A DNA stretch of 62,662 nt, from contig CADAEH010000014.1 of assembly GCA_902786855.1 (NCBI GenBank), positions 1-62,662 of the forward strand. The letters are read 5' to 3'. Made by a program: the position numbers and the translations under genes. Position 1 is the first letter of the stretch. Each line of letters begins with the position of its first letter. This stretch comes from an uncultured Eubacteriales bacterium (lineage in GTDB: Bacteria > Bacillota > Clostridia > Peptostreptococcales > Anaerovoracaceae). This document shows, piece by piece, positions 1 to 62,662 of the stretch. The notes beneath the pieces are model-generated. The model ran no database searches, was not told the origin of the DNA, and worked only from the letters and a program-made list of their open reading frames with translations.

Positions 1-88
1 CCGTGGGAGACTACCACGTTGATAGGTCAAAGGTGTAAGCACGGTAACGTGTTCAGCTGATTGATACTAATAGGTCGATAACTTGACC
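1..88 (+). rRNA. 23S ribosomal RNA, 3' end (partial)
   Basis: This is the last part of a 23S rRNA gene that enters from the left edge. The segment GTACTAATAGGTCGA-like (here GATACTAATAGGTCGATAA at 64-82) followed by ACTTGACC is the conserved 3' terminus of bacterial 23S rRNA. The end at 88 is set by the usual closing ACTTGACC and could be off by a few bases. It is followed after about 60 bases by the 5S gene, the normal 16S-23S-5S order. Confidence 0.93.
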
Positions 89-149
89 AGATGGTTTTGG
101 AAGCTTGAGTGTTATTCAATTTTGAGGGTGCGAACCTTCAGAAGAAAAT

Positions 150-263
<114 letters not shown>

Positions 264-282
264 TTTTTTCTTTTGTCAATAA

Positions 283-317
283 AAGTGTCAGGTGAGAGAT
301 CTTGCCTGACACTTTTT
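283..317 (+). terminator. rRNA operon terminator
   Basis: AAAGTGTCAGG at 282-292 pairs with CCTGACACTTT at 305-315 and the 3' arm runs into a T stretch. It lies 20 bases after the 5S gene, so it ends the rRNA transcript. The stretch from here to 513 holds no gene; a TTGACA at 384-389 lacks a well spaced -10 box. Confidence 0.85.
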
Positions 318-513
318 GTTCATGTGGTCATTATGTATTTTTTCTGTACAATTGGTAAGCTTGCACTGGATTTAGAACATGATTTGACATATTCTTCCTT
401 AACAATTATTCACAAAACCATCACAGTGGTGATAAAATGTGACTAATATTGGAGGCGTGTGTTCTCCGTGTTGTGATGATATAAAATATATCTGACTAAG
501 AGAGGGAAAAGAT

Positions 514-2673
514 ATGAAAAAAGGATTAAGTGTTCTTCTCATCGCAGCAGCACTCTTCGGATTTTATGGCGGTGCCATCAATCTGAACGACGTTCTTGCT
601 TGCAAAGATTATTGGGAAATAAAAGGTGAGGAGTCTACAGCTGACATGAACAAACTGGAAGACGGACTCAACCAGTTAAAAGAAAACGAGCAGGCATATC
701 TCGATGGTGTCGATGCACTTGCAGATGGTGAACAGGCACTTGCAGATGGTGAAGTTGCACTCGCACAGGGCCGCAGGACTCTTGCTAAGGGTGAAGCAGA
801 TTATGCCGCAGCTCCTGGTAAGCTCAAGAAAGGTAAAAAAGACCTTTCAGATATTACCAGACTGATCAATGGTCTCAACAAGGCTAACAAGTCGTTCAAT
901 GACTATTCTGTCGGAGATGATGGCAAAAAAGGTCCATCATGGAAAAAGGGCTTCGAAGCAAAAGCTTCCAAGGCAGACTTTTCCGATGCAGGTCTCAAGC
1001 AGGCTAAAGGTGTGATCGAATCAACTGTTAAGAACAAGGCAAATGATGTTGCACTTATTGAGACAGTAGCTAAGGTCGAGCCTGGTACTATACTGAAGCA
1101 GATCAATGCAGCATCGAAGAGCGGTCAGGAGTACAAAGAATTCGATAAGGCTATGCAGAATGCAAGCAAAACTTTCGGATCAGCTATAGCTACTCTTAAA
1201 GCTTTCTCTGCACTTGCAAAAAGTAAAGCCAGCGATCTTGGCGGCGCTGCTTCTCAGATCGCTGCAGCTCCGGATTCCGCTAAAAATCTGAATGCGGCTC
1301 AGATGAAAGGCGCAATGTCTAAGATGGAGGCAGGAGTTAAACAGGCTACTGCAGCTATGGGCGGTATCGACATAAAGGGTATGTCGGAAGATGAACTCAA
1401 AGCACTCGTTGCTCAGGTACCGGCACTCAAGGACACTATTACATCATATATCGGTCTGAAAAAGCTCCTTGCAGGAAGATCTGAGATCCTGAGTCAGCTT
1501 AATTCTTTCATGGGTCAGGCCGGCGCATATCTGCCAATGATAGAAAAACTGAATGCAGATGCTTATAAAGCAATCATGGCAGATGTAAATACACTTACAA
1601 AAACTGATGCATCAAATGCAGCTTTCGCAGCAGCTCTCAGCAATACTCCTTCCGGAAGCAATCCGGTACCGGGTCTTGCTCAGTGCTTAAGAGGCATTGC
1701 AGAAGTGCTTGATGAAAAGATTCAGGAAGCACAGTCCAGCAGGGACAGCTTTGATGCATGGGATGCTGGATATAAGCAGCTCAAGGCTGGTCAGGAACAG
1801 CTTGCTGATCAGGATGAAGGACTTCCATATGCGTTCCAGCAGATGAGGTCCAACAGCACACTGAGGAAGGCTCTGAAGAAGAGCGTTCCTGGCGCTTATG
1901 CTAAGCTTGCTAAGTATACAGGTAACAGACTTGCAGCTGATGATATGGATGATTTTGATGATGATATGCATGAAATCACATCCATGCTCAAGAAGATCAT
2001 GCCGGTACTCCGCAAAGTAAAGGCCGACGGACAGAAGAAATACAATCAGGGCCTCAAGGATTACAAGGCTGCTCCGGGCAAACTGGCTGCTGGAAGAGCA
2101 CAGCTTGCTGAAGGCGAGAGGACACTCATTGACGGACGCAAACAGCTTGCAGATGGTAAAGCAAAGCTTGGTGAGTACGAAGACGGCGAACAGCAGGTAA
2201 GAGATGGTCTCGCTACACTGATGGGAACAGCTCCGGACGGCGGACTTGCATCCATTCTTGAAAGACGTAATGGAGACGATGACTTCGATAATGGAGACGG
2301 TCACCTTGAACTCGCTGAGGGACTTGATGCTGTAGAGGTCGGCAGAGGATACCAGAGTGATTCAGGTGAGCTTATCACTAAGGAGCTTACTAACAGAGCA
2401 GTTGGAACAGGTCTGGGTCTGGGTGCAGGCGCACTTGCATTACTTGCCGGATTCCTCTCATTCATCAAGAAGAATAAGGCTGCAGGAATATCTGCACTTG
2501 CTTCTGCAGTAGCTGGTGCTGTAGCGATCGGCGTAGGCATGAAAGCAGGTATGGAGTTCTCGAATATTGCAGGATCGCATGGAGCTGGAATGGCACAGAT
2601 CGCGGTTGGTGTGCTCGCAGCGGTTGCGATCGTACATGCAATCGTTCATTTCACAGCAAAGAAAGATGCATAA
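514..2673 (+). CDS. Membrane-anchored coiled-coil repeat protein, unknown function
   Basis: A 719-residue protein with an N-terminal hydrophobic segment (residues about 4-22, anchor or signal), a long Ala/Lys/Leu-rich helical body and three C-terminal hydrophobic segments (about 628-650, 657-680, 691-714). Two blocks of a 7-residue repeat of the form LADGEQA/LAEGERT lie near residues 60-112 and 510-560; each contains the motif AAPGKL, so the ends of the body look like copies of one another. Such L..G heptads occur in YhgE/Pip-type and other surface-spanning proteins, but I do not recognise the family. The start is ATG 514 behind AGAGAGGGAAAAG. It stands alone after the rRNA operon. Confidence 0.8.
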   Translation: MKKGLSVLLIAAALFGFYGGAINLNDVLACKDYWEIKGEESTADMNKLEDGLNQLKENEQAYLDGVDALADGEQALADGEVALAQGRRTLAKGEADYAAAPGKLKKGKKDLSDITRLINGLNKANKSFNDYSVGDDGKKGPSWKKGFEAKASKADFSDAGLKQAKGVIESTVKNKANDVALIETVAKVEPGTILKQINAASKSGQEYKEFDKAMQNASKTFGSAIATLKAFSALAKSKASDLGGAASQIAAAPDSAKNLNAAQMKGAMSKMEAGVKQATAAMGGIDIKGMSEDELKALVAQVPALKDTITSYIGLKKLLAGRSEILSQLNSFMGQAGAYLPMIEKLNADAYKAIMADVNTLTKTDASNAAFAAALSNTPSGSNPVPGLAQCLRGIAEVLDEKIQEAQSSRDSFDAWDAGYKQLKAGQEQLADQDEGLPYAFQQMRSNSTLRKALKKSVPGAYAKLAKYTGNRLAADDMDDFDDDMHEITSMLKKIMPVLRKVKADGQKKYNQGLKDYKAAPGKLAAGRAQLAEGERTLIDGRKQLADGKAKLGEYEDGEQQVRDGLATLMGTAPDGGLASILERRNGDDDFDNGDGHLELAEGLDAVEVGRGYQSDSGELITKELTNRAVGTGLGLGAGALALLAGFLSFIKKNKAAGISALASAVAGAVAIGVGMKAGMEFSNIAGSHGAGMAQIAVGVLAAVAIVHAIVHFTAKKDA

Positions 2674-2742
2674 TACAGTCGGATCTTTCTGGGGAACTGT
2701 GAAAACTGCACTTATAACTGCGTAAGTTAACAACACATCAAA

Positions 2743-2777
2743 GGGGAAGGCGGAATATGTATAAAAATCGCCTTCCC
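2743..2777 (+). terminator. Hairpin after the coiled-coil gene
   Basis: GGGAAGGCG at 2744-2752 pairs with CGCCTTCCC at 2769-2777. The tail (TATTAGTTT) is only moderately T-rich, so termination is likely but not certain. Confidence 0.6.
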
Positions 2778-2870
2778 TATTAGTTTACACGTTTTGCAGG
2801 ACTTTTCTGCACATCAGTCCTGCGATGGATATGAATACGTTGTTCTGTGCTGAAAAGAAGGTATCAGCTT

Positions 2871-3746
2871 ATGGACGGGGATAAGATAAAGTTCAAAAGA
2901 TGGCCGGAAGCTCTGATAGTGCTGCAGTCGGTCATATACGGCTTCGGTGATCCGATATCCAAGATCGCATTCGAGGTGACGCCGGTCTACACAATGATGA
3001 CGGTGAGATATTTGATTGCCTTTGCTGTCTGCTTTATGCTGTTCCGCAAACGTGTGGTAAAGACCGTTAAGACAGTACCGGCCAAAGCATGGCTGATACC
3101 TGGACTATGCATGGGGCTTTATTATCTTCTTAACAATGTTGCACTCTCGATCACTGATGCTACATCTGTGGCATTTCTCAGATCCCTGTCCGTAGTTATT
3201 ACACCTGCATTTGCTTTTCTTATATACAGGACCCATTACAAATGGCAGATCATCCTTATACAGGTGCTTGTGCTGCCCGGAATGTATTTGCTGTGTGTAA
3301 GGGGAGGACTGTCCGGATTTGGCATAGGTGAAATGATAACACTTATAGCTGCAGCTATGGCAGCGGGTTCTCTCGTATTCAGCAAGAATTATCTTGAAAT
3401 GGTAGACCCGGCCAGTATGACGGTACTTCAGGCCGGCTGCTCGGCAGCTCTTGCACTTATAGGCTGCTTCTTCGTAGAAGGCGGCATACACCTTGAGAAT
3501 ACGACGGGTACCGCATGGCTGATCATTCTGTATCTCGCCATCACATGCACATTCCTCGGCTACCTGATGCAAAACCTTGCTCTGACCAGGATATCCGAGC
3601 GCACGGTAGCTCTGCTGCAGAGCCTGTGTCCGGTAATGACAGCAATATTCGCATTTTTTCTGCTGGGAGAGCGTCTGACTCCTGCAGGTATTGCAGGTGC
3701 ACTGATAATAGTTGCATGTGTAACCGCCGGAGCCGCATTAGAATAA
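2871..3746 (+). CDS. EamA/DMT-family transporter
   Basis: A predicted drug/metabolite exporter of the inner membrane, about 291 residues, with ten hydrophobic segments in two five-helix halves, the usual EamA duplication. The C-terminal half ends in the typical LLGERLTPAGIAGALIIVA stretch, where the conserved Glu follows a Gly in LLGE. A start at ATG 2871 is chosen because AAGAAGG sits 9 bases upstream; an in-frame GTG at 2847 has no ribosome binding site. Substrate cannot be inferred. It is monocistronic, between two hairpins upstream and terminators downstream. Confidence 0.88.
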   Translation: MDGDKIKFKRWPEALIVLQSVIYGFGDPISKIAFEVTPVYTMMTVRYLIAFAVCFMLFRKRVVKTVKTVPAKAWLIPGLCMGLYYLLNNVALSITDATSVAFLRSLSVVITPAFAFLIYRTHYKWQIILIQVLVLPGMYLLCVRGGLSGFGIGEMITLIAAAMAAGSLVFSKNYLEMVDPASMTVLQAGCSAALALIGCFFVEGGIHLENTTGTAWLIILYLAITCTFLGYLMQNLALTRISERTVALLQSLCPVMTAIFAFFLLGERLTPAGIAGALIIVACVTAGAALE

Positions 3747-3804
3747 CTTCCGTTCTTAAAAGATTTGCAGCTTCCATGCAAATGCAACCGGATTTTTAAA
3801 CCGG

Positions 3805-3835
3805 CTTTCTGTCAAAGGAATTGTTTGACAGAAAG
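3805..3835 (+). repeat. Hairpin, first of a tandem pair
   Basis: CTTTCTGTCAAA at 3805-3816 pairs with TTTGACAGAAAG at 3824-3835. No T tract follows directly, but the second hairpin does have one; the two share the TGTCAAA/TTTGACA core. Confidence 0.6.
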
Positions 3836-3838
3836 AAC

Positions 3839-3873
3839 AAAGCGTGTCAAATAAAATGTTTGACACGCTTTTT
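3839..3873 (+). terminator. Terminator of the DMT transporter gene
   Basis: AAGCGTGTCAAA pairs with TTTGACACGCTT across a short ATAAAATG-type loop and runs into TTTTT. Its 3' arm also contains the -35 hexamer of the next promoter. Confidence 0.88.
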
Positions 3874-3888
3874 CGATTGTGTTATCTT
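3860..3888 (+). promoter_or_regulatory. Promoter of the ylxM-ffh operon
   Basis: TTGACA at 3860-3865, 17-base spacer, TATCTT at 3883-3888. The -35 box lies inside the 3' arm of the preceding terminator, so terminator and promoter are physically merged. Confidence 0.65.
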
Positions 3889-3974
3889 ATAGCAGTGCGT
3901 AATAGGGGTTGCTGCGCTTTGTACTGAAATGGCGCATATAGACACCTGATCAGCACATGAAGGGTGATGGCATT

Positions 3975-4376
3975 ATGGCTGGCAGCACGAAAAAGGGTAG
4001 TAAGAACAGCAGGAATACAGTTCCTGACATAGAGAACATCGAGTGGCAGAGTCTGCTGTATGACTTCTATGGCTCACTGCTTAAGGACAGCCAGAACGAA
4101 GTAATGGCCCTGTACCACGAGGACAACCTGAGTCTGTCAGAGATCGCTTCAGAACTCGGCATGAGTCGTCAGGCGGTTCATTACACACTCAAGAAGGCAG
4201 AGCGTGCACTCTGCGAATACGAGGAAAAGCTTGGACTCGTTGCCGGATACCATCGCGGGCAGGAGCTCGCTGCAAGAGCAAGGAACATAATAGAGAGCGG
4301 CATACAGGGCACATCTCATACGGACGGATCTGCCGCTGCGGAGTTGCTTTCAATAATAGATAAGCTGTCGGAATAG
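3975..4376 (+). CDS. ylxM: YlxM-family DNA-binding protein, SRP-associated
   Basis: A 133-residue helix-turn-helix protein of the UPF0122/YlxM family, which sits beside ffh in many Bacillota and is thought to modulate SRP gene expression or assembly. The segment LSLSEIASELGMSRQAVHYT (about residues 47-66) is a sigma-region-4-like helix-turn-helix. The ATG at 3975 is preferred over the in-frame ATG at 3957 because AAGGG lies about 10 bases before it; the upstream ATG has no ribosome binding site. It is first in an operon with ffh, 76 bases downstream. Confidence 0.85.
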   Translation: MAGSTKKGSKNSRNTVPDIENIEWQSLLYDFYGSLLKDSQNEVMALYHEDNLSLSEIASELGMSRQAVHYTLKKAERALCEYEEKLGLVAGYHRGQELAARARNIIESGIQGTSHTDGSAAAELLSIIDKLSE

Positions 4377-4452
4377 CATACGGTACATTGTCAACAGACG
4401 TTCAGGCCGAATGATTACCGGCATATGAGCTGAAATAATTTACGGAGAAGAT

Positions 4453-5796
4453 ATGGCATTCGAAGGACTTTCGGAAAAATTACAGAGCGCATTCAAAGAT
4501 CTCAAGGGCCAGGGTGTAGTCACTGAAAAGGATTTTGACAATGCGATGAGAGCGGTCAAGATGGCTTTGCTCGAAGCTGACGTCAACTTCAAGGTCGTCA
4601 AGGACTTTGTCGCCACCATCAAGGACAAAGCTCTGGGTGCAGGTGTCCTGAGCAGTCTCACACCGGACCAGATGGTCGTCAAGATCGTCAAGGATGAGAT
4701 GGTCGATATGATGGGAGGCACAGGCTCCAAGCTGACTTACTCACCGAGTGGATTCACGATCCTGATGCTGGTCGGTCTCCAGGGTACAGGTAAAACCACC
4801 ACAGCAGGTAAGCTCGCTTCATATCTCAAGCAGACAGGTAAGCACCCGATGCTTGCAGCATGCGACATCTACAGACCTGCTGCTATAGATCAGCTCGAGA
4901 TCGTGGGTAAAGCGGTCAAAACACCGGTCTATGTTGACAGAGAATCCCGCGATGTTGTAAAAATCGCCCAGGATGCGATCAAGGATGCTCAGAGAAAGGG
5001 CTGCAATGTTCTGATCGTCGATACAGCCGGACGTCTGCAGATCGATGAGCAGCTGATGGATGAGCTCAAGAGACTTAAGAAAGAAATAAGACCTCATGAG
5101 ATACTTCTCGTAGTCGATGCTCTTACCGGTCAGGACGCGGTCAATATCGCGAGTGGTTTCAACGATGCTCTCGGCGTTGACGGGATCATCATGACCAAGA
5201 TGGACGGTGATTCCAGAGGCGGTGCGGCACTGTCTGTCAAGGCTGTCACAGGCAAGCCTATCAAGTTCATGGGTACAGGCGAGAAATATAATGCACTTGA
5301 GCCGTTCCACCCTGACAGGATAGCTTCGAGGATACTCGGAATGGGAGACATAATGTCCCTCATCGAGCAGGCTGAGAATGCTTTTGACGAAGAAGAGTCA
5401 CGTAAGCTCGAAGAGAAGATCCGCAGGAACAAGTTCGACCTTGAAGACTTCCTCAACCAGATGAGGCAGATCAACAAGCTTGGCGGACTTGCCAAGATCA
5501 TAGACATGATCCCCGGTATCTCAGCAGCTGACAAGAAGAACATCGACCTCGAACAGGGTAGATCAGAGCTCAAAAAGATGGAAGCTATCATACTGTCCAT
5601 GACACCTGAGGAACGTCGCAGACCTAATATCCTCAATGCATCAAGGCGCAAGAGGATAGCTGCCGGTTCCGGTCAGACCGTGCAGTCAGTCAATCAGCTC
5701 ATCAAGAAGTATGAAGAGATGAAGAAAATGACCAAGATAATGGCTAATCCGAATTCCAAGAAGGCACGCGGTATGATGCGCAATCTCGGATTCTAA
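4453..5796 (+). CDS. ffh: Signal recognition particle GTPase Ffh
   Basis: The SRP54 protein binds 4.5S RNA and signal sequences of nascent membrane proteins and hands ribosomes to FtsY. In 447 residues it has the N domain (1-95), a G domain with P-loop GLQGTGKTTT near 108-117, DTAGRLQ near 190, TKMDGDSRGG near 247, and a Met-rich M domain (about 300-447) with the RNA-binding segment GSGQTVQSVNQLIKKY. Length is typical. The start is supported by GGAGAAG just upstream. It follows ylxM and precedes rpsP, a common gene order. Confidence 0.98.
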   Translation: MAFEGLSEKLQSAFKDLKGQGVVTEKDFDNAMRAVKMALLEADVNFKVVKDFVATIKDKALGAGVLSSLTPDQMVVKIVKDEMVDMMGGTGSKLTYSPSGFTILMLVGLQGTGKTTTAGKLASYLKQTGKHPMLAACDIYRPAAIDQLEIVGKAVKTPVYVDRESRDVVKIAQDAIKDAQRKGCNVLIVDTAGRLQIDEQLMDELKRLKKEIRPHEILLVVDALTGQDAVNIASGFNDALGVDGIIMTKMDGDSRGGAALSVKAVTGKPIKFMGTGEKYNALEPFHPDRIASRILGMGDIMSLIEQAENAFDEEESRKLEEKIRRNKFDLEDFLNQMRQINKLGGLAKIIDMIPGISAADKKNIDLEQGRSELKKMEAIILSMTPEERRRPNILNASRRKRIAAGSGQTVQSVNQLIKKYEEMKKMTKIMANPNSKKARGMMRNLGF

Positions 5797-5917
5797 ACAG
5801 TTATCAATTCCCTGATCACTCAATGCGCAGCATGCTTGTCTGCAGGCAGCGCGGGAACAGTGGATTTATAAAATAATAACAATTTCACATAAGAAAATTT
5901 AGGAGGAATAATTCATC

Positions 5918-6160
5918 ATGGTTAAGATCAGACTTAAGAGAATGGGAGCTCACAAGAAGCCTTTCTACAGAGTAGTTGTTGCAGATTCAAGAACACCTCG
6001 CAATGGTAAGTTCATCGAAGAGATCGGTACATACGATCCTCTGAAGAACCCTGCTGAGATCATCATCGACAACGAAGCAGCTAAGAAGTGGCTCGACAAC
6101 GGCGCACAGCCTACAGATACTGTAAGGGCTCTCCTCAAGAAGTCAGGCGCAATAGAGTAA
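5918..6160 (+). CDS. rpsP: 30S ribosomal protein S16
   Basis: An 80-residue full-length bS16, a small-subunit assembly protein that binds 16S rRNA. The N-terminus [20 protein letters not shown] is the family signature. AGGAGG lies 8-13 bases before ATG 5918. A 121-base leader separates it from ffh and holds an AT-rich stretch near 5868-5900 that may carry a promoter. It heads the rpsP-khpA-rimM-trmD group. Confidence 0.98.
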
Positions 6161-6251
6161 TACTGTCACATATCCGCATATAATAATGCAGCCGCCCTTT
6201 ACAGAGCGACACTGTATTATGGTGGATGGAAAAATAGGAAGGAAACAAAGC

Positions 6252-6485
6252 ATGGGAAGCCTAGTTGAAGTAATTGCCAAAGCTCTTGTGTCCAAGCCTG
6301 ACGAAGTTAAAGTTACTGAAGAAACAGACGGCAAGGAGATCCTTGTCAAGCTGCAGGTAGCTGACGAAGATATCGGGAAGATCATCGGGAAGTCAGGCCG
6401 CATTGCCAAGGCGATCAGGACGGTAGTCAAGGCTGCAGCAATCAAGCAGAATCTCAGAGTAACGGTGGAGATCGTTGAAGAATAG
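6252..6485 (+). CDS. khpA: KH-domain RNA-binding protein KhpA
   Basis: A 77-residue single KH-domain protein (YlqC/KhpA) that binds RNA, usually with KhpB, and influences cell division and elongation in Gram-positive bacteria. The GxxG loop is visible as GKIIGKSGR near residues 44-52. ATG 6252 is chosen because AGGAAGG lies 9 bases upstream and homologues begin at this point; an in-frame ATG at 6186 would add residues with no KH similarity. Its 3' end overlaps the start of rimM by 11 bases. Confidence 0.93.
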   Translation: MGSLVEVIAKALVSKPDEVKVTEETDGKEILVKLQVADEDIGKIIGKSGRIAKAIRTVVKAAAIKQNLRVTVEIVEE

Positions 6486-7035
6486 AGAAACTGAAGAATT
6501 AGTAAATATAGGAAGGATCGGCAGCAGTGTCGGGCTCAGAGGCGAAGTCAGAGTCACACTGTATGCACAGGATTCAACCAATCTGAAGGAGGGCAAAGTC
6601 CTCCTTCTTAAGCATTCCGGAAAACCGGCAGTCGTAGGCTCGGCCGGATCAGGAGCGCGCGAACTGGAGTTGAAGTGTCTCGGTGTCAGGCTGCAGAAGG
6701 ACAGACCGGTCATAAAGCTTGAGAGCATCACCGACAGGAATGCAGCAGATGAACTGAGAGGCATGGAAGTATATATCCATGAGGATCAGCTTGATGAGCT
6801 TCCTGAAGGAGAACACTATGTCAGAGACATAATCGGCTACAAGGTCGTAGATCTCGCAAGCGATACTGAAATCGGGGTCCTCAGAGATGTGATACAGAAC
6901 ACAGCTCAGAGCATACTTGATGTCAGAACAGCAGATGGAAAGCAGGTGCTCATACCGGCTGTAGATGCATTTCTGCGCAGGTTCGATGATGAAAACAGGA
7001 TAATAGAAGTAGAACTTATCCCGGGATTCATATGA
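6475..7035 (+). CDS. rimM: Ribosome maturation factor RimM
   Basis: A 186-residue 16S rRNA processing factor that helps 30S head assembly by binding ribosomal protein S19. The N-terminal domain shows IGRIGSSVGLRGEVRV (about 12-27) and a C-terminal PRC-barrel runs from about 100 to 180 ending in ELIPGFI. It has a TTG start at 6475, with GGTGGAG a few bases upstream inside khpA; no usable ATG exists before the conserved region. Start overlap with khpA and ATGA overlap with trmD indicate translational coupling. Confidence 0.95.
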   Translation: MKNRETEELVNIGRIGSSVGLRGEVRVTLYAQDSTNLKEGKVLLLKHSGKPAVVGSAGSGARELELKCLGVRLQKDRPVIKLESITDRNAADELRGMEVYIHEDQLDELPEGEHYVRDIIGYKVVDLASDTEIGVLRDVIQNTAQSILDVRTADGKQVLIPAVDAFLRRFDDENRIIEVELIPGFI

Positions 7036-7763
7036 AGGTAAATATACTGACTATCTTTCCCGAGATGTTCGCGCCTCTTCGGCAGAGCATGCTCGGAAGA
7101 GCGATAGACAACGGAATACTCGAGATCAGTGTGACTGATATCAGAGACTACACTCTGGACAAGCACAACCGCGTCGATGACACTCCGTACGGAGGCGGCG
7201 CAGGCATGGTGATGCAGGTGCAGCCCGTTTTGGATGCGTTCAGAGGAAGCGGCTGCGGCGGACAGGTCATATACATGTCTCCGCGCGGTGAGATGCTGTC
7301 GGGAGAACTCGCCCGGGAGATCGCTGCTATGCCTGAGATCACTATACTCTGCGGACATTATGAGGGTGTTGATCAGAGAGCGCTTGATGCTCTTAAGGCC
7401 AGAGAGATATCCATAGGCGATTATGTGCTGACAGGCGGAGAACTTCCTGCTATGGTGCTGATCGATACGGTGGCAAGGTTTATTGATGGTGTACTCTCAA
7501 GCGATGAGTCTGTGATGGATGAATCGGTCTATTCAGGACTTCTTGAGTATCCGCAGTATTCAAAGCCAAGAGAGTATGAGGGTATGGAGGTACCGGCTGT
7601 TCTCCTGTCGGGCAATCATCAGGAGATCGCCAGATGGCGCTGGAAACAGTCTCTCGAGCTGACGGCAGAGAGAAGACCGGACATGATGGAAGAGTATCTG
7701 AAGCAGCCTCGCCAGCTCACAAGAAGAGAAAAAGAAGTGCTTGAACAGTACCGGAAACGATAG
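7032..7763 (+). CDS. trmD: tRNA (guanine-N1)-methyltransferase TrmD
   Basis: This enzyme methylates G37 of tRNAs with S-adenosylmethionine and prevents +1 frameshifting. It has 243 residues, normal length, beginning MKVNILTIFPEMFAPL. The trefoil-knot motifs DDTPYGGGAGMVMQ (about 50-63), LCGHYEGVDQRA (about 112-123) and IGDYVLTGGELPAM are present. The ATG overlaps the rimM stop as ATGA. The usual following gene, rplS, is absent; a terminator and a new promoter come next. Confidence 0.98.
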   Translation: MKVNILTIFPEMFAPLRQSMLGRAIDNGILEISVTDIRDYTLDKHNRVDDTPYGGGAGMVMQVQPVLDAFRGSGCGGQVIYMSPRGEMLSGELAREIAAMPEITILCGHYEGVDQRALDALKAREISIGDYVLTGGELPAMVLIDTVARFIDGVLSSDESVMDESVYSGLLEYPQYSKPREYEGMEVPAVLLSGNHQEIARWRWKQSLELTAERRPDMMEEYLKQPRQLTRREKEVLEQYRKR

Positions 7764-7804
7764 TAAAGTGTACTTTACATAGCACAAAATATAGTTATTT
7801 TGAC

Positions 7805-7843
7805 AGCCCGTGGTAAATACATATTGTACTCATGGGCTTTTCT
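7805..7843 (+). terminator. Terminator after trmD
   Basis: AGCCCGTG at 7805-7812 pairs with CATGGGCT at 7831-7838 (one G-U pair), followed by TTTTCT. The promoter for the next gene is embedded in and just after it. Confidence 0.65.
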
Positions 7844-7853
7844 ATTGTATAAT
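7824..7853 (+). promoter_or_regulatory. Promoter of the HlyD-like/yggS/sepF group
   Basis: TTGTAC at 7824-7829, 18-base spacer, perfect TATAAT at 7848-7853. A transcript would start near 7860, about 10 bases before the ATG pair at 7870/7873. A second candidate, TTGACA at 7800 with TATTGT at 7822, overlaps the terminator. Confidence 0.65.
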
Positions 7854-7869
7854 TCAACGAAGAGGGCCC

Positions 7870-9195
7870 ATGATGAAAAAGAAGTGGTTAACAGCGATCA
7901 TAATCTATCTCGTGCTGCTCACATCATGCATCGTAGTAGTATATGCTGTTCCTTCAGTCAAGGGTATGCTCGAGAAAACTTACGTGGCAGAATTCGGTAA
8001 AATAGACATTGCCGATGAAGTCTCTGCCTTTATTGTGCGTGATGAGACCGTCTACGTTGCTGAACAAGACAGCGAGGTAAGCAGAGTCGCCAAGGAAGGC
8101 AGCCTTGTCAAATCGACCGCTCGTATCATGGAAGTTCAGCCTGTTGCAGACAGCGAAGAGGGTGTTTCTCACAAGTACTCTTCCGTGCTTGAAGCTCTTG
8201 GAGACGATGTAGTAGAGACAGACAATGGCAAGACTCATCATGCCGGATACGTCAGTTATTATGTTGACGGCGCAGAGGCAAAACTGACGACCGACAAGGT
8301 CACTTCGCTCGATCAGAAGAAACTGAAAGAGCTGACTGGCTTCAGCCGTGTAGATACTCAGGAAAATGTTTGTGCAAAGGGTGAGCCGCTGTTCAAGATA
8401 GTACACAACAGCAGATGGTTCCTCGTATTCTATATAGACAAGAAAGACGCAGAAAAGTATTACGAAGGACGTACGGTCTATCTTGAAACGGAAGACAGCA
8501 GTGTTCCTGTCAAAGTCGCATACAACGAGGAAGGCAAAAAGACCTCGAAGATCACACTTGCATGCAAAACGTTCTTTGACGGATTCCTCGATGAGAGACG
8601 CCTGGACACAACAATTACTGTAGCGAGCGCTGAGGGATTGGTTCTTGAGGATTCGAGCATAGTCAAAAAGGGGGAACAGATAGGAGTTCTGGTCAAGAAC
8701 AAGCTTGGAGAGCATAAGTTCAAACCGATCTCCATCAAGGCGGATAACGGCGAGCAGTGCGTTGTATATTCAGACATATATGTAGATGCCGACGGCAATT
8801 TTGTTGAGACGGTCAAGACTTATGATGAAATAGTCGCTGCTCCGACTGAGGAAGAAATAGCCGATCTGCAGGTGCAGGCGAAGCGTGAAGCTCAGGAAGC
8901 AGCTGAGGCTGCAAAAAAGAAGGCTGAGGAAGAGCGTAAGGCAGCAGAAAAAGAAGCTGCGGAAAAAGCGGCAGCTGAAAAAGCTGCAGCAGAGCAGGCT
9001 GCTCAGCAGGCACAGCAGCAACCGGCGGATCAGACGGCACAGCCTCCTGCAGACCAGACAGGGCAGCAGCCCGCAGAACAGACCGGAGATGTTTCTGCAG
9101 AGGAACAGGCTGTTATAGATGCGCAGAAAGCTGCAGGCATCCAATCAGATCCGGCACCGGAACCTATAGCTAACGGAGCTGAGACAGGACAATAA
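7870..9195 (+). CDS. HlyD-like membrane-anchored protein of the division cluster
   Basis: About 441 residues: N-terminal transmembrane anchor (about 5-27), an extracytoplasmic body with biotinyl-lipoyl-like and HlyD-type beta regions (for example GEPLFKIVHNSRWFLVFYID and KKGEQIGVLV), and a low-complexity Ala/Glu/Lys then Gln/Pro tail from about residue 340. Similar proteins occur next to yggS and sepF in many Clostridia; no ABC or tripartite partner is adjacent here, so a role at the division site or in envelope organisation is an inference. The start is 7870 or 7873 behind AGAGGG; an upstream in-frame GTG at 7810 lies in the terminator and is rejected. Confidence 0.75.
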   Translation: MMKKKWLTAIIIYLVLLTSCIVVVYAVPSVKGMLEKTYVAEFGKIDIADEVSAFIVRDETVYVAEQDSEVSRVAKEGSLVKSTARIMEVQPVADSEEGVSHKYSSVLEALGDDVVETDNGKTHHAGYVSYYVDGAEAKLTTDKVTSLDQKKLKELTGFSRVDTQENVCAKGEPLFKIVHNSRWFLVFYIDKKDAEKYYEGRTVYLETEDSSVPVKVAYNEEGKKTSKITLACKTFFDGFLDERRLDTTITVASAEGLVLEDSSIVKKGEQIGVLVKNKLGEHKFKPISIKADNGEQCVVYSDIYVDADGNFVETVKTYDEIVAAPTEEEIADLQVQAKREAQEAAEAAKKKAEEERKAAEKEAAEKAAAEKAAAEQAAQQAQQQPADQTAQPPADQTGQQPAEQTGDVSAEEQAVIDAQKAAGIQSDPAPEPIANGAETGQ

Positions 9196-9202
9196 CTGAA
9201 AA

Positions 9203-9907
9203 ATGAGTACGGATATTGCTGAAAGATATAAACAGATACTTGCAAGGAAAGATGCTGCTGCGATCCGCAGCGGCAGGAACCCGGAGGACGTCACTCTTAT
9301 GGCTGTCACCAAGACCCATACGCCTGATGAGATCAATCAGGCAATTGCAGCAGGTGCAGCAGACATCGGGGAAAACCGGGTCCAGGAAGTCCTTGAAAAG
9401 ATAGACAGGGTCAGTCCGGTTCGATGGCATCTTATCGGGCACCTTCAGACCAATAAAGTCAAGAACATAATTGACAAGGTCGTGATGATCCACTCGGTGG
9501 ATTCAATAAAACTTGCAAAAGAGATAAACAAGAGAGCCGGTGCGGCAGGCAAAGTCATGGATATACTGATAGAGATCAATTCCGCAATGGAGGAGACCAA
9601 GTCGGGTATCGCCGCAGATGATCTTAAGTCACTTGTTACAGAGATAACTTCAGAGTGCGATAATGTCCGCATCAGGGGTATCATGTGCATTCCGCCGATA
9701 GCGGTCGATCCTGAGGATGCAAGGCCGTATTTCCACGAAGCGCGTGAGATATTCGAGAATATGAAGACCTGGGATCTTCCAGAAGAAAGATTCTGCCCGG
9801 ATACACTTTCGATGGGTATGTCGGGGGATTTCGAAGTAGCAATTGAAGAGGGTTCAACAATAGTCAGAGTAGGCAGCTCTATATTCGGGCCGCGCAATTA
9901 CAGATAG
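9203..9907 (+). CDS. YggS-family pyridoxal phosphate homeostasis protein
   Basis: A 234-residue PLP-binding alanine-racemase-fold protein (YggS/YlmE/PLPHP) that buffers pyridoxal phosphate. The PLP lysine lies in LMAVTKTHTPDEI (about residue 36). IGENRVQEVLEK, WHLIGHLQTNK and LSMGMSGDFEVAIEEGST are family motifs, the last closing the phosphate site. It starts 8 bases after the previous gene and is followed 16 bases later by sepF, as in many Gram-positive genomes. Confidence 0.95.
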   Translation: MSTDIAERYKQILARKDAAAIRSGRNPEDVTLMAVTKTHTPDEINQAIAAGAADIGENRVQEVLEKIDRVSPVRWHLIGHLQTNKVKNIIDKVVMIHSVDSIKLAKEINKRAGAAGKVMDILIEINSAMEETKSGIAADDLKSLVTEITSECDNVRIRGIMCIPPIAVDPEDARPYFHEAREIFENMKTWDLPEERFCPDTLSMGMSGDFEVAIEEGSTIVRVGSSIFGPRNYR

Positions 9908-9923
9908 GGAGGATGCAGCAGAA

Positions 9924-10454
9924 ATGAGTTTCATGGACAAAATGAGGGATCTTGTAGGTATAGACTACGATGATGATGATATGGATATCACCCAGGAAGA
10001 GATCGACAACTACAAAAAGAGCATGGGAGCAAGCAGTTCAGCTCCACAGAGTGAAGACAAACCATCAGGAAATATCCCACCGCTCGGCTTTGGCGGTGTA
10101 GAGCCACCGATGACAGCAATGCCTAAGGCTCCTGCAGATATGCAGGCTTCGATGAATCAGTCAGGTCCATTTAAGATGGTGGTTATCGAGCCAAAAAGTC
10201 TTGACGAATGCCGTAAGTTGGTAGATAATCTCAGAGCGCGCAAGCCAGTCATCATCAATCTTGAGAGAGTTGAGACAGATCTTGCACGCAAGATGTTCGA
10301 CTTTCTGGGCGGAGCTACGTATGCTCTGTCAGGAACAGTTCAGAGAATCAACCAGAACATCTACATTTTTGCTCCTCAGAATGTAAACATCAAGGCTATG
10401 GTAGACAGAGCCACAGAGGCTGGCAAGCCTGCCAATGCTAACCCTTGGAAATAA
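9924..10454 (+). CDS. sepF: Cell division protein SepF
   Basis: A 176-residue FtsZ-tethering protein. The N-terminal MSFMDKMRDLVGID is an amphipathic membrane-targeting helix; an acidic, Ser/Pro-rich linker (about 12-75) follows; the C-terminal SepF domain (about 80-170) has PKSLDECRKLVDNLRARKPV and LARKMFDFLGGATYALSG, which form the FtsZ-binding dimer. GGGAGG precedes the ATG. The neighbours yggS upstream and divIVA downstream are typical; ylmG and ylmH, often between sepF and divIVA, are missing. Confidence 0.96.
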   Translation: MSFMDKMRDLVGIDYDDDDMDITQEEIDNYKKSMGASSSAPQSEDKPSGNIPPLGFGGVEPPMTAMPKAPADMQASMNQSGPFKMVVIEPKSLDECRKLVDNLRARKPVIINLERVETDLARKMFDFLGGATYALSGTVQRINQNIYIFAPQNVNIKAMVDRATEAGKPANANPWK

Positions 10455-10502
10455 CAGATTCGTTTAAAACAGTAATTACAGGAAAGGTAAGGTGCTGATA
10501 CT

Positions 10503-11216
10503 ATGATAATGCCTATTGATATCGATAAGAAAGAATTCAGCCGTGATAAAAGAGGATACAATTCCAGAGAAGTAGACGAGTTCCTGGACATAATCGTCGC
10601 TGACTACGAGAAGATCCTCAACGACAACAGATCCATGGCTCACAAGATCAAAGCTCTTGAAAAGCAGCTCGCTGAGACTCAGAAAGATGACAACGCTATG
10701 CTCGAGACGCTCGAGACTGCAAAGAAACTCATGGCAGATATATCCGCAAGTGCTGAGAGAAGAGCTGAACTCATGATGCGTGATGCTGAGCTTGAGGCTG
10801 AAAACATGCTGCTTGATGCCAAGGTCGCCGTCAGACAGATGAACGATGAGCACGTCATCCTCAGCAACAAGGTCAAGAGACTCAGAGCCAACATGCGTAA
10901 GATGCTCGAGGCTGAGCTTGCAAGACTTGATGACGACATTTTCGGTGTACTTGATGAGCTCGACAGAAGTGATATTCCTCTTATTGAGAAGGAGCTTGGT
11001 TCCGGAGCAGCAGTTGCACCTGTTGAAGAGACGATCGAAAAGGGTGCCACTATTGTCGTAAGCGATAAGCCTTCCCTTGATGGTTTTATCGTACCTGGTA
11101 AGGACGCAGCTGCTGATACCGTTACAGGACGCGCTACTATTTCTGATCTTTCAGAAGGTCTCAAGAAGATGGCAGAAGAATCTGCACCGATGGGCGATAC
11201 TATCATTCTTAAGTAA
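10503..11216 (+). CDS. divIVA: DivIVA-family cell division/polarity protein
   Basis: A 237-residue coiled-coil protein that recognises curved membrane at septa and poles. The N-terminus PIDIDKKEFSRDKRGYNSRE followed by VDEFLD is the DivIVA lipid-binding signature; a coiled coil extends from about residue 30 to 155. The last 80 residues are a less conserved tail. Either ATG 10503 or ATG 10509 could be the start (AAGGTG upstream). It is the last gene of the division group and is closed by a long terminator. Confidence 0.94.
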   Translation: MIMPIDIDKKEFSRDKRGYNSREVDEFLDIIVADYEKILNDNRSMAHKIKALEKQLAETQKDDNAMLETLETAKKLMADISASAERRAELMMRDAELEAENMLLDAKVAVRQMNDEHVILSNKVKRLRANMRKMLEAELARLDDDIFGVLDELDRSDIPLIEKELGSGAAVAPVEETIEKGATIVVSDKPSLDGFIVPGKDAAADTVTGRATISDLSEGLKKMAEESAPMGDTIILK

Positions 11217-11261
11217 TCAGACTTATTCTTATCTTTAAAAATAACAACAAAACAACAATTC

Positions 11262-11314
11262 AGAGGTGCTTTTTGTACGCACATTGTTTCAAGTACAAAA
11301 AAGCACCTCTTTTT
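11262..11314 (+). terminator. Terminator after divIVA
   Basis: A 17-base arm AGAGGTGCTTTTTGTAC (11262-11278) pairs with the arm beginning GTACAAAAAAGCACCTCT (11293-11310) and a T run follows. It is one of the longest stems in the window. Confidence 0.92.
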
Positions 11315-11341
11315 GTGCGGCTTATGACTGTGGGCTCTATA

Positions 11342-11370
11342 TTGCAGGCTTAAGACGATAATGGTAAAAT
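11342..11370 (+). promoter_or_regulatory. Promoter of rqcH (probable leaderless transcript)
   Basis: TTGCAG at 11342-11347, 17-base spacer, TAAAAT at 11365-11370 preceded by TGG (extended -10). Expected start of transcription is about 11377, only one or two bases before the ATG at 11379, which has no Shine-Dalgarno sequence. Confidence 0.65.
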
Positions 11371-11378
11371 AACTCCGT

Positions 11379-13136
11379 ATGGCTTACGATGGAATAATTA
11401 CTTATGCAATAACAAAAGAGCTTTCGCAAAAGATCACACTGGGAAAGATAGAAAAAGTATATCAACCCGGCAGTGAGGAACTGCTCATTCATATCCATAC
11501 AAGGAGCGGCAATGTCCGGCTTTTTATTTCATGTAACAGCCAGTCAGCGAGGGTATGCCTCACTACCGGCACATATGTGAATCCGGAACAGCCGCCGACT
11601 TTTTGTATGCTTCTGAGAAAGCATCTGCAGGGCGGCAGGATCACAGAGATCAGACAGCGCGCTTCCGAGAGGATCATAGAGATCGATATCGAGGCTCAGA
11701 ATGAGCTGGGGTTTTCTGTGAACCGCAGGCTTATCGTCGAGATAATGGCAAAGCACAGCAATATCGTTCTTGTTGATCTCGAGTCAGGAAAGATCATCGA
11801 CTCTATCAAAAGGATCTCTATCGATGTTAACAGGTACAGGCAGCTGCTCCCGGGTGTTATCTATCAGTATCCGCCTGAACAGGACAAGATCCCTTTCAAA
11901 GAAGTCGAAGCGGATATGCAGCTTCCGCATGATGACAGGGCTCTGATGAGCAGGATAGGAGGCATTTCTCCGGCTGTCAGCAGGGAGATGCTGTCAGGAC
12001 TTAGCAAAAGTCATGATGCTTCTGCCAGGTCATCTCTTCCGGCGGAGAGGCTTGTCCGGATCGTTGACTCAGTTGAAGACGGAACATATGCAGCAAGGGT
12101 CTATTGCGATCGGTCAGATCAAAGCGGGATGCCGCAGGCTCTGGGTGGAAAAGGTACTCCAAGGGAATTCCATATCACGGATCTTACAGAATACGAAGAC
12201 CTTGATACCCTATATTTTGACAGTCTGTCTGAATGTGTCGAATACTTTTTCTCTAATCGTGAGACAACCAATCTGGTCAGACAGAAGTCGCAGCCTTTGC
12301 TGAAATCTGTGCAGGCAGCGCTCAGCAAGGCTCTGCTCAAGAAGAAAAAACTGTCCGAAGATCTGCTGAGTGCAGAAAATTCGGATAAATACAGGCTCTA
12401 CGGAGAGCTGCTTACTGCCAACATCCATGCTGTCGCACCGGGAGCTCGCAGAGTAACTGTGACCAATTATTATGATGGAAGCCTTATAGATATCCCGCTC
12501 GATGAGAAGATCGGTGCGAGCGCTAATGCACAGCGCTATTTCAAGAAGTACTCTAAGGCGAGGACAGCGATCCATGAAAAGCGCGCACAGCTTGAGGATA
12601 ACGACAGGGATATTGAATACCTGGAGTCAGTCATACAGGCGATAGAGGCTGCTGACAGTGTGCCTCTGCTTGAGGCCATACGCGATGAGCTTGAGAGCAC
12701 GGGCTATGTCAGGAGAAGAGCCAAAGCATCTCAGAGGAAGAAGAAAGCTTCCAGACCTGAGCCCTACAGGTATCACCTGAGCGATGGGACGCTGGTGCTG
12801 GTTGGCAGGAATAATATCGAGAACGACTATCTCACGATGAAAATGGCATCCAAAACCGACGTCTGGATGCATACCAAGGACATTCCGGGCTCACATGTGA
12901 TAGTGAAGCTCGAAGACGGGAGGACGCTCAGCGATCTGCCGGCGGATATAATCTATGAGGCAGCATCTGTCGCAGCATTTCACAGCAAGGCGGCGGGCAG
13001 CACCAATGTGCCGGTTGACTATGTGCCGGTTCGTTATGTCAAAAAGCCTAACGGTGCCAAGCCCGGGATGGTAATATTTACGCACAACCGGACTGTGTTC
13101 GTTGATCCTAAGCTGCCGCAAGTATCTTCGAAATAG
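11379..13136 (+). CDS. rqcH: Rqc2/NFACT homologue RqcH
   Basis: A 585-residue ribosome-associated quality-control factor. On obstructed 50S-peptidyl-tRNA complexes it recruits tRNA-Ala and directs C-terminal alanine tailing. Domains run NFACT-N (about 1-270, beginning AYDGIITYAITKEL and including LRKHLQGGRI), two coiled-coil helices (about 270-430) and the NFACT-R domain (about 465-585) with DVWMHTKDIPGSHVIV. The family was earlier called fibronectin-binding protein FbpA. It appears to be translated from a leaderless message. lspA and rluD-type genes follow closely. Confidence 0.95.
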   Translation: MAYDGIITYAITKELSQKITLGKIEKVYQPGSEELLIHIHTRSGNVRLFISCNSQSARVCLTTGTYVNPEQPPTFCMLLRKHLQGGRITEIRQRASERIIEIDIEAQNELGFSVNRRLIVEIMAKHSNIVLVDLESGKIIDSIKRISIDVNRYRQLLPGVIYQYPPEQDKIPFKEVEADMQLPHDDRALMSRIGGISPAVSREMLSGLSKSHDASARSSLPAERLVRIVDSVEDGTYAARVYCDRSDQSGMPQALGGKGTPREFHITDLTEYEDLDTLYFDSLSECVEYFFSNRETTNLVRQKSQPLLKSVQAALSKALLKKKKLSEDLLSAENSDKYRLYGELLTANIHAVAPGARRVTVTNYYDGSLIDIPLDEKIGASANAQRYFKKYSKARTAIHEKRAQLEDNDRDIEYLESVIQAIEAADSVPLLEAIRDELESTGYVRRRAKASQRKKKASRPEPYRYHLSDGTLVLVGRNNIENDYLTMKMASKTDVWMHTKDIPGSHVIVKLEDGRTLSDLPADIIYEAASVAAFHSKAAGSTNVPVDYVPVRYVKKPNGAKPGMVIFTHNRTVFVDPKLPQVSSK

Positions 13137-13165
13137 AAACTTCCGGTCCGGAAGAAACAAAAACA

Positions 13166-13657
13166 ATGGAAAATACCGGACACTTAAAGACAAAATCAAT
13201 GATAATATACCCAGCGATCGCAGCAGCATTGATAGCTCTCGATCAGTTAACGAAATATCTGGTACGTGTAAATATGCAGCCCGGTGATAGTATACCGGTG
13301 ATCGGAAACTGGCTGCGCATTCTTTACGTACGCAATACCGGTACTGCTTTCAGCATGTTCGAGGGCAATAAATGGATCACCGTGGTCCTGACATCGGTCC
13401 TCATCATAGCATGCACCATATTCGTTATAAAGGAAGCTGCAGCCGGATCAAAAGTGACTTCCATCCTGCTTACTTTCGTTATTGCAGGCGGAGTGTCCAA
13501 TCTTATTGACAGGCTCACGCTGGGATATGTAACGGATATGATCTCCTGCGGGAGCTTTGCGGTATTTAACGTTGCGGATATAGGCGTGACATGCGGATGC
13601 TTTCTTACCGTGATATATCTGCTGCTTGAAATGCGAAGTGAAGGCAGTGATAAGTGA
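13166..13657 (+). CDS. lspA: Lipoprotein signal peptidase LspA
   Basis: Signal peptidase II, 163 residues with four transmembrane helices, cleaves prolipoproteins before the lipidated Cys. The aspartyl dyad is visible: Asp in NLIDRLTLG (about residue 115) and Asp in FNVADIGVTCG (about 132). ALDQLTKYLV near 25 and RNTGTAFSM near 60 are family motifs. ATG 13166 is 30 bases after rqcH; the GGAAG upstream is somewhat distant, so ATG 13199 is a possible alternative. Its clients in this window include the ABC binding lipoproteins. Confidence 0.95.
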   Translation: MENTGHLKTKSMIIYPAIAAALIALDQLTKYLVRVNMQPGDSIPVIGNWLRILYVRNTGTAFSMFEGNKWITVVLTSVLIIACTIFVIKEAAAGSKVTSILLTFVIAGGVSNLIDRLTLGYVTDMISCGSFAVFNVADIGVTCGCFLTVIYLLLEMRSEGSDK

Positions 13658-13698
13658 CTGACGCGGCATTCATCTGCTGCTGAAATGAGGGCAATAAA

Positions 13699-14718
13699 TT
13701 GAGCAGTAATATCGGTGGATCTTTAATAACAATTACAGCCGAAGCAGAGGACAACGGATCCCGTCTCGATGCTTTTATAGGCTGCAATACTGACGAGCTT
13801 TCACGGAGCTATGCGGTGAAGCTTATCGAGAAAGAACGGGTAACGGTCAACGGTGTCGTCGTCACATCAAAGAAAAAAGTCCTGACAGCGGGGGATGAGG
13901 TCGTGATCGACCTGCCTGAGCCTGAGACTCTTGATGTTACGCCTGAAGACATCCCGATCGATATCGTCTATGAGGATGGCGATGTTCTGGTGGTAAATAA
14001 GCCGCGCGGCATGGTGGTGCACCCGGGACCGGGCAACTGGTCAGGCACACTCGTCAATGCGATCATGTATCACTGCGGAGAGTCGCTGTCAACGATCAAC
14101 GGAGTAGTTCGCCCGGGGATCGTCCATCGTATAGACAAGGATACCAGCGGGCTTCTGATGATAGCCAAGAACGACAAGGCACATGAGTCACTCGCAGAGC
14201 AGCTGAAAGTACATTCTGTTACGCGTGAATACACCGCACTGTGCTGCGATAACATTGCAGAAACCGGAGGCTTCGGCGTCAGCGGGGTCACAAGGGAAAA
14301 AGATAATGACGGGGATACTTCTGAGGATATCATAACGATCGACGTACCGATCGGCCGTGATGACAGGAACCGTATGCGTCGCGCGGTCTACGGAAGTGCC
14401 GCACGGGAAGCTGTAACGCACATCAGCGTCATTGAGCGCTTTGGAAGATATACGCTTGTCAGAGCAAAACTTGAGACAGGAAGGACACACCAGATCAGGG
14501 TGCATATGGCATACTTACATCACCCGCTGGCAGGTGATGAACTGTACGGACCGCGCAGACAGACAGGAAGTATCGCCGGCGTAAAGGTCAGCGGACAACT
14601 TCTTCATGCAGGTACACTTGGCTTTATCCATCCGGCGAGCGGAGAATACATGGAGTTTCACTCGGAGCTGCCCGAGGTTTTCATGAAAGTGATCACAGCA
14701 CTACGCAGCAAACAATAA
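13699..14718 (+). CDS. RluD-family 23S rRNA pseudouridine synthase
   Basis: A 339-residue pseudouridine synthase with an N-terminal S4 domain (SRSYAVKLIEKERVTVNG, about 34-51) and a catalytic domain. The catalytic Asp is in HRIDKDTSGLLMIAKN (about residue 146). LETGRTHQIRVHMAYLHHPLAGD near the C-terminus is the RluA/RluD signature. A TTG start at 13699 is used with GAGGG upstream. It follows lspA, a conserved pairing. The insert of about 30 acidic residues near 200-215 is unusual but within family variation. Confidence 0.93.
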   Translation: MSSNIGGSLITITAEAEDNGSRLDAFIGCNTDELSRSYAVKLIEKERVTVNGVVVTSKKKVLTAGDEVVIDLPEPETLDVTPEDIPIDIVYEDGDVLVVNKPRGMVVHPGPGNWSGTLVNAIMYHCGESLSTINGVVRPGIVHRIDKDTSGLLMIAKNDKAHESLAEQLKVHSVTREYTALCCDNIAETGGFGVSGVTREKDNDGDTSEDIITIDVPIGRDDRNRMRRAVYGSAAREAVTHISVIERFGRYTLVRAKLETGRTHQIRVHMAYLHHPLAGDELYGPRRQTGSIAGVKVSGQLLHAGTLGFIHPASGEYMEFHSELPEVFMKVITALRSKQ

Positions 14719-14724
14719 TAAGAT

Positions 14725-15324
14725 ATGAAAAAGAGTTCGAAACCCGGACCGCTGACGGCGCCGCTCCCTGCGGTCATGGTCAGCTGCGGGGATATGGAAA
14801 ACAGTAATATAATCACCATAGCATGGACAGGCATCATTAATTCTCATCCGCCTATGACATATATTTCTGTCATGCCGCGGCGACAGTCACATGGAATAAT
14901 CACTGAGAACAAGGAGTTCGTGATCAATCTGACGACATCTGCGCTTGCTAAAGCGATGGATTTCTGCGGCGTAAAATCAGGAAGAGATTTCGATAAGTTT
15001 GAACACCTTGGACTGACGCGAGAGGCAGGAGATGTCGTGAGAGCTCCTATGATAGCTGAGTCACCGGTCAATATCGAGTGTAAGGTGACGGAGATAAAAC
15101 AATTCCCGTCTCATGACATGTTCATTGCAGAGATAGTCGCTGTGCATGTGGATGAGAAATATGTAGATGAGAACGGAGCCTACGACTATGGCAGTATGGA
15201 CCTGGTTTCTTTCAGCCACGGAAAGTACTACAGGCTCAGACGGGAAGAGACAGGCTTTTTTGGCTATTCAGTCATGAAACCTAAAACTGCGAAAAAACGC
15301 AGGGCTGCAAAGCACAAACGCTAA
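14725..15324 (+). CDS. Flavin reductase-like FMN-binding protein
   Basis: A 199-residue protein of the flavin reductase-like/FMN-binding split-barrel family. It shows PLPAVMVSCGD, NIITIAWTGIINSHPPM and EFVINLTTSALAKAMDFCG, which bind FMN in relatives. The very basic C-terminus (KTAKKRRAAKHKR) is an addition. These proteins transfer electrons from reduced pyridine nucleotide or ferredoxin; the partner is unknown. It lies 7 bases after the pseudouridine synthase gene and is probably cotranscribed. Confidence 0.85.
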   Translation: MKKSSKPGPLTAPLPAVMVSCGDMENSNIITIAWTGIINSHPPMTYISVMPRRQSHGIITENKEFVINLTTSALAKAMDFCGVKSGRDFDKFEHLGLTREAGDVVRAPMIAESPVNIECKVTEIKQFPSHDMFIAEIVAVHVDEKYVDENGAYDYGSMDLVSFSHGKYYRLRREETGFFGYSVMKPKTAKKRRAAKHKR

Positions 15325-15409
15325 AAAGCCGGGCAGGAATACGCAGCTATAAACAACAGCCATGAAAGATCAGAAGAGATCATAAATATAAATCAGGAGG
15401 CTTTCGGAA

Positions 15410-16303
15410 ATGATAAGAAGTATGACAGGCTTCGGAAGAGGTGAGTATATCGATGATGTGAGGAAGGTCACGGTAGAGATCAGGGCGGTCAACCACCGCT
15501 ATCTGGATATCTTCGTAAAGATGCCGCGCAAATATTCCTATACTGAGGAAAAAATCAAGGCAGCAGTCAAGGAAGGTCTTTCGCGCGGAAAGGTCGAGGT
15601 GTCTGTGATCGTTGACAATTATGGCATCAGTGACGCGGATGTCAGGCTTGACAAGGATCTTGCACAAAAGTACTACAAGGCTCTGACTGAATTAGGTGAT
15701 ACCTTTAATGATGCAGAATTCGGTGCACCATCACTCAGTCTGCTTGCGAGGATGCCGGATGTGATCAGAACGGCGCCTGCTGAAGAGGACGAGGAAGTGA
15801 TGCTTAAATGTATCATTGATGCGGCGGGCAAAGCGATAGCGGATATCAGCAGGATGAGAGAGACCGAGGGAGCCAAACTGGCAGCGGATATTTCAGCAAG
15901 AGCAGATATCATCTCGGATATACGCAGCAGGATAGAGACGAGAGCTCCGCAGCTTGAGAAGGAATATGCTGCAAAGTTCAGATCCAGAGTGGAGGAACTG
16001 CTTGAAGGAGTTTATGAGGTGCCTGAAGAGAGGGTCGCCCTTGAAGCGGCAATTTTTGCAGACAAGGCCAATATCACAGAAGAGCTTGTAAGACTCGACA
16101 GCCATATAAGCCAGCTCAGAGCTTTTCTTGAAAACAAGGGCAGAGAAGCGATCGGCAAAAAGATCGACTTCCTCATACAGGAGATGAACAGGGAAGCCAA
16201 CACGATCGGTTCTAAGTCGAATGACAAAGAGATCACATCGATGATGCTCGACCTCAAAGCCGAGATAGAAAAGATAAGAGAACAGGTCCAGAATATCGAA
16301 TGA
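15410..16303 (+). CDS. YicC/YloC-family endoribonuclease
   Basis: A 297-residue member of the YicC family of endoribonucleases. MIRSMTGFGRGE at the start is the signature, and the C-terminal DUF1732 region shows KKIDFLIQEMNREANTIGSK (about 253-272) and EIEKIREQVQNIE. AGGAGG precedes ATG 15410. It lies just upstream of gmk and rpoZ, the widespread yicC-gmk-rpoZ order, although gmk has its own promoter. Confidence 0.95.
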   Translation: MIRSMTGFGRGEYIDDVRKVTVEIRAVNHRYLDIFVKMPRKYSYTEEKIKAAVKEGLSRGKVEVSVIVDNYGISDADVRLDKDLAQKYYKALTELGDTFNDAEFGAPSLSLLARMPDVIRTAPAEEDEEVMLKCIIDAAGKAIADISRMRETEGAKLAADISARADIISDIRSRIETRAPQLEKEYAAKFRSRVEELLEGVYEVPEERVALEAAIFADKANITEELVRLDSHISQLRAFLENKGREAIGKKIDFLIQEMNREANTIGSKSNDKEITSMMLDLKAEIEKIREQVQNIE

Positions 16304-16368
16304 TGTGGCGTTCATGCCAGTCGGGAATGGTGAGTTCTGATCCACTGTGACAAAGGACTTGACGTCTG

Positions 16369-16377
16369 TGGTATAAT
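16369..16377 (+). promoter_or_regulatory. Extended -10 promoter of gmk-rpoZ
   Basis: TGGTATAAT at 16369-16377 is a perfect extended -10 element; the -35 region is weak. An AGGAGG site and the gmk ATG follow at a normal leader distance. Confidence 0.65.
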
Positions 16378-16401
16378 AAATAATCGCAACAGGAGGTGCA
16401 T

Positions 16402-17025
16402 ATGAGCCACAACAAAGGCAGACTGTTCGTGATCTCAGGTCCGTCAGGAACGGGCAAGGGCACGATCTGTGCGGAGATACTCAAGGACATCAATAATGAA
16501 TTCTCGGTATCGATGACGACCAGAGCACCGCGTGAGGGCGAGGTGCATGGCAGAGAATACTATTTTGTATCTCACGAGGAGTTCGTCCTGAATATTGAGA
16601 AAGGGAATTTCCTCGAATACGCTACGGTTTTTGATAATTACTATGGGACGCCTAAGGACATGGTCATAAAGCGTCTTGAAAAGGGCCGTAATGTCATTCT
16701 TGACATCGATGTGCAGGGCGGTCTTCAGGTAAAGTCAGCAATGCCTGAGGCTGTGCTCATTTTCATACTTCCGCCAAGTCTCGCGGAGCTCAGGAGAAGA
16801 CTCGAGGGACGCGGAACAGAGACATCTGATGTAGTAGAAAAGAGACTCGCCAAGGCGGTCAATGAGATCAGATTCATCGGTGAGTATGATTACTATGTAG
16901 TTAACGACGACCTGGGTGCTGCGGTAGATCTGGTGAAGAGCATAATGGCATCAGAAGCCTCAAGGGTACCGGAAAAGGTCCTTCCTATAATCAGAAAATA
17001 TGAAAAGGAACAGAAGGGAGAATAG
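16402..17025 (+). CDS. gmk: Guanylate kinase
   Basis: A 207-residue enzyme converting GMP and ATP to GDP and ADP. The P-loop SGPSGTGKGT is at about residues 11-20; SMTTRAPREGEVHGREYYFV binds GMP; the lid segment and DIDVQGGLQVK follow. AGGAGG at 16391-16396 is spaced correctly for ATG 16402; an in-frame GTG at 16396 overlaps that site and is rejected. rpoZ follows after 5 bases. Confidence 0.97.
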   Translation: MSHNKGRLFVISGPSGTGKGTICAEILKDINNEFSVSMTTRAPREGEVHGREYYFVSHEEFVLNIEKGNFLEYATVFDNYYGTPKDMVIKRLEKGRNVILDIDVQGGLQVKSAMPEAVLIFILPPSLAELRRRLEGRGTETSDVVEKRLAKAVNEIRFIGEYDYYVVNDDLGAAVDLVKSIMASEASRVPEKVLPIIRKYEKEQKGE

Positions 17026-17030
17026 ATCAA

Positions 17031-17237
17031 ATGTTACTTTATCCATCAGTCAATAAGCTTCAGGAGAAGACAGACAGCAGATATTCACTGTGCATACTCA
17101 CAGCCAAGAGAGCCAGAGACATTATCGATGGCAAGCCGATCCTCACAGAAGAAGAGAGCGAGAGGCCGGTAAGCCAGGCTGCAAGAGAAGTGGCAGATGA
17201 TCTGATCACATACCGCAGACCTGAAGGACTCGAGTAA
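17031..17237 (+). CDS. rpoZ: RNA polymerase omega subunit
   Basis: A 68-residue omega subunit that helps fold and bind the beta' subunit. SRYSLCILTAKRARDI (about 17-32) and PVSQAAREVADD (about 49-60) match the family. It overlaps no gene but is only 5 bases from gmk, so the two are cotranscribed, and a terminator lies just after. Confidence 0.93.
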   Translation: MLLYPSVNKLQEKTDSRYSLCILTAKRARDIIDGKPILTEEESERPVSQAAREVADDLITYRRPEGLE

Positions 17238-17255
17238 TATCAAGGCAATCTGAAT

Positions 17256-17285
17256 AAGCTCTGCGGCTGCGCAGAGCTTTTGTTT
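17256..17285 (+). terminator. Terminator after rpoZ
   Basis: AAGCTCTGCG at 17256-17265 pairs with CGCAGAGCTT at 17270-17279 with a GCTG loop and a TTTTGTTT tail. Confidence 0.9.
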
Positions 17286-17361
17286 ATCATAGTAAATTGT
17301 TATTGTATGGGACTCGGTTAAGGCAGGAGCATACGGGTGTCGGGTTTGAGAGGTACAGTAA

Positions 17362-18606
17362 TTGAAATGGGTATTTAAAAAGGAGAATCTGTTCATACGG
17401 ATAGCGATCGGTTTTGCGGCCGGAATCGCACTCGGTTTTTTTGCGCCCGGCTTTTCTCATGACGCCAAGTTCATCGGAGACATATACCTGAACCTTATCA
17501 AGCTGATGATCATACCTGTCCTGGTATGTGCAGTTGCCAGCGGTATCATCAATGCTTCAGATAATGTGTCTCTCGGCCGCATTGCAGTCAAAACAGTGCT
17601 CCTTTATATAGCGGGTTTTCTGGCTTCATTTGCGGTATCTTTTGCTGTTGCTATGGCAGTCAGGCCGGGTCTGGATGTGGTATTTGAAAACAAGCCTGCT
17701 TTTGAAGGCGAGCCTGGCTCCGTGATCAGTTTCGGTGATGCAATTTCAAGTGTAGTACCGGATAATATAATCGGACCAATGCTTAATAACGCGATCCTGC
17801 CGACTATTCTGGCTGCACTTATGATCTCTCTCGGGATAGTATCAGCAGGAGAAAAGGGAAGAGTACTGAAAGATTTTATCAACAGCTTAACTGCTGTCAT
17901 GTTCAGTGTTCTCTCGATCGTCATGGAGACTTCGCCTGTCGGAGTCATGTTCCTGATGGCATTTTCTGTTGCAGAGTACGGAGCAGGAATGTTCATGGCT
18001 ATAGGGAAATATATCCTGTGCTGCTGGCTCGCATGCATCGCTGTTTTCATAATGGTATTTATGATCCCGGTCAAAGCGTACACGGGAGCAGATATGAAGG
18101 CGTTTCTGTCTGCGTGCGGCAAGGTCGCCCTCATGACTCTCTCGACCACCAGTTCTGCGGCAACCCTGCCTACAACTATCCGTGTCAGCACGGAAGATCT
18201 CGGTGCCCCTGAATCGATCAGCACTTTTACTCTTCCGCTCGGATGTACTATCAACATGTGCGGCGGAGCGTGCTCATTCTGTTGCCTTTCGCTTTTTGTC
18301 GCAGACTTCTATTCTCTTGATCTGCCGCTTACAAGGCTTGCAGCAATGGCTGTCGCAGCGACGCTTTTAAACATGGCAGCTCCCGGCATACCGGGAGGCG
18401 GTATAGTACTTATGACATCCTATCTGACTCTATTCGGACTCCCGATAGATCTTATAGGACCGATCGCGGCATTTTACCGGCTGCTCGATATGGCATTCAC
18501 AACTATAAATGTCGAAGGCGATATAGCCGCCAACCTGATCATTTCCAGATCAGAAGGATTGTGGGACAGGACCATGATCAGGACGGGATCTCCGGATAAG
18601 GCATGA
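17362..18606 (+). CDS. SDF (DAACS) family symporter, altered substrate site
   Basis: A 414-residue membrane symporter of the Na+/H+-dicarboxylate (GltP/DctA) family. The first hairpin motif TTSSAATLPTTIRV and the TLPLGCTIN segment are clear. Compared by eye with GltPh, NMDGT reads NMCGG, so the Asp of the third sodium site is Cys; the helix-8 DAILDMGRTMVN stretch reads YRLLDMAFTTIN, so the first Asp is Tyr and the substrate-binding Arg is Phe, while the later Asp, Asn and Asp remain. Acidic substrates are therefore unlikely. A TTG start with GAGAGG upstream is used; the gene stands alone. Confidence 0.85.
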   Translation: MKWVFKKENLFIRIAIGFAAGIALGFFAPGFSHDAKFIGDIYLNLIKLMIIPVLVCAVASGIINASDNVSLGRIAVKTVLLYIAGFLASFAVSFAVAMAVRPGLDVVFENKPAFEGEPGSVISFGDAISSVVPDNIIGPMLNNAILPTILAALMISLGIVSAGEKGRVLKDFINSLTAVMFSVLSIVMETSPVGVMFLMAFSVAEYGAGMFMAIGKYILCCWLACIAVFIMVFMIPVKAYTGADMKAFLSACGKVALMTLSTTSSAATLPTTIRVSTEDLGAPESISTFTLPLGCTINMCGGACSFCCLSLFVADFYSLDLPLTRLAAMAVAATLLNMAAPGIPGGGIVLMTSYLTLFGLPIDLIGPIAAFYRLLDMAFTTINVEGDIAANLIISRSEGLWDRTMIRTGSPDKA

Positions 18607-18612
18607 AAGAGT

Positions 18613-18650
18613 GGGGCATGAACTGAGATTGCAGTTCATGCCTCTTTTGT
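18613..18650 (+). terminator. Terminator after the SDF symporter
   Basis: GGGCATGAACTG pairs with CAGTTCATGCCTC across GAGATTG, followed by TTTTGTT. Confidence 0.9.
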
Positions 18651-18700
18651 TATGCACAAATATTCTGCAATCGACCATTTTGTTTACAGCTGAACAACCT

Positions 18701-18787
18701 TTTACAGGTCACTTGAATGCATTATATTATGCCAGTGTGTGACATTTTTTTAACGAAATTTGAATTATCTATGCACTGTGATATATC
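18701..18787 (+). promoter_or_regulatory. Two candidate promoters of the aroE/K-aroQ unit
   Basis: Upstream candidate: TTTACA at 18701-18706, 16-base spacer, TATATT at 18723-18728. Downstream candidate: TTGAAT at 18760-18765, 16-base spacer, TATATC at 18782-18787 preceded by TGA (extended -10). The downstream one gives a leader of about 55 bases. The rest of the 242-base intergenic region is AT-rich without other visible structure. Confidence 0.5.
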
Positions 18788-18848
18788 ATTTTTGCAAATA
18801 GAATGCATTTTCAATATCAGATGCAATAGATAAGAGAAGGAAAAAACA

Positions 18849-20258
18849 ATGTCAAGATACGGATCGATTGGGGGCAACCATGGCTACAGCCAGCTCAGAA
18901 GGATCCATAATGAAGTAGCTGATTACGAATACGATGAGCTCATAGTATCTGGATCGGAAGGCCTTGGCGCTGTTCTGGCAGATACCAGATATGATGGATT
19001 CAATATCGCCAATCCTTACAGATATGAGGTCCTTCAATATCTCGATGAATTATCTGACGATGCCAGAAAAGCCGGGGCTGTGGATGTCGTAAGACGTCTG
19101 CCTGACGGGAGACTGGCAGGATATAATACCGATATGTATGGCTTCAGATATCTTGCTGAAGGATATGTCGAGGGCAAAAAGTGCGTAATACTGGGGACCG
19201 GAGGTGCAGCGACAGCAGCAGCCAGGGCTCTCAGTGAAATGGGTGCTGCTGAGATCGTGCTCGTGTCAAGATTCCCTGAGATGACTTCGCAGCGGCCGGT
19301 ACCTGCACCTGACGGGGGAGGAATCAATCTAGGTGATCTTTATCATGTAACAGGATACAACAGACTGTATCTGCACTACGATGCGCAGGTCATCATCAAC
19401 TGTACTCCTGCCGGAAGGGCGCCTGATATAGAACATTCAGCACTTTCGGACCAGAGAATATCGATAAGACTTTTCAGCAGGCTCGAGATGGCTATAGATA
19501 TGATCTATGATCCGTACAGGACCAAGTTCCTTCAGGATGCGCGCAGGCTCACCGGATGTCATACGAGATCAGGACTCGAGATGGCCATCTACCGGGCAAT
19601 AGCATCGCGCAATATCTGGTTAGGTAAGCCTGATAATATGGATGAAGACAGGCGGTTTATCATTCCGATAAAGCGACGGATCCTTAAAGATCAGCTGAAT
19701 GTCATTGCCATCGGGATGCCGGGAAGCGGAAAGACGACCATAATGCGCAGGTATGCGTATGAACTGGGACTGAAATTCATAGATACAGACGAAGAAACAG
19801 AAAAGCTCATGGGCGGAAAGATCCCTGATGTGCTGTCGGATAACGGCCTCGGGGAGGATTACTTCAAAGCGATGGAGCATGAAGCAGTCCGTAAAGCGTG
19901 CATGAATCGGGGAGCTGTCATAGCTACCGGAGGCAGCACAGCACTCAATCCGCTCAACAGAGATCTCCTCAGAGCAAACGGCATAGTCGTATATGTACGC
20001 CGGCCGCTTGAAATGCTTGACAGGAGAGGACGTGATATAAGCATCAACGCCGGACTGACAGAACTGTTCAACGTCAGAGACAGGGTTTACCGCAGAGCAT
20101 CCGATATGTCGATCCTGAATTCCAGGATCTTCGGAGACCGCAGGGCAAAGACCGGCGAGGGCAATACATATAATTATGAGCTGAAGGGATTCGTGTACTA
20201 TATCGCGAGAAAGATCGAGAGGTATCTGAATGAAATTGCTGATAATAAATGGACCTAA
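18849..20258 (+). CDS. AroE-AroK fusion-like protein with divergent active sites
   Basis: A 469-residue fusion. Residues 1-265 resemble shikimate dehydrogenase: the dinucleotide site GTGGAATAAARAL (about 116-128) and GYNTDMYGF are clear. By eye against E. coli AroE, several shikimate-binding residues differ: Ser16 is Leu, Thr61 is Ala, Lys65 is Arg (NPYR for VPFK), Asn86 is Asp (AGAVDVV), and Gln244 is Arg. Residues 278-469 resemble shikimate kinase: P-loop GMPGSGKTT, Asp in FIDTDEE, but Arg58 is Lys (YFKAME) and GGG is GGS; the lid RPLL is not seen. It may still act on shikimate or on a related compound. aroQ overlaps its end by 29 bases. Confidence 0.85.
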   Translation: MSRYGSIGGNHGYSQLRRIHNEVADYEYDELIVSGSEGLGAVLADTRYDGFNIANPYRYEVLQYLDELSDDARKAGAVDVVRRLPDGRLAGYNTDMYGFRYLAEGYVEGKKCVILGTGGAATAAARALSEMGAAEIVLVSRFPEMTSQRPVPAPDGGGINLGDLYHVTGYNRLYLHYDAQVIINCTPAGRAPDIEHSALSDQRISIRLFSRLEMAIDMIYDPYRTKFLQDARRLTGCHTRSGLEMAIYRAIASRNIWLGKPDNMDEDRRFIIPIKRRILKDQLNVIAIGMPGSGKTTIMRRYAYELGLKFIDTDEETEKLMGGKIPDVLSDNGLGEDYFKAMEHEAVRKACMNRGAVIATGGSTALNPLNRDLLRANGIVVYVRRPLEMLDRRGRDISINAGLTELFNVRDRVYRRASDMSILNSRIFGDRRAKTGEGNTYNYELKGFVYYIARKIERYLNEIADNKWT

Positions 20259-20664
20259 TATGAATCTTCTGGGAGTAAGGGAGCCTGAGATATTCGGGAC
20301 CAGAACTTACGAAGAACTGGTGGATTTCATAAGAGAGGAAAGAGGAGCCGATAACGAGCTCAAGTTCATCCAGACCAATCACGAAGGAGACATCATCGAC
20401 GAGATCCATCAGGCTTTCTTCGAAAACTATGACGGTATCGTCATCAACCCGGGCGGCCTTGCCCATACCAGTATTTCGATAATGGATGCAATGAAGGCTG
20501 TCAGGACGCCATGTGTTGAGGTCCACGTTTTAGAGCCGCTGCTCAGAGAAGAGTACCGTCATCATTCATATGCCGGAGAAGCTGCAATCGCAACAGTAGC
20601 CGGGAAAGGCTTCGATGGTTATGTTGAGGCCATTGATATCCTCAGCGACTTCGTCAATCAATGA
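20230..20664 (+). CDS. aroQ: Type II 3-dehydroquinate dehydratase-like protein, catalytic Tyr replaced
   Basis: A 144-residue protein of the type II dehydroquinase family (dodecameric in relatives; dehydrates 3-dehydroquinate). GPNMNLLGVREPE, INPGGLAHTS, the catalytic-site His in EVHVLEP and REEYRHHSY are present. At the position of the catalytic Tyr in the mobile loop (REPxxYG) it reads REPEIFG, that is Phe; codon TTC at 20293-20295 is unambiguous. The usual SN after EVHL is LEP here. It starts inside the end of the AroE-AroK gene, so the two are translationally coupled. Activity as a normal dehydroquinase is uncertain. Confidence 0.88.
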   Translation: MKLLIINGPNMNLLGVREPEIFGTRTYEELVDFIREERGADNELKFIQTNHEGDIIDEIHQAFFENYDGIVINPGGLAHTSISIMDAMKAVRTPCVEVHVLEPLLREEYRHHSYAGEAAIATVAGKGFDGYVEAIDILSDFVNQ

Positions 20665-20668
20665 TAAA

Positions 20669-20698
20669 AAGAGTGCCGGGAGATCTCCCGGCACTCTG
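20669..20698. terminator. Bidirectional terminator between aroQ and gpmI
   Basis: A near-perfect 28-base palindrome: AGAGTGCCGGGAGA pairs with TCTCCCGGCACTCT. Upstream A run and downstream T-containing tail allow use from both convergent genes. Confidence 0.85.
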
Positions 20699-20738
20699 AT
20701 GTTTCATAAATACCTGTTGCTGCAAGCCGATTGAAAAT

Positions 20739-22253
20739 CTATACAAGAACGTCGCCTTCCATGCCTGAAGGGACTTCGAGTCCCATCATTGTGAGCAGGG
20801 TAGGTGCGATATCTGCGAGCTTGCCGGTATCCTTTCTGAAAGGCATCGGCTCATTGCAGATGTGACAGAGTGGGACTTTCGAAGTTGAGTGCTTAGTAAC
20901 AGGCTTGCCCTCATCATCTATCATATAATCTGCGTTGCCATGGTCAGCCGTAAGGAGTATCTGACCGTCGTGGGCCAGTATCTCTGCGGCGATGTTCCCT
21001 ACAAGGCCGTCAAGTGTTTCGATGGCAGAGACAGCTGCTTCGAATACGCCGGTATGACCGACCATATCAGGGTTGGCAAAATTGAGGATGTACAGATCGT
21101 ATTCATCCTCTTTTATTTTGGAAATAACTGTCGAGGCTACCTCAGGGGCACTCATCTCAGGCTGCATATCATATGTCGGGACCTTAGGTGAAGGGATGAG
21201 GATCCTGTCTTCGTTGACATTAGGCTCTTCTACGCCTCCGTTGAAGAAGAAAGTGACGTGAGCGTATTTCTCAGTTTCAGCTATACGAAGCTGCCTGAGA
21301 CCATAGTCAGCTATGGTTTTGCCAAGTGTAGGATCGACATCTTCCGGAGGGAAGGCTACGGTGACGTTAGGCATTGTAGCATCATACTCAGCCATGCACA
21401 CATAATTGAGGCCGGTCAGTTTTGCCTTGCGCTCAAAACCGTCGAAATCAGGATCGACCAGAGCTCTTGTTATCTCGCGGGCTCTGTCAGGTCTGAAGTT
21501 GATGAAAATGACGGAGTCATTTGACTTGATCGGAGCAGCGTTGATAACTGTCGGCTGAACGAACTCGTCAGTCTCATCCTTGGCATATGAATTGTCCATA
21601 CACTCCTGAGCGCATGAAGCTGTGAGGCCCTCACTGAGTGTCATCGCATCATATGCTCTGACAAGGCGCTCCCATCTCTTGTCTCTGTCCATGGCATAGA
21701 ATCTGCCTGAGATGATGCCGATACGGCCGACACCCATTTCTTTCATGTAGTCTTCAAGAGGTCCGAGCCATGTCATAGCACTCTTAGGAGGTACATCCCT
21801 TCCGTCGAGGAAGCAGTGGACTACTACGTCATCTACGCCGTTTCTCTTTGCCATGTCTATGACTGCTTTGAGGTGCTCAAAGTGACTGTGCACTCCGCCG
21901 TCCGAGACAAGACCCATAATGTGGAGAGTGTGGCCGGCAGCAGCGTTTTTCATTGCTGAAAGCAGTGCAGGATTCTCGAAAAACTCGCCTGAACGGATAG
22001 AACGAGTGATCTTAAGAAGGTTCTGATAGACGACACTGCCTGCGCCTATATTGAGATGGCCTACTTCAGAATTACCCATCTGGCCGGCAGGAAGTCCTAC
22101 AGGTTCTCCGCTGGCTTCGATGGTGATAAACGGATATCTGGAAAAGAAGTCATCGAGGACAGGTGTTTTGGCAGCAGCAATAGCGTTGCCGTATGTCTCC
22201 TTCCTGATCCCGAAACCGTCGAGGATCATAAGCATCGTTGGTCTGTGTTTCAT
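20739..22253 (-). CDS. gpmI: 2,3-bisphosphoglycerate-independent phosphoglycerate mutase
   Basis: A 504-residue glycolytic enzyme interconverting 3- and 2-phosphoglycerate, with two metals and a phosphoserine. MLMILDGFGIR carries metal ligands, the nucleophilic Ser is in GQMGNSEVGHLNIGAG (about residue 62), and HSHFEH, LTADHGNADYM and HTGVFEAA supply further ligands. Length is normal. The start is backed by AAGGAG on the minus strand. It is one of only two chromosomal genes facing left and is monocistronic. Confidence 0.97.
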   Translation of the reverse strand: MKHRPTMLMILDGFGIRKETYGNAIAAAKTPVLDDFFSRYPFITIEASGEPVGLPAGQMGNSEVGHLNIGAGSVVYQNLLKITRSIRSGEFFENPALLSAMKNAAAGHTLHIMGLVSDGGVHSHFEHLKAVIDMAKRNGVDDVVVHCFLDGRDVPPKSAMTWLGPLEDYMKEMGVGRIGIISGRFYAMDRDKRWERLVRAYDAMTLSEGLTASCAQECMDNSYAKDETDEFVQPTVINAAPIKSNDSVIFINFRPDRAREITRALVDPDFDGFERKAKLTGLNYVCMAEYDATMPNVTVAFPPEDVDPTLGKTIADYGLRQLRIAETEKYAHVTFFFNGGVEEPNVNEDRILIPSPKVPTYDMQPEMSAPEVASTVISKIKEDEYDLYILNFANPDMVGHTGVFEAAVSAIETLDGLVGNIAAEILAHDGQILLTADHGNADYMIDDEGKPVTKHSTSKVPLCHICNEPMPFRKDTGKLADIAPTLLTMMGLEVPSGMEGDVLV

Positions 22254-22313
22254 ATTATGTCTCCTTACTGTATTGCATTCGCTGATCGGAAAGGTATACT
22301 CTACGACCGGCGC

Positions 22314-22319
22314 ATTATA
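22314..22319 (-). promoter_or_regulatory. -10 box of gpmI
   Basis: On the minus strand TATAAT is read at this position, about 60 bases before the gpmI ATG. The -35 region is weak. Confidence 0.4.
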
Positions 22320-22382
22320 CCCTATGATATTGTAACAAATAAGTGTGACAAAATGAAGAAATGATTATGATCTGCGCAGGTG

Positions 22383-22391
22383 TGATATAAT
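22383..22391 (+). promoter_or_regulatory. Extended -10 promoter of addA
   Basis: TGATATAAT is a perfect extended -10 element, about 30 bases before ATG 22422. The -35 region is poor. Confidence 0.6.
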
Positions 22392-22421
22392 CATGCAGAA
22401 GGAGATGGCAGGATAACCAAT

Positions 22422-25400
22422 ATGTCAGTAAGATTTACGGATGAACAATTAAACGCGATCGAAACGCTTGACCGGTCTGTACTGGTTTCTGCTGCGGCGG
22501 GTTCAGGCAAGACCGCTGTTCTTGTGGAAAGGATACTCAAGATCATCCTTGATGGGAAAGCAAATGTCGATGAGATGCTCATCGTGACTTTCACAAGAGC
22601 TGCAGCGGCTGAGATGAAATTGCGTCTGGCTTCCAGGATCCGAAAGAGGATACGGGAGTGCCCGGATGAAGCAGAGAGACTCAGTGATCAGCTCTCGAGG
22701 CTTTACCGTTCGTATATAACTACGATAGACAGTTTTGCAATGAGAGTTATCAGGGAGTTTTTCTATGAGATAGATATAGAGCCTGACTTCGGAGCATGCG
22801 ACGAAGTGCAGAGCGAACTGATGAAGAGAGAAGCATTGCAGGAACTTTTTGAGGCAGGCTTTGAGGACGATATGTTCCTAAGCAGGTCTTCCGGCAGCAA
22901 CGGGGAAGCTTCTGCCTGCGAGACAGACCGGGTAGGATTCAGAGAGTTTCTCCGCCTTTACAGTGAGGAACGCCAGGAAGACACGTTCAAGGAACGTCTG
23001 CTCAGCGCATACAATGGACTGAGATCCATACCTGACTATTTTGACTGGGCATACGAAAGAGCTGAGCTCCTCAGAGTAACGCCTGAGACATTTGAAGGTT
23101 CCCGGCTCAAGGCTATGATGTTCGATGACGCAAAAGAAACTTTTGGCCGTGCGGCTGATGCTGAAAGGAGACTCATAAGCCTGATGCAGGAAACCGGACT
23201 GGAGAGTATGCTTGAAAGGCTGGAGCCTGAGATCTCGGTGATAGAGAATATTACGGCAAAGCTTGCTGACGGTATTCTGGACAAAGAGGTCATAGAAGCT
23301 GCTGCATCTGTGAAGAGTGTTACGCTTAAGGCCAGGAAGAATGAAAAAGAAGCCTATGAACCTGTGAAAGATGAAGTCAAGGCTCTCAGAGAAGCTATCA
23401 AGGAAGAACTGAAAGGCTGGAACGGCCGGTATGCGGTTCCGGACTTTTATACTCGTCTCTCAGAGATGAATGAGACATATCGATATACGGTATACTTTAT
23501 CAGGCTGCTTGAAGAATTTGAGAGAAGGTATGCAGCAAAAAAGCGTGAACGGCGCGTCATGGATTTTCCTGATATGGAGCACGGAGCAGTGCGGATCCTG
23601 AGAGATCCTGAGGCTGCTGATATATTGCGCAGGAGATTCAGGTTCATCTTTGTGGATGAGTATCAGGATACCAACAGGATACAGGAAGCCCTGATAAGCA
23701 GCATAGCAAGGCCGGACAATGTCTTCAGGGTAGGAGATATCAAGCAGAGCATCTATAAGTTCAGGCAGGCAGAGCCGTCAATTTTCAGGGAGGTCTACAG
23801 AAGATTTTCAGATACTGCATCAGATACCGGAATGGCTATAGATCTTGGCAAGAACTTCCGAAGCAACGATGCGACCGTCAGATACATCAACACGGTCTTC
23901 AGTGAGATCATGGAAGACTATGACGAGAGAGCCATGCTGTATACAGGCACAGAGTGTCCTGCACAGTATGATTTTTTGCCGGAAGTCCATGTGCTGACAG
24001 ATGGCAGCACCACAGAGGACGAGGAGGAAGAAGATGAGACTCTGAAGCTGTCAAAAGCAGAAGCTGAGGCGAAATACATAGCCGGGCTGGCACAGAAACT
24101 CATCGGCACGGAGTTTTACGACACCAAAGAGGGTATGATCCGTAAAGCAGAAGCAAGAGACATCGTCATTTTGCTTCGTGTGGTCAGCGTACGAGGCGAA
24201 ATAATGGCGAGGGCACTTCGCTCATGCGGGATAGAACCTTATGTAGAAGATACGGACGATTACTTTGATACAGTGGAAGTGGGCATTGCAGTTTCACTTT
24301 TGTCATGTATTGACAATATGAAGAGGGATATCCCTCTTATCGCATCATTGCATTCAGAGGCTTTTGGCTGGACTCCTGAGGAACTCTCGGAAGTGCGCAT
24401 TGCTTACTCTGAGCACCTCAAAGAAGAGAGAGAAAAGGCATCTGATGAAAAGAGACATACGCATCTCAGAAGGCCGGCATTCTGGGAAGCAATGAAGTGG
24501 TACCGAGAGGAAGGTCCGGAATGCGCTCTGCGTGAAAAGGCGGTCTATGCTGCAGAAAAGATACTGGAATGGCGCAGAATGTCGCGTATGATGCCTCTTG
24601 ATGATTTTGTATGGACAGTCCTTACGGATTCCGGTTATTACAGGATGGCCGGGGCCATGAACGGCGGTGCGCGGCGGCAGGCCAATCTCAGAGCCCTTGC
24701 CGACAGAGCAGGGAGGTACAGCAAAGATACCATAGCCTCGCTCAGCTCATTCATAAGATTTGTCGATGTAATGAGAGAAAAGGGGATCAGCAACGGTCAG
24801 ACACCGGCTGCCGGTCCGGGAGACGATGTTATACGCATATCAACCATACATAAGAGCAAAGGCCTCGAGTATCCTTTCGTAATAGTCGGAGACATCGGTC
24901 ACAGATTCAGGTATGATAAAAACGAAAAATCTTTCAGCTTTGACTCGGATATCGGTGTTGGACTGCCGTATATTGATCCTGCGAGGAGATATTGGAGATC
25001 TACGATAGTGCAGAGATCGATCAATGCGAAGTCAAGTCGTGATATCTATGAAGAAGAGCTGAGGATACTCTATGTGGCCATGACAAGGGCCAGGAACAAG
25101 CTTATACTGGTCGGTACCTGCAAGAGCGAAGAAGATCTGGAAAAATATAAGGCCAGACCGAGCAGCTGTCTCAAGGTGATGAAAGATGTCATACGAACAG
25201 GCTTCAACACCTGTTATGTCAGGCCGCTCGACTATTCAGATCAAAGTACTGATGCACCGGATCACCGCATCCCTGAGCCTGATGCCATCGAGCTGACTCC
25301 GGACGAGACGATCCTCTACGATGAGCTGGACAGGAGATTCACATATCAATACCCTGATGCAGATCTTCTCACAGCCAAGGCTAAGTATTCTGTCAGTGCC

Positions 25401-26081
25401 CTGAGACGTGAAGCCCTTGATGAAGAGGACCGCTCCGATCATTCAGAGGAGTCAGACACCGGTTATGGGAGCGAGGATCAGGCAGTGGTTACCCAGCCTG
25501 ATACCGAGGTGGTAAACCTCTGGGCTGCAGGTGAAAGGCACAAACGGGCGAGCGCTTCGGACATAGGTATCGCATATCACAGGATAATGGAATTTCTGGA
25601 TTTTGCCCGTGCGGTCAGTCCGGATGGACAGACAGATGAAGCATATATCCATGAAAGGGCAGAAATGCTCGCTGAGCAGGGTGCTGTTGAACCGCATGTA
25701 TACAGAGACCTCGACCTTGGCAGGATAACAGCATTCTTCAGTACCGATATCGGCAGACGTGCTGCAGATGCTGTGGGAAAAGGTGCTTTAAAGAAAGAAA
25801 AGCCGTTTACTCTCAGGACAGAAAAAGACGGGAACTCTATCCTTGTCCAGGGCGTTATCGACTGTTGCTTTGAGGAGGACGGCAGGGTAGTGCTGCTGGA
25901 TTACAAGTCGAGTTTCATACATCCCGGCAAGGACCATGATACCGAGGTCGAACGGATCAGGCATGAATACAGTATGCAGATCGACCTATACAGAGAAGCC
26001 ATTTTAAAAGGCACGGGCAAGGATGTAAGCGAAGCATATCTGTATTTATTTACTACAGGAGAAGCAGTCAGCATGCTTTGA
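22422..26081 (+). CDS. addA: ATP-dependent helicase/nuclease subunit A
   Basis: A 1219-residue UvrD-type helicase with a C-terminal RecB-like nuclease, the AddA half of the Chi-regulated AddAB end-processing complex. Walker A is SAAAGSGKTAVL (about 24-35), Walker B DEYQDTN (about 410), helicase motif VRISTIHKSKGLEYPFVIV-like at about 805-822, and the nuclease motifs GVIDC, LLDYKSS and MQIDLYREAI near the end, so both activities look intact. Length is normal. No addB lies next to it: gpmI is divergent on one side and a flavin reductase gene is on the other. Confidence 0.95.
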   Translation: MSVRFTDEQLNAIETLDRSVLVSAAAGSGKTAVLVERILKIILDGKANVDEMLIVTFTRAAAAEMKLRLASRIRKRIRECPDEAERLSDQLSRLYRSYITTIDSFAMRVIREFFYEIDIEPDFGACDEVQSELMKREALQELFEAGFEDDMFLSRSSGSNGEASACETDRVGFREFLRLYSEERQEDTFKERLLSAYNGLRSIPDYFDWAYERAELLRVTPETFEGSRLKAMMFDDAKETFGRAADAERRLISLMQETGLESMLERLEPEISVIENITAKLADGILDKEVIEAAASVKSVTLKARKNEKEAYEPVKDEVKALREAIKEELKGWNGRYAVPDFYTRLSEMNETYRYTVYFIRLLEEFERRYAAKKRERRVMDFPDMEHGAVRILRDPEAADILRRRFRFIFVDEYQDTNRIQEALISSIARPDNVFRVGDIKQSIYKFRQAEPSIFREVYRRFSDTASDTGMAIDLGKNFRSNDATVRYINTVFSEIMEDYDERAMLYTGTECPAQYDFLPEVHVLTDGSTTEDEEEEDETLKLSKAEAEAKYIAGLAQKLIGTEFYDTKEGMIRKAEARDIVILLRVVSVRGEIMARALRSCGIEPYVEDTDDYFDTVEVGIAVSLLSCIDNMKRDIPLIASLHSEAFGWTPEELSEVRIAYSEHLKEEREKASDEKRHTHLRRPAFWEAMKWYREEGPECALREKAVYAAEKILEWRRMSRMMPLDDFVWTVLTDSGYYRMAGAMNGGARRQANLRALADRAGRYSKDTIASLSSFIRFVDVMREKGISNGQTPAAGPGDDVIRISTIHKSKGLEYPFVIVGDIGHRFRYDKNEKSFSFDSDIGVGLPYIDPARRYWRSTIVQRSINAKSSRDIYEEELRILYVAMTRARNKLILVGTCKSEEDLEKYKARPSSCLKVMKDVIRTGFNTCYVRPLDYSDQSTDAPDHRIPEPDAIELTPDETILYDELDRRFTYQYPDADLLTAKAKYSVSALRREALDEEDRSDHSEESDTGYGSEDQAVVTQPDTEVVNLWAAGERHKRASASDIGIAYHRIMEFLDFARAVSPDGQTDEAYIHERAEMLAEQGAVEPHVYRDLDLGRITAFFSTDIGRRAADAVGKGALKKEKPFTLRTEKDGNSILVQGVIDCCFEEDGRVVLLDYKSSFIHPGKDHDTEVERIRHEYSMQIDLYREAILKGTGKDVSEAYLYLFTTGEAVSML

Positions 26082-26179
26082 TGATATCAGACAGAGGACA
26101 AAGGGAAGGACGTTCAACCAGGAGCAAAGCTCCTACAAGCTCGTTTATACATAACATCACAATACAGGAGGGTCAAATA

Positions 26180-26806
26180 ATGGCAAAAGTACTATTGTTG
26201 AATGGCAGCCCGCGCGCAGGCGGATGCACGGCAACAGCTCTGGATGAAATGGTAAAAGTATTCAATGAAGAGGGGATAGAAACAGAAGTGATCCAGGTCG
26301 GCAGTAATGCTGTTCGCGGGTGCGCAGCCTGCGGATATTGCATGAAACACGGAAAATGTGTTTTCAACGACCTCGTGAACGAGGTCGCGCCAAAATTCAT
26401 GGAGGCGGACGGACTTGTAGTCGGAAGCCCGGTATATTTCGCATCACCTAACGGAACGATCCTCTCTTTCATGGACAGATTGTTTTACAGTACACATTTC
26501 GACAAGCACATGAAAGTGGGCGCTGCAGTAGTCAGTGCCAGGAGAGGCGGTAATACTGCAACATTCGATGCTCTGAACAAATACTTTTCGATCAGTGCGA
26601 TGCCGATAGCTACAAGCACATACTGGAATCAGGTGCATGGTTTCTCTGCTGAGGATGTCCTCAAGGACAAAGAAGGTTTGCAGACGCTCAGGAACCTCGC
26701 AAGGAATATGGTATTTATGATCAGGGCGATAGCCGATGCGAAAGAAAAATACGGTATGCCTGCTGTAGAAGACGATTCATTCACGAGCTTTCCTGACGGC
26801 AAATAG
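26180..26806 (+). CDS. Flavodoxin-fold NADPH-dependent FMN reductase
   Basis: A 208-residue protein of the NADPH-dependent FMN reductase / multimeric flavodoxin (WrbA-like) group. VLLLNGSPRAGGCTATAL binds the FMN phosphate, GSPVYFASPNGTILSFMDRL the isoalloxazine, and GCAACGYCMKHGKC is a cysteine cluster found in iron-sulfur flavoprotein relatives. AGGAGG at 26166-26171 fixes ATG 26180. The 98 bases after addA hold a small hairpin (AGGAGCAAAGCTCCT near 26119) and no clear promoter. A terminator shared with convergent gdhA follows. Confidence 0.88.
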   Translation: MAKVLLLNGSPRAGGCTATALDEMVKVFNEEGIETEVIQVGSNAVRGCAACGYCMKHGKCVFNDLVNEVAPKFMEADGLVVGSPVYFASPNGTILSFMDRLFYSTHFDKHMKVGAAVVSARRGGNTATFDALNKYFSISAMPIATSTYWNQVHGFSAEDVLKDKEGLQTLRNLARNMVFMIRAIADAKEKYGMPAVEDDSFTSFPDGK

Positions 26807-26836
26807 ATCAGCATCTGACAGATAACAGAAAAGGGA

Positions 26837-26870
26837 AACAAAAGAGACCGCCGAGGCGGTCTCTTTTGTT
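26837..26870. terminator. Bidirectional terminator between the FMN reductase gene and gdhA
   Basis: AACAAAAGAGACCGCC and GGCGGTCTCTTTTGTT form a 15-16 bp stem with A and T runs at the two sides, suited to both converging transcripts. Confidence 0.92.
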
Positions 26871-26919
26871 AATTTACTTTACTAGCGTGATACGCTATAG
26901 GTCTCAATCTTATCTAAGA

Positions 26920-28287
26920 TTATACAAGACCCTGAGCCATCATAGCATTAGCAACTCTCTCGAATCCAGCGATGTTAGCGCCAGGTACCAGAGCGTTCTT
27001 GTCGCCATAGTATGTCTCGCCAGCCTTAGCGCAAGCATTGTAGATGTTCTTCATGATCTGGTGGAGCTGATCATAAACAGCCTGGTGCTGGAATGCAGTG
27101 TGACCTGCGTTCTGGCCCATCTCGATGCAGGAGCAAGCAACGCCGCCTGCATTAGCAGCCTTAGCAGGACCAACAGCTGTCATGTTCTCGATCAGATACT
27201 CGAGAGCATCGTTGGTTGTAGGCATGTTAGCGCCTTCGCAGTAGAACTTGCAGCCGCCCTCAACGATCTGCTTAGCATGCTCCATGTGAACGTCGTTCTG
27301 CATAGCGCATGGGATGAACATATCGATCTTGCAGCCTGTATCCTGGAATACGCCCCATGGCTTCTTGCCAGCGAAGAACTTAGCGCCAGGGAACTTCTCT
27401 GCATAAGGTGCGCAGATGTTCTTGCCGGAGCCTCTGAGCTCGAGCAGGTAGTCTACCTTTTCCTGTGTGCAGATTCCGTCTGGATCATAGATGTATCCGT
27501 CTGGTCCGGAGATTGTTACGCACTTAGCGCCGAGCTCCCAGAGCTTCCAAGCTGTACCCCATGCAACGTTACCGAAGCCGGAGATAGCAACTTTCTTGCC
27601 CTTGAAGTCTTCGCCGTTAGCCTTGAGCATTTCCTCTGCGTACCATACGATACCGAATCCTGTAGCCTCAGCTCTTCCGAGGAGTCCGCCGTAAGGGATT
27701 CCCTTACCTGTGAGAACGCCTTCATATCTGTCAACGATTCTCTTGTACTGTCCGAAGAGATATCCGATCTCTCTTGCACCAACACCGAGGTCACCAGCAG
27801 GAACGTCTGTGTTAGGTCCGATGTGTCTGTAGAGCTCTGTCATGAATGCCTGGCAGAATCTCATAACTTCTGCATCGCTCTTGCCATTAGGATCGAAGTC
27901 GGAGCCACCCTTGCCGCCGCCGATCGGAAGTCCTGTCAGGGAGTTCTTGAAGATCTGCTCGAATCCGAGGAACTTGATGATTCCAGGATATACGTTAGGA
28001 GCAAATCTCAGGCCGCCCTTGTAAGGTCCGATTGCGCTGCTGAACTGATATCTGTAGCCCTTGTTGACCTGGACCTTGCCAGCATCGTCAACCCAAACTA
28101 CTCTGAAAGTAACTCCTCTTTCAGGCTCAACGAGTCTCTCAAGAAGTGCAGTTGCTTCGTACTCTGGATGCTTCTCAACTACTGGTTTCAGAGAAGAAAG
28201 TACTTCTTCTACAGTCTGGTGAAATTCAACTTCGCCAGGATTGTTCTTTTTGCACTGCTCGATGACTCTTTCTACATAATTTGCCAT
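26920..28287 (-). CDS. gdhA: NADP-specific glutamate dehydrogenase
   Basis: A 455-residue hexameric-type glutamate dehydrogenase that links 2-oxoglutarate and ammonium to glutamate in the cytoplasm. The active-site segment LPIGGGKGGSDFDPNGKSD is present, as are YKGGLRFAPNV and the nucleotide fold VAISGFGNVAWGTAWKL. The length fits the short hexameric class. On the minus strand GGAGAGTGGTACCA leads to ATG 28287 (MANYVERV); a GTG nine bases earlier is rejected on spacing. The gene is monocistronic. Confidence 0.97.
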   Translation of the reverse strand: MANYVERVIEQCKKNNPGEVEFHQTVEEVLSSLKPVVEKHPEYEATALLERLVEPERGVTFRVVWVDDAGKVQVNKGYRYQFSSAIGPYKGGLRFAPNVYPGIIKFLGFEQIFKNSLTGLPIGGGKGGSDFDPNGKSDAEVMRFCQAFMTELYRHIGPNTDVPAGDLGVGAREIGYLFGQYKRIVDRYEGVLTGKGIPYGGLLGRAEATGFGIVWYAEEMLKANGEDFKGKKVAISGFGNVAWGTAWKLWELGAKCVTISGPDGYIYDPDGICTQEKVDYLLELRGSGKNICAPYAEKFPGAKFFAGKKPWGVFQDTGCKIDMFIPCAMQNDVHMEHAKQIVEGGCKFYCEGANMPTTNDALEYLIENMTAVGPAKAANAGGVACSCIEMGQNAGHTAFQHQAVYDQLHQIMKNIYNACAKAGETYYGDKNALVPGANIAGFERVANAMMAQGLV

Positions 28288-28329
28288 TGGTACCACTCTC
28301 CTTATGTAAATTATAAAAATAGGATTTCC

Positions 28330-28345
28330 GGCGCCTCAAAGCGCC
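28330..28345 (-). repeat. Small hairpin in the gdhA leader
   Basis: GGCGC and GCGCC around CTCAAA form a GC-rich stem in the untranslated leader of gdhA, with no T tract. Its role is unknown. Confidence 0.4.
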
Positions 28346-28354
28346 TACACGTAA

Positions 28355-28382
28355 ATTTTAACACTTGAAGTTTAAAAGTCAA
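28355..28382 (-). promoter_or_regulatory. Promoter of gdhA
   Basis: On the minus strand: TTGACT, 16-base spacer, TAAAAT, with TGT directly before the -10 (extended). It gives a leader of about 60 bases. Confidence 0.65.
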
Positions 28383-28560
28383 CATATTAACAGACTCCTG
28401 TTCATTATTATCTGGTATTAAATTTGTACAATTTTTTTTTGATCCATGCTGTGATTTTTGTAAACAAAGAAAGACAAAAAATATTGTGATGCAGCTCAAT
28501 TTTGCAAGGCGCGGCATCTTTTTTTTATGCAAGATTAGATGAGTATTGACGACTTGATTG

Positions 28561-28569
28561 TGGTAAAAT
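28561..28569 (+). promoter_or_regulatory. Promoter of pcrA (probable leaderless transcript)
   Basis: TGGTAAAAT is an extended -10 identical to that of rqcH. It ends nine bases before ATG 28579 and no ribosome binding site intervenes, so transcription should start within two or three bases of the start codon. Confidence 0.6.
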
Positions 28570-28578
28570 TAAATATCT

Positions 28579-30945
28579 ATGGGCATTGAAAAGAATAACG
28601 TTAAACTTAATAGTGAGCAGCAAAAGGCGGTGCAGCATATTGACGGACCTGTACTTATTCTCGCAGGTGCCGGGTCAGGCAAAACAGCCACGATGACGCA
28701 TCGCATGGCATATATGATCAACCAGGGGATTGATCCTCACAGCATACTGGCTGTGACATTTACTAACAAGGCTGCCAATGAGATGAGAAGCCGTGTCACT
28801 GAACTCGTGGGCAACATCTACGGCATGTGGATCATGACCTTTCACGCGATGTCACTCAGGATGCTGAGATATTCCGGAGAGGCACTGGGCTACAGACCGG
28901 GATTTACTGTCTACGATGAAACAGACAAAAAAGCGCTTATCAAGAGGATATGCAAGGACCTTGGAGTAGATGAGAAGATCACTCCCGTATCGCTCATGAT
29001 CGGAGTGATCAGCAAGTGCAAGGAACAGGAAGAGACACCCGAAGATTATCTGAAGACATCCAGAGGCATGCCTCAGGAGAAGATGATATATGAAGTTTAC
29101 AGCAGATATCAGCAAGAGCTGATGGCAGCTAATGCCATGGATTTCGATGATCTGCTGTGGAACGGCGTCAGGCTGCTTGAGCAGGAACCTGAAGTGCTGA
29201 GATATTATTCCGACAGATTCAGATATATCATGGTGGACGAGTATCAGGACACCAATTACCTGCAGTACAAGATGATCAGCATGCTTGCCTCAGGCCATGG
29301 CAATCTCTGTGTTGTCGGTGATGACGACCAGTGCATCTATCAGTGGAGAGGAGCCGATATCCGCAATATCCTTGATTTTGAGAATGATTTCAAGGGCGCA
29401 TTCACTGTCAGGCTTGAACAGAATTACCGCTCGGACGGCAACATCCTCAAACTCGCCAATTCCGTGATCAGGAATAACAAAGGCCGCAAGAGCAAGGCCT
29501 TGTGGACAGACCGCAAAGACGGGAATAAGATCACCTACCGGAGGCTCGAAGACGAAAAGCAGGAAGCCTACTGGATAGGAGCAGAGATAGAGAGTCTCAG
29601 ATCTCAGGGCTACAACTATCGCGATATAGCTGTTCTGTACCGTAAGAATGCACAATCAAGAAGCTTTGAGGAAAAATTCAGCTTCCGAGGTATACCGTAC
29701 AGAGTGCTTGCCGGTCTTCGATATTATGACCGCAAGGAAATCAAAGATGTCATGGCTTATCTGCGTCTGATCGAGAATCCCGGAGATAATGTCAGTATGC
29801 AGAGGATCATCAATGAGCCGAAACGCGGTATCGGGGCCAAGACCATGGCCGGTATCGAAGGCTATGCTGAGTCATACGGCATGAGCATATATGATGCCCT
29901 GTGCGATGAACAGCTGAGAGCATCCCTGAGTAATAAAAGCAGAGCTGCAGTGACTGATCTGGTGCAGATGCTTCAGGACCTGAAAAGAGAACAGGATAAC
30001 ATGACTCTTCAGGATATCTATGACAACGTGCTGAACAGATCAGGATATCTCAGGGCACTTGAGGAAGCCAACACGGTTGAAGCTGACGGCCGGATAGAGA
30101 ATATAATGGAATTCAAGTCTGTTATTGCTGAGTTTGAGAAAGGAGTCTCAGACGGCAGCATGGCAGCTATGCAGGAAGAGATAAAGTCCGAAAGGCTGGC
30201 GCTTATGGGCGAAGGCCTTCCGGCTGAAGAACCATCCTTGCTCGGAGCTTTCCTTGAACAGATAACCCTGATGTCGGATATAGACAATCATGATGAAGAT
30301 GAAGATGCGGTGGTGATGATGACTCTCCACTCAGCTAAAGGCCTGGAATTCCCGGTCGTGTTCATACCCGGCATGGAAAACGGGATGTTTCCGGGAGTGG
30401 CGGCTTTTGATGAGACGTCCAAAATGGAAGAAGAACGCAGGCTGTGCTATGTCGGCATTACCAGAGCGATGAAAAAGCTCTATCTGACAGGTGCTCAGAT
30501 GAGGACAATGTACGGCAGAACAGACTGGCAGACAGAATCCGTATTTCTTGAAGAGATGGACAAGAGCTGCATGGACGGCGACAAGACTGTCAAGGACAGA
30601 CTCAAAAGTGAAGACGGACTTCGCGGACAGGGCGGTCTGCTGGGAGATTATATGTTCAGCGGACGCAGTCTCGGTACGGCAGACGGCTATGCCGGTGAGC
30701 CAAGGCCAAAACCTTTTAGCAGCGGATTTGATTCAAGGCCGCTCGACGGGCTGAGCGCCGCAAGGAGAGCGACACATAATAAGGAAAAGATCACAGATGA
30801 GTTTGAGGTCGGAGATATCGTGAGGCATCCGAAATTCGGAGAAGGAATGCTTATCGAGCAGGATGAGAAAACGATGACGGTGATCTTCGATTCCGTCGGA
30901 CAGAAGAAGCTCGGAAAAGGCTTCGTAAAAATGGAAAAGGTATAA
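28579..30945 (+). CDS. pcrA: ATP-dependent DNA helicase PcrA
   Basis: A 788-residue superfamily 1A helicase for repair and for removing RecA from DNA. Q motif LNSEQQKAV, Walker A AGAGSGKTATM (about 32-42), DEYQDTN (about 222), GDDDQCIYQWRGA (about 251), and MTLHSAKGLEFPVVFIPG (about 585) are intact. The C-terminal Tudor-like domain (about 740-788, VGDIVRHPKFGEGMLI) binds RNA polymerase in relatives. ligA follows at 38 bases, the usual pcrA-ligA pair. Confidence 0.96.
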   Translation: MGIEKNNVKLNSEQQKAVQHIDGPVLILAGAGSGKTATMTHRMAYMINQGIDPHSILAVTFTNKAANEMRSRVTELVGNIYGMWIMTFHAMSLRMLRYSGEALGYRPGFTVYDETDKKALIKRICKDLGVDEKITPVSLMIGVISKCKEQEETPEDYLKTSRGMPQEKMIYEVYSRYQQELMAANAMDFDDLLWNGVRLLEQEPEVLRYYSDRFRYIMVDEYQDTNYLQYKMISMLASGHGNLCVVGDDDQCIYQWRGADIRNILDFENDFKGAFTVRLEQNYRSDGNILKLANSVIRNNKGRKSKALWTDRKDGNKITYRRLEDEKQEAYWIGAEIESLRSQGYNYRDIAVLYRKNAQSRSFEEKFSFRGIPYRVLAGLRYYDRKEIKDVMAYLRLIENPGDNVSMQRIINEPKRGIGAKTMAGIEGYAESYGMSIYDALCDEQLRASLSNKSRAAVTDLVQMLQDLKREQDNMTLQDIYDNVLNRSGYLRALEEANTVEADGRIENIMEFKSVIAEFEKGVSDGSMAAMQEEIKSERLALMGEGLPAEEPSLLGAFLEQITLMSDIDNHDEDEDAVVMMTLHSAKGLEFPVVFIPGMENGMFPGVAAFDETSKMEEERRLCYVGITRAMKKLYLTGAQMRTMYGRTDWQTESVFLEEMDKSCMDGDKTVKDRLKSEDGLRGQGGLLGDYMFSGRSLGTADGYAGEPRPKPFSSGFDSRPLDGLSAARRATHNKEKITDEFEVGDIVRHPKFGEGMLIEQDEKTMTVIFDSVGQKKLGKGFVKMEKV

Positions 30946-30983
30946 TATAGTGATGGCTCCGCCGTTACCTTCAGGAGTACAAC

Positions 30984-32960
30984 ATGAGTGACCTGCTGAC
31001 AACAGAAGAAAAGAAAGCCAGAATAGATGCTCTTGCCGAAAAGCTGAATGAAGCGTCAAGGGCTTATTATACTGATGGCATAGAGATCATCACCAATTTT
31101 GAATACGATGAGATGTATGATGAGCTTCTGGCTCTCGAGGATGAGACCGGCTACATCAGAGATGACAGCCCGTCTATCAATGTCGGATATGAGACCGCTG
31201 CAGGTCTGCCCAAGGTCGTGCATGAGACCAGGATGCTCTCACTTAACAAGACCAAGGACAGAGAAGAGCTGAGAGCATGGCTTGGTGACCAGAAAGGGAT
31301 CCTGTCATGGAAGCTTGATGGACTCACCGTCGCCCTGACCTATGAAAACGGAAGGCTTACCCAGGGGGTAACTCGTGGCAACGGTACAGAAGGAGAACTG
31401 ATAACCGCTAATATCATGGCATGCGCCAATGTGCCCAAAGTGATACCACACAAGGGAAGAGTCGTCATACGCGGCGAGGCTGTCATACGGTATTCAGATT
31501 TTGAGAAGATCAACGAAACTATAGGGTCTGCAGATGCGAAATACAAGAATCCGAGAAATCTCTGCAGCGGGAGCATCAGACAGCTTGATCCATCAGTAAC
31601 AGCAGAGAGGAAGGTGCAGGTATATGCGTTTTCGCTGTACCGTGCCGAAGGAGCAGATATAACCAGCAGGCAGGCCGGCATGGAATGGATGAAGTCACAG
31701 GGCTTCGACACTGTCGATTATGTTATGGTTGATAGCAGCAGCCTTCTCGACGCTGTCGATCAGTTTGAGGCAGCTATTCCTGATTTTGACATTCCGTCTG
31801 ATGGACTTGTCCTCATGTACGATGATCTTGAGTATTCAAGATCGCTGGGTGAGACAGCCAAGTTCCCGCGTGATGCGATTGCATTCAAGTGGCGTGACCA
31901 GTATGCTGATACAGTGCTCAGAGAGATCGAGTGGAGTCCTTCAAGGACGGGACTTCTGAACCCGGTCGCTATATTTGATCCGGTCGAGCTTGAAGGTACT
32001 ACTGTTTCAAGGGCTTCAGTCCATAATCTTAATATAATGGAAGACCTTGCGCTTGGCATTGGTGATACTATAAGAGTATATAAGGCTAACATGATAATCC
32101 CGCAGATATCAGACAACCTGACACGCAGCGGCAATATAGAGATCCCTTCTGTGTGCCCGGTCTGCGGAGGACAGGCAATGATATCTGATGACGAAGGCAC
32201 TAAGACGCTGAGCTGTATCAACCCGGGATGTCTGGCCAAGCACGTCAAAAGGTTTTCACATTTTGTCTCGAGAGATGCTCTCAATATAGAAGGGCTGTCA
32301 GAGTCAGGCCTGCTCAAGCTGATCGGAATAGGGGCACTCAGAACATATGCTGATCTGTTCAGATTGTCTGCCTACAAGGCTGACATAGTTGCTATGGAAG
32401 GCTTTGGCCTGAAATCATTTGAGAACCTTACAGCTTCAGCCGAAAGAGCTTCACATACAACACCGGCAAGATTACTTTACGGTCTTGGTGTACCTGGCAT
32501 CGGGGTCGCAAATTCACGCAATATCTCGATAGCCTGCCGCAACAGATGGAAGGACATCCAGAACCTTGACGAAGAAGGTCTGACTTCGATTGACGGTGTC
32601 GGATCAGTAATGGCCGGTGACTACATCAGATATTTTGCAGATGAAGAGAACAAAGCGGCTGTAGCCGACCTGCTCAGCGTGCTGGACATAGATGAAAGCT
32701 ATGAAGCTGCAGGAACAAGCCTTGAAGGCAAGACATTTGTCATTACAGGCAGTCTCAATTACTATGCCAACCGCAAAGATCTCAAAGCAGAGATAGAAGC
32801 AGAAGGCGGAAAGGTCGCAGGCTCCGTCTCTGCAAAGACCGACTACCTCATAACTAACAACCCCGGCTCAGGTTCATCCAAGAACAAGGCAGCCCGTGAG
32901 CTCGGAATAGAGATAATAACGGAAGATCAGGTCCGCACGATGCTTGGACATCAGGAATGA
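30984..32960 (+). CDS. ligA: NAD-dependent DNA ligase
   Basis: A 658-residue DNA ligase that seals nicks using NAD. The adenylated Lys is in SWKLDGLTVAL (about residue 111). Adenylation and OB domains are followed by a four-Cys zinc finger (CPVCGG ... CINPGCLAKH, about 390-415), helix-hairpin-helix repeats and a C-terminal BRCT domain beginning LEGKTFVITGSL (about 580). Length is typical. It is cotranscribed with pcrA; mgtE follows. Confidence 0.97.
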   Translation: MSDLLTTEEKKARIDALAEKLNEASRAYYTDGIEIITNFEYDEMYDELLALEDETGYIRDDSPSINVGYETAAGLPKVVHETRMLSLNKTKDREELRAWLGDQKGILSWKLDGLTVALTYENGRLTQGVTRGNGTEGELITANIMACANVPKVIPHKGRVVIRGEAVIRYSDFEKINETIGSADAKYKNPRNLCSGSIRQLDPSVTAERKVQVYAFSLYRAEGADITSRQAGMEWMKSQGFDTVDYVMVDSSSLLDAVDQFEAAIPDFDIPSDGLVLMYDDLEYSRSLGETAKFPRDAIAFKWRDQYADTVLREIEWSPSRTGLLNPVAIFDPVELEGTTVSRASVHNLNIMEDLALGIGDTIRVYKANMIIPQISDNLTRSGNIEIPSVCPVCGGQAMISDDEGTKTLSCINPGCLAKHVKRFSHFVSRDALNIEGLSESGLLKLIGIGALRTYADLFRLSAYKADIVAMEGFGLKSFENLTASAERASHTTPARLLYGLGVPGIGVANSRNISIACRNRWKDIQNLDEEGLTSIDGVGSVMAGDYIRYFADEENKAAVADLLSVLDIDESYEAAGTSLEGKTFVITGSLNYYANRKDLKAEIEAEGGKVAGSVSAKTDYLITNNPGSGSSKNKAARELGIEIITEDQVRTMLGHQE

Positions 32961-33045
32961 TCAACCGGGGACGCAGTATACAGATACGCTGATACCTGAC
33001 AGTCCCTCGCCACTATTGCTGAAAACGGAAAGGAGGAAGAGTCCC

Positions 33046-34443
33046 ATGGATAATAACAACAATGTTATCGATATGGAGCAGGCTTATGACGAGTCTCTGG
33101 AGAAGATATTTGAACTTCTTGAAGAAAAGAAGTACTTCAGATGCAGAGATGAGCTCCTCAAACACGACGAAGTTGAGATAGCTGAAATGCTGGTAGATAT
33201 CAGGCGAGAATTCGATCTCCAGCGCATGGTCGTACTCTTCCGATCGTTACCAAAAGATGTAAGTGTAGATGTTTTTGCAGAGCTCAGTAATGATGACAGG
33301 CTCGATATCATCAATATCATCACCGATCCCGAGTTGAAATACATCCTCGATGAACTCGACTTCGATGATATGATCGACGTACTTGAGGAACTGCCGTCCA
33401 ATATAGTCGACAAGATACTTGAACAGACTCCTAAGAACGAGCGCCGCATGATCAATACCTTCCTTAAATATAAGGAAGACAGCGCGGGCTCATTGATGAC
33501 CCCGGAGTACATCGACCTGAAGAAAAACATGACAGTCAGGCAGGCGCTGGATCATATCAAGGAAGTAGGTCTCGACTCAGAGACGATCTATACATGTTAT
33601 GTACTGGATATGGGGCGTAAGCTGATAGGCGTAGTATCCCTTAAGTCATTGGTGATCTCACCAGATACCCTCAGCATCTCAGAGATAATGCATGAAGATC
33701 TGGTTGTGGCTCATGTGGATGATGACCAGGAAGAAGTATCCGAACTGTTCATCCGTTACGGTTATCTGGCAATTCCTGTAGTGGACAACGAATACAGGCT
33801 CGTCGGTATCGTCACCGTCGATGACGTACTCGACGTTATCGAAGAGGAGGCCACAGAGGATATCGAGCGTATGGGCGGAGTTATCGACATGACCGACAGA
33901 GAATACCTGGATAAGTCGGTATTCCAGCATGTCAAGGCGAGACTTCCGTGGCTCTTCTTCCTGATGTGCTCTTACTTCATCACCGGAGGTATCCTTGCGA
34001 CCTTTGAGGACGCGATGTCAGCAGTGATCGCCCTGGTAATATACATGCCTATGCTGATGGGAACAGGCGGTAACTCAGGATCTCAGTCATCGACGCTGGT
34101 CATCCGTGGTATGGCGACAGGCGAGATCGAACTGAAAGACTTTATCAAAGTAATGTGGAAAGAGATCCGTGTAGGTGTCGTGGTTGGAATATGCCTGAGC
34201 ATACTCAACTACTTCAGGATAGTGTATCTCGACCACAATCCGCCTCTGGTAGCACTCACTGTCTGCTGCTCGATGATACTCATAGTCATCATCGCCAAGC
34301 TGATCGGATCCATGCTGCCAATGCTGGCAAAACGTATCGGGATCGACCCTGCGCTGATGGCAGGTCCTATGATGGCATCCATCACCGATATGATCTCACT
34401 TTGTACTTATTTCGTTATGGCAGGGCTGTTCCTGCACATATAG
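33046..34443 (+). CDS. mgtE: Magnesium transporter MgtE
   Basis: A 465-residue homodimeric Mg2+ channel. Domains: MgtE N superhelical domain (about 20-125), tandem CBS domains (about 130-250, with DVLDVIEEEATEDIERMGG closing them) that sense cytosolic Mg2+, then five transmembrane helices with YMPMLMGTGGNSGSQSSTLV, the pore signature. ATG 33046 follows AAGGAGG; an in-frame upstream start at 32944 inside ligA is rejected. The 85-base gap after ligA is too short for an M-box riboswitch and none is seen. Confidence 0.95.
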   Translation: MDNNNNVIDMEQAYDESLEKIFELLEEKKYFRCRDELLKHDEVEIAEMLVDIRREFDLQRMVVLFRSLPKDVSVDVFAELSNDDRLDIINIITDPELKYILDELDFDDMIDVLEELPSNIVDKILEQTPKNERRMINTFLKYKEDSAGSLMTPEYIDLKKNMTVRQALDHIKEVGLDSETIYTCYVLDMGRKLIGVVSLKSLVISPDTLSISEIMHEDLVVAHVDDDQEEVSELFIRYGYLAIPVVDNEYRLVGIVTVDDVLDVIEEEATEDIERMGGVIDMTDREYLDKSVFQHVKARLPWLFFLMCSYFITGGILATFEDAMSAVIALVIYMPMLMGTGGNSGSQSSTLVIRGMATGEIELKDFIKVMWKEIRVGVVVGICLSILNYFRIVYLDHNPPLVALTVCCSMILIVIIAKLIGSMLPMLAKRIGIDPALMAGPMMASITDMISLCTYFVMAGLFLHI

Positions 34444-34465
34444 ATCGCACTTCGAAGTGCTGCGG

Positions 34466-34491
34466 ACCGGGTATGTAAGTACCCGGTTTTT
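34466..34491 (+). terminator. Terminator after mgtE
   Basis: ACCGGGTA pairs with TACCCGGT across TGTAAG and ends in TTTTT. Confidence 0.88.
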
Positions 34492-34516
34492 AATTGTCCC
34501 GTTGTTTAGGTAGTAC

Positions 34517-34542
34517 GTCATACGTAATACGTATGACTTTTT
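34517..34542 (+). terminator. Second hairpin terminator after mgtE
   Basis: GTCATACG pairs with CGTATGAC across TAATA and is followed by TTTTT. It backs up the preceding terminator. Confidence 0.75.
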
Positions 34543-34621
34543 GTTGACAAAGGCATGCAGTTTCTGACAAGATAAAACATATCAGCATTACTCTAATATA
34601 TTGAAAAGGAGAAAGATTGAT

Positions 34622-35443
34622 TTGAAAACTGTACATGAACTCAATGAAATAGCTCGCGATGTCAGAATGGATGCTCTCAGAGGCATACATGCTGCGGGCG
34701 CCGGCCACCCGGGAGGATCGCTTTCGGTGACCGACATACTCGTTTCACTTTATTTTAACGTCATGAATGTTGATCCTGAGAATCCGAAAATGGAAGGCAG
34801 AGACAGGCTCGTCCTTTCAAAAGGTCATGCAGCTCCTGCACTGTATTCGACTCTGGCTCACAGAGGATATTTTGACACATCTGAAATGCTTACTCTTCGT
34901 AAACTTGGATCAAGGCTTCAGGGACATCCAAGCATGAAGCTGTGCCCGGGAGTAGAGATGTCGACCGGTTCTCTTGGACAGGGCTTTTCTGCAGCTGTCG
35001 GAATGGCAATAGCTGATAAGATCGACGGGAAAGACCGCAAAACATTTGTAATAACAGGTGATGGAGAACTCCAGGAAGGTATCATCTGGGAAGCAGCTCT
35101 TTCTGCAGCAAAGCATGGACTTGACAATCTGATCGCTGTAGTGGACTGGAACAATCTGCAGATCGACGGTGTTGTCGACATCGTCAAGAAAGTAGCTCCG
35201 ATCGATGAGAAGTTCTCATCATTCGGATGGGCGACCTTCGTATGTGACGGTCATGATATGCAGGCGCTTCTTGATACATATGAAAAAGCATTCAAGGTCA
35301 GCGGAAAGCCTGTATGCATAGTGGCCAGGACGCATAAAGGTCATGGTGTATCATTCATGGAAGATCAGGCGGGCTGGCACGGCAAAGCACCTGATGATGA
35401 GCAGCTTGCACAGGCTCTCAGTGAACTCGGAGGTGACAGATAA
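34622..35443 (+). CDS. Transketolase, N-terminal (thiamine diphosphate) subunit
   Basis: The first half of a split transketolase, about 273 residues. It moves two-carbon units between sugar phosphates in the non-oxidative pentose phosphate route. HAAGAGHPGGSLS and KGHAAPALYS bind substrate and cofactor; the thiamine diphosphate motif is GDGELQEGIIWEAALSAAKHGLDN (shown from about residue 141, given here only by its GDGELQEG core and the following conserved Asn). A TTG start at 34622 is preferred because AAAGGAG at 34605-34611 lies about ten bases before it; a TTG at 34601 overlaps that site. The next gene starts inside its stop codon. Confidence 0.92.
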   Translation: MKTVHELNEIARDVRMDALRGIHAAGAGHPGGSLSVTDILVSLYFNVMNVDPENPKMEGRDRLVLSKGHAAPALYSTLAHRGYFDTSEMLTLRKLGSRLQGHPSMKLCPGVEMSTGSLGQGFSAAVGMAIADKIDGKDRKTFVITGDGELQEGIIWEAALSAAKHGLDNLIAVVDWNNLQIDGVVDIVKKVAPIDEKFSSFGWATFVCDGHDMQALLDTYEKAFKVSGKPVCIVARTHKGHGVSFMEDQAGWHGKAPDDEQLAQALSELGGDR

Positions 35444-36378
35444 TGGCAGATATCAAAAGGACAGCTACAAGACAGGCATACGGAGAGTTCCTCAAAGAGT
35501 ACGGAGCAGAGAGGAAGGATCTGATAGTGATGAGCGCAGACCTCTCAGGCTCAAACAAGACAGATCTGTTCGAAAAAGAATTTCCTGAGAGATTCATAGA
35601 GACTGGCATTTCCGAGCAGGATCTGTACGCAGAGGCAGCAGGTATAGCCCTTTCCGGACATGTGGTCGCTGCAAGCACTTTTGCCATGTTCGCAGCAGGC
35701 AGGGCATATGAGATCATCCGCAATTCCATTGCCTATACACATGCCAATGTTAAGATCTGTGCGACCCACGGCGGTATCACTGTAGGCGAGGACGGTGCTT
35801 CACACCAGACTTTTGAGGATATCGCACTCATGAGAGTGATCCCTGAAATGGTGATCATCAATCCGGCAGATGCCGTAAGTGCCAAAATACTGATGAGGAA
35901 GGAATTCGAGCGTGATGGATATTCATACATCAGACTCGGAAGGGCCGGGGTCCCTGATGTTTACGACAAGGACGCAGACCTGCAGATAGGTAAAGCGGTA
36001 GAACTCAAAAGCGGAAATGACATTGCTATCATCGCGACCGGCATAATGGTCGATGCAGCGCTTAAAGCAGAAGAACTGCTCGCAGCTGAAGGCATCAGCG
36101 CACGCGTTATCGACATGCACACGATCAAACCGATCGATGAGGATATCATCATCAAAGCCGCGAGAGAGTGCAAGGGTATAGTGACTGCTGAAGAACATTC
36201 AGTGATAGGCGGCCTTGGGGGCGCTGTCGCAGAAGTGACATCTGCAAAGTGTCCATGTAAAGTGGTCAGAGTAGGACAACAGGACTGCTTTGGAGGTTCG
36301 GGAAAGCCGGCAGAACTTTTGGAAAAATACGGTATGACTGCTGCAGACATTGTTAAGGCGGCAAAAGGTATCATCTGA
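35443..36378 (+). CDS. Transketolase, C-terminal (pyrimidine-binding) subunit
   Basis: The 311-residue second half of split transketolase. It contains the pyrimidine-binding domain (about 1-170, with ETGISEQDLYAEAAGIALSG, whose Glu activates thiamine, and CATHGGITVGEDGASHQ) and the C-terminal domain (about 185-311). The TAATG overlap with the N-terminal subunit ensures equal synthesis. Both halves appear complete, so the enzyme should be active as a heterotetramer. Confidence 0.93.
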   Translation: MADIKRTATRQAYGEFLKEYGAERKDLIVMSADLSGSNKTDLFEKEFPERFIETGISEQDLYAEAAGIALSGHVVAASTFAMFAAGRAYEIIRNSIAYTHANVKICATHGGITVGEDGASHQTFEDIALMRVIPEMVIINPADAVSAKILMRKEFERDGYSYIRLGRAGVPDVYDKDADLQIGKAVELKSGNDIAIIATGIMVDAALKAEELLAAEGISARVIDMHTIKPIDEDIIIKAARECKGIVTAEEHSVIGGLGGAVAEVTSAKCPCKVVRVGQQDCFGGSGKPAELLEKYGMTAADIVKAAKGII

Positions 36379-36410
36379 ATCCTGAAAGACAGAGTTTGAA
36401 TAATTGACAT

Positions 36411-36449
36411 AAAAGGCTGTTATATCTGAAAGGGTATGACAGCCTTTTT
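36411..36449 (+). terminator. Terminator after the transketolase genes
   Basis: AAAAGGCTGT at 36411-36420 pairs with ACAGCCTTTT at 36439-36448 and a T run continues. Confidence 0.85.
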
Positions 36450-36460
36450 GCAGAATTGTT

Positions 36461-36518
36461 TGAATAAAAATTCAAGAACAGAATGAATAATCGGCAATTT
36501 TGGTTGCATAATTATGCA
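36461..36518. promoter_or_regulatory. Array of ARG-box-like operators
   Basis: TGAATAAAAATTCA at 36461-36474 fits the ArgR/AhrC consensus TGAATWWWWATTCA exactly. TGAATAATCGGCAA at 36484-36497 matches the left half. TGCATAATTATGCA at 36505-36518 is a perfect palindrome matching 12 of 14 positions and overlaps the -35 box. Centres are 23 and 21 bases apart, the helical spacing of natural ARG-box pairs. This implies arginine-dependent control of the transporter downstream. Confidence 0.65.
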
Positions 36519-36532
36519 CAAACTGTTATTAT
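36504..36532 (+). promoter_or_regulatory. Promoter of the amino-acid ABC operon
   Basis: TTGCAT at 36504-36509, 17-base spacer, TATTAT at 36527-36532 with TGT just before it. The start would lie near 36539, about 48 bases before the ATG. Confidence 0.7.
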
Positions 36533-36586
36533 CTTGCATGGCGGATCAAGATGGATCCAATATCAGAAATAACAGGAGAAATTAAA

Positions 36587-37384
36587 ATGAAGAAGAAAGC
36601 ATTGGCATTAATACTTGCATTTGCAATGATATGTGCATTTTCACTCAGTGCATGCGGAGGCGGAAGCGAAAGCGAAAGTGCTGAGGAAGGCAGTGAAGAG
36701 ACTGCAAAGCTCAAGGTCGTGACAGAAGCAACATTCGCACCATTTGAATTCACCGAGGATGGAGAAGAAGAGATCGTCGGCTTCGATCCTGATATGATGG
36801 CTGCTATCGCTGAGGATCAGGGACTCGAGCTCGAATGGGTCAACATGGAATTCGATTCACTTATCCCTGCACTCCAGTCAGATCAGGGTGATATCATCTG
36901 TGCCGGCATGAACAAGCTCGCAGGCGATCGTGCAGAGAAGGTCGACTTCGGTGATACTTACTTTGAGAGCGATCTGATGCTCCTCGTCACTGCAGACAGT
37001 GACCTCGCAGGCATAGATGCAGTTACTTCAGATATGAAGCTTGCAAGCCAGATCGGCACTACAGGCGGCGATATGGTTCAGGCCATGAAGGACGAAGGAA
37101 AGATCGCTGATGGAGTAGTTCTCAACCAGTGGACAGACTGCTATCTGCAGCTCCAGAACGGAGAAGTACAGGGCGTTATCGTAGATAAGCCGGTTGGTGA
37201 AGCTTACCTCAACAATCACAGTGACATCGCTAAGTTCGTAGGCGATTCCTTCGGAGATCATGAAGAGTTCGCGTTCGCAGTACAGCAGGGCAATACTGAA
37301 CTTCTCGATAAGCTCAACACAGGTCTTGCCAATATCAAGGCAAACGGTACATACGATGAGCTCGTTGACAAGTGGTTCAGCTAG
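36587..37384 (+). CDS. Amino-acid ABC transporter substrate-binding lipoprotein
   Basis: A 265-residue family 3 periplasmic-type binding protein, lipid-anchored through Cys23 (lipobox LSAC). A Gly/Ser/Glu linker precedes the ligand domain, which opens KVVTEATFAPFEFTEDG and contains GFDPDMMAAIAED and a TTGGD segment typical of polar amino-acid receptors. ATG 36587 (MKKKALAL) follows AGGAG; an earlier in-frame ATG at 36551 is rejected. ARG-box-like sites upstream suggest arginine or another basic amino acid as ligand; this is inference. Confidence 0.92.
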   Translation: MKKKALALILAFAMICAFSLSACGGGSESESAEEGSEETAKLKVVTEATFAPFEFTEDGEEEIVGFDPDMMAAIAEDQGLELEWVNMEFDSLIPALQSDQGDIICAGMNKLAGDRAEKVDFGDTYFESDLMLLVTADSDLAGIDAVTSDMKLASQIGTTGGDMVQAMKDEGKIADGVVLNQWTDCYLQLQNGEVQGVIVDKPVGEAYLNNHSDIAKFVGDSFGDHEEFAFAVQQGNTELLDKLNTGLANIKANGTYDELVDKWFS

Positions 37385-37406
37385 AAGATAAGGAGGGACC
37401 CGCGCG

Positions 37407-38090
37407 ATGAATGTATATCTGAAAGGATTTCTCATCGCCTGCAAGGGTATTCCTGCCACAGTGGCAGTCAGCATGATAGCAATCGTGATAGGAGCAGCCT
37501 TCGGACTGCTCCTTGCGCTGTGTTCTCAGGCTAGAGGCAAGACCTTGCGGGTGCTGGCAAAAATATATGTTGATGTAGTGAGGGGAACGCCTATGCTGGT
37601 CCAGGCCCTCATTATGGCGTATGGTATACCCTGGCTGCTCCAGTCATGGGGTATCGGTTTCAAATGGGACGATTTCGGGGGCATGGCGGTCCCTGCGGTA
37701 ATAGTCTGCGGATTTAACTCTGCAGCATATTTATCCGAGGTAATCAGATCAGGCATCCAGGCGATCGATAAGGGCCAGATGGAAGCAGCCAGATCTCTGG
37801 GCATGACCCGAGGGATGGCAATGCGGCTGATCATCATACCACAGGCTATCCGTATCATACTTCCGGCATTTGCCAACGAGTTCGTTACACTCATCAAAGA
37901 GACATCTGTACTCGGTTATGTAGGAGTAGTAGAAATACTGCGCCGCGGCCAGCTGTGGAACTCTTCTTCATTTGAGACATTCCCGGCATACATAGGAGTC
38001 GCTCTGGCTTATATGCTGCTGACCATACCGCTGTCCAAGGCGATCAACGGATATGAGCGCAAGAGGGCGAGAAAGGAGGCCGCAGCATGA
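37407..38090 (+). CDS. Amino-acid ABC transporter permease
   Basis: A 227-residue HisM/GlnP-type permease with about five transmembrane helices. [20 protein letters not shown] and the coupling loop [22 protein letters not shown] (its EAA motif, about 128-150) are diagnostic. It starts 22 bases after the receptor gene with AGGAGGG upstream and overlaps the ATPase gene by 4 bases (ATGA). Confidence 0.95.
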
Positions 38091-38812
38091 GCATGATAGA
38101 GATAAAAGGACTGAAGAAAAGCTTCGGCGACCTTGAAGTACTTAAGAACATCGATCAGAATGTTGAAGAGGGAGAGGTCCTTTGCATAGTCGGTCCGTCA
38201 GGATCAGGCAAGTCTACGATGCTGCGCTGCATCAACAGACTTGAGGAACCTACCGGCGGAGAGATCTATATCGACGGAGAACTCATAACTGATAAGAACG
38301 TTGACAGGATCCGTACCAAGATGGGTATGGTGTTCCAGCAGTTCAATCTTTTCCCTCATATGTCAGTGCTTGACAATCTTACATGCGGACCTGTCAATGT
38401 CAAAAAAGCAGACAAAAAAGAGGCTGAAAAGAAAGCCATGGAGCTGCTTGCCAGAGTAGGCCTTGCAGAGAAAGCTGATCAGTTCCCGAGGAACCTTTCG
38501 GGCGGACAGCAGCAGAGAGTCGCTATTGCGCGCGCGCTGGCGATGGATCCTGAAGTGATGCTGTTCGATGAGCCGACGAGTGCTCTTGACCCTGAGATGG
38601 TAGGAGAGGTACTTGATGTAATGAAAGCCCTCGCAAAAGTGGGCATGACCATGATCGTAGTTACGCATGAGATGGGATTCGCAAAAGAAGTTGCGGATAG
38701 AGTTATTTTCATGGATGGAGGATATATTGTAGAACAGGGCACACCTGATGAGGTACTGAACCATCCGCAGATGGAAAGAACCAAAGACTTCCTGTCAAAA
38801 GTGCTGATATAA
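38087..38812 (+). CDS. Amino-acid ABC transporter ATP-binding protein
   Basis: A 241-residue GlnQ/HisP-like ATPase. Walker A is [10 protein letters not shown] (about 36-45), Q-loop [13 protein letters not shown], signature [16 protein letters not shown] (about 135), Walker [16 protein letters not shown], and H-loop [11 protein letters not shown]. It completes a receptor-permease-ATPase importer energising uptake of polar amino acids. The TAA stop at 38810-38812 is also the first part of the structured element downstream. Confidence 0.96.
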
Positions 38813-38923
38813 CAGACGCCGATGTCCCCCGCCTCTATAGGCGGCGGGTTCCATCTTCGACCGTCGGTAGCGGATAACAATCTCCGACCGACGATCTCAG
38901 GAGCTGAAGCTCTCGGCGTCTGT
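38811..38923 (+). ncRNA. Compact structured element with perfect 12-bp terminal stem
   Basis: AACAGACGCCGA at 38811-38822 is the exact reverse complement of TCGGCGTCTGTT at 38912-38923. Between them lie three hairpins: a GC-rich one (CCGCC/GGCGG, loop TCTATA, about 38828-38848), a long one (CGTCGGT/ACCGACG plus CGGA/TCCG, 38862-38892) and GAGC-TGAA-GCTC (38900-38911). Drawn as RNA it is a four-helix cloverleaf. It begins in the ABC ATPase stop codon. It could be a 3'-UTR RNA, or a non-coding mobile remnant such as a palindrome-associated element; I do not recognise the class. Confidence 0.5.
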
Positions 38924-38936
38924 TGACGGCGTCGCT

Positions 38937-38976
38937 CGCTCCAATCAAGCGAGCTTGTTGGAGCTTTGCTCCTGGT
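38937..38976 (+). repeat. Further hairpins after the cloverleaf element
   Basis: GCTCCAA pairs with TTGGAGC (about 38937-38963), with AAGC/GCTT inside; GCTCGCT/AGCGAGC is an alternative pairing. GGAGC-TTT-GCTCC follows directly and shares the GGAGC arm, so the hairpins are mutually exclusive. No T tract follows until the terminator at 39004. Confidence 0.45.
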
Positions 38977-39003
38977 TGAACTGATTTACAAGATGCAGAG
39001 CAG

Positions 39004-39028
39004 ACCCGGCTGAAAGGCCGGGTTTTCT
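39004..39028 (+). terminator. Terminator of the amino-acid ABC operon
   Basis: ACCCGGC pairs with GCCGGGT across TGAAAG, followed by TTTTCTT. It lies 190 bases after the last gene, so the structured region is part of the transcript. Confidence 0.85.
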
Positions 39029-39109
39029 TAATGTACGTTAATCTTTATAGAATTGGCAAAAATACGTATGTATAATGTGCAATGTCAAGAGTGCTTTACA
39101 TTTGCATTT

Positions 39110-39137
39110 TTGGCACAAAACCAGGTGCTCTTATAGT
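39110..39137 (+). promoter_or_regulatory. Promoter of ftsEX
   Basis: TTGGCA at 39110-39115, 16-base spacer, TATAGT at 39132-39137. A TATAAT at 39071-39076 with a weak -35 is a second possibility. Confidence 0.5.
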
Positions 39138-39154
39138 AGAGAGAAAGCATAAAA

Positions 39155-40084
39155 ATGATAGTATTCAATAACGTTACCAAGAAGTATGGTGAAAACGTGG
39201 GACTGATAGATGCCACTGTTCATATCAACAGGGGCGATTTTGTTTTTCTCGTAGGACCTTCCGGAGCAGGTAAAACTACTTTTATCCGGCTTATCCTGAA
39301 GGAGATCGAACCAGACAAGGGGAGGATCATACTTGCGGGAAAGGACATCACCCATGTGGGCAGGAGAGAAATACCAGCGATCAGACAGAAAGTCGGCATG
39401 GTTTTCCAGGACTTCCGCCTTCTTGAAAAAAAGACCGTATATGAGAATGTCGCTTTTGGCATGGAAGTACTTCACAAACGCAAGAGAGAGATAAGAGAGA
39501 GAGTTCCTTATGTGCTCGATCTCGTAGGCATCAAGGATAAAGCAAAGCGTTATCCTGACGAACTCTCAGCAGGTGAGCAGCAGAGAGTCGGTATCGCGAG
39601 AGCTCTCGTAAACAAGCCGAGAGTGCTCATATGCGATGAGCCGACAGGAAACCTCGACCCTATTACTGCCATGGAGATCATGGAGCTCCTTGAGCAGATC
39701 AATGTCAGAGGAACAACAGTACTGATGGTCACACACGCCAGAGATATCGTAAACAAGATGAACAAGAGAGTTGTTGCTATCGATCACGGACGCATCGTAC
39801 GTGATGAAGAGGGCAGCTACGGTTTCCATAAAAAAGAAGACGTCGAGCCGGGGATCCTTTTCCCGGAAAGGAGACTTGCGACAGTTTCTGACCTTGCTCC
39901 GGAGCTGGCAGCACTTGCCAATGAGCAAAAGGCAGCCGAAGCAGATGAGCGGATGCGCACGATCTATCTCGACCCCGACACAGCGGGCAGCATGGTACAG
40001 GATTATGCAGAACCATCGACGCACTCTCTGACTGATGATATGGTGAGCACATATCTTGATGGAGGGGAGGATATATATGAGTAG
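39155..40084 (+). CDS. ftsE: Cell division ATP-binding protein FtsE
   Basis: The ATPase of the FtsEX complex, which couples division to peptidoglycan hydrolase activation. GPSGAGKTTFIRL (Walker A, about 36-48), ELSAGEQQRVGIARALVNKP (signature, about 136-155), LICDEPTGNLDPIT (Walker B) and VTHAR are present. At 309 residues it is about 80 longer than usual: an acidic, probably disordered C-terminal tail follows IDHGRIVRDEEGSY. ftsX starts inside its last codons behind GGAGGGGAGG. Confidence 0.95.
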   Translation: MIVFNNVTKKYGENVGLIDATVHINRGDFVFLVGPSGAGKTTFIRLILKEIEPDKGRIILAGKDITHVGRREIPAIRQKVGMVFQDFRLLEKKTVYENVAFGMEVLHKRKREIRERVPYVLDLVGIKDKAKRYPDELSAGEQQRVGIARALVNKPRVLICDEPTGNLDPITAMEIMELLEQINVRGTTVLMVTHARDIVNKMNKRVVAIDHGRIVRDEEGSYGFHKKEDVEPGILFPERRLATVSDLAPELAALANEQKAAEADERMRTIYLDPDTAGSMVQDYAEPSTHSLTDDMVSTYLDGGEDIYE

Positions 40085-40967
40085 ATTCGGATACAACATC
40101 AGACAGTCCTTCTCACAGATGAACCGCAACAAGGGTATGTATTTTACCTCGACAATGGCAATTACAGCTATGATGCTTATCCTCGGACTGTTCTTTGTAG
40201 CATTCGTCAATGTCAATCTGTTTGCGGCAACAGTTGAAAAGGACTATAACGTCATTCAGATATACCTTTCTGCGGAAAACACTCCTGAACTGACGCAGGC
40301 GATAGGCACGACCATCGAAAACATGGATGGTGTGGATCACGTAAACTATATCAGCAAGGATGAAGCGCTCGGCACACTCAAGACCAGGTGGGGAGAGAAC
40401 GGATATCTCCTCGAGAATCTGCCTGAAAACCCGCTTCCGGATTCATACAACGTCTATGTAAAGGACAAAAACGCAGCAAATTCTGTAGCTATGGCTGCAC
40501 CTAAGCTGGAAGGGGTAGACGACATCGTTTACTATCAGGATACAATAGAGAAACTGGCCAAAGTATCCAGATTCGTAGAGATCGGCTCGCTGATCACGAT
40601 GGCATTCCTGGTGATCGTATCGATAATCATAGTAGCCAATACGATCAAACTTACGGTGTTTAACCGAGAAAAAGAAATCAGCATAATGAAGTACCTCGGT
40701 GCTACAGACTGGTTCGTAAGAGCCCCGTTCATCTGGGGCGGTATATTCGTAGGTGTCATTTCTGCAGCGATAGCGACAGGATTGACATACATCATATACC
40801 AGAAGACTGTAGAGATCATCGGTGGAGATCTCGGCAGGATCCTGTCTGTCGATCTGGTCTCTGCAAGGTATCTCAGCGATAATCTGATGATCATATTCCT
40901 ATGCATTGGAATAAGTGTAGGAATGTGCGGAAGTATTATATCGATCAGAAGATTCCTCGACAGGTAA
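40077..40967 (+). CDS. ftsX: Cell division protein FtsX
   Basis: A 296-residue membrane subunit with four transmembrane helices and a large extracellular loop (about 50-170) that contacts the hydrolase activator. SRFGYNIRQSFSQMNRNKGM at the N-terminus and REKEISIMKYLGATDWFVRAPF (ending the permease coupling region, about 195-216) are characteristic. ATG 40077 overlaps ftsE by 8 bases. The EnvC-like gene follows, giving the whole regulator-hydrolase unit. Confidence 0.95.
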   Translation: MSRFGYNIRQSFSQMNRNKGMYFTSTMAITAMMLILGLFFVAFVNVNLFAATVEKDYNVIQIYLSAENTPELTQAIGTTIENMDGVDHVNYISKDEALGTLKTRWGENGYLLENLPENPLPDSYNVYVKDKNAANSVAMAAPKLEGVDDIVYYQDTIEKLAKVSRFVEIGSLITMAFLVIVSIIIVANTIKLTVFNREKEISIMKYLGATDWFVRAPFIWGGIFVGVISAAIATGLTYIIYQKTVEIIGGDLGRILSVDLVSARYLSDNLMIIFLCIGISVGMCGSIISIRRFLDR

Positions 40968-41005
40968 CTTCTTTTAGGATAAGCAGAATAGCATCAGCAA
41001 ATTAT

Positions 41006-42196
41006 ATGAATAACAAGATAAACAGAAAAAGAACAATACTGGTGTTGCTGCTGGCACTTGCACTGTGCGCAGGGACATGGTACGGAGCTTATAACAGCGC
41101 TCTGCTCTGTTCATATGCCGTATCACAGGAAGAGAAAGATCAGGCACAGAAAGAAGCTGATGAAGCCAGGGCGGCTGCGGATGCGAAAAAGAAAGAAGCC
41201 AAAGAAGCCGGTAAAAAAGCAGCTCAGGCTACTAAAAACTTTGAAGAAGCCGAGAAGAAACTCGAAGCGCTGGAGGGACAGGTCGACCAGACCAAAGCAG
41301 ATATACAGGCCACTATTGCCAGAATAGAAGAGACCAAGGTCAAGATGGAGAAAAAAGAAGCGGAGATAGAGGAGCAGAATACTGCTCTGAACAACCGTCT
41401 GACCTCTATGTACAAGACCGGAACTGTAGGTTTTGTCGATGTTGTTTTGAATTCAGAAAGCGTCGAAGACTTGCTTACCAATGTAGGAATGGTCCACAAG
41501 ATTCTGGAGAGCGATCAGGCCCTTCTTGAAAAGCTCCAGAAAGACTATGAAGAGCTTGCCCAGATGAAGAAGGATCTGGAAGATCAGGAGGCGTATCTCG
41601 AACAGAGACAGCTGGAGCTTGAGGCAGCAGAAGCTGAGACTGAAGAACTCAAGAAAAAATATCAGGCTGAAGCGGATAAATATAAAGCTATGGAAGATCA
41701 GCTCGAAGCGGAGGGCCGTGAACTCGCTGCAGAAGCTTTTGCCAAGCAGCAGGCAGCAGAAGCCATGATCGTTGAGATGGGAGGCTCTGTCGAATACACG
41801 CCTGGTGAATATGCATGGCCGACCCAGAGCAACTGGAAGATAACGTCGAACTACGGATGGAGAAGATGCCCGTTCCATGGCAAGGAGTTCCATAACGGGA
41901 TAGATCTTGTACTGACAAGCGGGACTCTTGGATCACCGGTATATGCGATCGCTGACGGAGTGGTCACAAGAGCATCATGGTACGGTGGTTACGGAAACTG
42001 TATAATACTCGCTATGGGCGGCGGATACAGTTCACTATACGGACATCTCAAGGGCTATGCCGTGAAGAAAGGTGACTATGTAGCAAAGGGACAGGTGATA
42101 GGATATATCGGCAGTACAGGTAACTCTACAGGACCGCATCTGCACTTTACAGTATTCAAGGACGGGCAGATGACTAACCCGCTTGGATTGTACTGA
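41006..42196 (+). CDS. EnvC-like M23 peptidase with coiled coil
   Basis: A 396-residue extracellular protein: signal or anchor helix (about 8-32), coiled coil (about 36-265, many KKxAEEA and Glu/Lys heptads) and a C-terminal LytM/M23 domain (about 285-396). Zinc ligands are present (FHNGIDLV His and Asp, GPHLHF His), so unlike EnvC proper this domain may be an active glycyl or DD-endopeptidase. Its place directly after ftsEX indicates activation by that complex at the septum. ATG 41006 is followed by a good signal sequence; upstream in-frame starts lie in ftsX. Confidence 0.9.
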   Translation: MNNKINRKRTILVLLLALALCAGTWYGAYNSALLCSYAVSQEEKDQAQKEADEARAAADAKKKEAKEAGKKAAQATKNFEEAEKKLEALEGQVDQTKADIQATIARIEETKVKMEKKEAEIEEQNTALNNRLTSMYKTGTVGFVDVVLNSESVEDLLTNVGMVHKILESDQALLEKLQKDYEELAQMKKDLEDQEAYLEQRQLELEAAEAETEELKKKYQAEADKYKAMEDQLEAEGRELAAEAFAKQQAAEAMIVEMGGSVEYTPGEYAWPTQSNWKITSNYGWRRCPFHGKEFHNGIDLVLTSGTLGSPVYAIADGVVTRASWYGGYGNCIILAMGGGYSSLYGHLKGYAVKKGDYVAKGQVIGYIGSTGNSTGPHLHFTVFKDGQMTNPLGLY

Positions 42197-42232
42197 TAAG
42201 CTACTGACAACCGAATATATTTCTGGAAAAAA

Positions 42233-42277
42233 TACTGCATAATCTTCGATATTTCGGGGATTATGTAGTATTATTTT
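42233..42277 (+). terminator. Terminator after the EnvC-like gene
   Basis: TACTGCATAATC at 42233-42244 pairs with GATTATGTAGTA at 42259-42270 with one G-U pair, then TTATTTTAT. Confidence 0.75.
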
Positions 42278-42310
42278 ATAGATTAGACTGAATCAGGAGG
42301 GTACCTGCAG

Positions 42311-43993
42311 ATGCGGGAACAAAGCACTGTTTCCGGGGAACCGAAGATCCCGGAGATCATTCTTAAAATACTGGAATCAAGAGGTATCGGTGAGGAGATG
42401 CAGGAAGAGTTCTTTTCTCCGAGACCGAGACTTGCATACGACCCGTTTCTCCTTGCAAATATGCAGGAAGGAGTGGATCTGCTTTTGTCTGCAGTGGACC
42501 AGGGCAAAAGAATAGTTATCTACGGAGACTATGATGTAGACGGCATTACCGCTACATCCCTCCTTATGAAAGTGATCGGTTCACTCACAGACAATGTTAC
42601 ATACTACATACCTTCAAGGCTGGATGAGGGATACGGCCTTCATAGAGAATCCATCGACCGCATTGCAGAGGACGGCGGTGAACTGATCATAACAGTTGAT
42701 TGCGGCTCTGTTTCAGGTGCTGAGACAGCATATGCTCATTCTCTGGGAATAGATACTCTCGTGACCGACCATCATAATGTATCTGATGTCAGAGCTGAAG
42801 GCATCATTATCAATCCGAAGCTGTCTGAAGACGGATATCCTTTCAAGGGTCTCGCAGGCGTAGGAGTCGCGTACAAGCTGGCTCTTGCCGTTGCCAGAGT
42901 AAGACCGGTCCCAAAATCAATAATGGCCGAAGTTCTCGAACTTGTAACGATAGGTACGGTAGCAGATATCATGCCGATGCTCGGGGAAAACAGGACGATA
43001 GTGAAATGCGGTCTCAGGTCAATACACCTTGGCTGCAGGAACATAGGTCTCAGGCGTCTTATCGATCTCTCAGGACTGGATTACAGGACGATCAGATCAA
43101 GCGATATATCTTTTGGCGTTGCACCTAAGATCAACGCTTCCGGAAGGCTCGGCGATGCTTCAATAGGAGTCAGGCTGTTTCTTGCCGATACCGATGAAGA
43201 GGCGGATGAATATTGCCGCATCCTCATAGACGCTAATCAGGAGAGACGCAGGCTGCAGGATGATGCCTATGACAAGGGACTCGAAGTGCTTGACGAAGAG
43301 CTTGAAAAAGGTGATTTTGTCACTGTTGAAATAAATGATTCGCACGAAGGAGTCCTTGGCATAGTTGCCGGCAAGCTCCGTGAAAAGGTGAACCGCCCGG
43401 TCGTGATAATATCCCGAAACAATGACATATATAAGGGAACAGGAAGATCTATCCCGACGGTCGATCTCTTCAGCATGCTCGATAAGTATCGTGATGAATT
43501 CATAAGCTTCGGCGGACACAGCGCTGCATGCGGCTTTACCATCTCGGCAGAAAAAGCCGAAACTCTCAGGCTGAAGCTCAACGAAGATATAGAAAAGATG
43601 TATGAAAACGACAGCAGTATTTTTGACCTGGACTACGGGTATGATGCAGCTGTCGATACGGACGAGGTAACTCTCGGACTCGCTCAGGCTGTCAGGCTGC
43701 TCGAACCATGCGGAAAAGACAACGAGGTGCCTGTATTTGCCATAAGAAATGTCGAGATATCAGGCTGGAGATTCCTGAGGAATGAGAACAAGATGGCCAG
43801 GTTTACCATATCAAGTGCAGGATGCGGCGGTGTGGATTGCCTATTGTTTCATGATGCCGGAGAAGTGTTTGACAGCATCTCATCTGAAGGCAGAGCGGAT
43901 ATACTTGGGACGGCTGAGATAAACAACTGGAGAGATGAAGAAAAAGTGCAGATAATAGCTAAATATGTATTGCCTGCAGGAACACTGAAATGA
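42311..43993 (+). CDS. recJ: Single-strand DNA exonuclease RecJ
   Basis: A 560-residue DHH-family 5'-3' exonuclease. VIYGDYDVDGITATSLL (about 70-86), VDCGSVSGAETA, TDHHNV (DHH motif, about 155) and ISFGGHSAACGFTI (DHHA1 domain, about 398) are the catalytic and binding motifs. It is a standard short RecJ lacking a long C-terminal domain. AGGAGG precedes ATG 42311. The S41 protease gene starts in its stop codon (ATGA). Confidence 0.93.
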   Translation: MREQSTVSGEPKIPEIILKILESRGIGEEMQEEFFSPRPRLAYDPFLLANMQEGVDLLLSAVDQGKRIVIYGDYDVDGITATSLLMKVIGSLTDNVTYYIPSRLDEGYGLHRESIDRIAEDGGELIITVDCGSVSGAETAYAHSLGIDTLVTDHHNVSDVRAEGIIINPKLSEDGYPFKGLAGVGVAYKLALAVARVRPVPKSIMAEVLELVTIGTVADIMPMLGENRTIVKCGLRSIHLGCRNIGLRRLIDLSGLDYRTIRSSDISFGVAPKINASGRLGDASIGVRLFLADTDEEADEYCRILIDANQERRRLQDDAYDKGLEVLDEELEKGDFVTVEINDSHEGVLGIVAGKLREKVNRPVVIISRNNDIYKGTGRSIPTVDLFSMLDKYRDEFISFGGHSAACGFTISAEKAETLRLKLNEDIEKMYENDSSIFDLDYGYDAAVDTDEVTLGLAQAVRLLEPCGKDNEVPVFAIRNVEISGWRFLRNENKMARFTISSAGCGGVDCLLFHDAGEVFDSISSEGRADILGTAEINNWRDEEKVQIIAKYVLPAGTLK

Positions 43994-45360
43994 GTGAAGA
44001 AATAAGAGAAGAAGACTTTAGATCAGAAGAAATAGAGACAGAAGCATCAGCTGAAATACCGGAAGTAATATCAGCAGAACCTGTAGTGGATAATGCAACA
44101 GAAACTGCTGCAGAAACTACTACAGATACTCCTGTAGAAACTGCCGTGAAAACTATTGCTGATGATGCATCAGAGTCGGGAAACAGACTTCGTGCTCAGG
44201 ATGAGCCTGTAAAAGGTCATTCAAAAGGTCGGTATCTGGCTGCTTTTCTCGCCGGTTTTGCAGCGTGTATCGCTTTGCTCTGCATCCTTACCTATGGATT
44301 TGACCTCGGACGCATAATGTCCAAGGGTGACTGGGATTATTACAGTAAGCTCGATGACAATTACGGTAAATATGCAGAGATCATGAGGATGATCGGAGAG
44401 GACCCGCTTTCGCAGGCCGTGCCTGAGGAGATCAGCGATGATGTGCTCAAAGAGATCGTAGCGAGTACGGGCGATCCTTATGCTCAGTACTTTACCGCCA
44501 AGGAATATGAACAGTTCTCAAAGACCTATTCCGGCGGATATGTGGGCATTGGTATCGGAGTGGAATACAGTGAAGGCGAAGTTATCGTAATGACTGTTTA
44601 CGATGACGGACCTGCTGATGAGGCCGGCATGGAGCCGGGAGATGTCATTCTGAGAGTGGACGGAGTCGCCCCGAAAGATCTCGATGATGCTGTATCCAGG
44701 ATGACCGGTGAAAAGAACACCGAAGTGACAGTTACAGTCCGCAGAGACGGCAAAGAGCTGGACTTAACAATGACGAGAGACGAGATCGATCTTGACTCAG
44801 TCGGTTACGCTGTCAGCGAGGATGATCCTTCAGTCGGATACATCATGATATCCTTGTTCAGTAAGAATACTGACAAAGAATTTAAAAATGCCGTCAAAGA
44901 CCTTAAGAAGAAAGGCTGTGACAAGTTCATACTCGATCTGAGGGACAATGGCGGAGGGCTTACGGATGTCAGTGTCGAGATCGCTGATTATCTGCTTCCT
45001 GCATGCAAGATCATGACAGACGTGACCAAAAGCGGGTCAGAGACTGTGTACAATTCAGATGATAGCTCCGCTGATCTTAAGCTGGTAGTGCTTGTAAATG
45101 AGAACACAGCGAGCGCATCGGAGATCCTGACTGCCGCTCTTAAGGAAAACAACGCAGCAACGATCATCGGTTCGAGGACTTACGGCAAAGGCGTTACACA
45201 GATATCCCGCATGTTCAGCGATGGCTCTGCAGCCAAGCTTACAGTCAGCGAGTATCTGACACCTAAGGGAAATCATGTGAATGAAAATGGCATCGAGCCG
45301 GATATCGAGGCAACTGATGCCGATATCCTCGATAAAGCTCTCGAGGAGCTTAATAAATAA
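43990..45360 (+). CDS. S41-family C-terminal processing protease
   Basis: A 456-residue CtpA-type protease. The cytoplasmic N-terminus (about 1-72) is Glu/Thr-rich; a single transmembrane helix follows (about 78-100); then a PDZ domain (about 185-260, YVGIGIGVEYSEGEVIVM) and a catalytic domain. The catalytic Ser is in NTASASEILTAAL (about 376) and the Lys in SRTYGKGV (about 401). It cleaves envelope proteins at C-termini. Start and stop overlap neighbours on both sides, so it belongs to the recJ group. Confidence 0.93.
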   Translation: MSEEIREEDFRSEEIETEASAEIPEVISAEPVVDNATETAAETTTDTPVETAVKTIADDASESGNRLRAQDEPVKGHSKGRYLAAFLAGFAACIALLCILTYGFDLGRIMSKGDWDYYSKLDDNYGKYAEIMRMIGEDPLSQAVPEEISDDVLKEIVASTGDPYAQYFTAKEYEQFSKTYSGGYVGIGIGVEYSEGEVIVMTVYDDGPADEAGMEPGDVILRVDGVAPKDLDDAVSRMTGEKNTEVTVTVRRDGKELDLTMTRDEIDLDSVGYAVSEDDPSVGYIMISLFSKNTDKEFKNAVKDLKKKGCDKFILDLRDNGGGLTDVSVEIADYLLPACKIMTDVTKSGSETVYNSDDSSADLKLVVLVNENTASASEILTAALKENNAATIIGSRTYGKGVTQISRMFSDGSAAKLTVSEYLTPKGNHVNENGIEPDIEATDADILDKALEELNK

Positions 45361-45950
45361 TGCGTATATATTATCTGCACGGCTATAACAATGAAAAAGG
45401 TGAGAGCCACAGGCTTCTCAGACAGGCGATAGCCGCCTACTTATGTAACGGGGACAGTGAAGAACTGACTTTTTCCGATCTGTCAGGAGCAGACGAATCT
45501 CCCGGTGCTGAGCTTAAGGCAAAAGAATATGTATGCAGACTGAAGGTAGGAAAGCAAGGGAAACCTTATATCACAGGTTTTGTTCCCTTCTCCATATCGC
45601 ACAGCAGCAACACATGGGCGGTACTGTTCAGCCGAGAGGAATGCGGACTGGACATACAGTATCCCCGCAGAGCAGATGCTGCAGGTATATCAGCCCGGTT
45701 TTTCGCTCCTGAGGATGCTGCTTACATTGCAGAACATGAGCAGGAATTCTTCAGACTGTGGGCAAGGAGAGAATCTCTGGTGAAAGCAGCCGGTACTTCT
45801 GCGGCAGAGTCAGATGTTCCTTCCGTATTGCCTGAAAGTGTGTATTACAGGGACTGCAACTATCTGATCAGAGATGTTCTGATTCCCGGGGCTCCGGAAC
45901 TCAGTGCAGCGATATGCCTGCTGCAGAACGACAGTGAGAATCAGCAATAG
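45360..45950 (+). CDS. 4'-phosphopantetheinyl transferase, Sfp-like
   Basis: A 196-residue enzyme that attaches phosphopantetheine from coenzyme A to carrier-protein Ser. PFSISHSSNTWAVLF, ECGLDIQ (metal-binding Asp), ARFFAPED and RLWARRESLVKAAG are the Sfp/Gsp motifs in order. It overlaps the preceding gene by one base. No carrier protein or synthase lies in the window, so the client is unknown; it may serve fatty-acid ACP. Confidence 0.9.
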   Translation: MRIYYLHGYNNEKGESHRLLRQAIAAYLCNGDSEELTFSDLSGADESPGAELKAKEYVCRLKVGKQGKPYITGFVPFSISHSSNTWAVLFSREECGLDIQYPRRADAAGISARFFAPEDAAYIAEHEQEFFRLWARRESLVKAAGTSAAESDVPSVLPESVYYRDCNYLIRDVLIPGAPELSAAICLLQNDSENQQ

Positions 45951-45983
45951 ACAGAAATAAATTTTACTACAGGGATCATTTTT

Positions 45984-46484
45984 ATGAGCCATAAAGACAG
46001 CAACACAAAAACTGAACTGACCGCCATGGAAGCCGCCGCTAAGTACCTTTCAACCAGGATGCGTACTGCTTCAGAGGTGAGGAATCATCTTTCTGCTAAG
46101 GGCTATACGCCTGATGAGATCGATGAGACTGTCAATGATCTGATAGGACTCAGGTATCTGGATGACTATCAGTACGCACTGAGATACTATGAATATAACA
46201 GGGAGAAGCATCGCGGATCACTGAGAGCTTCCAGAGAGCTGTCAGAAAAAGGAGTCGATCCTGAGACTGTCAGATATGCACGTGAAGATTTCCTGTATTC
46301 AAACAAAGTAGATGAATATGAGGATGCTCTTAACGTCGCCCTCAATGAGATCTCTCTCAGAACTGCCGATACCCCGTATGACGACAGGCTTTCAGCAAAA
46401 ATAGCAAGAAAGCTGGACGGAAAGGGGTTCAGCAGGACAGATATATTCAGGGTCCTCGATGAACTGAGGAGAAGATATGAGTGA
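45984..46484 (+). CDS. recX: RecX family regulator of RecA
   Basis: A 166-residue helical protein. AAKYLSTRMRTASEVRNHLSAKGY-type three-helix repeats (first repeat about 13-36) are repeated three times, ending in RIFRVLDELRRRYE-like sequence. RecX inhibits RecA filaments. recA is not in the window. tcdA begins 8 bases before its stop. The ribosome binding site is weak. Confidence 0.88.
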   Translation: MSHKDSNTKTELTAMEAAAKYLSTRMRTASEVRNHLSAKGYTPDEIDETVNDLIGLRYLDDYQYALRYYEYNREKHRGSLRASRELSEKGVDPETVRYAREDFLYSNKVDEYEDALNVALNEISLRTADTPYDDRLSAKIARKLDGKGFSRTDIFRVLDELRRRYE

Positions 46485-47151
46485 AGAAAGATTCTCAAGA
46501 ACTGTAAAACTCATCGGCCAGGAGGGCCTGGCGAAGCTCAGGTCTGCCCGTGTGATCGTAATAGGCTGCGGTGGGGTAGGTTCTTATGCTGCAGAAGCAT
46601 GCACAAGGGCAGGCATAGGTCATCTGACGTTTATGGACGGAGATGCTGTGGCTCAGAGCAACCTGAACAGGCAGCTTGTCGCCCTGACTTCGACCATAGG
46701 CAGGAACAAGGCAGAGGTGATGGCTGAGAGAGCAAGGGACATTGATCCTGAGACAGATGTAACAGCTCTGGGACGGTTTTACCGAAAAGGAGACGAACTT
46801 GACCTGACGCAATATGACTGGGTCATCGATGCCATCGACGATGTGGATGCCAAGACAGAGCTTATATGCCGTGCAACTGAGCTGGGTGTCAATATCATTT
46901 CTGCTATGGGCGCCGCAGGGAAATTCGGGACAGATTTCAAGGTATCTGATATATCGAAGACTTCTGTTTGTCCGCTTGCAAGGGTCATGAGGAAACGTCT
47001 CAGAGAGAGAGGTATCGAAAACCTGCCGGTAGTGTATTCTGAGGAAAAACCTGTTCCGCGTGACGGTGATCTGGGTACGCTGAGTTACGTACCGGGATCG
47101 GCGGGGCTGACACTTGCCGGATACGTGATAAGGAAGATAGCGGAAGGATAA
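46477..47151 (+). CDS. tcdA: tRNA threonylcarbamoyladenosine dehydratase TcdA
   Basis: A 224-residue E1-like enzyme that cyclises t6A at position 37 of tRNA to ct6A using ATP. VIVIGCGGVGSYAAEACTRAG (shown by its GCGGVGSYAAE core, about 27-37), MDGDAVAQSNLNRQ and DAIDDVDAKTELI are ThiF-fold motifs; GTLSYVPGSAGLTLAGYVI closes the C-terminus. The E. coli counterpart is CsdL/YgdL. It overlaps recX and precedes a phosphoesterase by 6 bases. Confidence 0.93.
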   Translation: MSEERFSRTVKLIGQEGLAKLRSARVIVIGCGGVGSYAAEACTRAGIGHLTFMDGDAVAQSNLNRQLVALTSTIGRNKAEVMAERARDIDPETDVTALGRFYRKGDELDLTQYDWVIDAIDDVDAKTELICRATELGVNIISAMGAAGKFGTDFKVSDISKTSVCPLARVMRKRLRERGIENLPVVYSEEKPVPRDGDLGTLSYVPGSAGLTLAGYVIRKIAEG

Positions 47152-47157
47152 TTTTGC

Positions 47158-47883
47158 ATGAAGATCTACGCGATTGGAGACCTGCATCTTTCATTCGGTG
47201 AGAATATAGACAAGCCTATGGACATATTCGGCGGGGGCTGGGAGCAGCACGCCGAGAGGCTTGAACATGCCTGGAGAGAAATGATCACAGAGGAAGACCT
47301 TGTCTTGCTGCCGGGAGACACGTCCTGGGGACTCAAGATCGAAGAAGCCATGGCTGATTTTGAATGGCTCCATTCGCTTCCGGGGACTAAGATCGTGTCA
47401 AAAGGCAACCACGATCTGTGGTGGGGAAGGATCAAGTATCTGAACTCACTTTACGATGACATAGTTTTCCTTCAGAATGACTGTTATGAACCTGAATGCA
47501 GCGGTATAGTGATCACAGCTTCAAGGGGCTGGCCTTATCCCGGTTCTGATGAATACACGGAGCATGATGAGAAGATATACGCAAGGGAGATACAGAGGCT
47601 GAAACTCGGTCTGGACGCTGCGAAAGCAAAAGCTCCTGATTCAAGGATACTGGTAGCGCTCCACTATCCTCCGAGTGATCCGAGCGGAAGGGTGACGGGA
47701 TTCACTGAAATACTTGAGGAATACGGAGTCTGGAAGTGCATATACGGTCACCTCCACGGACAGGTTGCATTCGGCAGGGGTATCAGAGGAAAGGTCAGAG
47801 GCGTGCAGTACCAGCTCGTCTCTCTCGACTACCTCGGTGCAAAGCCAAAACTCATTTATGATGACGAGGGGAGCAGCCAATGA
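47158..47883 (+). CDS. Metallophosphoesterase
   Basis: A 241-residue calcineurin-like phosphoesterase. Metal ligands appear in order: IGDLHLSF (D and H), LLPGDTSWG (D), SKGNHDLWW (NHD), ALHYPP (H) and YGHLHG (GHxH). Natural substrate is unknown. It starts just after tcdA and shares a 4-base ATGA overlap with the lipid kinase gene. Confidence 0.9.
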   Translation: MKIYAIGDLHLSFGENIDKPMDIFGGGWEQHAERLEHAWREMITEEDLVLLPGDTSWGLKIEEAMADFEWLHSLPGTKIVSKGNHDLWWGRIKYLNSLYDDIVFLQNDCYEPECSGIVITASRGWPYPGSDEYTEHDEKIYAREIQRLKLGLDAAKAKAPDSRILVALHYPPSDPSGRVTGFTEILEEYGVWKCIYGHLHGQVAFGRGIRGKVRGVQYQLVSLDYLGAKPKLIYDDEGSSQ

Positions 47884-48836
47884 GATACGCGTTCATAGTC
47901 AATCCGGCTTCGGGACAGGGCAAACATGACGAAGGGATCGCGGCTGAAATAGACGAACTGATCAAGGGAAATCCCAACAGGGATATCAAACTTTACCATA
48001 CAAGGGGCAGGAATGATGCTTCTTATCTTGCTGGTCTGCTTGCAGAAGAAGCGGCTATGAAAAAAGATGAGATCGTTATTTTCGCATGCGGCGGTGACGG
48101 AACTGTCCAGGAAGTAGCCAACGGGATCTACGGACATGAGAATGCTATCCTTGGTGTTGTACCTGTCGGGAGTGGCAATGACCTTGTCAGACAGCTCGGC
48201 CATGGAAAAAACAGCAGCGTCAGGTACAGAAAGCTGCCGGAACATTTTGATGGCATGGTTACCAGGATGGATCTCATCAGGATGTCCTGGATAGAAAAGG
48301 GTGAGGAGAGATCACATCTTATAGCCAACGGCATCAATATAGGATTTGACGGCAATACTGCAATACTGGCCCATAAGCTGAAAAAACTGCCTCTCATATC
48401 CGGATCAGGTTCATATCTTATAGCAGTTGCTGTTAATCTTGCAGGGAAAAAAGGCCAGAAACTGAGGATCACAGCTGACGGCAAGAACTTCCATACGGGC
48501 AGCCTGCTGCTTGCAACGGCGGCCAACGGCGGTTTCTGCGGCGGCGGGATACAGAGCTGCCCTAATGCAGATCTTTTCAATGGAAAGATCGAACTGCTAG
48601 CTGTCAGGGACATTCCGAGAAGGCAATTCGTGGCGCTTTTCCCGAAATATAGATCCGGCAAGCTATTTTCCATAAAAGGGATCGAAGAGATCACATCCTA
48701 TACACAGGCAGAAAACATAATAATCGAACCTATGATGGGTCAGACGATGAAGTTCGTCGGAGACGGAGAGATATTCGAGACCGGCTCACTCAGGATCGAG
48801 ATAGTACCACGGGCAATTAAAGTGCTGGTTCTGTAG
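47880..48836 (+). CDS. Diacylglycerol kinase family lipid kinase
   Basis: A 318-residue YegS/DagK-type kinase. The nucleotide motif is ACGGDGTVQEVANGI (about 62-76) and VPVGSGNDLVRQLG follows (about 95-108); the C-terminal beta-sandwich (about 150-310) binds lipid. Relatives recycle diacylglycerol made during lipoteichoic acid or envelope synthesis. Its position beside a DD-carboxypeptidase gene fits a membrane role. Confidence 0.92.
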   Translation: MRYAFIVNPASGQGKHDEGIAAEIDELIKGNPNRDIKLYHTRGRNDASYLAGLLAEEAAMKKDEIVIFACGGDGTVQEVANGIYGHENAILGVVPVGSGNDLVRQLGHGKNSSVRYRKLPEHFDGMVTRMDLIRMSWIEKGEERSHLIANGINIGFDGNTAILAHKLKKLPLISGSGSYLIAVAVNLAGKKGQKLRITADGKNFHTGSLLLATAANGGFCGGGIQSCPNADLFNGKIELLAVRDIPRRQFVALFPKYRSGKLFSIKGIEEITSYTQAENIIIEPMMGQTMKFVGDGEIFETGSLRIEIVPRAIKVLVL

Positions 48837-48875
48837 AACATAACGTGAGCCGGAAAAACTACTTTTAGATATAGA

Positions 48876-50342
48876 ATGAAAAAAACAGAAATAAAAAAGA
48901 AAAACATAATAGGGATCAGGATCATTGCTGCAATACTGATGCTGATACTGGTCAGCTCAGCTTTTGTGTTCGCTGCAGATGAGAATGCAGTAAAATGCAG
49001 GAGCGGTGTCCTTGTCACCCCAATCGGAGACCTTGAAGCCGAGGCACCGGAGCTGGCTGCCAGGTCCGCTGCGATGTATTCTCTTGACATGGAACGTTTT
49101 GTATACGAAAAGGATGCCGATAAAAAGATCGATCCTTACAGCACGACCAAGATACTGACGTGCTGGCTGGCTCTTGAGAATCTTGATCCACAGGAGACCG
49201 TCACTATCTCAGAAGCGGCAACCAGAGAATATGAAAACGGAATGACGATATATCTTAAGCCGGGAGAAAAGATCGCTGTCATCGACCTTATCTACGCAGC
49301 TATGCTTGCATCCGGAAATGACGCGGCATATGCTCTCGGTGAAGCTGTTGCCGGCAGCGAATCCGCTTTTGCCGATCTGATGAACGAGACGGTGAAAAGC
49401 TGGGGCTGCAACGATACGCATTTTGTCAATGCCAACGGCTGGAAAAACGATGAGCACTACACTACTGTCCGCGATATGGCGATCATCACCGCGAAGTGCC
49501 TTGAGAACAAGCAGCTCGGGGAGATATCTATGGAAAAGACCCATGTGATCCCTGCGACGAATATGACTGAAGCGAGAGAACTCAAGAATTACTTCCGGGG
49601 AGTGATGGGCAATACGAAAAACCTTTTTGGCGGAAAATCCGGTACCTGGGATGACGATGACTGCGGAGCCGTTGCGGGCTTCAGAAGAAAAGGCCTGAGC
49701 GAAGTGATCGTAGTTCTCGGTGATACCGAAAAGGGAAGGCCTAAGGATGTGCGAAGCCTCATAGAGTTTTCACATGATGTGACTCCGGGGTTTGCCGTCC
49801 CGGCAGAGGGAAGCACCGTTGAGACTGCATGGATCAGGCACGGTGAGAAGACCAAAGCAGCGCTTACTGTCGATAAGGTCACATATGCGTATCCTCATAA
49901 CAATACTGCTGGAGAGATAACTACAGAGGTAGTCTATAACAAGCTTGAAGCACCCCTCAGGAAAGGTGATGAGGTAGGTGACTTTATCGTGTATGTCGGC
50001 GACAAAGTGGTCGGAGAGCATAAACTTATCATGGCTGAAGACATCGAGACAGGCTGGCTGCCATCATATCTCTATATTTCCAATAAAGTAACCAAGATGA
50101 TCCTCGGAGTATTAGCTGCGATGATCCTGCTGATACTCCTGCTGAGAATCATCAACAGGAACAGACGCAGGAAGAGAGTTGCTCTTAAGAAGAAATACTC
50201 AGGCAAAGGCACCGAACCACGTCCTTCCGGAGACGGGTCAAACGACAGCAGATCATCTTCCGGGAATTCCGGACGCCAGAGCGCAAAAGATAAAAGAGAG
50301 GCACGAAAGCGCCTGCGCGAGAAATACAGGGCGAAACACTGA
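48876..50342 (+). CDS. D-alanyl-D-alanine carboxypeptidase (PBP5-like)
   Basis: A 488-residue DacF-type serine carboxypeptidase that trims peptidoglycan stem peptides. Signal sequence about 10-32; SxxK is STTK in IDPYSTTKILTCW (about 89); SxN is SGN (about 150); KTG is KSG in FGGKSGTWD (about 252). A C-terminal domain, a transmembrane helix (about 410-432) and a basic Ser-rich tail follow. It has no clear ribosome binding site and a 39-base gap after the kinase gene. Confidence 0.93.
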   Translation: MKKTEIKKKNIIGIRIIAAILMLILVSSAFVFAADENAVKCRSGVLVTPIGDLEAEAPELAARSAAMYSLDMERFVYEKDADKKIDPYSTTKILTCWLALENLDPQETVTISEAATREYENGMTIYLKPGEKIAVIDLIYAAMLASGNDAAYALGEAVAGSESAFADLMNETVKSWGCNDTHFVNANGWKNDEHYTTVRDMAIITAKCLENKQLGEISMEKTHVIPATNMTEARELKNYFRGVMGNTKNLFGGKSGTWDDDDCGAVAGFRRKGLSEVIVVLGDTEKGRPKDVRSLIEFSHDVTPGFAVPAEGSTVETAWIRHGEKTKAALTVDKVTYAYPHNNTAGEITTEVVYNKLEAPLRKGDEVGDFIVYVGDKVVGEHKLIMAEDIETGWLPSYLYISNKVTKMILGVLAAMILLILLLRIINRNRRRKRVALKKKYSGKGTEPRPSGDGSNDSRSSSGNSGRQSAKDKREARKRLREKYRAKH

Positions 50343-50382
50343 ATCGCAGTCAGATCTCAGCAAATGGAGGGTCTGAAAGACT

Positions 50383-51366
50383 ATGAGAGAGTTTATAAAC
50401 AGAATAACCAGACCGTGCCGCAAGATCACAGATAATATCATTATTGCAACAGTATTGTCGCTGGTTATCATGGTTTTGGGTTCAATTCTGTCAGGGATCA
50501 TGCTGAATCTTACCGGATTCAGAACACTCCTCTCGAATTACCTGCAAAACGGTAACCTGGAGATGTTTCTGAGCAGCTATCTGGAGTTCATCGGGATCTG
50601 GATAGCAGTGCTGCTTTTTACTGCTGTTCCAAAGGCCAACAGACCTATGCTGAAAAGCTTCTGGTACAACAGGAACGGAAATAATCTCAAGGGGATCATC
50701 GCCGGCATACTGCTGGGGTTCGGTACCAACAGCTTTTGTGTCCTGATGTCCTGGCTGAGCGGAAACATCAAATTTTCGTACTATGGATTTGAACCTGTCA
50801 TTCTGCTTATGTTCATCGCCGCTATATTTATACAGTCAGGTGCCGAGGAACTTATGGACAGATACTATCTGTACGAGAAGCTTAGGCGCAGATATGCAAG
50901 TCCTCTGGTGGCTATCCTTGTCAATTCATTGGTATTTATGCTTCTGCATATACCTAATCCGGGATTTACCGCAAAAGCAGGCAGTCAGATATTTCTCATA
51001 GGAGTCATCTTTTCACTCCTTGTATACTATTACGACAGCCTCTGGGCCGCCATATGGTTCCATACAACCTGGAACTTTACACAGAATATCATTTTCGGAC
51101 TTCCTAACAGCGGGATCGTCTCGGAGTACTCGATCTTCAAGCTGGAAGCAGTCACTGCCCAGAGCGGACTGTTCTATGATGTAAAGTTCGGTGTCGAGGG
51201 CAGTATCGGTTCCTCACTCGTCCTTCTGGCCCTGCTGACAGCCATCATTCTGATGAACCGCAATAAACCGGAAAAGAGCGATGTCTGGGCACAGGCAGAG
51301 GAGAAGACAGCAGCAAAAGCAGCTGAAGCAGAAGAAACCGCTCCGAAACATGCAGCAAAGAACTGA
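50383..51366 (+). CDS. CPBP family glutamic-type intramembrane protease
   Basis: A 327-residue membrane protein with about eight helices. The Abi/CPBP (Rce1-like) motifs are SGAEELMDRYYLYEKL (EExxxR, about 150), FMLLHIPNPG (His, about 190) and WFHTTWNF (His, about 226). The C-terminal tail is Ala/Glu-rich. Roles in bacteriocin immunity or lipid-linked processing are known for some members; nothing here points to one. GGAGGG precedes ATG 50383. Confidence 0.9.
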   Translation: MREFINRITRPCRKITDNIIIATVLSLVIMVLGSILSGIMLNLTGFRTLLSNYLQNGNLEMFLSSYLEFIGIWIAVLLFTAVPKANRPMLKSFWYNRNGNNLKGIIAGILLGFGTNSFCVLMSWLSGNIKFSYYGFEPVILLMFIAAIFIQSGAEELMDRYYLYEKLRRRYASPLVAILVNSLVFMLLHIPNPGFTAKAGSQIFLIGVIFSLLVYYYDSLWAAIWFHTTWNFTQNIIFGLPNSGIVSEYSIFKLEAVTAQSGLFYDVKFGVEGSIGSSLVLLALLTAIILMNRNKPEKSDVWAQAEEKTAAKAAEAEETAPKHAAKN

Positions 51367-51405
51367 TATCAGTTGCTGCACGTTGAGCTGAAATCTTCAT
51401 TTCTC

Positions 51406-51435
51406 TTGAATTGGCCTTTCCATATATGGTAGAAT
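51406..51435 (+). promoter_or_regulatory. Promoter of the tRNA-Ser gene
   Basis: TTGAAT at 51406-51411, 18-base spacer, TAGAAT at 51430-51435 with TGG before it (extended -10). Confidence 0.7.
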
Positions 51436-51447
51436 GACTATCGCTGT

Positions 51448-51539
51448 GGAGAGGTACCCAAGTGGCTGAAGGGTCTGGCTTCGAATACCAGTAGGTCGGT
51501 AGCACCGGCGCGGGGGTTCAAATCCCCCTCTCTCCGCCA
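51448..51539 (+). tRNA. tRNA-Ser (anticodon CGA)
   Basis: A 92-base class II tRNA with encoded CCA. Acceptor GGAGAGG pairs with TCTCTCC (last pair G-U); the T-arm is GGGGG-TTCAAAT-CCCCC; a long variable arm (GTCGG/CCGGC) identifies serine. The anticodon loop TTCGAAT gives CGA, decoding UCG; the 31-39 position in the anticodon stem is a C.A mismatch. Its 3' end is the integration site of the mobile element that follows, and the gene is left intact. Confidence 0.93.
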
Positions 51540-51541
51540 TA
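51517..51541. repeat. attL: left copy of the 25-bp direct repeat
   Basis: The last 23 bases of tRNA-Ser plus two bases downstream. It is identical to 59017-59041, exactly 7,500 bp away. A tyrosine recombinase gene lies just inside, the usual layout of tRNA-targeting elements. Confidence 0.93.
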
Positions 51542-51543
51542 AC

Positions 51544-51570
51544 AGAGTCGTTCGCAAGAGCGGCTCTTTT
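51544..51570 (+). terminator. Element-borne terminator for tRNA-Ser
   Basis: AGAGTCGTTC-GCAA-GAGCGGCTCT with TTTT follows attL inside the element. It resembles the hairpin beyond attR (59064-59094), so the element supplies a substitute for the terminator that it displaced. Confidence 0.75.
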
Positions 51571-51635
51571 GCTTTGTAAGGGTTGAAAAGACTGGGCTTG
51601 AAAGATTTATGTAATAAGAATTTTGATTGTGCAGA

Positions 51636-51677
51636 TGTATCCAGAATCTGGATACACTCAGGCATTTCTGGATACAC
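51636..51677. repeat. Recombinase arm-type repeats, left end
   Basis: TCTGGATACAC occurs at 51647-51657 and 51667-51677, and its inverse (TGTATCCAGA) at 51636-51645. The same 11-mer lies near the right end. Such repeats next to a tyrosine recombinase gene are typical arm sites. Confidence 0.6.
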
Positions 51678-51695
51678 CTGCGATAATACTTTTGA

Positions 51696-52976
51696 TTAGG
51701 ATAAGGCGCTTATAAAGTTATTGTATTTTTCGTCCTCATCACTTCTGTCAAAATAATAGTTGTTAAGTGTAGTTTTTTCATCCATATGACCGGCAATCTG
51801 CCTTGAAGTGTTAAGATTAAGACCACCATCGAGCATTTTTGAGATCATAGTCTTTCTTGCTTTGTGGATACTCTTTTCTTCTATTCCTAGCTTTCTGCAG
51901 TATTTAGTAATTGCTTTCTGAACTGCTGTGTAAGTGTTGATAGGTTTATTGTGCGGACAGAAGATATATCCATCTGTATCAAGACCAAGCTCAGTTCGCT
52001 TCTCCCGTATTGTCTGCAATATTTTCTTTGCTTCAGGAGTTAGAGGTACTTGTCTCTCTCCAAATGTACCCTTGGTGTCATCAACAACTTCACCGGTTGG
52101 ATAGCGAACCATTCGCTGAACTGTTAGGACATTTTCATTTATGTCAGAGAACTTTAGGGCTGACAGTTCACTTATTCTCAGTCCTGTGTAAAACATAAAC
52201 ACTATCCCGAGAGGAACAAAATGTTGGACATAGTTTTCATCTTTTTCGAAAGATTCCCATGCATGTTCAATAACCTTTTGTTCTTCAGTCTTATTGAATA
52301 CCTGAGTGTGGTCAGCTTTCTTTCTGGATGGAGAAAGAACTCTCTTTTTGTCCACATTGACTTTCAGAAATTCATTTGAATCTACTATTTCACAGTCTAC
52401 AGCAAACGTTAGCATCTGGCGAATTATCAGTGAAAAATTTCCATATTGATGATCATCCATATGGAACTTTCTGATCATCTCATGGACCCATGTGTCCAGT
52501 TCAAGCTTTTTGAGCTGTCTGATTGGTTTCTTGATGATATGGGAGTCCTGATAATAACGGCGCCAGTCCTTTTTAACACGAATGATTGTAGTATCCAAAA
52601 CATGGAGAGCTTTGTATTCTATCCATTTAGGATATAACTGTTCAAGTGTACATGTTTCTTTAGTGTCACTCTTTTTCTGTGAATCATAGTGTTCACATAC
52701 AGCTGTTTCCAGATCATTGAGTGAGGATTTGACTATAAGTCGTCGACCTTCCTTTTTGCTCTCATCAGGTATATGTGTTCGCCATCTGCCATCACTACCT
52801 TGATAGATTTTATATGGATGTTGTTTTAATATTTGCTCCTTTCTGGCTTTTCTCATATCGTCTTCGACGTCCCTCAAGTCAATTTTACCATTAGTTGTGA
52901 GAAAAGCCAGCATCTCTTCAGGACTGAAAGATGCCAGAGGGGCATCGTTCAGTTGTATAGCAAGGTTTTCTGCCAA
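51696..52976 (-). CDS. Site-specific tyrosine recombinase (integrase)
   Basis: About 426 residues. An N-terminal region is followed by a SAM-like core-binding domain (about 110-215) and a catalytic domain (about 230-426) with Arg in TGLRISELSAL (about 265), HKAR (about 370), AGHMDEKTT (His) and the nucleophilic Tyr in LNNYYFD (about 407). All catalytic residues are present. A TTG start is chosen because AAAGGAGGTG on the minus strand (52984-52993) lies correctly before it; extension to 53108 would overlap the relaxase gene. It sits next to attL, so it should catalyse integration and excision at tRNA-Ser. Confidence 0.92.
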   Translation of the reverse strand: MAENLAIQLNDAPLASFSPEEMLAFLTTNGKIDLRDVEDDMRKARKEQILKQHPYKIYQGSDGRWRTHIPDESKKEGRRLIVKSSLNDLETAVCEHYDSQKKSDTKETCTLEQLYPKWIEYKALHVLDTTIIRVKKDWRRYYQDSHIIKKPIRQLKKLELDTWVHEMIRKFHMDDHQYGNFSLIIRQMLTFAVDCEIVDSNEFLKVNVDKKRVLSPSRKKADHTQVFNKTEEQKVIEHAWESFEKDENYVQHFVPLGIVFMFYTGLRISELSALKFSDINENVLTVQRMVRYPTGEVVDDTKGTFGERQVPLTPEAKKILQTIREKRTELGLDTDGYIFCPHNKPINTYTAVQKAITKYCRKLGIEEKSIHKARKTMISKMLDGGLNLNTSRQIAGHMDEKTTLNNYYFDRSDEDEKYNNFISALS

Positions 52977-53044
52977 ACTCCGGCACCTCCTTTCCGTATA
53001 CAACAAATAGCTGTAACAATAAAAAAGCCAATCACATTCTGTGA

Positions 53045-54418
53045 TCAGCGTGCTTGATCGCGATCGTTTCGGTTCCTGCCACGGCTCTTGGTGTGATCGC
53101 CTCGGCAATATTCGAGCTCTATGTTTATATCCTTGCGGACCTTTTCACTTCGCTCCAGTGTGAACTCAGCGGTCTTTAGTTCATTTCGTATTCCGGTGAT
53201 CTCTTTTGTAAGCTGGTCTCTTTCAGCCTTCAGCTTTTCTATCTGATCAGGTTCTGAAGTGCGTCTCAGTTTGTTTCTTAATTTGTTCCTAACTCCGAAA
53301 AGTTCGTCCATTCTCTTTTCTGAAACAGAGATGAAATCCTTAACATCATCCTCAGTTCTCAGATGCTCTCTTGCCATAAGTCTTGCACATGCAGAATACT
53401 TATCACACATCCTGCATGCTTCTCTCATCTCCGGTGACAGCGGCCTGTGCTTTTTCTTCGGGCGGTATCCGAGCAGATACAGATAGTGAAGATAAAGTCC
53501 ATAGAGACCTCCAATCTTTCGAGCTGTCTTCTTCGTTCCGCTGACATGGATGCGCTTATGCTTGGGCGGTTTCATGGTCATGCGAAGCTTTTCGCGGATG
53601 ACTGCTACAATCTCGCAATCATTTGCATTGACCCTCTGAGCGATCCTGTCGAGCTCATAATCTTCACCAAGCCTGTAAAGCCTTACAGCCTTCTGAGAAT
53701 TTACAGACCTGATAGTCGGATATTTTCTTGAATGGCTGTAGCTGACGATATATCCTTGCTGTTTCATCAGACTTATGAATGTCGGCATGTTGGTGCTGAG
53801 AGAAACAGCAGTATCTATAGCTTCGCGCATCAGATTGTATTTTGTCGGTTCACCATTCTTCTCGGCAAAATGGATCTGTCTCGGAGTTTTCCCATGTGGC
53901 TTTTCTATAACTGAAAGCCCGTTCTCACGGCATATCTCATCAGACAATCTGCGCAGTCTGCTATATGCACCTTTGTTGTCGTTGAACTTCTTTCCATCTA
54001 TGAATGAAACAGAGCAGACTACCAGGTGATTGTGCAGGTGATCACGGTCAAGATGAGTCGCGACCAGCACCTGATATCTGTCTCCCCATATTCTGCGAGC
54101 CAGCTCGACACCGAGCTGATGACACTGCTCAGGTGTCACTTCACCGGGCTTGAATGACTGATAGCAGTGATAGGCGACATTGCCTCCGGTCTTCCCAAAA
54201 TGATTCTGCACGTTCATCATCTCCTCTAAAGCAGTCTCAGCAAAGCAGTTAACGCCCGTTACATAACATGCTTTTTCATTCTCACTTACTGTTTTGCTGC
54301 CGTTCATGGCGTACTTTATGACTGATGTAAGGTCATCAGCAGTCTTTTCAGAGTCAGATGCATAATCCATAACACGCTTCAGGCTGTCTCTGACAGGCCA
54401 TATCTTAGTCGTTGCCAT
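53045..54418 (-). CDS. Relaxase/mobilization nuclease, MOBP type
   Basis: About 457 residues. The N-terminal relaxase domain begins MATTKIWPVRDSLKRVMDYA and carries the three-His metal motif THLDRDHLHNHLV (about 120-132), with Tyr residues upstream (KYAMNG, CYVTG, VAYHCYQSF) as candidates for the nicking Tyr. The C-terminal third is a coiled coil. ATG 54418 is preferred to ATG 54427 because GGAGG abuts the latter. It overlaps the MobC gene by 14 bases. It would nick oriT for transfer with a helper secretion system. Confidence 0.9.
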   Translation of the reverse strand: MATTKIWPVRDSLKRVMDYASDSEKTADDLTSVIKYAMNGSKTVSENEKACYVTGVNCFAETALEEMMNVQNHFGKTGGNVAYHCYQSFKPGEVTPEQCHQLGVELARRIWGDRYQVLVATHLDRDHLHNHLVVCSVSFIDGKKFNDNKGAYSRLRRLSDEICRENGLSVIEKPHGKTPRQIHFAEKNGEPTKYNLMREAIDTAVSLSTNMPTFISLMKQQGYIVSYSHSRKYPTIRSVNSQKAVRLYRLGEDYELDRIAQRVNANDCEIVAVIREKLRMTMKPPKHKRIHVSGTKKTARKIGGLYGLYLHYLYLLGYRPKKKHRPLSPEMREACRMCDKYSACARLMAREHLRTEDDVKDFISVSEKRMDELFGVRNKLRNKLRRTSEPDQIEKLKAERDQLTKEITGIRNELKTAEFTLERSEKVRKDINIELEYCRGDHTKSRGRNRNDRDQAR

Positions 54419-54758
54419 CAGTTTCATCCTCCGATCCGGGTCTGAAGTGCATCATCAGCTGCAGAGTCTCGACCAGTATCCGATACACTTTTTCAGAGTA
54501 ACTGTTACAAAAATCTTTGAATCCTGAATCATTTGAGCGTGATCCTGCTGCTCTGATCTCGTCTGCGACCTCAGACAATCGCATCAGACTGTCCTCGATC
54601 TCTTTCGGCGGGAGAGCCTTAGGCTCGATCTTCATCGCGAGTTTTCTTAAGTATTCAGATACGCTCAGCCTGCATCTTTTCGCATTTCGCACTATCTTTT
54701 TCTTTTCCTGCGGGGTCACTCTGATGTTGATCCCGAGATTCCTCTTCCTTTTTCCCAT
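54405..54758 (-). CDS. MobC-like relaxosome accessory protein
   Basis: A 117-residue protein with a basic ribbon-helix-helix start (NLGINIRVTPQEKKKIVRNA, about 7-26, and CRLSVSEYLRKLAM), as in MobC/BfmC proteins that open oriT DNA. A helical tail follows. Its start codon follows AAAGGAAG. It lies directly upstream of the relaxase gene, the usual mobC-mobA order. Confidence 0.82.
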   Translation of the reverse strand: MGKRKRNLGINIRVTPQEKKKIVRNAKRCRLSVSEYLRKLAMKIEPKALPPKEIEDSLMRLSEVADEIRAAGSRSNDSGFKDFCNSYSEKVYRILVETLQLMMHFRPGSEDETDGND

Positions 54759-54824
54759 ATAAACTTCCTTTCTTTGATGACAAATGTCGCACTTAAATTA
54801 GTTTGTTTAACAATTGGGGTTGCA

Positions 54825-54840
54825 GGGGCGATGCCCCTCC
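54825..54840 (-). repeat. Hairpin upstream of the mob genes, possible oriT part
   Basis: AGGGGC-GAT-GCCCCT is a perfect short stem in the non-coding region in front of mobC, a place where oriT hairpins often lie. No nick site is recognisable. Confidence 0.4.
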
Positions 54841-54952
54841 CGGTATTGCCACACCTGGCAGTGCCGCGGCTATGTTCACAGGCGGTATTCCGTCTGGCGA
54901 TACATAGCCTATGCTCGCTACTCCTATGGACAGACCTCCGGCTGCCCATAGC

Positions 54953-55045
54953 GGCAATACATGTGGCAATGCACAGTTGTTATTCTTCTTTGAAAGAAGG
55001 CAATACAATGCGGCAATACTTCAAAGCTGCCTGAATGACGGCAAT
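54953..55045. repeat. GGCAAT repeats in the mob-rep intergenic region
   Basis: GGCAAT starts at 54953, 54965, 54999, 55012 and 55040, three of them as GGCAATAC; the inverse ATTGCC is at 54844. The 310-base region 54759-55068 contains no convincing gene, so these may be binding sites for the MobC or RepA-like protein. Confidence 0.5.
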
Positions 55046-55060
55046 GACGCTAATGACGGT
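55034..55060. repeat. Iteron-like 9-bp tandem repeats, non-coding side
   Basis: Three tandem 9-mers: AATGACGGC, AATGACGCT, AATGACGGT. They face four reverse-oriented copies at 55081-55116 across the stop codon of the RepA-like gene, making a mirrored array typical of replication origins. Confidence 0.6.
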
Positions 55061-55068
55061 ATATCGCT

Positions 55069-56136
55069 CTAGAGCAGGGAAGCGTCATAAGCGTCATAAG
55101 CGTCATGAGCGTCATCCTGCTCAGGCTGTCCCGTTTCAGCACCTTCAACAGTGAACACATAGTTTCTTTCACTTGATACGCGCCTGCTGCTGTATGTGAT
55201 GCCGAGAGGGAGCAGCACTTCATCGTGGAACTTAGACAGGGCTCTGCTGAGAGCATGGGGCTTGACATCAGAGATACCGATCTCTGCAAGAAGCTCTGAC
55301 ATGGTTCCTGTGAATCCACCCTCTGCTAAGAGAAAGTCGACTGCCTTGTACACGACCTCAGGGACATTCTCTCTGGCGATCTCCTCTTCGGATCTCTCTT
55401 CCAGCACCTGCCACTGGGGGTGCTGCCACTGCATCACGAGCTCGATATCCGGCGCATCACGTCCGCTCACGCTCAGCGTGCCGGCAGTGCCTCCACGGTT
55501 CTTTCGAAGGATCAGTATCATATCTGCCGCTCCTGTTACGGCGGATGAACCGAGCACATCATTATTGCCATCGGTCTTGTCGCGCTTCTTGCGTGTATGA
55601 TGGACAAGTACTATGGCTGCACCATGTTTGTCTGCGATGTCTTTGATCTTAGCCAGTTCTTCGTACTCAATGCCATACTGGTTTGCATTGGAAGCAGGAT
55701 CTGATGTTCGGATCTTCTGCAGGGTATCAACTATGACAAGTCTTATCTCCGGGTCAGCATCAAGACATGCTTCAAGGTCTTTGATGAAGTCATTGCCCGG
55801 AGCCTTGAGTGAGATAGCGTAGTAGAAATCCGATGCAGGTGCTGTTCCCATATCCAGCAGTCTGTGCTTGATCCTTACGTCTGTATCTTCCAGAGCGAAA
55901 TATGCTGCATGGCATTGCCTGACATCATGCCCGAGAAAAGGGGTGCCAAGACTGACAGACATCGCCAGATCCAGCATGAGCCAGCTCTTGCAGGATTTAC
56001 TTGCACCTGCGATCACTGTCAGGCCGGAAGGGATGAGGCCGTCTACTATCATCTCGGTATCACTGCGGACAAGCGGGTTGTAGTAAAGCTCTTCTGCGCT
56101 TTTAAGATTAGTGTTATTGATCATTTTTTCTGTCAT
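55069..56136 (-). CDS. RepA-like hexameric helicase (AAA_25/RecA fold)
   Basis: A 355-residue ATPase. Walker A is IAGASKSCKSWLMLDLA (about 42-58), Walker B RLVIVDTLQKIR (about 131-142), and VLVHHTRKKRDKT is a sensor/L2-like loop, as in RSF1010-type RepA and KaiC-related helicases. The C-terminal part (about 255-335) looks like a winged helix, and the last 15 residues are an Asp/Ala/Tyr repeat encoded by iterons. It probably drives replication of the excised element. The ATG follows AAAGGAG on the minus strand. Confidence 0.82.
   Translation of the reverse strand: MTEKMINNTNLKSAEELYYNPLVRSDTEMIVDGLIPSGLTVIAGASKSCKSWLMLDLAMSVSLGTPFLGHDVRQCHAAYFALEDTDVRIKHRLLDMGTAPASDFYYAISLKAPGNDFIKDLEACLDADPEIRLVIVDTLQKIRTSDPASNANQYGIEYEELAKIKDIADKHGAAIVLVHHTRKKRDKTDGNNDVLGSSAVTGAADMILILRKNRGGTAGTLSVSGRDAPDIELVMQWQHPQWQVLEERSEEEIARENVPEVVYKAVDFLLAEGGFTGTMSELLAEIGISDVKPHALSRALSKFHDEVLLPLGITYSSRRVSSERNYVFTVEGAETGQPEQDDAHDAYDAYDASLL
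55081..55116. repeat. Iteron-like 9-bp tandem repeats, coding side
   Basis: Four tandem 9-mers: AGCGTCATA, AGCGTCATA, AGCGTCATG, AGCGTCATC, the reverse complement of the AATGACGCT repeats. They lie within the last codons of the RepA-like gene and encode a DAY/DAS repeat in the protein tail. Confidence 0.65.
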
Positions 56137-56160
56137 AAATATCTCCTTTCGTTAAATAAG

Positions 56161-56340
56161 CTATTGATCATTTTTCTTTCGTCGCTTGGACAGGTATGCA
56201 GGGCATGTGATGACAGTTGCTCTGAAGCTTTGCTTACATCCACGCTCGCACCTGCGGCACAGCTGTGCGTAGGTAATACGCCCGCGATCGTTAAGAAAGA
56301 AGGCCAGTTCTTCCTTGTCGCGATTTGACATCCTTGGCAT
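56161..56340 (-). CDS. Small cysteine-rich protein of the mobile element
   Basis: A 59-residue basic protein, MPRMSNRDKEELAFFLN at the start, with CRRCERGCKQSF and a later Cys-Pro, arranged like a small zinc-binding domain. It lies 24 bases upstream of the RepA-like gene on the same strand. ATG 56340 has GGAGGTG six bases before it, which favours it over an ATG nine bases earlier. I do not recognise the family; such small proteins in elements often regulate DNA processing. Confidence 0.65.
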   Translation of the reverse strand: MPRMSNRDKEELAFFLNDRGRITYAQLCRRCERGCKQSFRATVITCPAYLSKRRKKNDQ

Positions 56341-56581
56341 TTTTCTCACCTCCGATCTTCATAGAGATGTCTTCAATAGAAATAACCTGAAAAACAAAAG
56401 CGCCCACCCGACCCGAAGCCTGTGTAGCTTTTCGGGGCGAAAATGGACTTTTTTCTTCGCTGTGAAGCGGGTATTCAGTCAAACAGTAGCCTTTTACCCT
56501 GCTGCTTGCCTTTTAGTTAAAACGGCTGATTAATAGCTGTCCTGAAAATCTCCCTCGCATCATCAACAAGCAAAATAGCTG
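56341..56581. other. Divergent intergenic region of the element
   Basis: There is no gene here. CCGAAGC and GCTTTTCGG (about 56414-56438) form an imperfect hairpin. The region must hold the minus-strand promoter for the small Cys-rich/RepA-like/mob genes, but I could not place it with confidence. Confidence 0.5.
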
Positions 56582-56610
56582 TTGAAAAGGGGAGAGTGAG
56601 ACCGTATAAT
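56582..56610 (+). promoter_or_regulatory. Promoter of the sigma-like gene
   Basis: TTGAAA at 56582-56587, exact 17-base spacer, TATAAT at 56605-56610. It is one of the best promoters in the window. Confidence 0.8.
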
Positions 56611-56620
56611 AAGCTTATAA

Positions 56621-56636
56621 AAGAACATATGTTCTT
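56621..56636. promoter_or_regulatory. LexA (DinR)-type SOS box
   Basis: AAGAACATATGTTCTT is a perfect 16-base palindrome. Its core GAACATATGTTC fits the Gram-positive LexA consensus CGAACRNRYGTTYC. It begins ten bases after the -10 box, over the expected transcription start, so LexA binding would block the promoter until DNA damage. Confidence 0.7.
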
Positions 56637-56716
56637 AAATTTCCTCTAGATCCTTTTCTTCCTTCTACTATATGGAGAAATCTAAGGGGTAAAACGGAAC
56701 TTTTATTTTTGAAGCT

Positions 56717-57604
56717 ATGGAAAAAACTTTTGAGGACACACAAATAAACGAATCATCGCGCGAAGAATGGTACGAAGACTTCATGCGCCTGATGGATGAG
56801 GAATATGAGGATTACGGGGACTATGGCTTCATGGATGATCCGGTGGCTATCGAGGAGATCGCTCTGGAAGAAGAGCAGGCGATGGCTGATGAGTGGAAGT
56901 CCAAAAACAAGGTCATTATAGACCCCGATGATGAGGAAGAATGCAATGTCCCTGCTGAGGTCATCAGGCTCAGAGACATCAAACTCCCTGAAGACAGTAA
57001 GCATATAAAGGTACTGAAACGTGATCTGAGGCTGGAGATGCTCAGAAGACTGGAGCAGGCAGCAAGGACAGTGACAGACTTCAGGAACCTCAATAACTGG
57101 TATGATTATCTTGAAGAGCTCGAGCGGCACAGGATCCGTGACCATGAGCTGTTCAGAAACGGAGAAGATTTTCCGATCGAATATGGTGAAAATGAACATG
57201 GCGGTATCTTTCCGGCTTATCTTGGTACTGTCATTGAACGCCAGCTGCGTAAGGGAGACTTCCTGGATGCTATATACTGCAAGCCAGACACCATCGATGA
57301 GCTGGTAACGACTGACTACATGATACATTTCATGAGAGCTATAGATAAGGACGAGAGGGAGCTGTTTTACTTCAAGGCCCTCGAAGATCTTTCTTCTGCT
57401 GAGATTGCGAAGATGCGAAACCAGACGGACAGGGCAGTGCGGAAGGCGTGGAAGAATCTTCTGTTTCATCTGCGGCAGCGAACAATGGGTGTGCTTATCT
57501 TCAGAAGTGACAAGGACTATCCATTCACCGGCGATGAGCAACGGTTCCTTGATACCTGCCGCGAGAAATATGAATTCCGGCTTGAAGCTGCGGGTAATGG
57601 CTGA
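56717..57604 (+). CDS. Sigma-70 region 4-like regulatory protein
   Basis: A 295-residue protein. Residues 1-80 are strongly acidic (runs of Glu/Asp); the middle (about 85-205) is helical with no recognised domain; residues about 210-257 (DERELFYFKALEDLSSAEIAKM and then RKAWKNLLFHLRQR) resemble sigma factor region 4 with a helix-turn-helix. No region 2 is visible, so it may be a DNA-binding activator rather than a full sigma factor. Its promoter carries a LexA-type box. No strong ribosome binding site precedes ATG 56717. Confidence 0.72.
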   Translation: MEKTFEDTQINESSREEWYEDFMRLMDEEYEDYGDYGFMDDPVAIEEIALEEEQAMADEWKSKNKVIIDPDDEEECNVPAEVIRLRDIKLPEDSKHIKVLKRDLRLEMLRRLEQAARTVTDFRNLNNWYDYLEELERHRIRDHELFRNGEDFPIEYGENEHGGIFPAYLGTVIERQLRKGDFLDAIYCKPDTIDELVTTDYMIHFMRAIDKDERELFYFKALEDLSSAEIAKMRNQTDRAVRKAWKNLLFHLRQRTMGVLIFRSDKDYPFTGDEQRFLDTCREKYEFRLEAAGNG

Positions 57605-57618
57605 TGAAAAATGACCTA

Positions 57619-57627
57619 TGCTATAAT
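57619..57627 (+). promoter_or_regulatory. Extended -10 promoter of the zinc-motif gene
   Basis: TGCTATAAT is a perfect extended -10 element, 55 bases before ATG 57682. A -35 box is not evident. Confidence 0.55.
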
Positions 57628-57681
57628 GTTTTTATCGATAACAAACTATAATTTTTAATGTTTGTGAATGAAGGCTGAACT

Positions 57682-58572
57682 ATGAACAAACTCTTTGAAC
57701 ATTCCAAATCATTCTGGGTAAAGTACAGTGATTATGTCATAAAGGAGAACTCAGACGGCAGGAAATACCTTCAGGCTGCACCTGAGGCTGAACCGAAACT
57801 GTACGATCCTATAGATAACTTTGAGAACATCACTTTGGATGCTGTAAACATCGGCCGTCTTTGCATGAGCCAGGAAGCGACAGAAAGCGAAAAGCATGAT
57901 GCGATACGTGGCTTTGCTCTCAAGTACGGACTGCTGGGCATAATGACAGCGATCCCGACTACCCCGCGATTTCTGTCATATGAGAATGTATTTTTCCCAA
58001 AGAACCACTTCATCCGGGAAGAGTCCATGACAGTAAAGGAGTATATGGATGGGTTCTATCCATTCAGGAAGCTGGATATCCGTAAGAAGGGTGACGAGTA
58101 CAGCTGGACACTTGAAGGTGACAGAGGATCTGTACTGCTCGGGATCATGACAGATGGTCGTCCCATTGAAACCCATATGTCTTTTCAGCGTGAATACGCA
58201 GAGAGACTGGACTGGATGGAAGAGCAGTTCATAGACTGGGCGTTCAATCTCATGGTTGTTTTCTTTTATTATGAAGATAAGGGCGGATTTACAGAAAGGC
58301 AGAAGGAGTTTCACAGGCAAAGCATGGCAGCCTTTGATGGACTTACTCCGACATACCATGTTGAGCTTATGGACGACAGACCGTATCTTGTGTGGAATTT
58401 CAATTCACTGCTCCAAGGGATACAGCTGATGTTCAGCATGATGCTGACTGATGAGTATAAGCCGATCAAGTTTTGCAGAAACTGCGGAAAAGCGTTTATT
58501 GCAAGACGATACAGGGATAAGTTCTGCAGCAAGGAATGTTCAGAAGAGTGGAAAGAGAAGAGTGATTCCTGA
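57682..58572 (+). CDS. Zinc-motif protein of the mobile element, unknown function
   Basis: A 296-residue protein with an uncharacterised body and a C-terminal treble-clef-like motif, KFCRNCGKAFIARRYRDKF followed by CSKECSEEW (Cys pattern CxxC...CxxxC, about 262-285), similar to the C-terminal motif of DUF6076/ABATE-type proteins. An AAGG site precedes ATG 57682. It faces the same way as the sigma-like gene and may share its regulation by read-through, but has its own promoter. As the only non-transfer gene it is the best cargo candidate. Confidence 0.75.
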   Translation: MNKLFEHSKSFWVKYSDYVIKENSDGRKYLQAAPEAEPKLYDPIDNFENITLDAVNIGRLCMSQEATESEKHDAIRGFALKYGLLGIMTAIPTTPRFLSYENVFFPKNHFIREESMTVKEYMDGFYPFRKLDIRKKGDEYSWTLEGDRGSVLLGIMTDGRPIETHMSFQREYAERLDWMEEQFIDWAFNLMVVFFYYEDKGGFTERQKEFHRQSMAAFDGLTPTYHVELMDDRPYLVWNFNSLLQGIQLMFSMMLTDEYKPIKFCRNCGKAFIARRYRDKFCSKECSEEWKEKSDS

Positions 58573-58608
58573 AAAAACTGTCAATTAGGTCATTTTGCAT
58601 ATAAACAT

Positions 58609-58632
58609 AGTCATTTCATTGAAATATGACTT
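58609..58632. repeat. Imperfect palindrome after the zinc-motif gene
   Basis: GTCATTTCATTGAAATATGAC is nearly self-complementary, and GTCATTT recurs nearby. It may be an operator or a weak terminator. Confidence 0.35.
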
Positions 58633-58692
58633 TATTGACTTCTTTTCTGTCATTTCCGATACTATTGACAATACTGCATGTATAGATTGTAC

Positions 58693-58774
58693 ATGCATCT
58701 GAATTCTCCTATAGTGAAGAGCATGAGTTTGATACGCTTGAGGAAATGATAGAAGCGTACTTGAGGGGTAATTA
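58693..58774 (+). pseudogene. Gene remnant near the right end of the element
   Basis: An open frame ending at TAG 58774 encodes EFSYSEEHEFDTLEEMIEAY plus a few residues, but has no usable start because a stop lies just upstream. It looks like the end of a decayed gene. The rest of 58573-59016 is AT-rich with no intact gene of size. Confidence 0.3.
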
Positions 58775-58784
58775 GAAGATATTA

Positions 58785-58895
58785 ATGATTAAAGGGAATG
58801 AGAGGTTTGAGAAAAAACTGATCGTTATTCTGGATGAACAAAATGATCCTGAAGAATACAGAAAACTTGGAGGCAGGAAACGATTGATCATGTAG
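58785..58895 (+). CDS. Possible very short protein
   Basis: A 36-codon frame, ATG 58785 to TAG 58895, encoding MIKGNERFEKKLIVILDEQ and a basic end (GGRKRLIM). It has no convincing ribosome binding site and no recognised family. It may be part of the same decayed region. Confidence 0.25.
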   Translation: MIKGNERFEKKLIVILDEQNDPEEYRKLGGRKRLIM

Positions 58896-58935
58896 GAGAT
58901 ATGTAAGGATCTGGAAAACCAGAAAAATTGACAGT

Positions 58936-58958
58936 TTTGGATACACTTCTGGATACAC
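58936..58958. repeat. Recombinase arm-type repeats, right end
   Basis: TTTGGATACAC at 58936-58946 and TCTGGATACAC at 58948-58958 match the repeats near the left end. The spacing differs (12 bases here against 20). Confidence 0.6.
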
Positions 58959-59016
58959 TGTGTGAGGGACGTCACTCCTTTCTTGAAATTTCAATGGTTC
59001 CAGACGTGCTTAAATC

Positions 59017-59041
59017 TTCAAATCCCCCTCTCTCCGCCATA
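59017..59041. repeat. attR: right copy of the 25-bp direct repeat
   Basis: Identical to 51517-51541. It contains the tRNA-Ser 3' end without the rest of the gene. Sequence beyond it is the original downstream flank of the tRNA gene. Confidence 0.93.
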
Positions 59042-59063
59042 TATGCGGCATACGAGCCGTTTC

Positions 59064-59094
59064 GAGAGTCGTTCTATGAACGGCTCTCTTTTTT
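59064..59094 (+). terminator. Original tRNA-Ser terminator, now beyond attR
   Basis: GAGAGTCGTTC at 59064-59074 pairs with GAACGGCTCTC at 59078-59088 with one G-U pair, followed by six T. Before insertion it would have lain about 25 bases after tRNA-Ser. Confidence 0.8.
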
Positions 59095-59151
59095 AGTGTC
59101 CAGGATTATCATTGGCAGACTGCCGGACGGATATTAGATGAAACAACACTG

Positions 59152-59165
59152 TGTAATCGTTTCCA
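59152..59165. promoter_or_regulatory. Upstream LacI/CcpA-type operator
   Basis: Read on the minus strand it is TGGAAACGATTACA, a full match to the cre consensus TGNAANCGNNNNCA used by LacI-family proteins. It shares the 11-mer TGGAAACGATT with the operator at 59302, in opposite orientation and 150 bases away. Confidence 0.6.
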
Positions 59166-59246
59166 AAACAGCAATGACTTACATTCTCAAAATACCGATC
59201 ATCCCTGGATTAGGACAATAAATCCAGAAAAAATCGCAAAAAACGC

Positions 59247-59275
59247 TTGCATTTCCGGACTGTTTTTATTATATT
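59247..59275 (+). promoter_or_regulatory. Promoter of the sugar ABC importer
   Basis: TTGCAT at 59247-59252, 17-base spacer, TATATT at 59270-59275. The expected start is near 59282. Confidence 0.7.
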
Positions 59276-59301
59276 GAAATACAGAAGGGATAACCTTAAA
59301 T

Positions 59302-59315
59302 TGGAAACGATTCAA
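59302..59315. promoter_or_regulatory. Downstream LacI/CcpA-type operator
   Basis: TGGAAACGATTCAA matches the cre-type consensus with one mismatch. It lies about 20 bases past the expected start, where a bound repressor would block elongation, and pairs with the site at 59152. Confidence 0.6.
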
Positions 59316-59364
59316 TTATCCCGCAAATTAATTACTTGTTGGATTTATTCTAGGAGGAATAGTC

Positions 59365-60669
59365 ATGAAGAAAAAGTTATTTGTTTTGGCTCTTATTGCT
59401 GCAATGACATGCATGATGTTCGCATCCTGCGGAGGCGGCAGCGGTGAGGAAGCTTCAGATGAGACCGGCAAGGTTTATTACCTGAACTTCAAGCCTGAGC
59501 AGGATGAGCAGTGGCAGACTCTTGCTGCAGAGTATACAGAAGAGACTGGCGTTCCTGTAACAGTAGTTACAGCAGCATCCGGTGAGTATGAGACAACACT
59601 CATGTCTGAAATGGGCAAGGACGATGCTCCTACACTGTTCCAGGTAAACGGACCTGTTGGTCTTGCAAATTGGAAAGACAGCTGCTACGACCTCTCAGGT
59701 ACGGATGTATACGGACAGCTGACAAGCGATGCATATGCGCTCAAGGACGGTGACAAGGTTGACGGAATTGCATATGTAATCGAGTCATACGGAATTATCA
59801 CAAACAAGGCTCTTCTTGAGAAGGCAGGCTACACTGTAGATGATATCAAGTCTTTCGACGACCTCAAGAAAGTTGCAGAGGACATCACAGCAAGAAGCGA
59901 TGAACTCGGATTCTCCGCATTCACATCAGCAGGCATGGATGGATCTTCAGACTGGAGATTCAAGACCCACCTTGCTAACCTCCCGATCTACTTCGAGTAT
60001 CAGGATGACGGAATTGAGTCCACTGATGCTATCAAGGGAACTTATCTTGATAATTACAAGGCAATCTGGGATCTCTACATTAACAACAGCACATGCGATC
60101 CTAAGGAACTTGCTAATAAGACCGGCGATGACGCCAGAAATGAATTCACTTCCGGAGAAGCTGTATTCTATCAGAATGGTTCCTGGGAGTGGGGCGGAGT
60201 TGTAGGCGACGGACTCCTTGCTGAGGACGACGTTACAATGATCCCTATCTACATCGGAGCAGGAGATGAGGCAAATCAGGGCCTCTGCACAGGTACAGAG
60301 AACTTCTGGTGTGTAAACTCAAACGCAAGCGAAGCTGACATTCAGGCTACTCTTGATTTCATGAACTGGTGCGTAACCTCCGAGAGAGGAACAGAAGCAA
60401 TGGCTAACGAGATGGGATTCACAATTCCTTTCAAGGCTGCTGTTGAGTCCAGCAATGGATTTGTTAAGCAGGACGTTGCCAACACAGAGGCTGGTCTGAC
60501 ACCAGTTTCCTGGAACTTCACAACAATGCCTTCAGAAGAGTGGAAGAATGGACTTGGCGAAGCTCTGACAGCATATGCTGCAGACCAGACAGATGCTAAC
60601 TGGGATGCTGTTAAGGCTGCATTCGTAGATGGTTGGGCTTCAGAGTATGCACTCGCTAACGAGGGCTAA
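59365..60669 (+). CDS. Sugar ABC transporter substrate-binding lipoprotein
   Basis: A 434-residue family 1 binding protein (MalE/UgpB class) lipidated at Cys22 (lipobox FASC). LNFKPEQDEQWQTLAAEYTE, VTVVTAASGEYETTLMSEM and the aromatic-rich WEWGGVVGDG and ENFWCVNSNA segments fit carbohydrate binding. AGGAGG precedes ATG 59365. Codon use is very regular, as in highly expressed genes. A stable hairpin after the gene probably keeps receptor mRNA in excess of the permease mRNA. Confidence 0.92.
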   Translation: MKKKLFVLALIAAMTCMMFASCGGGSGEEASDETGKVYYLNFKPEQDEQWQTLAAEYTEETGVPVTVVTAASGEYETTLMSEMGKDDAPTLFQVNGPVGLANWKDSCYDLSGTDVYGQLTSDAYALKDGDKVDGIAYVIESYGIITNKALLEKAGYTVDDIKSFDDLKKVAEDITARSDELGFSAFTSAGMDGSSDWRFKTHLANLPIYFEYQDDGIESTDAIKGTYLDNYKAIWDLYINNSTCDPKELANKTGDDARNEFTSGEAVFYQNGSWEWGGVVGDGLLAEDDVTMIPIYIGAGDEANQGLCTGTENFWCVNSNASEADIQATLDFMNWCVTSERGTEAMANEMGFTIPFKAAVESSNGFVKQDVANTEAGLTPVSWNFTTMPSEEWKNGLGEALTAYAADQTDANWDAVKAAFVDGWASEYALANEG

Positions 60670-60726
60670 TAGTATCCTTTAAATAGCATCAACATATAAT
60701 TATCCTAAATAAACCTAAGCAACTGA

Positions 60727-60755
60727 AGAGGCAGACAGTTAATCTGTCTGCCTCT
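60727..60755 (+). repeat. Intercistronic hairpin between receptor and permease genes
   Basis: AGAGGCAGACAG at 60727-60738 pairs perfectly with CTGTCTGCCTCT at 60744-60755. Only TCTCCTTA follows, so it is a weak terminator or an mRNA 3'-end stabiliser rather than a full stop. Confidence 0.75.
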
Positions 60756-60779
60756 TCTCCTTACAGGATGAGGTGAACA

Positions 60780-61631
60780 ATGGACAAAGCACTTAGAAAG
60801 TACGCTCCGATATTCGTCATCCCGACAACCGCAGCATTTGTCATAGGCTTTGTGATCCCATTCATTGAAGGACTGTATCTGTCTTTCTGCAGGTTCACAA
60901 CAGTCAGCAATGCCAAATGGACCGGCCTTGACAACTTCAAATATGCGCTTACAGATGAAGCCTTCAGGCACTCATTCGTATTTACTGTAAGCTTTGCAGT
61001 TGTCTCAATCATTCTTATCAATGTCGGCGGTCTTGGGCTTGCCCTGCTGCTGACACGAAAACTGAGGGGGACGAATGTTTTCCGTACGATATTCTTCATG
61101 CCGAATCTGATCGGCGGTATCGTACTCGGCTACATCTGGCAGATACTCATCAACTGTATACTGTCAAATGTAGGAAAGCCTCTGCTGGCTCTCAACTCGA
61201 CAGCAGGCTACTGGGGACTGATCATCCTCATGTGCTGGCAGCAGATAGGCTACATGATGATCATATATATTGCGGGACTTCAGAACGTTCCAGACGATAT
61301 ACTGGAAGCTGCAGCGATTGATGGCGCATCCCCGGCTAAAACCTTCTTCAGGGTCAAACTGCCGATGATCATGCCTTCAATCACTATCTGTGTATTCCTT
61401 ACACTGACTAATTCTTTCAAGCTGTTCGACCAGAACTTAGCATTGACAGCAGGTGCTCCTAAGCATTCAACAGAAATGCTGGCTCTCAATATCTACAATA
61501 CCTTCTACGCCCGTGCAGGCATGCAGTGGAAGGGATATGGACAGAGTAAGGCAGTTCTGTTCTGCATTCTGGTAATAGTAATTTCGATGATACAGCTTAG
61601 AGCTACACGTTCGAGGGAGGTACAGGCATGA
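60780..61631 (+). CDS. Sugar ABC transporter permease (MalF/UgpA type)
   Basis: A 283-residue permease with six transmembrane helices. The coupling EAA motif is ILEAAAIDGASPAKTFFRVKLP (about 177-198). WTGLDNFKYALTDEAFRHSF is the conserved extracytoplasmic segment. It overlaps the next permease gene by 4 bases. No ATPase gene is in the window; such importers often share an MsmX-type ATPase encoded elsewhere. Confidence 0.95.
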   Translation: MDKALRKYAPIFVIPTTAAFVIGFVIPFIEGLYLSFCRFTTVSNAKWTGLDNFKYALTDEAFRHSFVFTVSFAVVSIILINVGGLGLALLLTRKLRGTNVFRTIFFMPNLIGGIVLGYIWQILINCILSNVGKPLLALNSTAGYWGLIILMCWQQIGYMMIIYIAGLQNVPDDILEAAAIDGASPAKTFFRVKLPMIMPSITICVFLTLTNSFKLFDQNLALTAGAPKHSTEMLALNIYNTFYARAGMQWKGYGQSKAVLFCILVIVISMIQLRATRSREVQA

Positions 61632-62473
61632 TGGAAAAGAAAACCAGATTATCAGACCATATATGGGTCATCCTGCTCTCTATCCTGGCTGTAGCATATC
61701 TGTATCCGATATTCATGATACTGATCAACTCTCTCAAGAAAGAGCGCGCTATCGGAACATCGGATATATTCAATCTTCCGACATCAGAGACTTTTGCAGG
61801 ATTCACTAACTACATCAATGCACTCGGTGCGCAGGGCTTTGCGAGAAGCCTCGGATACAGCGTACTGATCACGATAACATCAGTAATTGCTATCCTGGTC
61901 TGCTGCTCGATGTGTGCGTGGTATATCACAAGAGTTAAGAACAAGTTCACAAGTGCACTTTACTATCTGTTCGTATTCTCGATGGTAGTACCGTTCCAGA
62001 TGGTAATGTTCACACTTTCCCAGACAGCTGACAGCCTTGACCTGAATAAACCATGGAACATCTGGATTATTTATCTCGGCTTCGGTGCGGGACTTGCGGT
62101 ATTCATGTTCGCGGGCTTCATGAAGTCTATCCCGCTGGAGATAGAAGAAGCCTCGATGATAGACGGATGCAATCCTATACAGACGTTCTTCCTCGTTGTA
62201 TTCCCGATCCTCAAGCCGACACTGGTATCGGTAGGTATTCTCGAAGCAATGTGGGTGTGGAATGACTACCTCCTGCCTGTACTCGTTCTTGACATCAAGA
62301 AATATAAGACAATTCCTATGCTGATACAGTATTTCAGAGGCAGCTATGGTAAAGTTGAGATGGGACCAATGATGGCGAGCATCATGATGACAATAATTCC
62401 TATTATCATAGTATATTTGCTCGGGCAGAAGCAGATCATCAAGGGAGTTGCGGCCGGAGCTGTCAAGGGATAA
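61628..62473 (+). CDS. Sugar ABC transporter permease (MalG/UgpE type)
   Basis: A 281-residue partner permease with six helices and the coupling motif LEIEEASMIDGCNPIQTFFL (about 172-191, EAA form with EAS). FKTIPML-like sequence (KYKTIPMLIQYFRG) precedes the last helix. ATG 61628 overlaps the first permease gene. A LacI-type regulator gene follows 20 bases downstream. Confidence 0.95.
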   Translation: MMEKKTRLSDHIWVILLSILAVAYLYPIFMILINSLKKERAIGTSDIFNLPTSETFAGFTNYINALGAQGFARSLGYSVLITITSVIAILVCCSMCAWYITRVKNKFTSALYYLFVFSMVVPFQMVMFTLSQTADSLDLNKPWNIWIIYLGFGAGLAVFMFAGFMKSIPLEIEEASMIDGCNPIQTFFLVVFPILKPTLVSVGILEAMWVWNDYLLPVLVLDIKKYKTIPMLIQYFRGSYGKVEMGPMMASIMMTIIPIIIVYLLGQKQIIKGVAAGAVKG

Positions 62474-62493
62474 GACTGTAGGCAGGTAGAGAG

Positions 62494-62662
62494 ATGATTA
62501 CTATCAAGGATATAGCGAGAGAATCCGGTTATTCGGTCGGTACAGTATCGAGGGTGCTGAACGGACACAAGAATGTATCTGACAAAGCAAGAACGCAGAT
62601 CATGGCCGTGGTTGATAAATACAATTTCCAGCTGAACGGCAATGCGAAGCTGCTCAAGCAGC
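62494..62662 (+). CDS. LacI-family transcriptional regulator (partial, runs off the end)
   Basis: The first 56 codons are present. MITIKDIARESGYSVGTVSR continuing VLNGHKNVSDKAR is the LacI/GalR helix-turn-helix with hinge region; the ligand domain lies beyond the window. GGTAGAGAG precedes ATG 62494. It is the likely ligand-responsive regulator of the importer upstream, probably acting at the two operators bracketing the promoter at 59247; CcpA is the alternative. Confidence 0.9.
   Translation, partial: MITIKDIARESGYSVGTVSRVLNGHKNVSDKARTQIMAVVDKYNFQLNGNAKLLKQ

Follow-up and report, generated by a model that had tools for sequence, protein, structure and literature searches.

The gene pair at positions 18849 to 20664 of the window (the whole 62,662-nucleotide stretch analysed, which is contig C14 of G000, a 2.9-Mb host assembly of 62 contigs and 87% completeness) raises the question of whether shikimate-pathway proteins that have lost canonical active-site residues still serve that pathway or have been kept for another role. 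The original prediction described AroE-like, AroK-like and AroQ-like domains encoded together, with key residues changed and cofactor and nucleotide sites intact, and both open reading frames and the three Pfam families were found. The features of the region are as follows.

18613..18644, + strand: terminator-like hairpin 3' of the upstream dicarboxylate symporter gene (consensus match only)
18701..18730, + strand: promoter-like hexamers 5' of the fusion gene (consensus match only)
18849..20258, + strand: AroE-AroK-like fusion (aroEK), 469 aa, with eroded catalytic residues (ORF, Pfam, alignments)
18849..19163, + strand: AroE substrate-binding half, residues 1-105, with S16L, T61A, K65R and N86D (alignments)
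19164..19448, + strand: AroE NADP-binding half, residues 106-200, GTGGAA motif unchanged (sequence, model)
19449..19634, + strand: AroE C-terminal segment, residues 201-262, containing Q244R (alignment)
19695..20132, + strand: shikimate-kinase-like domain, residues 283-428, with P-loop, DxD, LID Arg and distal Arg kept, and R58K and G81S (Pfam, alignments)
20118..20240, + strand: kinase-domain loop (residues 424-442, model partly low-confidence) and C-terminal helix (residues 443-464) (model, column counts)
20230..20664, + strand: AroQ-like type II dehydroquinase, 144 aa, with Tyr24Phe and Ser103Leu (ORF, Pfam, alignment)
20670..20697, both strands: terminator-like hairpin between aroQ and the convergent gpmI gene (hairpin search)

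Layout and active-site residues of the pair

The aroQ frame overlaps the 3' end of the fusion frame by 29 nt. The fusion matched Shikimate_dh_N (31.6 bits; cut-off 27) and SKI (93.7 bits; cut-off 22.1), and the AroQ protein, which has the fold and sequence of its family, matched DHquinase_II (PF01220; 159.6 bits; cut-off 23.3). No DNA-binding domain or HTH family was among the Pfam matches of the window proteins (E up to 0.01). The hairpin after the symporter gene suggests that the pair could be transcribed separately; promoter-like hexamers numbered 7 on both strands of the region versus 3.9 expected. An RNA switch or T-box upstream of the pair was rejected as a candidate, the single window match being sub-threshold and located at the terminator (E 0.35; 19.7 bits versus a gathering score of 97), and a search of RNA families in seven related loci gave no match at the gathering score. 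No partner gene specific to the pair was found nearby. The shared neighbours are gmk, yicC, gpmI, addA and further-upstream genes of the same block, which operon-bearing species share too, so this block is not a specific partner. The 33 phage records matched were all below 60% identity, and the five listed ones carried no annotation. Structure searches with the whole predicted model covered mostly residues 1-284, with the fold of the tail outside their scope.

Relative to E. coli AroE, with residue numbers checked, the window protein has all five predicted changes (S16L, T61A, K65R, N86D and Q244R) and keeps S14, N59, T101 and D102, such that 5/9 of these substrate and catalytic residues are altered in an AroE fold whose GTGGAA NADP-binding motif is intact. 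All ten AroE positions surveyed are kept in 16/16 canonical relatives. By contrast, at least one is lost in 14/14 eroded fusions (one to six of nine per sequence), and the G064 fusion, read separately, has lost three residues. The derived group comprises 16 genomes (G000, G010, G036, G007, G015, G030, G023, G065, G022, G064, G026, G008, G029, G033, G017 and G001); the fragments in G001, G026 and G029 were left out of this survey and of the column tests, and G029 was kept in the AroE alignment and the kinase-motif count. Among 12 derived sequences, changes occurred in 9/9 AroE active-site columns that are invariant in canonical proteins, compared to 9/27 other invariant columns (Fisher P = 0.001), or in 47/108 versus 20/324 cells, where the canonical set was the 12 "all but c" rows including five operon-linked rows.

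The AroE lysine K65 is lost in most eroded fusions and is kept in G015, G065 and G005x, where other residues are gone. We infer from these alignments that shikimate dehydrogenase activity has probably been lost in the derived fusions. In the window protein, residues D79, R249 and R58 (from N86D, Q244R and K65R, respectively) cluster in the AroE pocket, where they may form a salt bridge that would shut it. The mildest erosion is seen in G023 (only K65N) and G030 (T61S and K65R), where AroE could keep weak activity, by analogy with M. tuberculosis AroE, in which the lysine is catalytic and its mutant has a 68-fold lower kcat, about 1.5% being retained (PMC2789096). Scores against the NCBIfam equivalog models were dropped as a test of lost function, because the cut-offs do not discriminate: the window scored 113.7 bits with TIGR00507 (AroE; cut-off 200.2) and 82.7 with NF010553 (AroK; cut-off 204), and five canonical control fusions also fell below both (157.8-163.9 and 83.0-124.7 bits, respectively).

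The window kinase domain keeps the P-loop GMPGSGKTT, DTD (residue 314 is the D34 equivalent), GG and the equivalents of R117 and R136, and thereby the P-loop, DxD, LID arginine and distal arginine motifs. The proximal substrate arginine is changed (R58K), as is the third glycine of GGG (GGS); both changes, and the intact cofactor and nucleotide sites, agree with the original prediction. R58 and R136 are shikimate-binding residues of shikimate kinase (PMC2593004; PMC7144000). R58 is lost in 6/12 derived species, and 5/20 invariant kinase columns, R58 and the third glycine among them, are changed in the derived set. Every full-length derived member read retains the P-loop lysine, D34 and R136, and all except G022 and G064, which have Lys, retain the LID arginine too. 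Shikimate kinase activity may persist in G030, G023, G065, G022, G064 and G008, since the P-loop lysine, D34, R58, GGG and R136 are canonical there.

In the window AroQ, the predicted replacement of the catalytic tyrosine (Tyr24Phe) is accompanied by Ser103Leu; N12, R19, N75, H81, D88, H101, R108 and R112 are kept. Type II dehydroquinase depends on Tyr24, and its Ser103 contacts the carboxylate of the substrate (PMC6011038). Of eight derived AroQ proteins, four have Tyr24 changed to Phe and seven have lost Ser/Thr103, the G015 protein has H81 changed to Tyr, and 7/35 canonical-invariant columns are changed in some derived row. The window AroQ scored 157.8 bits with the subfamily model NF003805 (cut-off 146) and 147.4 with TIGR01088 (cut-off 169.85), the latter score standing without a canonical control. 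The "coordinated" loss claimed for the three domains holds only in part, as the changes vary from species to species: it applies to AroE, which is changed in every derived species read, and does not extend to kinase R58 or AroQ Tyr24, which are lost in only half of the species.

Origin of the pair and state of the aromatic pathway

The place of the pair in related genomes points to its origin. In G013, G028 and G063, the genes aroF, aroA, aroC, chorismate mutase, aroEK and aroQ lie between gmk and gpmI and encode canonical residues (families confirmed on G028), and in G061 the same six-gene block adjoins gmk, with gpmI elsewhere. In derived genomes, the gmk-gpmI interval contains aroEK, alone or together with aroQ, and aroF, aroA, aroC and chorismate mutase are missing in place in 14/14 readable genomes of the 16; the upstream side is unreadable in G026 and G001, because their contigs start within aroEK. 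aroQ was found in eight of the 16 and not in the other eight. The derived fusions form one clade (support 100/99; 12-row and 13-row trees) nested within the operon-linked canonical ones. Comparison of these loci presents the window pair as apparently the last part to survive of an ancestral operon with the order aroF-aroA-aroC-chorismate mutase-aroEK-aroQ.

In a gpmI, addA and gmk tree, the derived genomes fall within a crown of 37 species (100/100) that has other members without the gene, and the gmk-gpmI junction is empty in several crown lineages, such as G019 and G069. Presence and absence of aroEK require at least four changes on the species tree, a count that excludes G068 and G071 (labelled as absent in the tree, although the side expected to carry the gene is at a contig end or outside the sequence read) and a tree built without G011, G014, G020, G032, G035, G061 and G063. 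A separate lineage, G005 and G062 (100/100), likewise has an eroded fusion between gmk and gpmI, with aroA, aroB and aroC elsewhere; a single clade of derived, operon-linked and G005/G062 copies was not rejected (p-AU 0.54). The G062 (C54 2033-3619, L139) and G005 (C20 3834-5270, L141) genes share, by eye, about 45 inserted residues close to where the AroE domain ends. The gpmI gene, which is convergent in the window, shares the strand of gmk and addA in G022 (L091), G026 (L142), G064 (L118) and gene-less junctions such as that of G003 (L131).

The rest of the aromatic pathway was sought in the same genomes. In the 87%-complete G000, there was no match to chorismate synthase (aroC) or dehydroquinate synthase (aroB) and no AroA-like match; its one EPSP-synthase-family protein was taken as MurA from score and length, and its single shikimate kinase domain and single type II dehydroquinase are those of the window. 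For G000 alone, the missing genes may be an assembly gap. As a general cause, gaps are unlikely, because aroC, aroB and a second EPSP-family gene were likewise not found in G030 and G023 (both 95% complete) and G022 (92% complete, 7% contamination). In the derived group, an aroC match is missing and a single EPSP-family match is present in 10/16 genomes. Thus, to judge from gene content, the aromatic amino acid pathway seems to have been lost in the G000-type bacterium.

The remaining 6/16 derived genomes have aroC elsewhere, and all six have another AroE-AroK-like match on a contig with other aro genes. This second copy has canonical residues in G015, G036 and G017, the only three read, which implies that the eroded fusion is not needed for the pathway in aroC-bearing derived genomes. 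A stretch of about 11-12 kb with the aro operon is 99.9% identical among G036:C27, G015:C51 and G009:C31 (L146-L148), against 75-82% identity for the window locus of G036 and G015. This stretch reflects very recent transfer or, with equal likelihood, a single contig assigned to three bins, so the aroC credited to G015 may be foreign to it. The Chorismate_bind family (anthranilate/aminodeoxychorismate synthase) was matched in 0/48 genomes of the genus and in 14/14 control genomes, so pathway-bearing members of the genus may use chorismate only through chorismate mutase.

Of the second, canonical aro genes that the original prediction proposed to look for, G000 has a second AroE-like gene; this gene, however, is YdiB-like and belongs to the following cluster.

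G000:C19:25000-39440 (L149), 4961-14285: quinate/shikimate-type cluster with FMN oxidoreductase, LysR (named by eye), YdiB-like dehydrogenase, MFS transporter, type I AroD and TRAP components

The YdiB-like protein has GYITDG where aligned AroE sequences have N before TD. A functional link of the pair to this gene was rejected, because the YdiB-like gene does not co-occur with the derived fusion (6/14 derived genomes versus 13/23 others of the genus).

Selection on the pair and shift of constraint

Among G000, G010, G036 and G007, dN was 0.074-0.117 for aroEK, compared to 0.038-0.085 for gpmI, 0.067-0.147 for gmk, 0.082-0.138 for yicC and 0.168-0.251 for addA. aroQ had the lowest or joint lowest dN in 6/6 pairs of these species (0.025-0.050). 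The aroEK dN/dS of 0.040-0.055 in the four species is only rough, because synonymous sites are saturated (dS 1.6-2.4, undefined in some segments). Inclusion of G015 weakens this picture: in comparisons with that species, aroEK dN (0.171-0.189) is at or above that of gmk (0.150-0.172) and yicC (0.127-0.157), with gpmI at 0.074-0.095, addA at 0.253-0.279 and aroQ at 0.095-0.117, and aroEK exceeds gpmI in 10/10 pairs of the five species. Nevertheless, aroEK is under strong purifying selection among these five close species, with constraint comparable to that of neighbouring housekeeping genes, and open frames are intact in 13/13 full-length derived genes read.

The constraint is distributed differently in derived and operon-linked proteins. 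In 12 derived versus five operon-linked species, invariant columns number 11/105 versus 40/105 in the AroE substrate half, which in the derived proteins is the region of lowest conservation, and 49/141 versus 59/141 in the kinase core. By contrast, loop 424-442 has 10/19 invariant columns in the derived and 3/19 in the operon-linked set, and helix 443-460 has 9/18 versus 1/18; both are more invariant in the set with more rows (12 versus five). Overlap with aroQ does not explain this conservation, because it begins only at fusion residue 461. The ranges of distance ratios overlap, which counts against the explanation that we favour below. In the predicted model, the loop lies after the final strand of the kinase fold, and residues 430-439 have pLDDT below 50. 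The adenine-binding loop of M. tuberculosis shikimate kinase spans residues 148-155 (PMC3646032), and the model suggests that loop 424-442 is placed where shikimate kinases have this loop.

Interpretation and known precedents

Taken together, these observations make it reasonably probable, as far as sequences can indicate, that AroEK left chorismate synthesis and was retained because its kinase module has a nucleotide-dependent role, the AroE domain being non-catalytic. The upstream operon genes were lost in place, and the fusion kept its position between gmk and gpmI, accompanied by aroQ in half of the genomes. The kinase module still has its P-loop, DxD, LID arginine and distal substrate arginine, with a newly constrained loop and C-terminal helix, and the AroE domain would now be regulatory or a scaffold. 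AroQ may be an accessory partner, given its absence from 8/16 derived genomes. The role itself appears dispensable, since the gene is absent from several crown lineages and has changed state at least four times. Probably, the retained role was already a side activity of the ancestral AroE-AroK protein, exposed when catalysis was no longer needed, because a second lineage underwent the same shift at this locus. We lean slightly toward a retained phosphotransferase or ATPase rather than a mere sensor of ATP and ligand; sequence alone cannot decide among kinase, sensor and scaffold. The different substrate or chemistry originally proposed is possible, and loss of catalysis with a retained nucleotide-dependent role fits at least as well.

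Three other explanations were weighed against this one. If the pair were a plain relic, left over after pathway loss, functionless and drifting to extinction, then empty gmk-gpmI junctions (G019, G069) and the lack of aroQ in half of the derived genomes would be expected; we consider this improbable, because dN is within the range of neighbouring housekeeping genes, all 13 full-length frames are intact, and the loop and C-terminal helix gained constraint rather than losing it. The original prediction had likewise disfavoured random decay, which is made unlikely by the direction of the changes at substrate sites and by strong purifying selection. Somewhat less improbable, although still unlikely, is a rewired route in dietary quinate or shikimate use, in which the kinase would still phosphorylate shikimate or some plant cyclitol related to it, while an analogue would be the substrate of AroQ or AroE. 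Such a route could account for the P-loop lysine, D34 and R136 kept throughout (and the LID arginine outside G022 and G064), and the C19 cluster, with its YdiB-like dehydrogenase, type I AroD and MFS and TRAP transporters, would suit it. Yet AroE substrate residues are altered in every derived member read, R58 is lost in 6/12, the YdiB-like gene shows no co-occurrence, and the single EPSP-family match, taken as MurA, in 10/16 genomes implies that nothing would use shikimate 3-phosphate.

A divergent but functional shikimate pathway with compensating residues, the alternative offered in the original prediction, is very hard to reconcile with the failure to find aroC, aroB or an AroA-like gene in the 87%-complete genome, and with the same lack of aroC and aroB matches and single EPSP-family match in G030, G023 and G022. 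Most AroQ active-site residues are kept, aroC is present elsewhere in 6/16 derived genomes, and incompleteness could explain the missing genes of G000 alone, all of which would accord with a working pathway; however, the aroC-bearing genomes have another AroE-AroK-like match by their aro genes, canonical in the three read. We therefore retain the explanation of a nucleotide-dependent role of the kinase module, which is based on residues, synteny and selection. A broader version of it is tentative, and we hold it to be rather doubtful: the AroE-AroK of this family would have had a second nucleotide-dependent function, residing in the kinase module and loop-helix, and at least two lineages would have kept only that, yielding a bacterial metabolite-sensing or signalling kinase with a logic like that of fungal quinate repressors.

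Repurposing of shikimate enzymes is already known. Fungal quinate repressors descend from the shikimate kinase, dehydroquinase and shikimate dehydrogenase part of AROM, such that consecutive shikimate-enzyme domains, including a type I dehydroquinase, turned into a non-enzymatic regulator. They differ from the window pair in being one protein with a type I dehydroquinase, whereas the window AroQ is a separate ORF of type II, and the pair has no demonstrated link to quinate genes. The plant proteins SKL1 and SKL2, which are not known to have an AroE domain, are products of gene duplication, unlike the bacterial operon remnant of the window. SKL1 and SKL2 are described as shikimate kinase descendants that lack shikimate kinase activity and are under selection (PMC2593004). 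From the same account, SKL1 resembles the window kinase in keeping most of the ATP site and losing the proximal substrate arginine (R58K in the window), and differs in having also lost the LID catalytic arginine, which the window keeps. BzdR, a benzoate-responsive repressor with ligand benzoyl-CoA, has a bacterial shikimate kinase fold that keeps Walker A and has no detectable shikimate kinase activity (PMC3602430); it carries an N-terminal HTH-XRE DNA-binding domain where the window protein has an AroE domain, and this combination of HTH and kinase-like domains is not that of the window. The fungal repressors QUTR of A. nidulans and QutX of A. niger act as partners of an activator in the quinate system (PMC12610400).

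Loss of substrate residues with retention of the nucleotide site is common to the window pair and all of these systems. The pair departs from them in its domain make-up, in the lack of any DNA-binding domain among its Pfam matches and in having outlived most of its own operon; in the open-access literature, subscription journals being outside the scope of the search, no account of such an aroEK-aroQ remnant was among the matches listed. The locus amounts to a natural experiment: across living species, a textbook pathway can be seen coming apart step by step, and two of its enzymes appear to be selected after losing their chemistry, which makes a hidden second function of shikimate enzymes testable. 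It is also a caution for annotation, by which these gut bacteria would be assigned AroE, AroK and AroQ reactions that are probably beyond them.

Canonical AroE-AroK fusions of the genus and family, such as those of G013, G028, G161 and G201, have the same domain order, kinase C-terminal extension and directly downstream aroQ as the window, and differ from it in keeping all ten AroE positions and, for operon-linked ones, in adjoining aroA and aroC. The wider family also includes apparent chorismate synthase-AroE-AroK triple fusions, with open frames of 828 and 847 aa, and chorismate mutase-AroE-AroK fusions (L109 in G201, L110 in G147, L108 in G136 and L104 in G005 C23). These proteins, whose N-terminal parts were named by eye, have canonical AroE residues.
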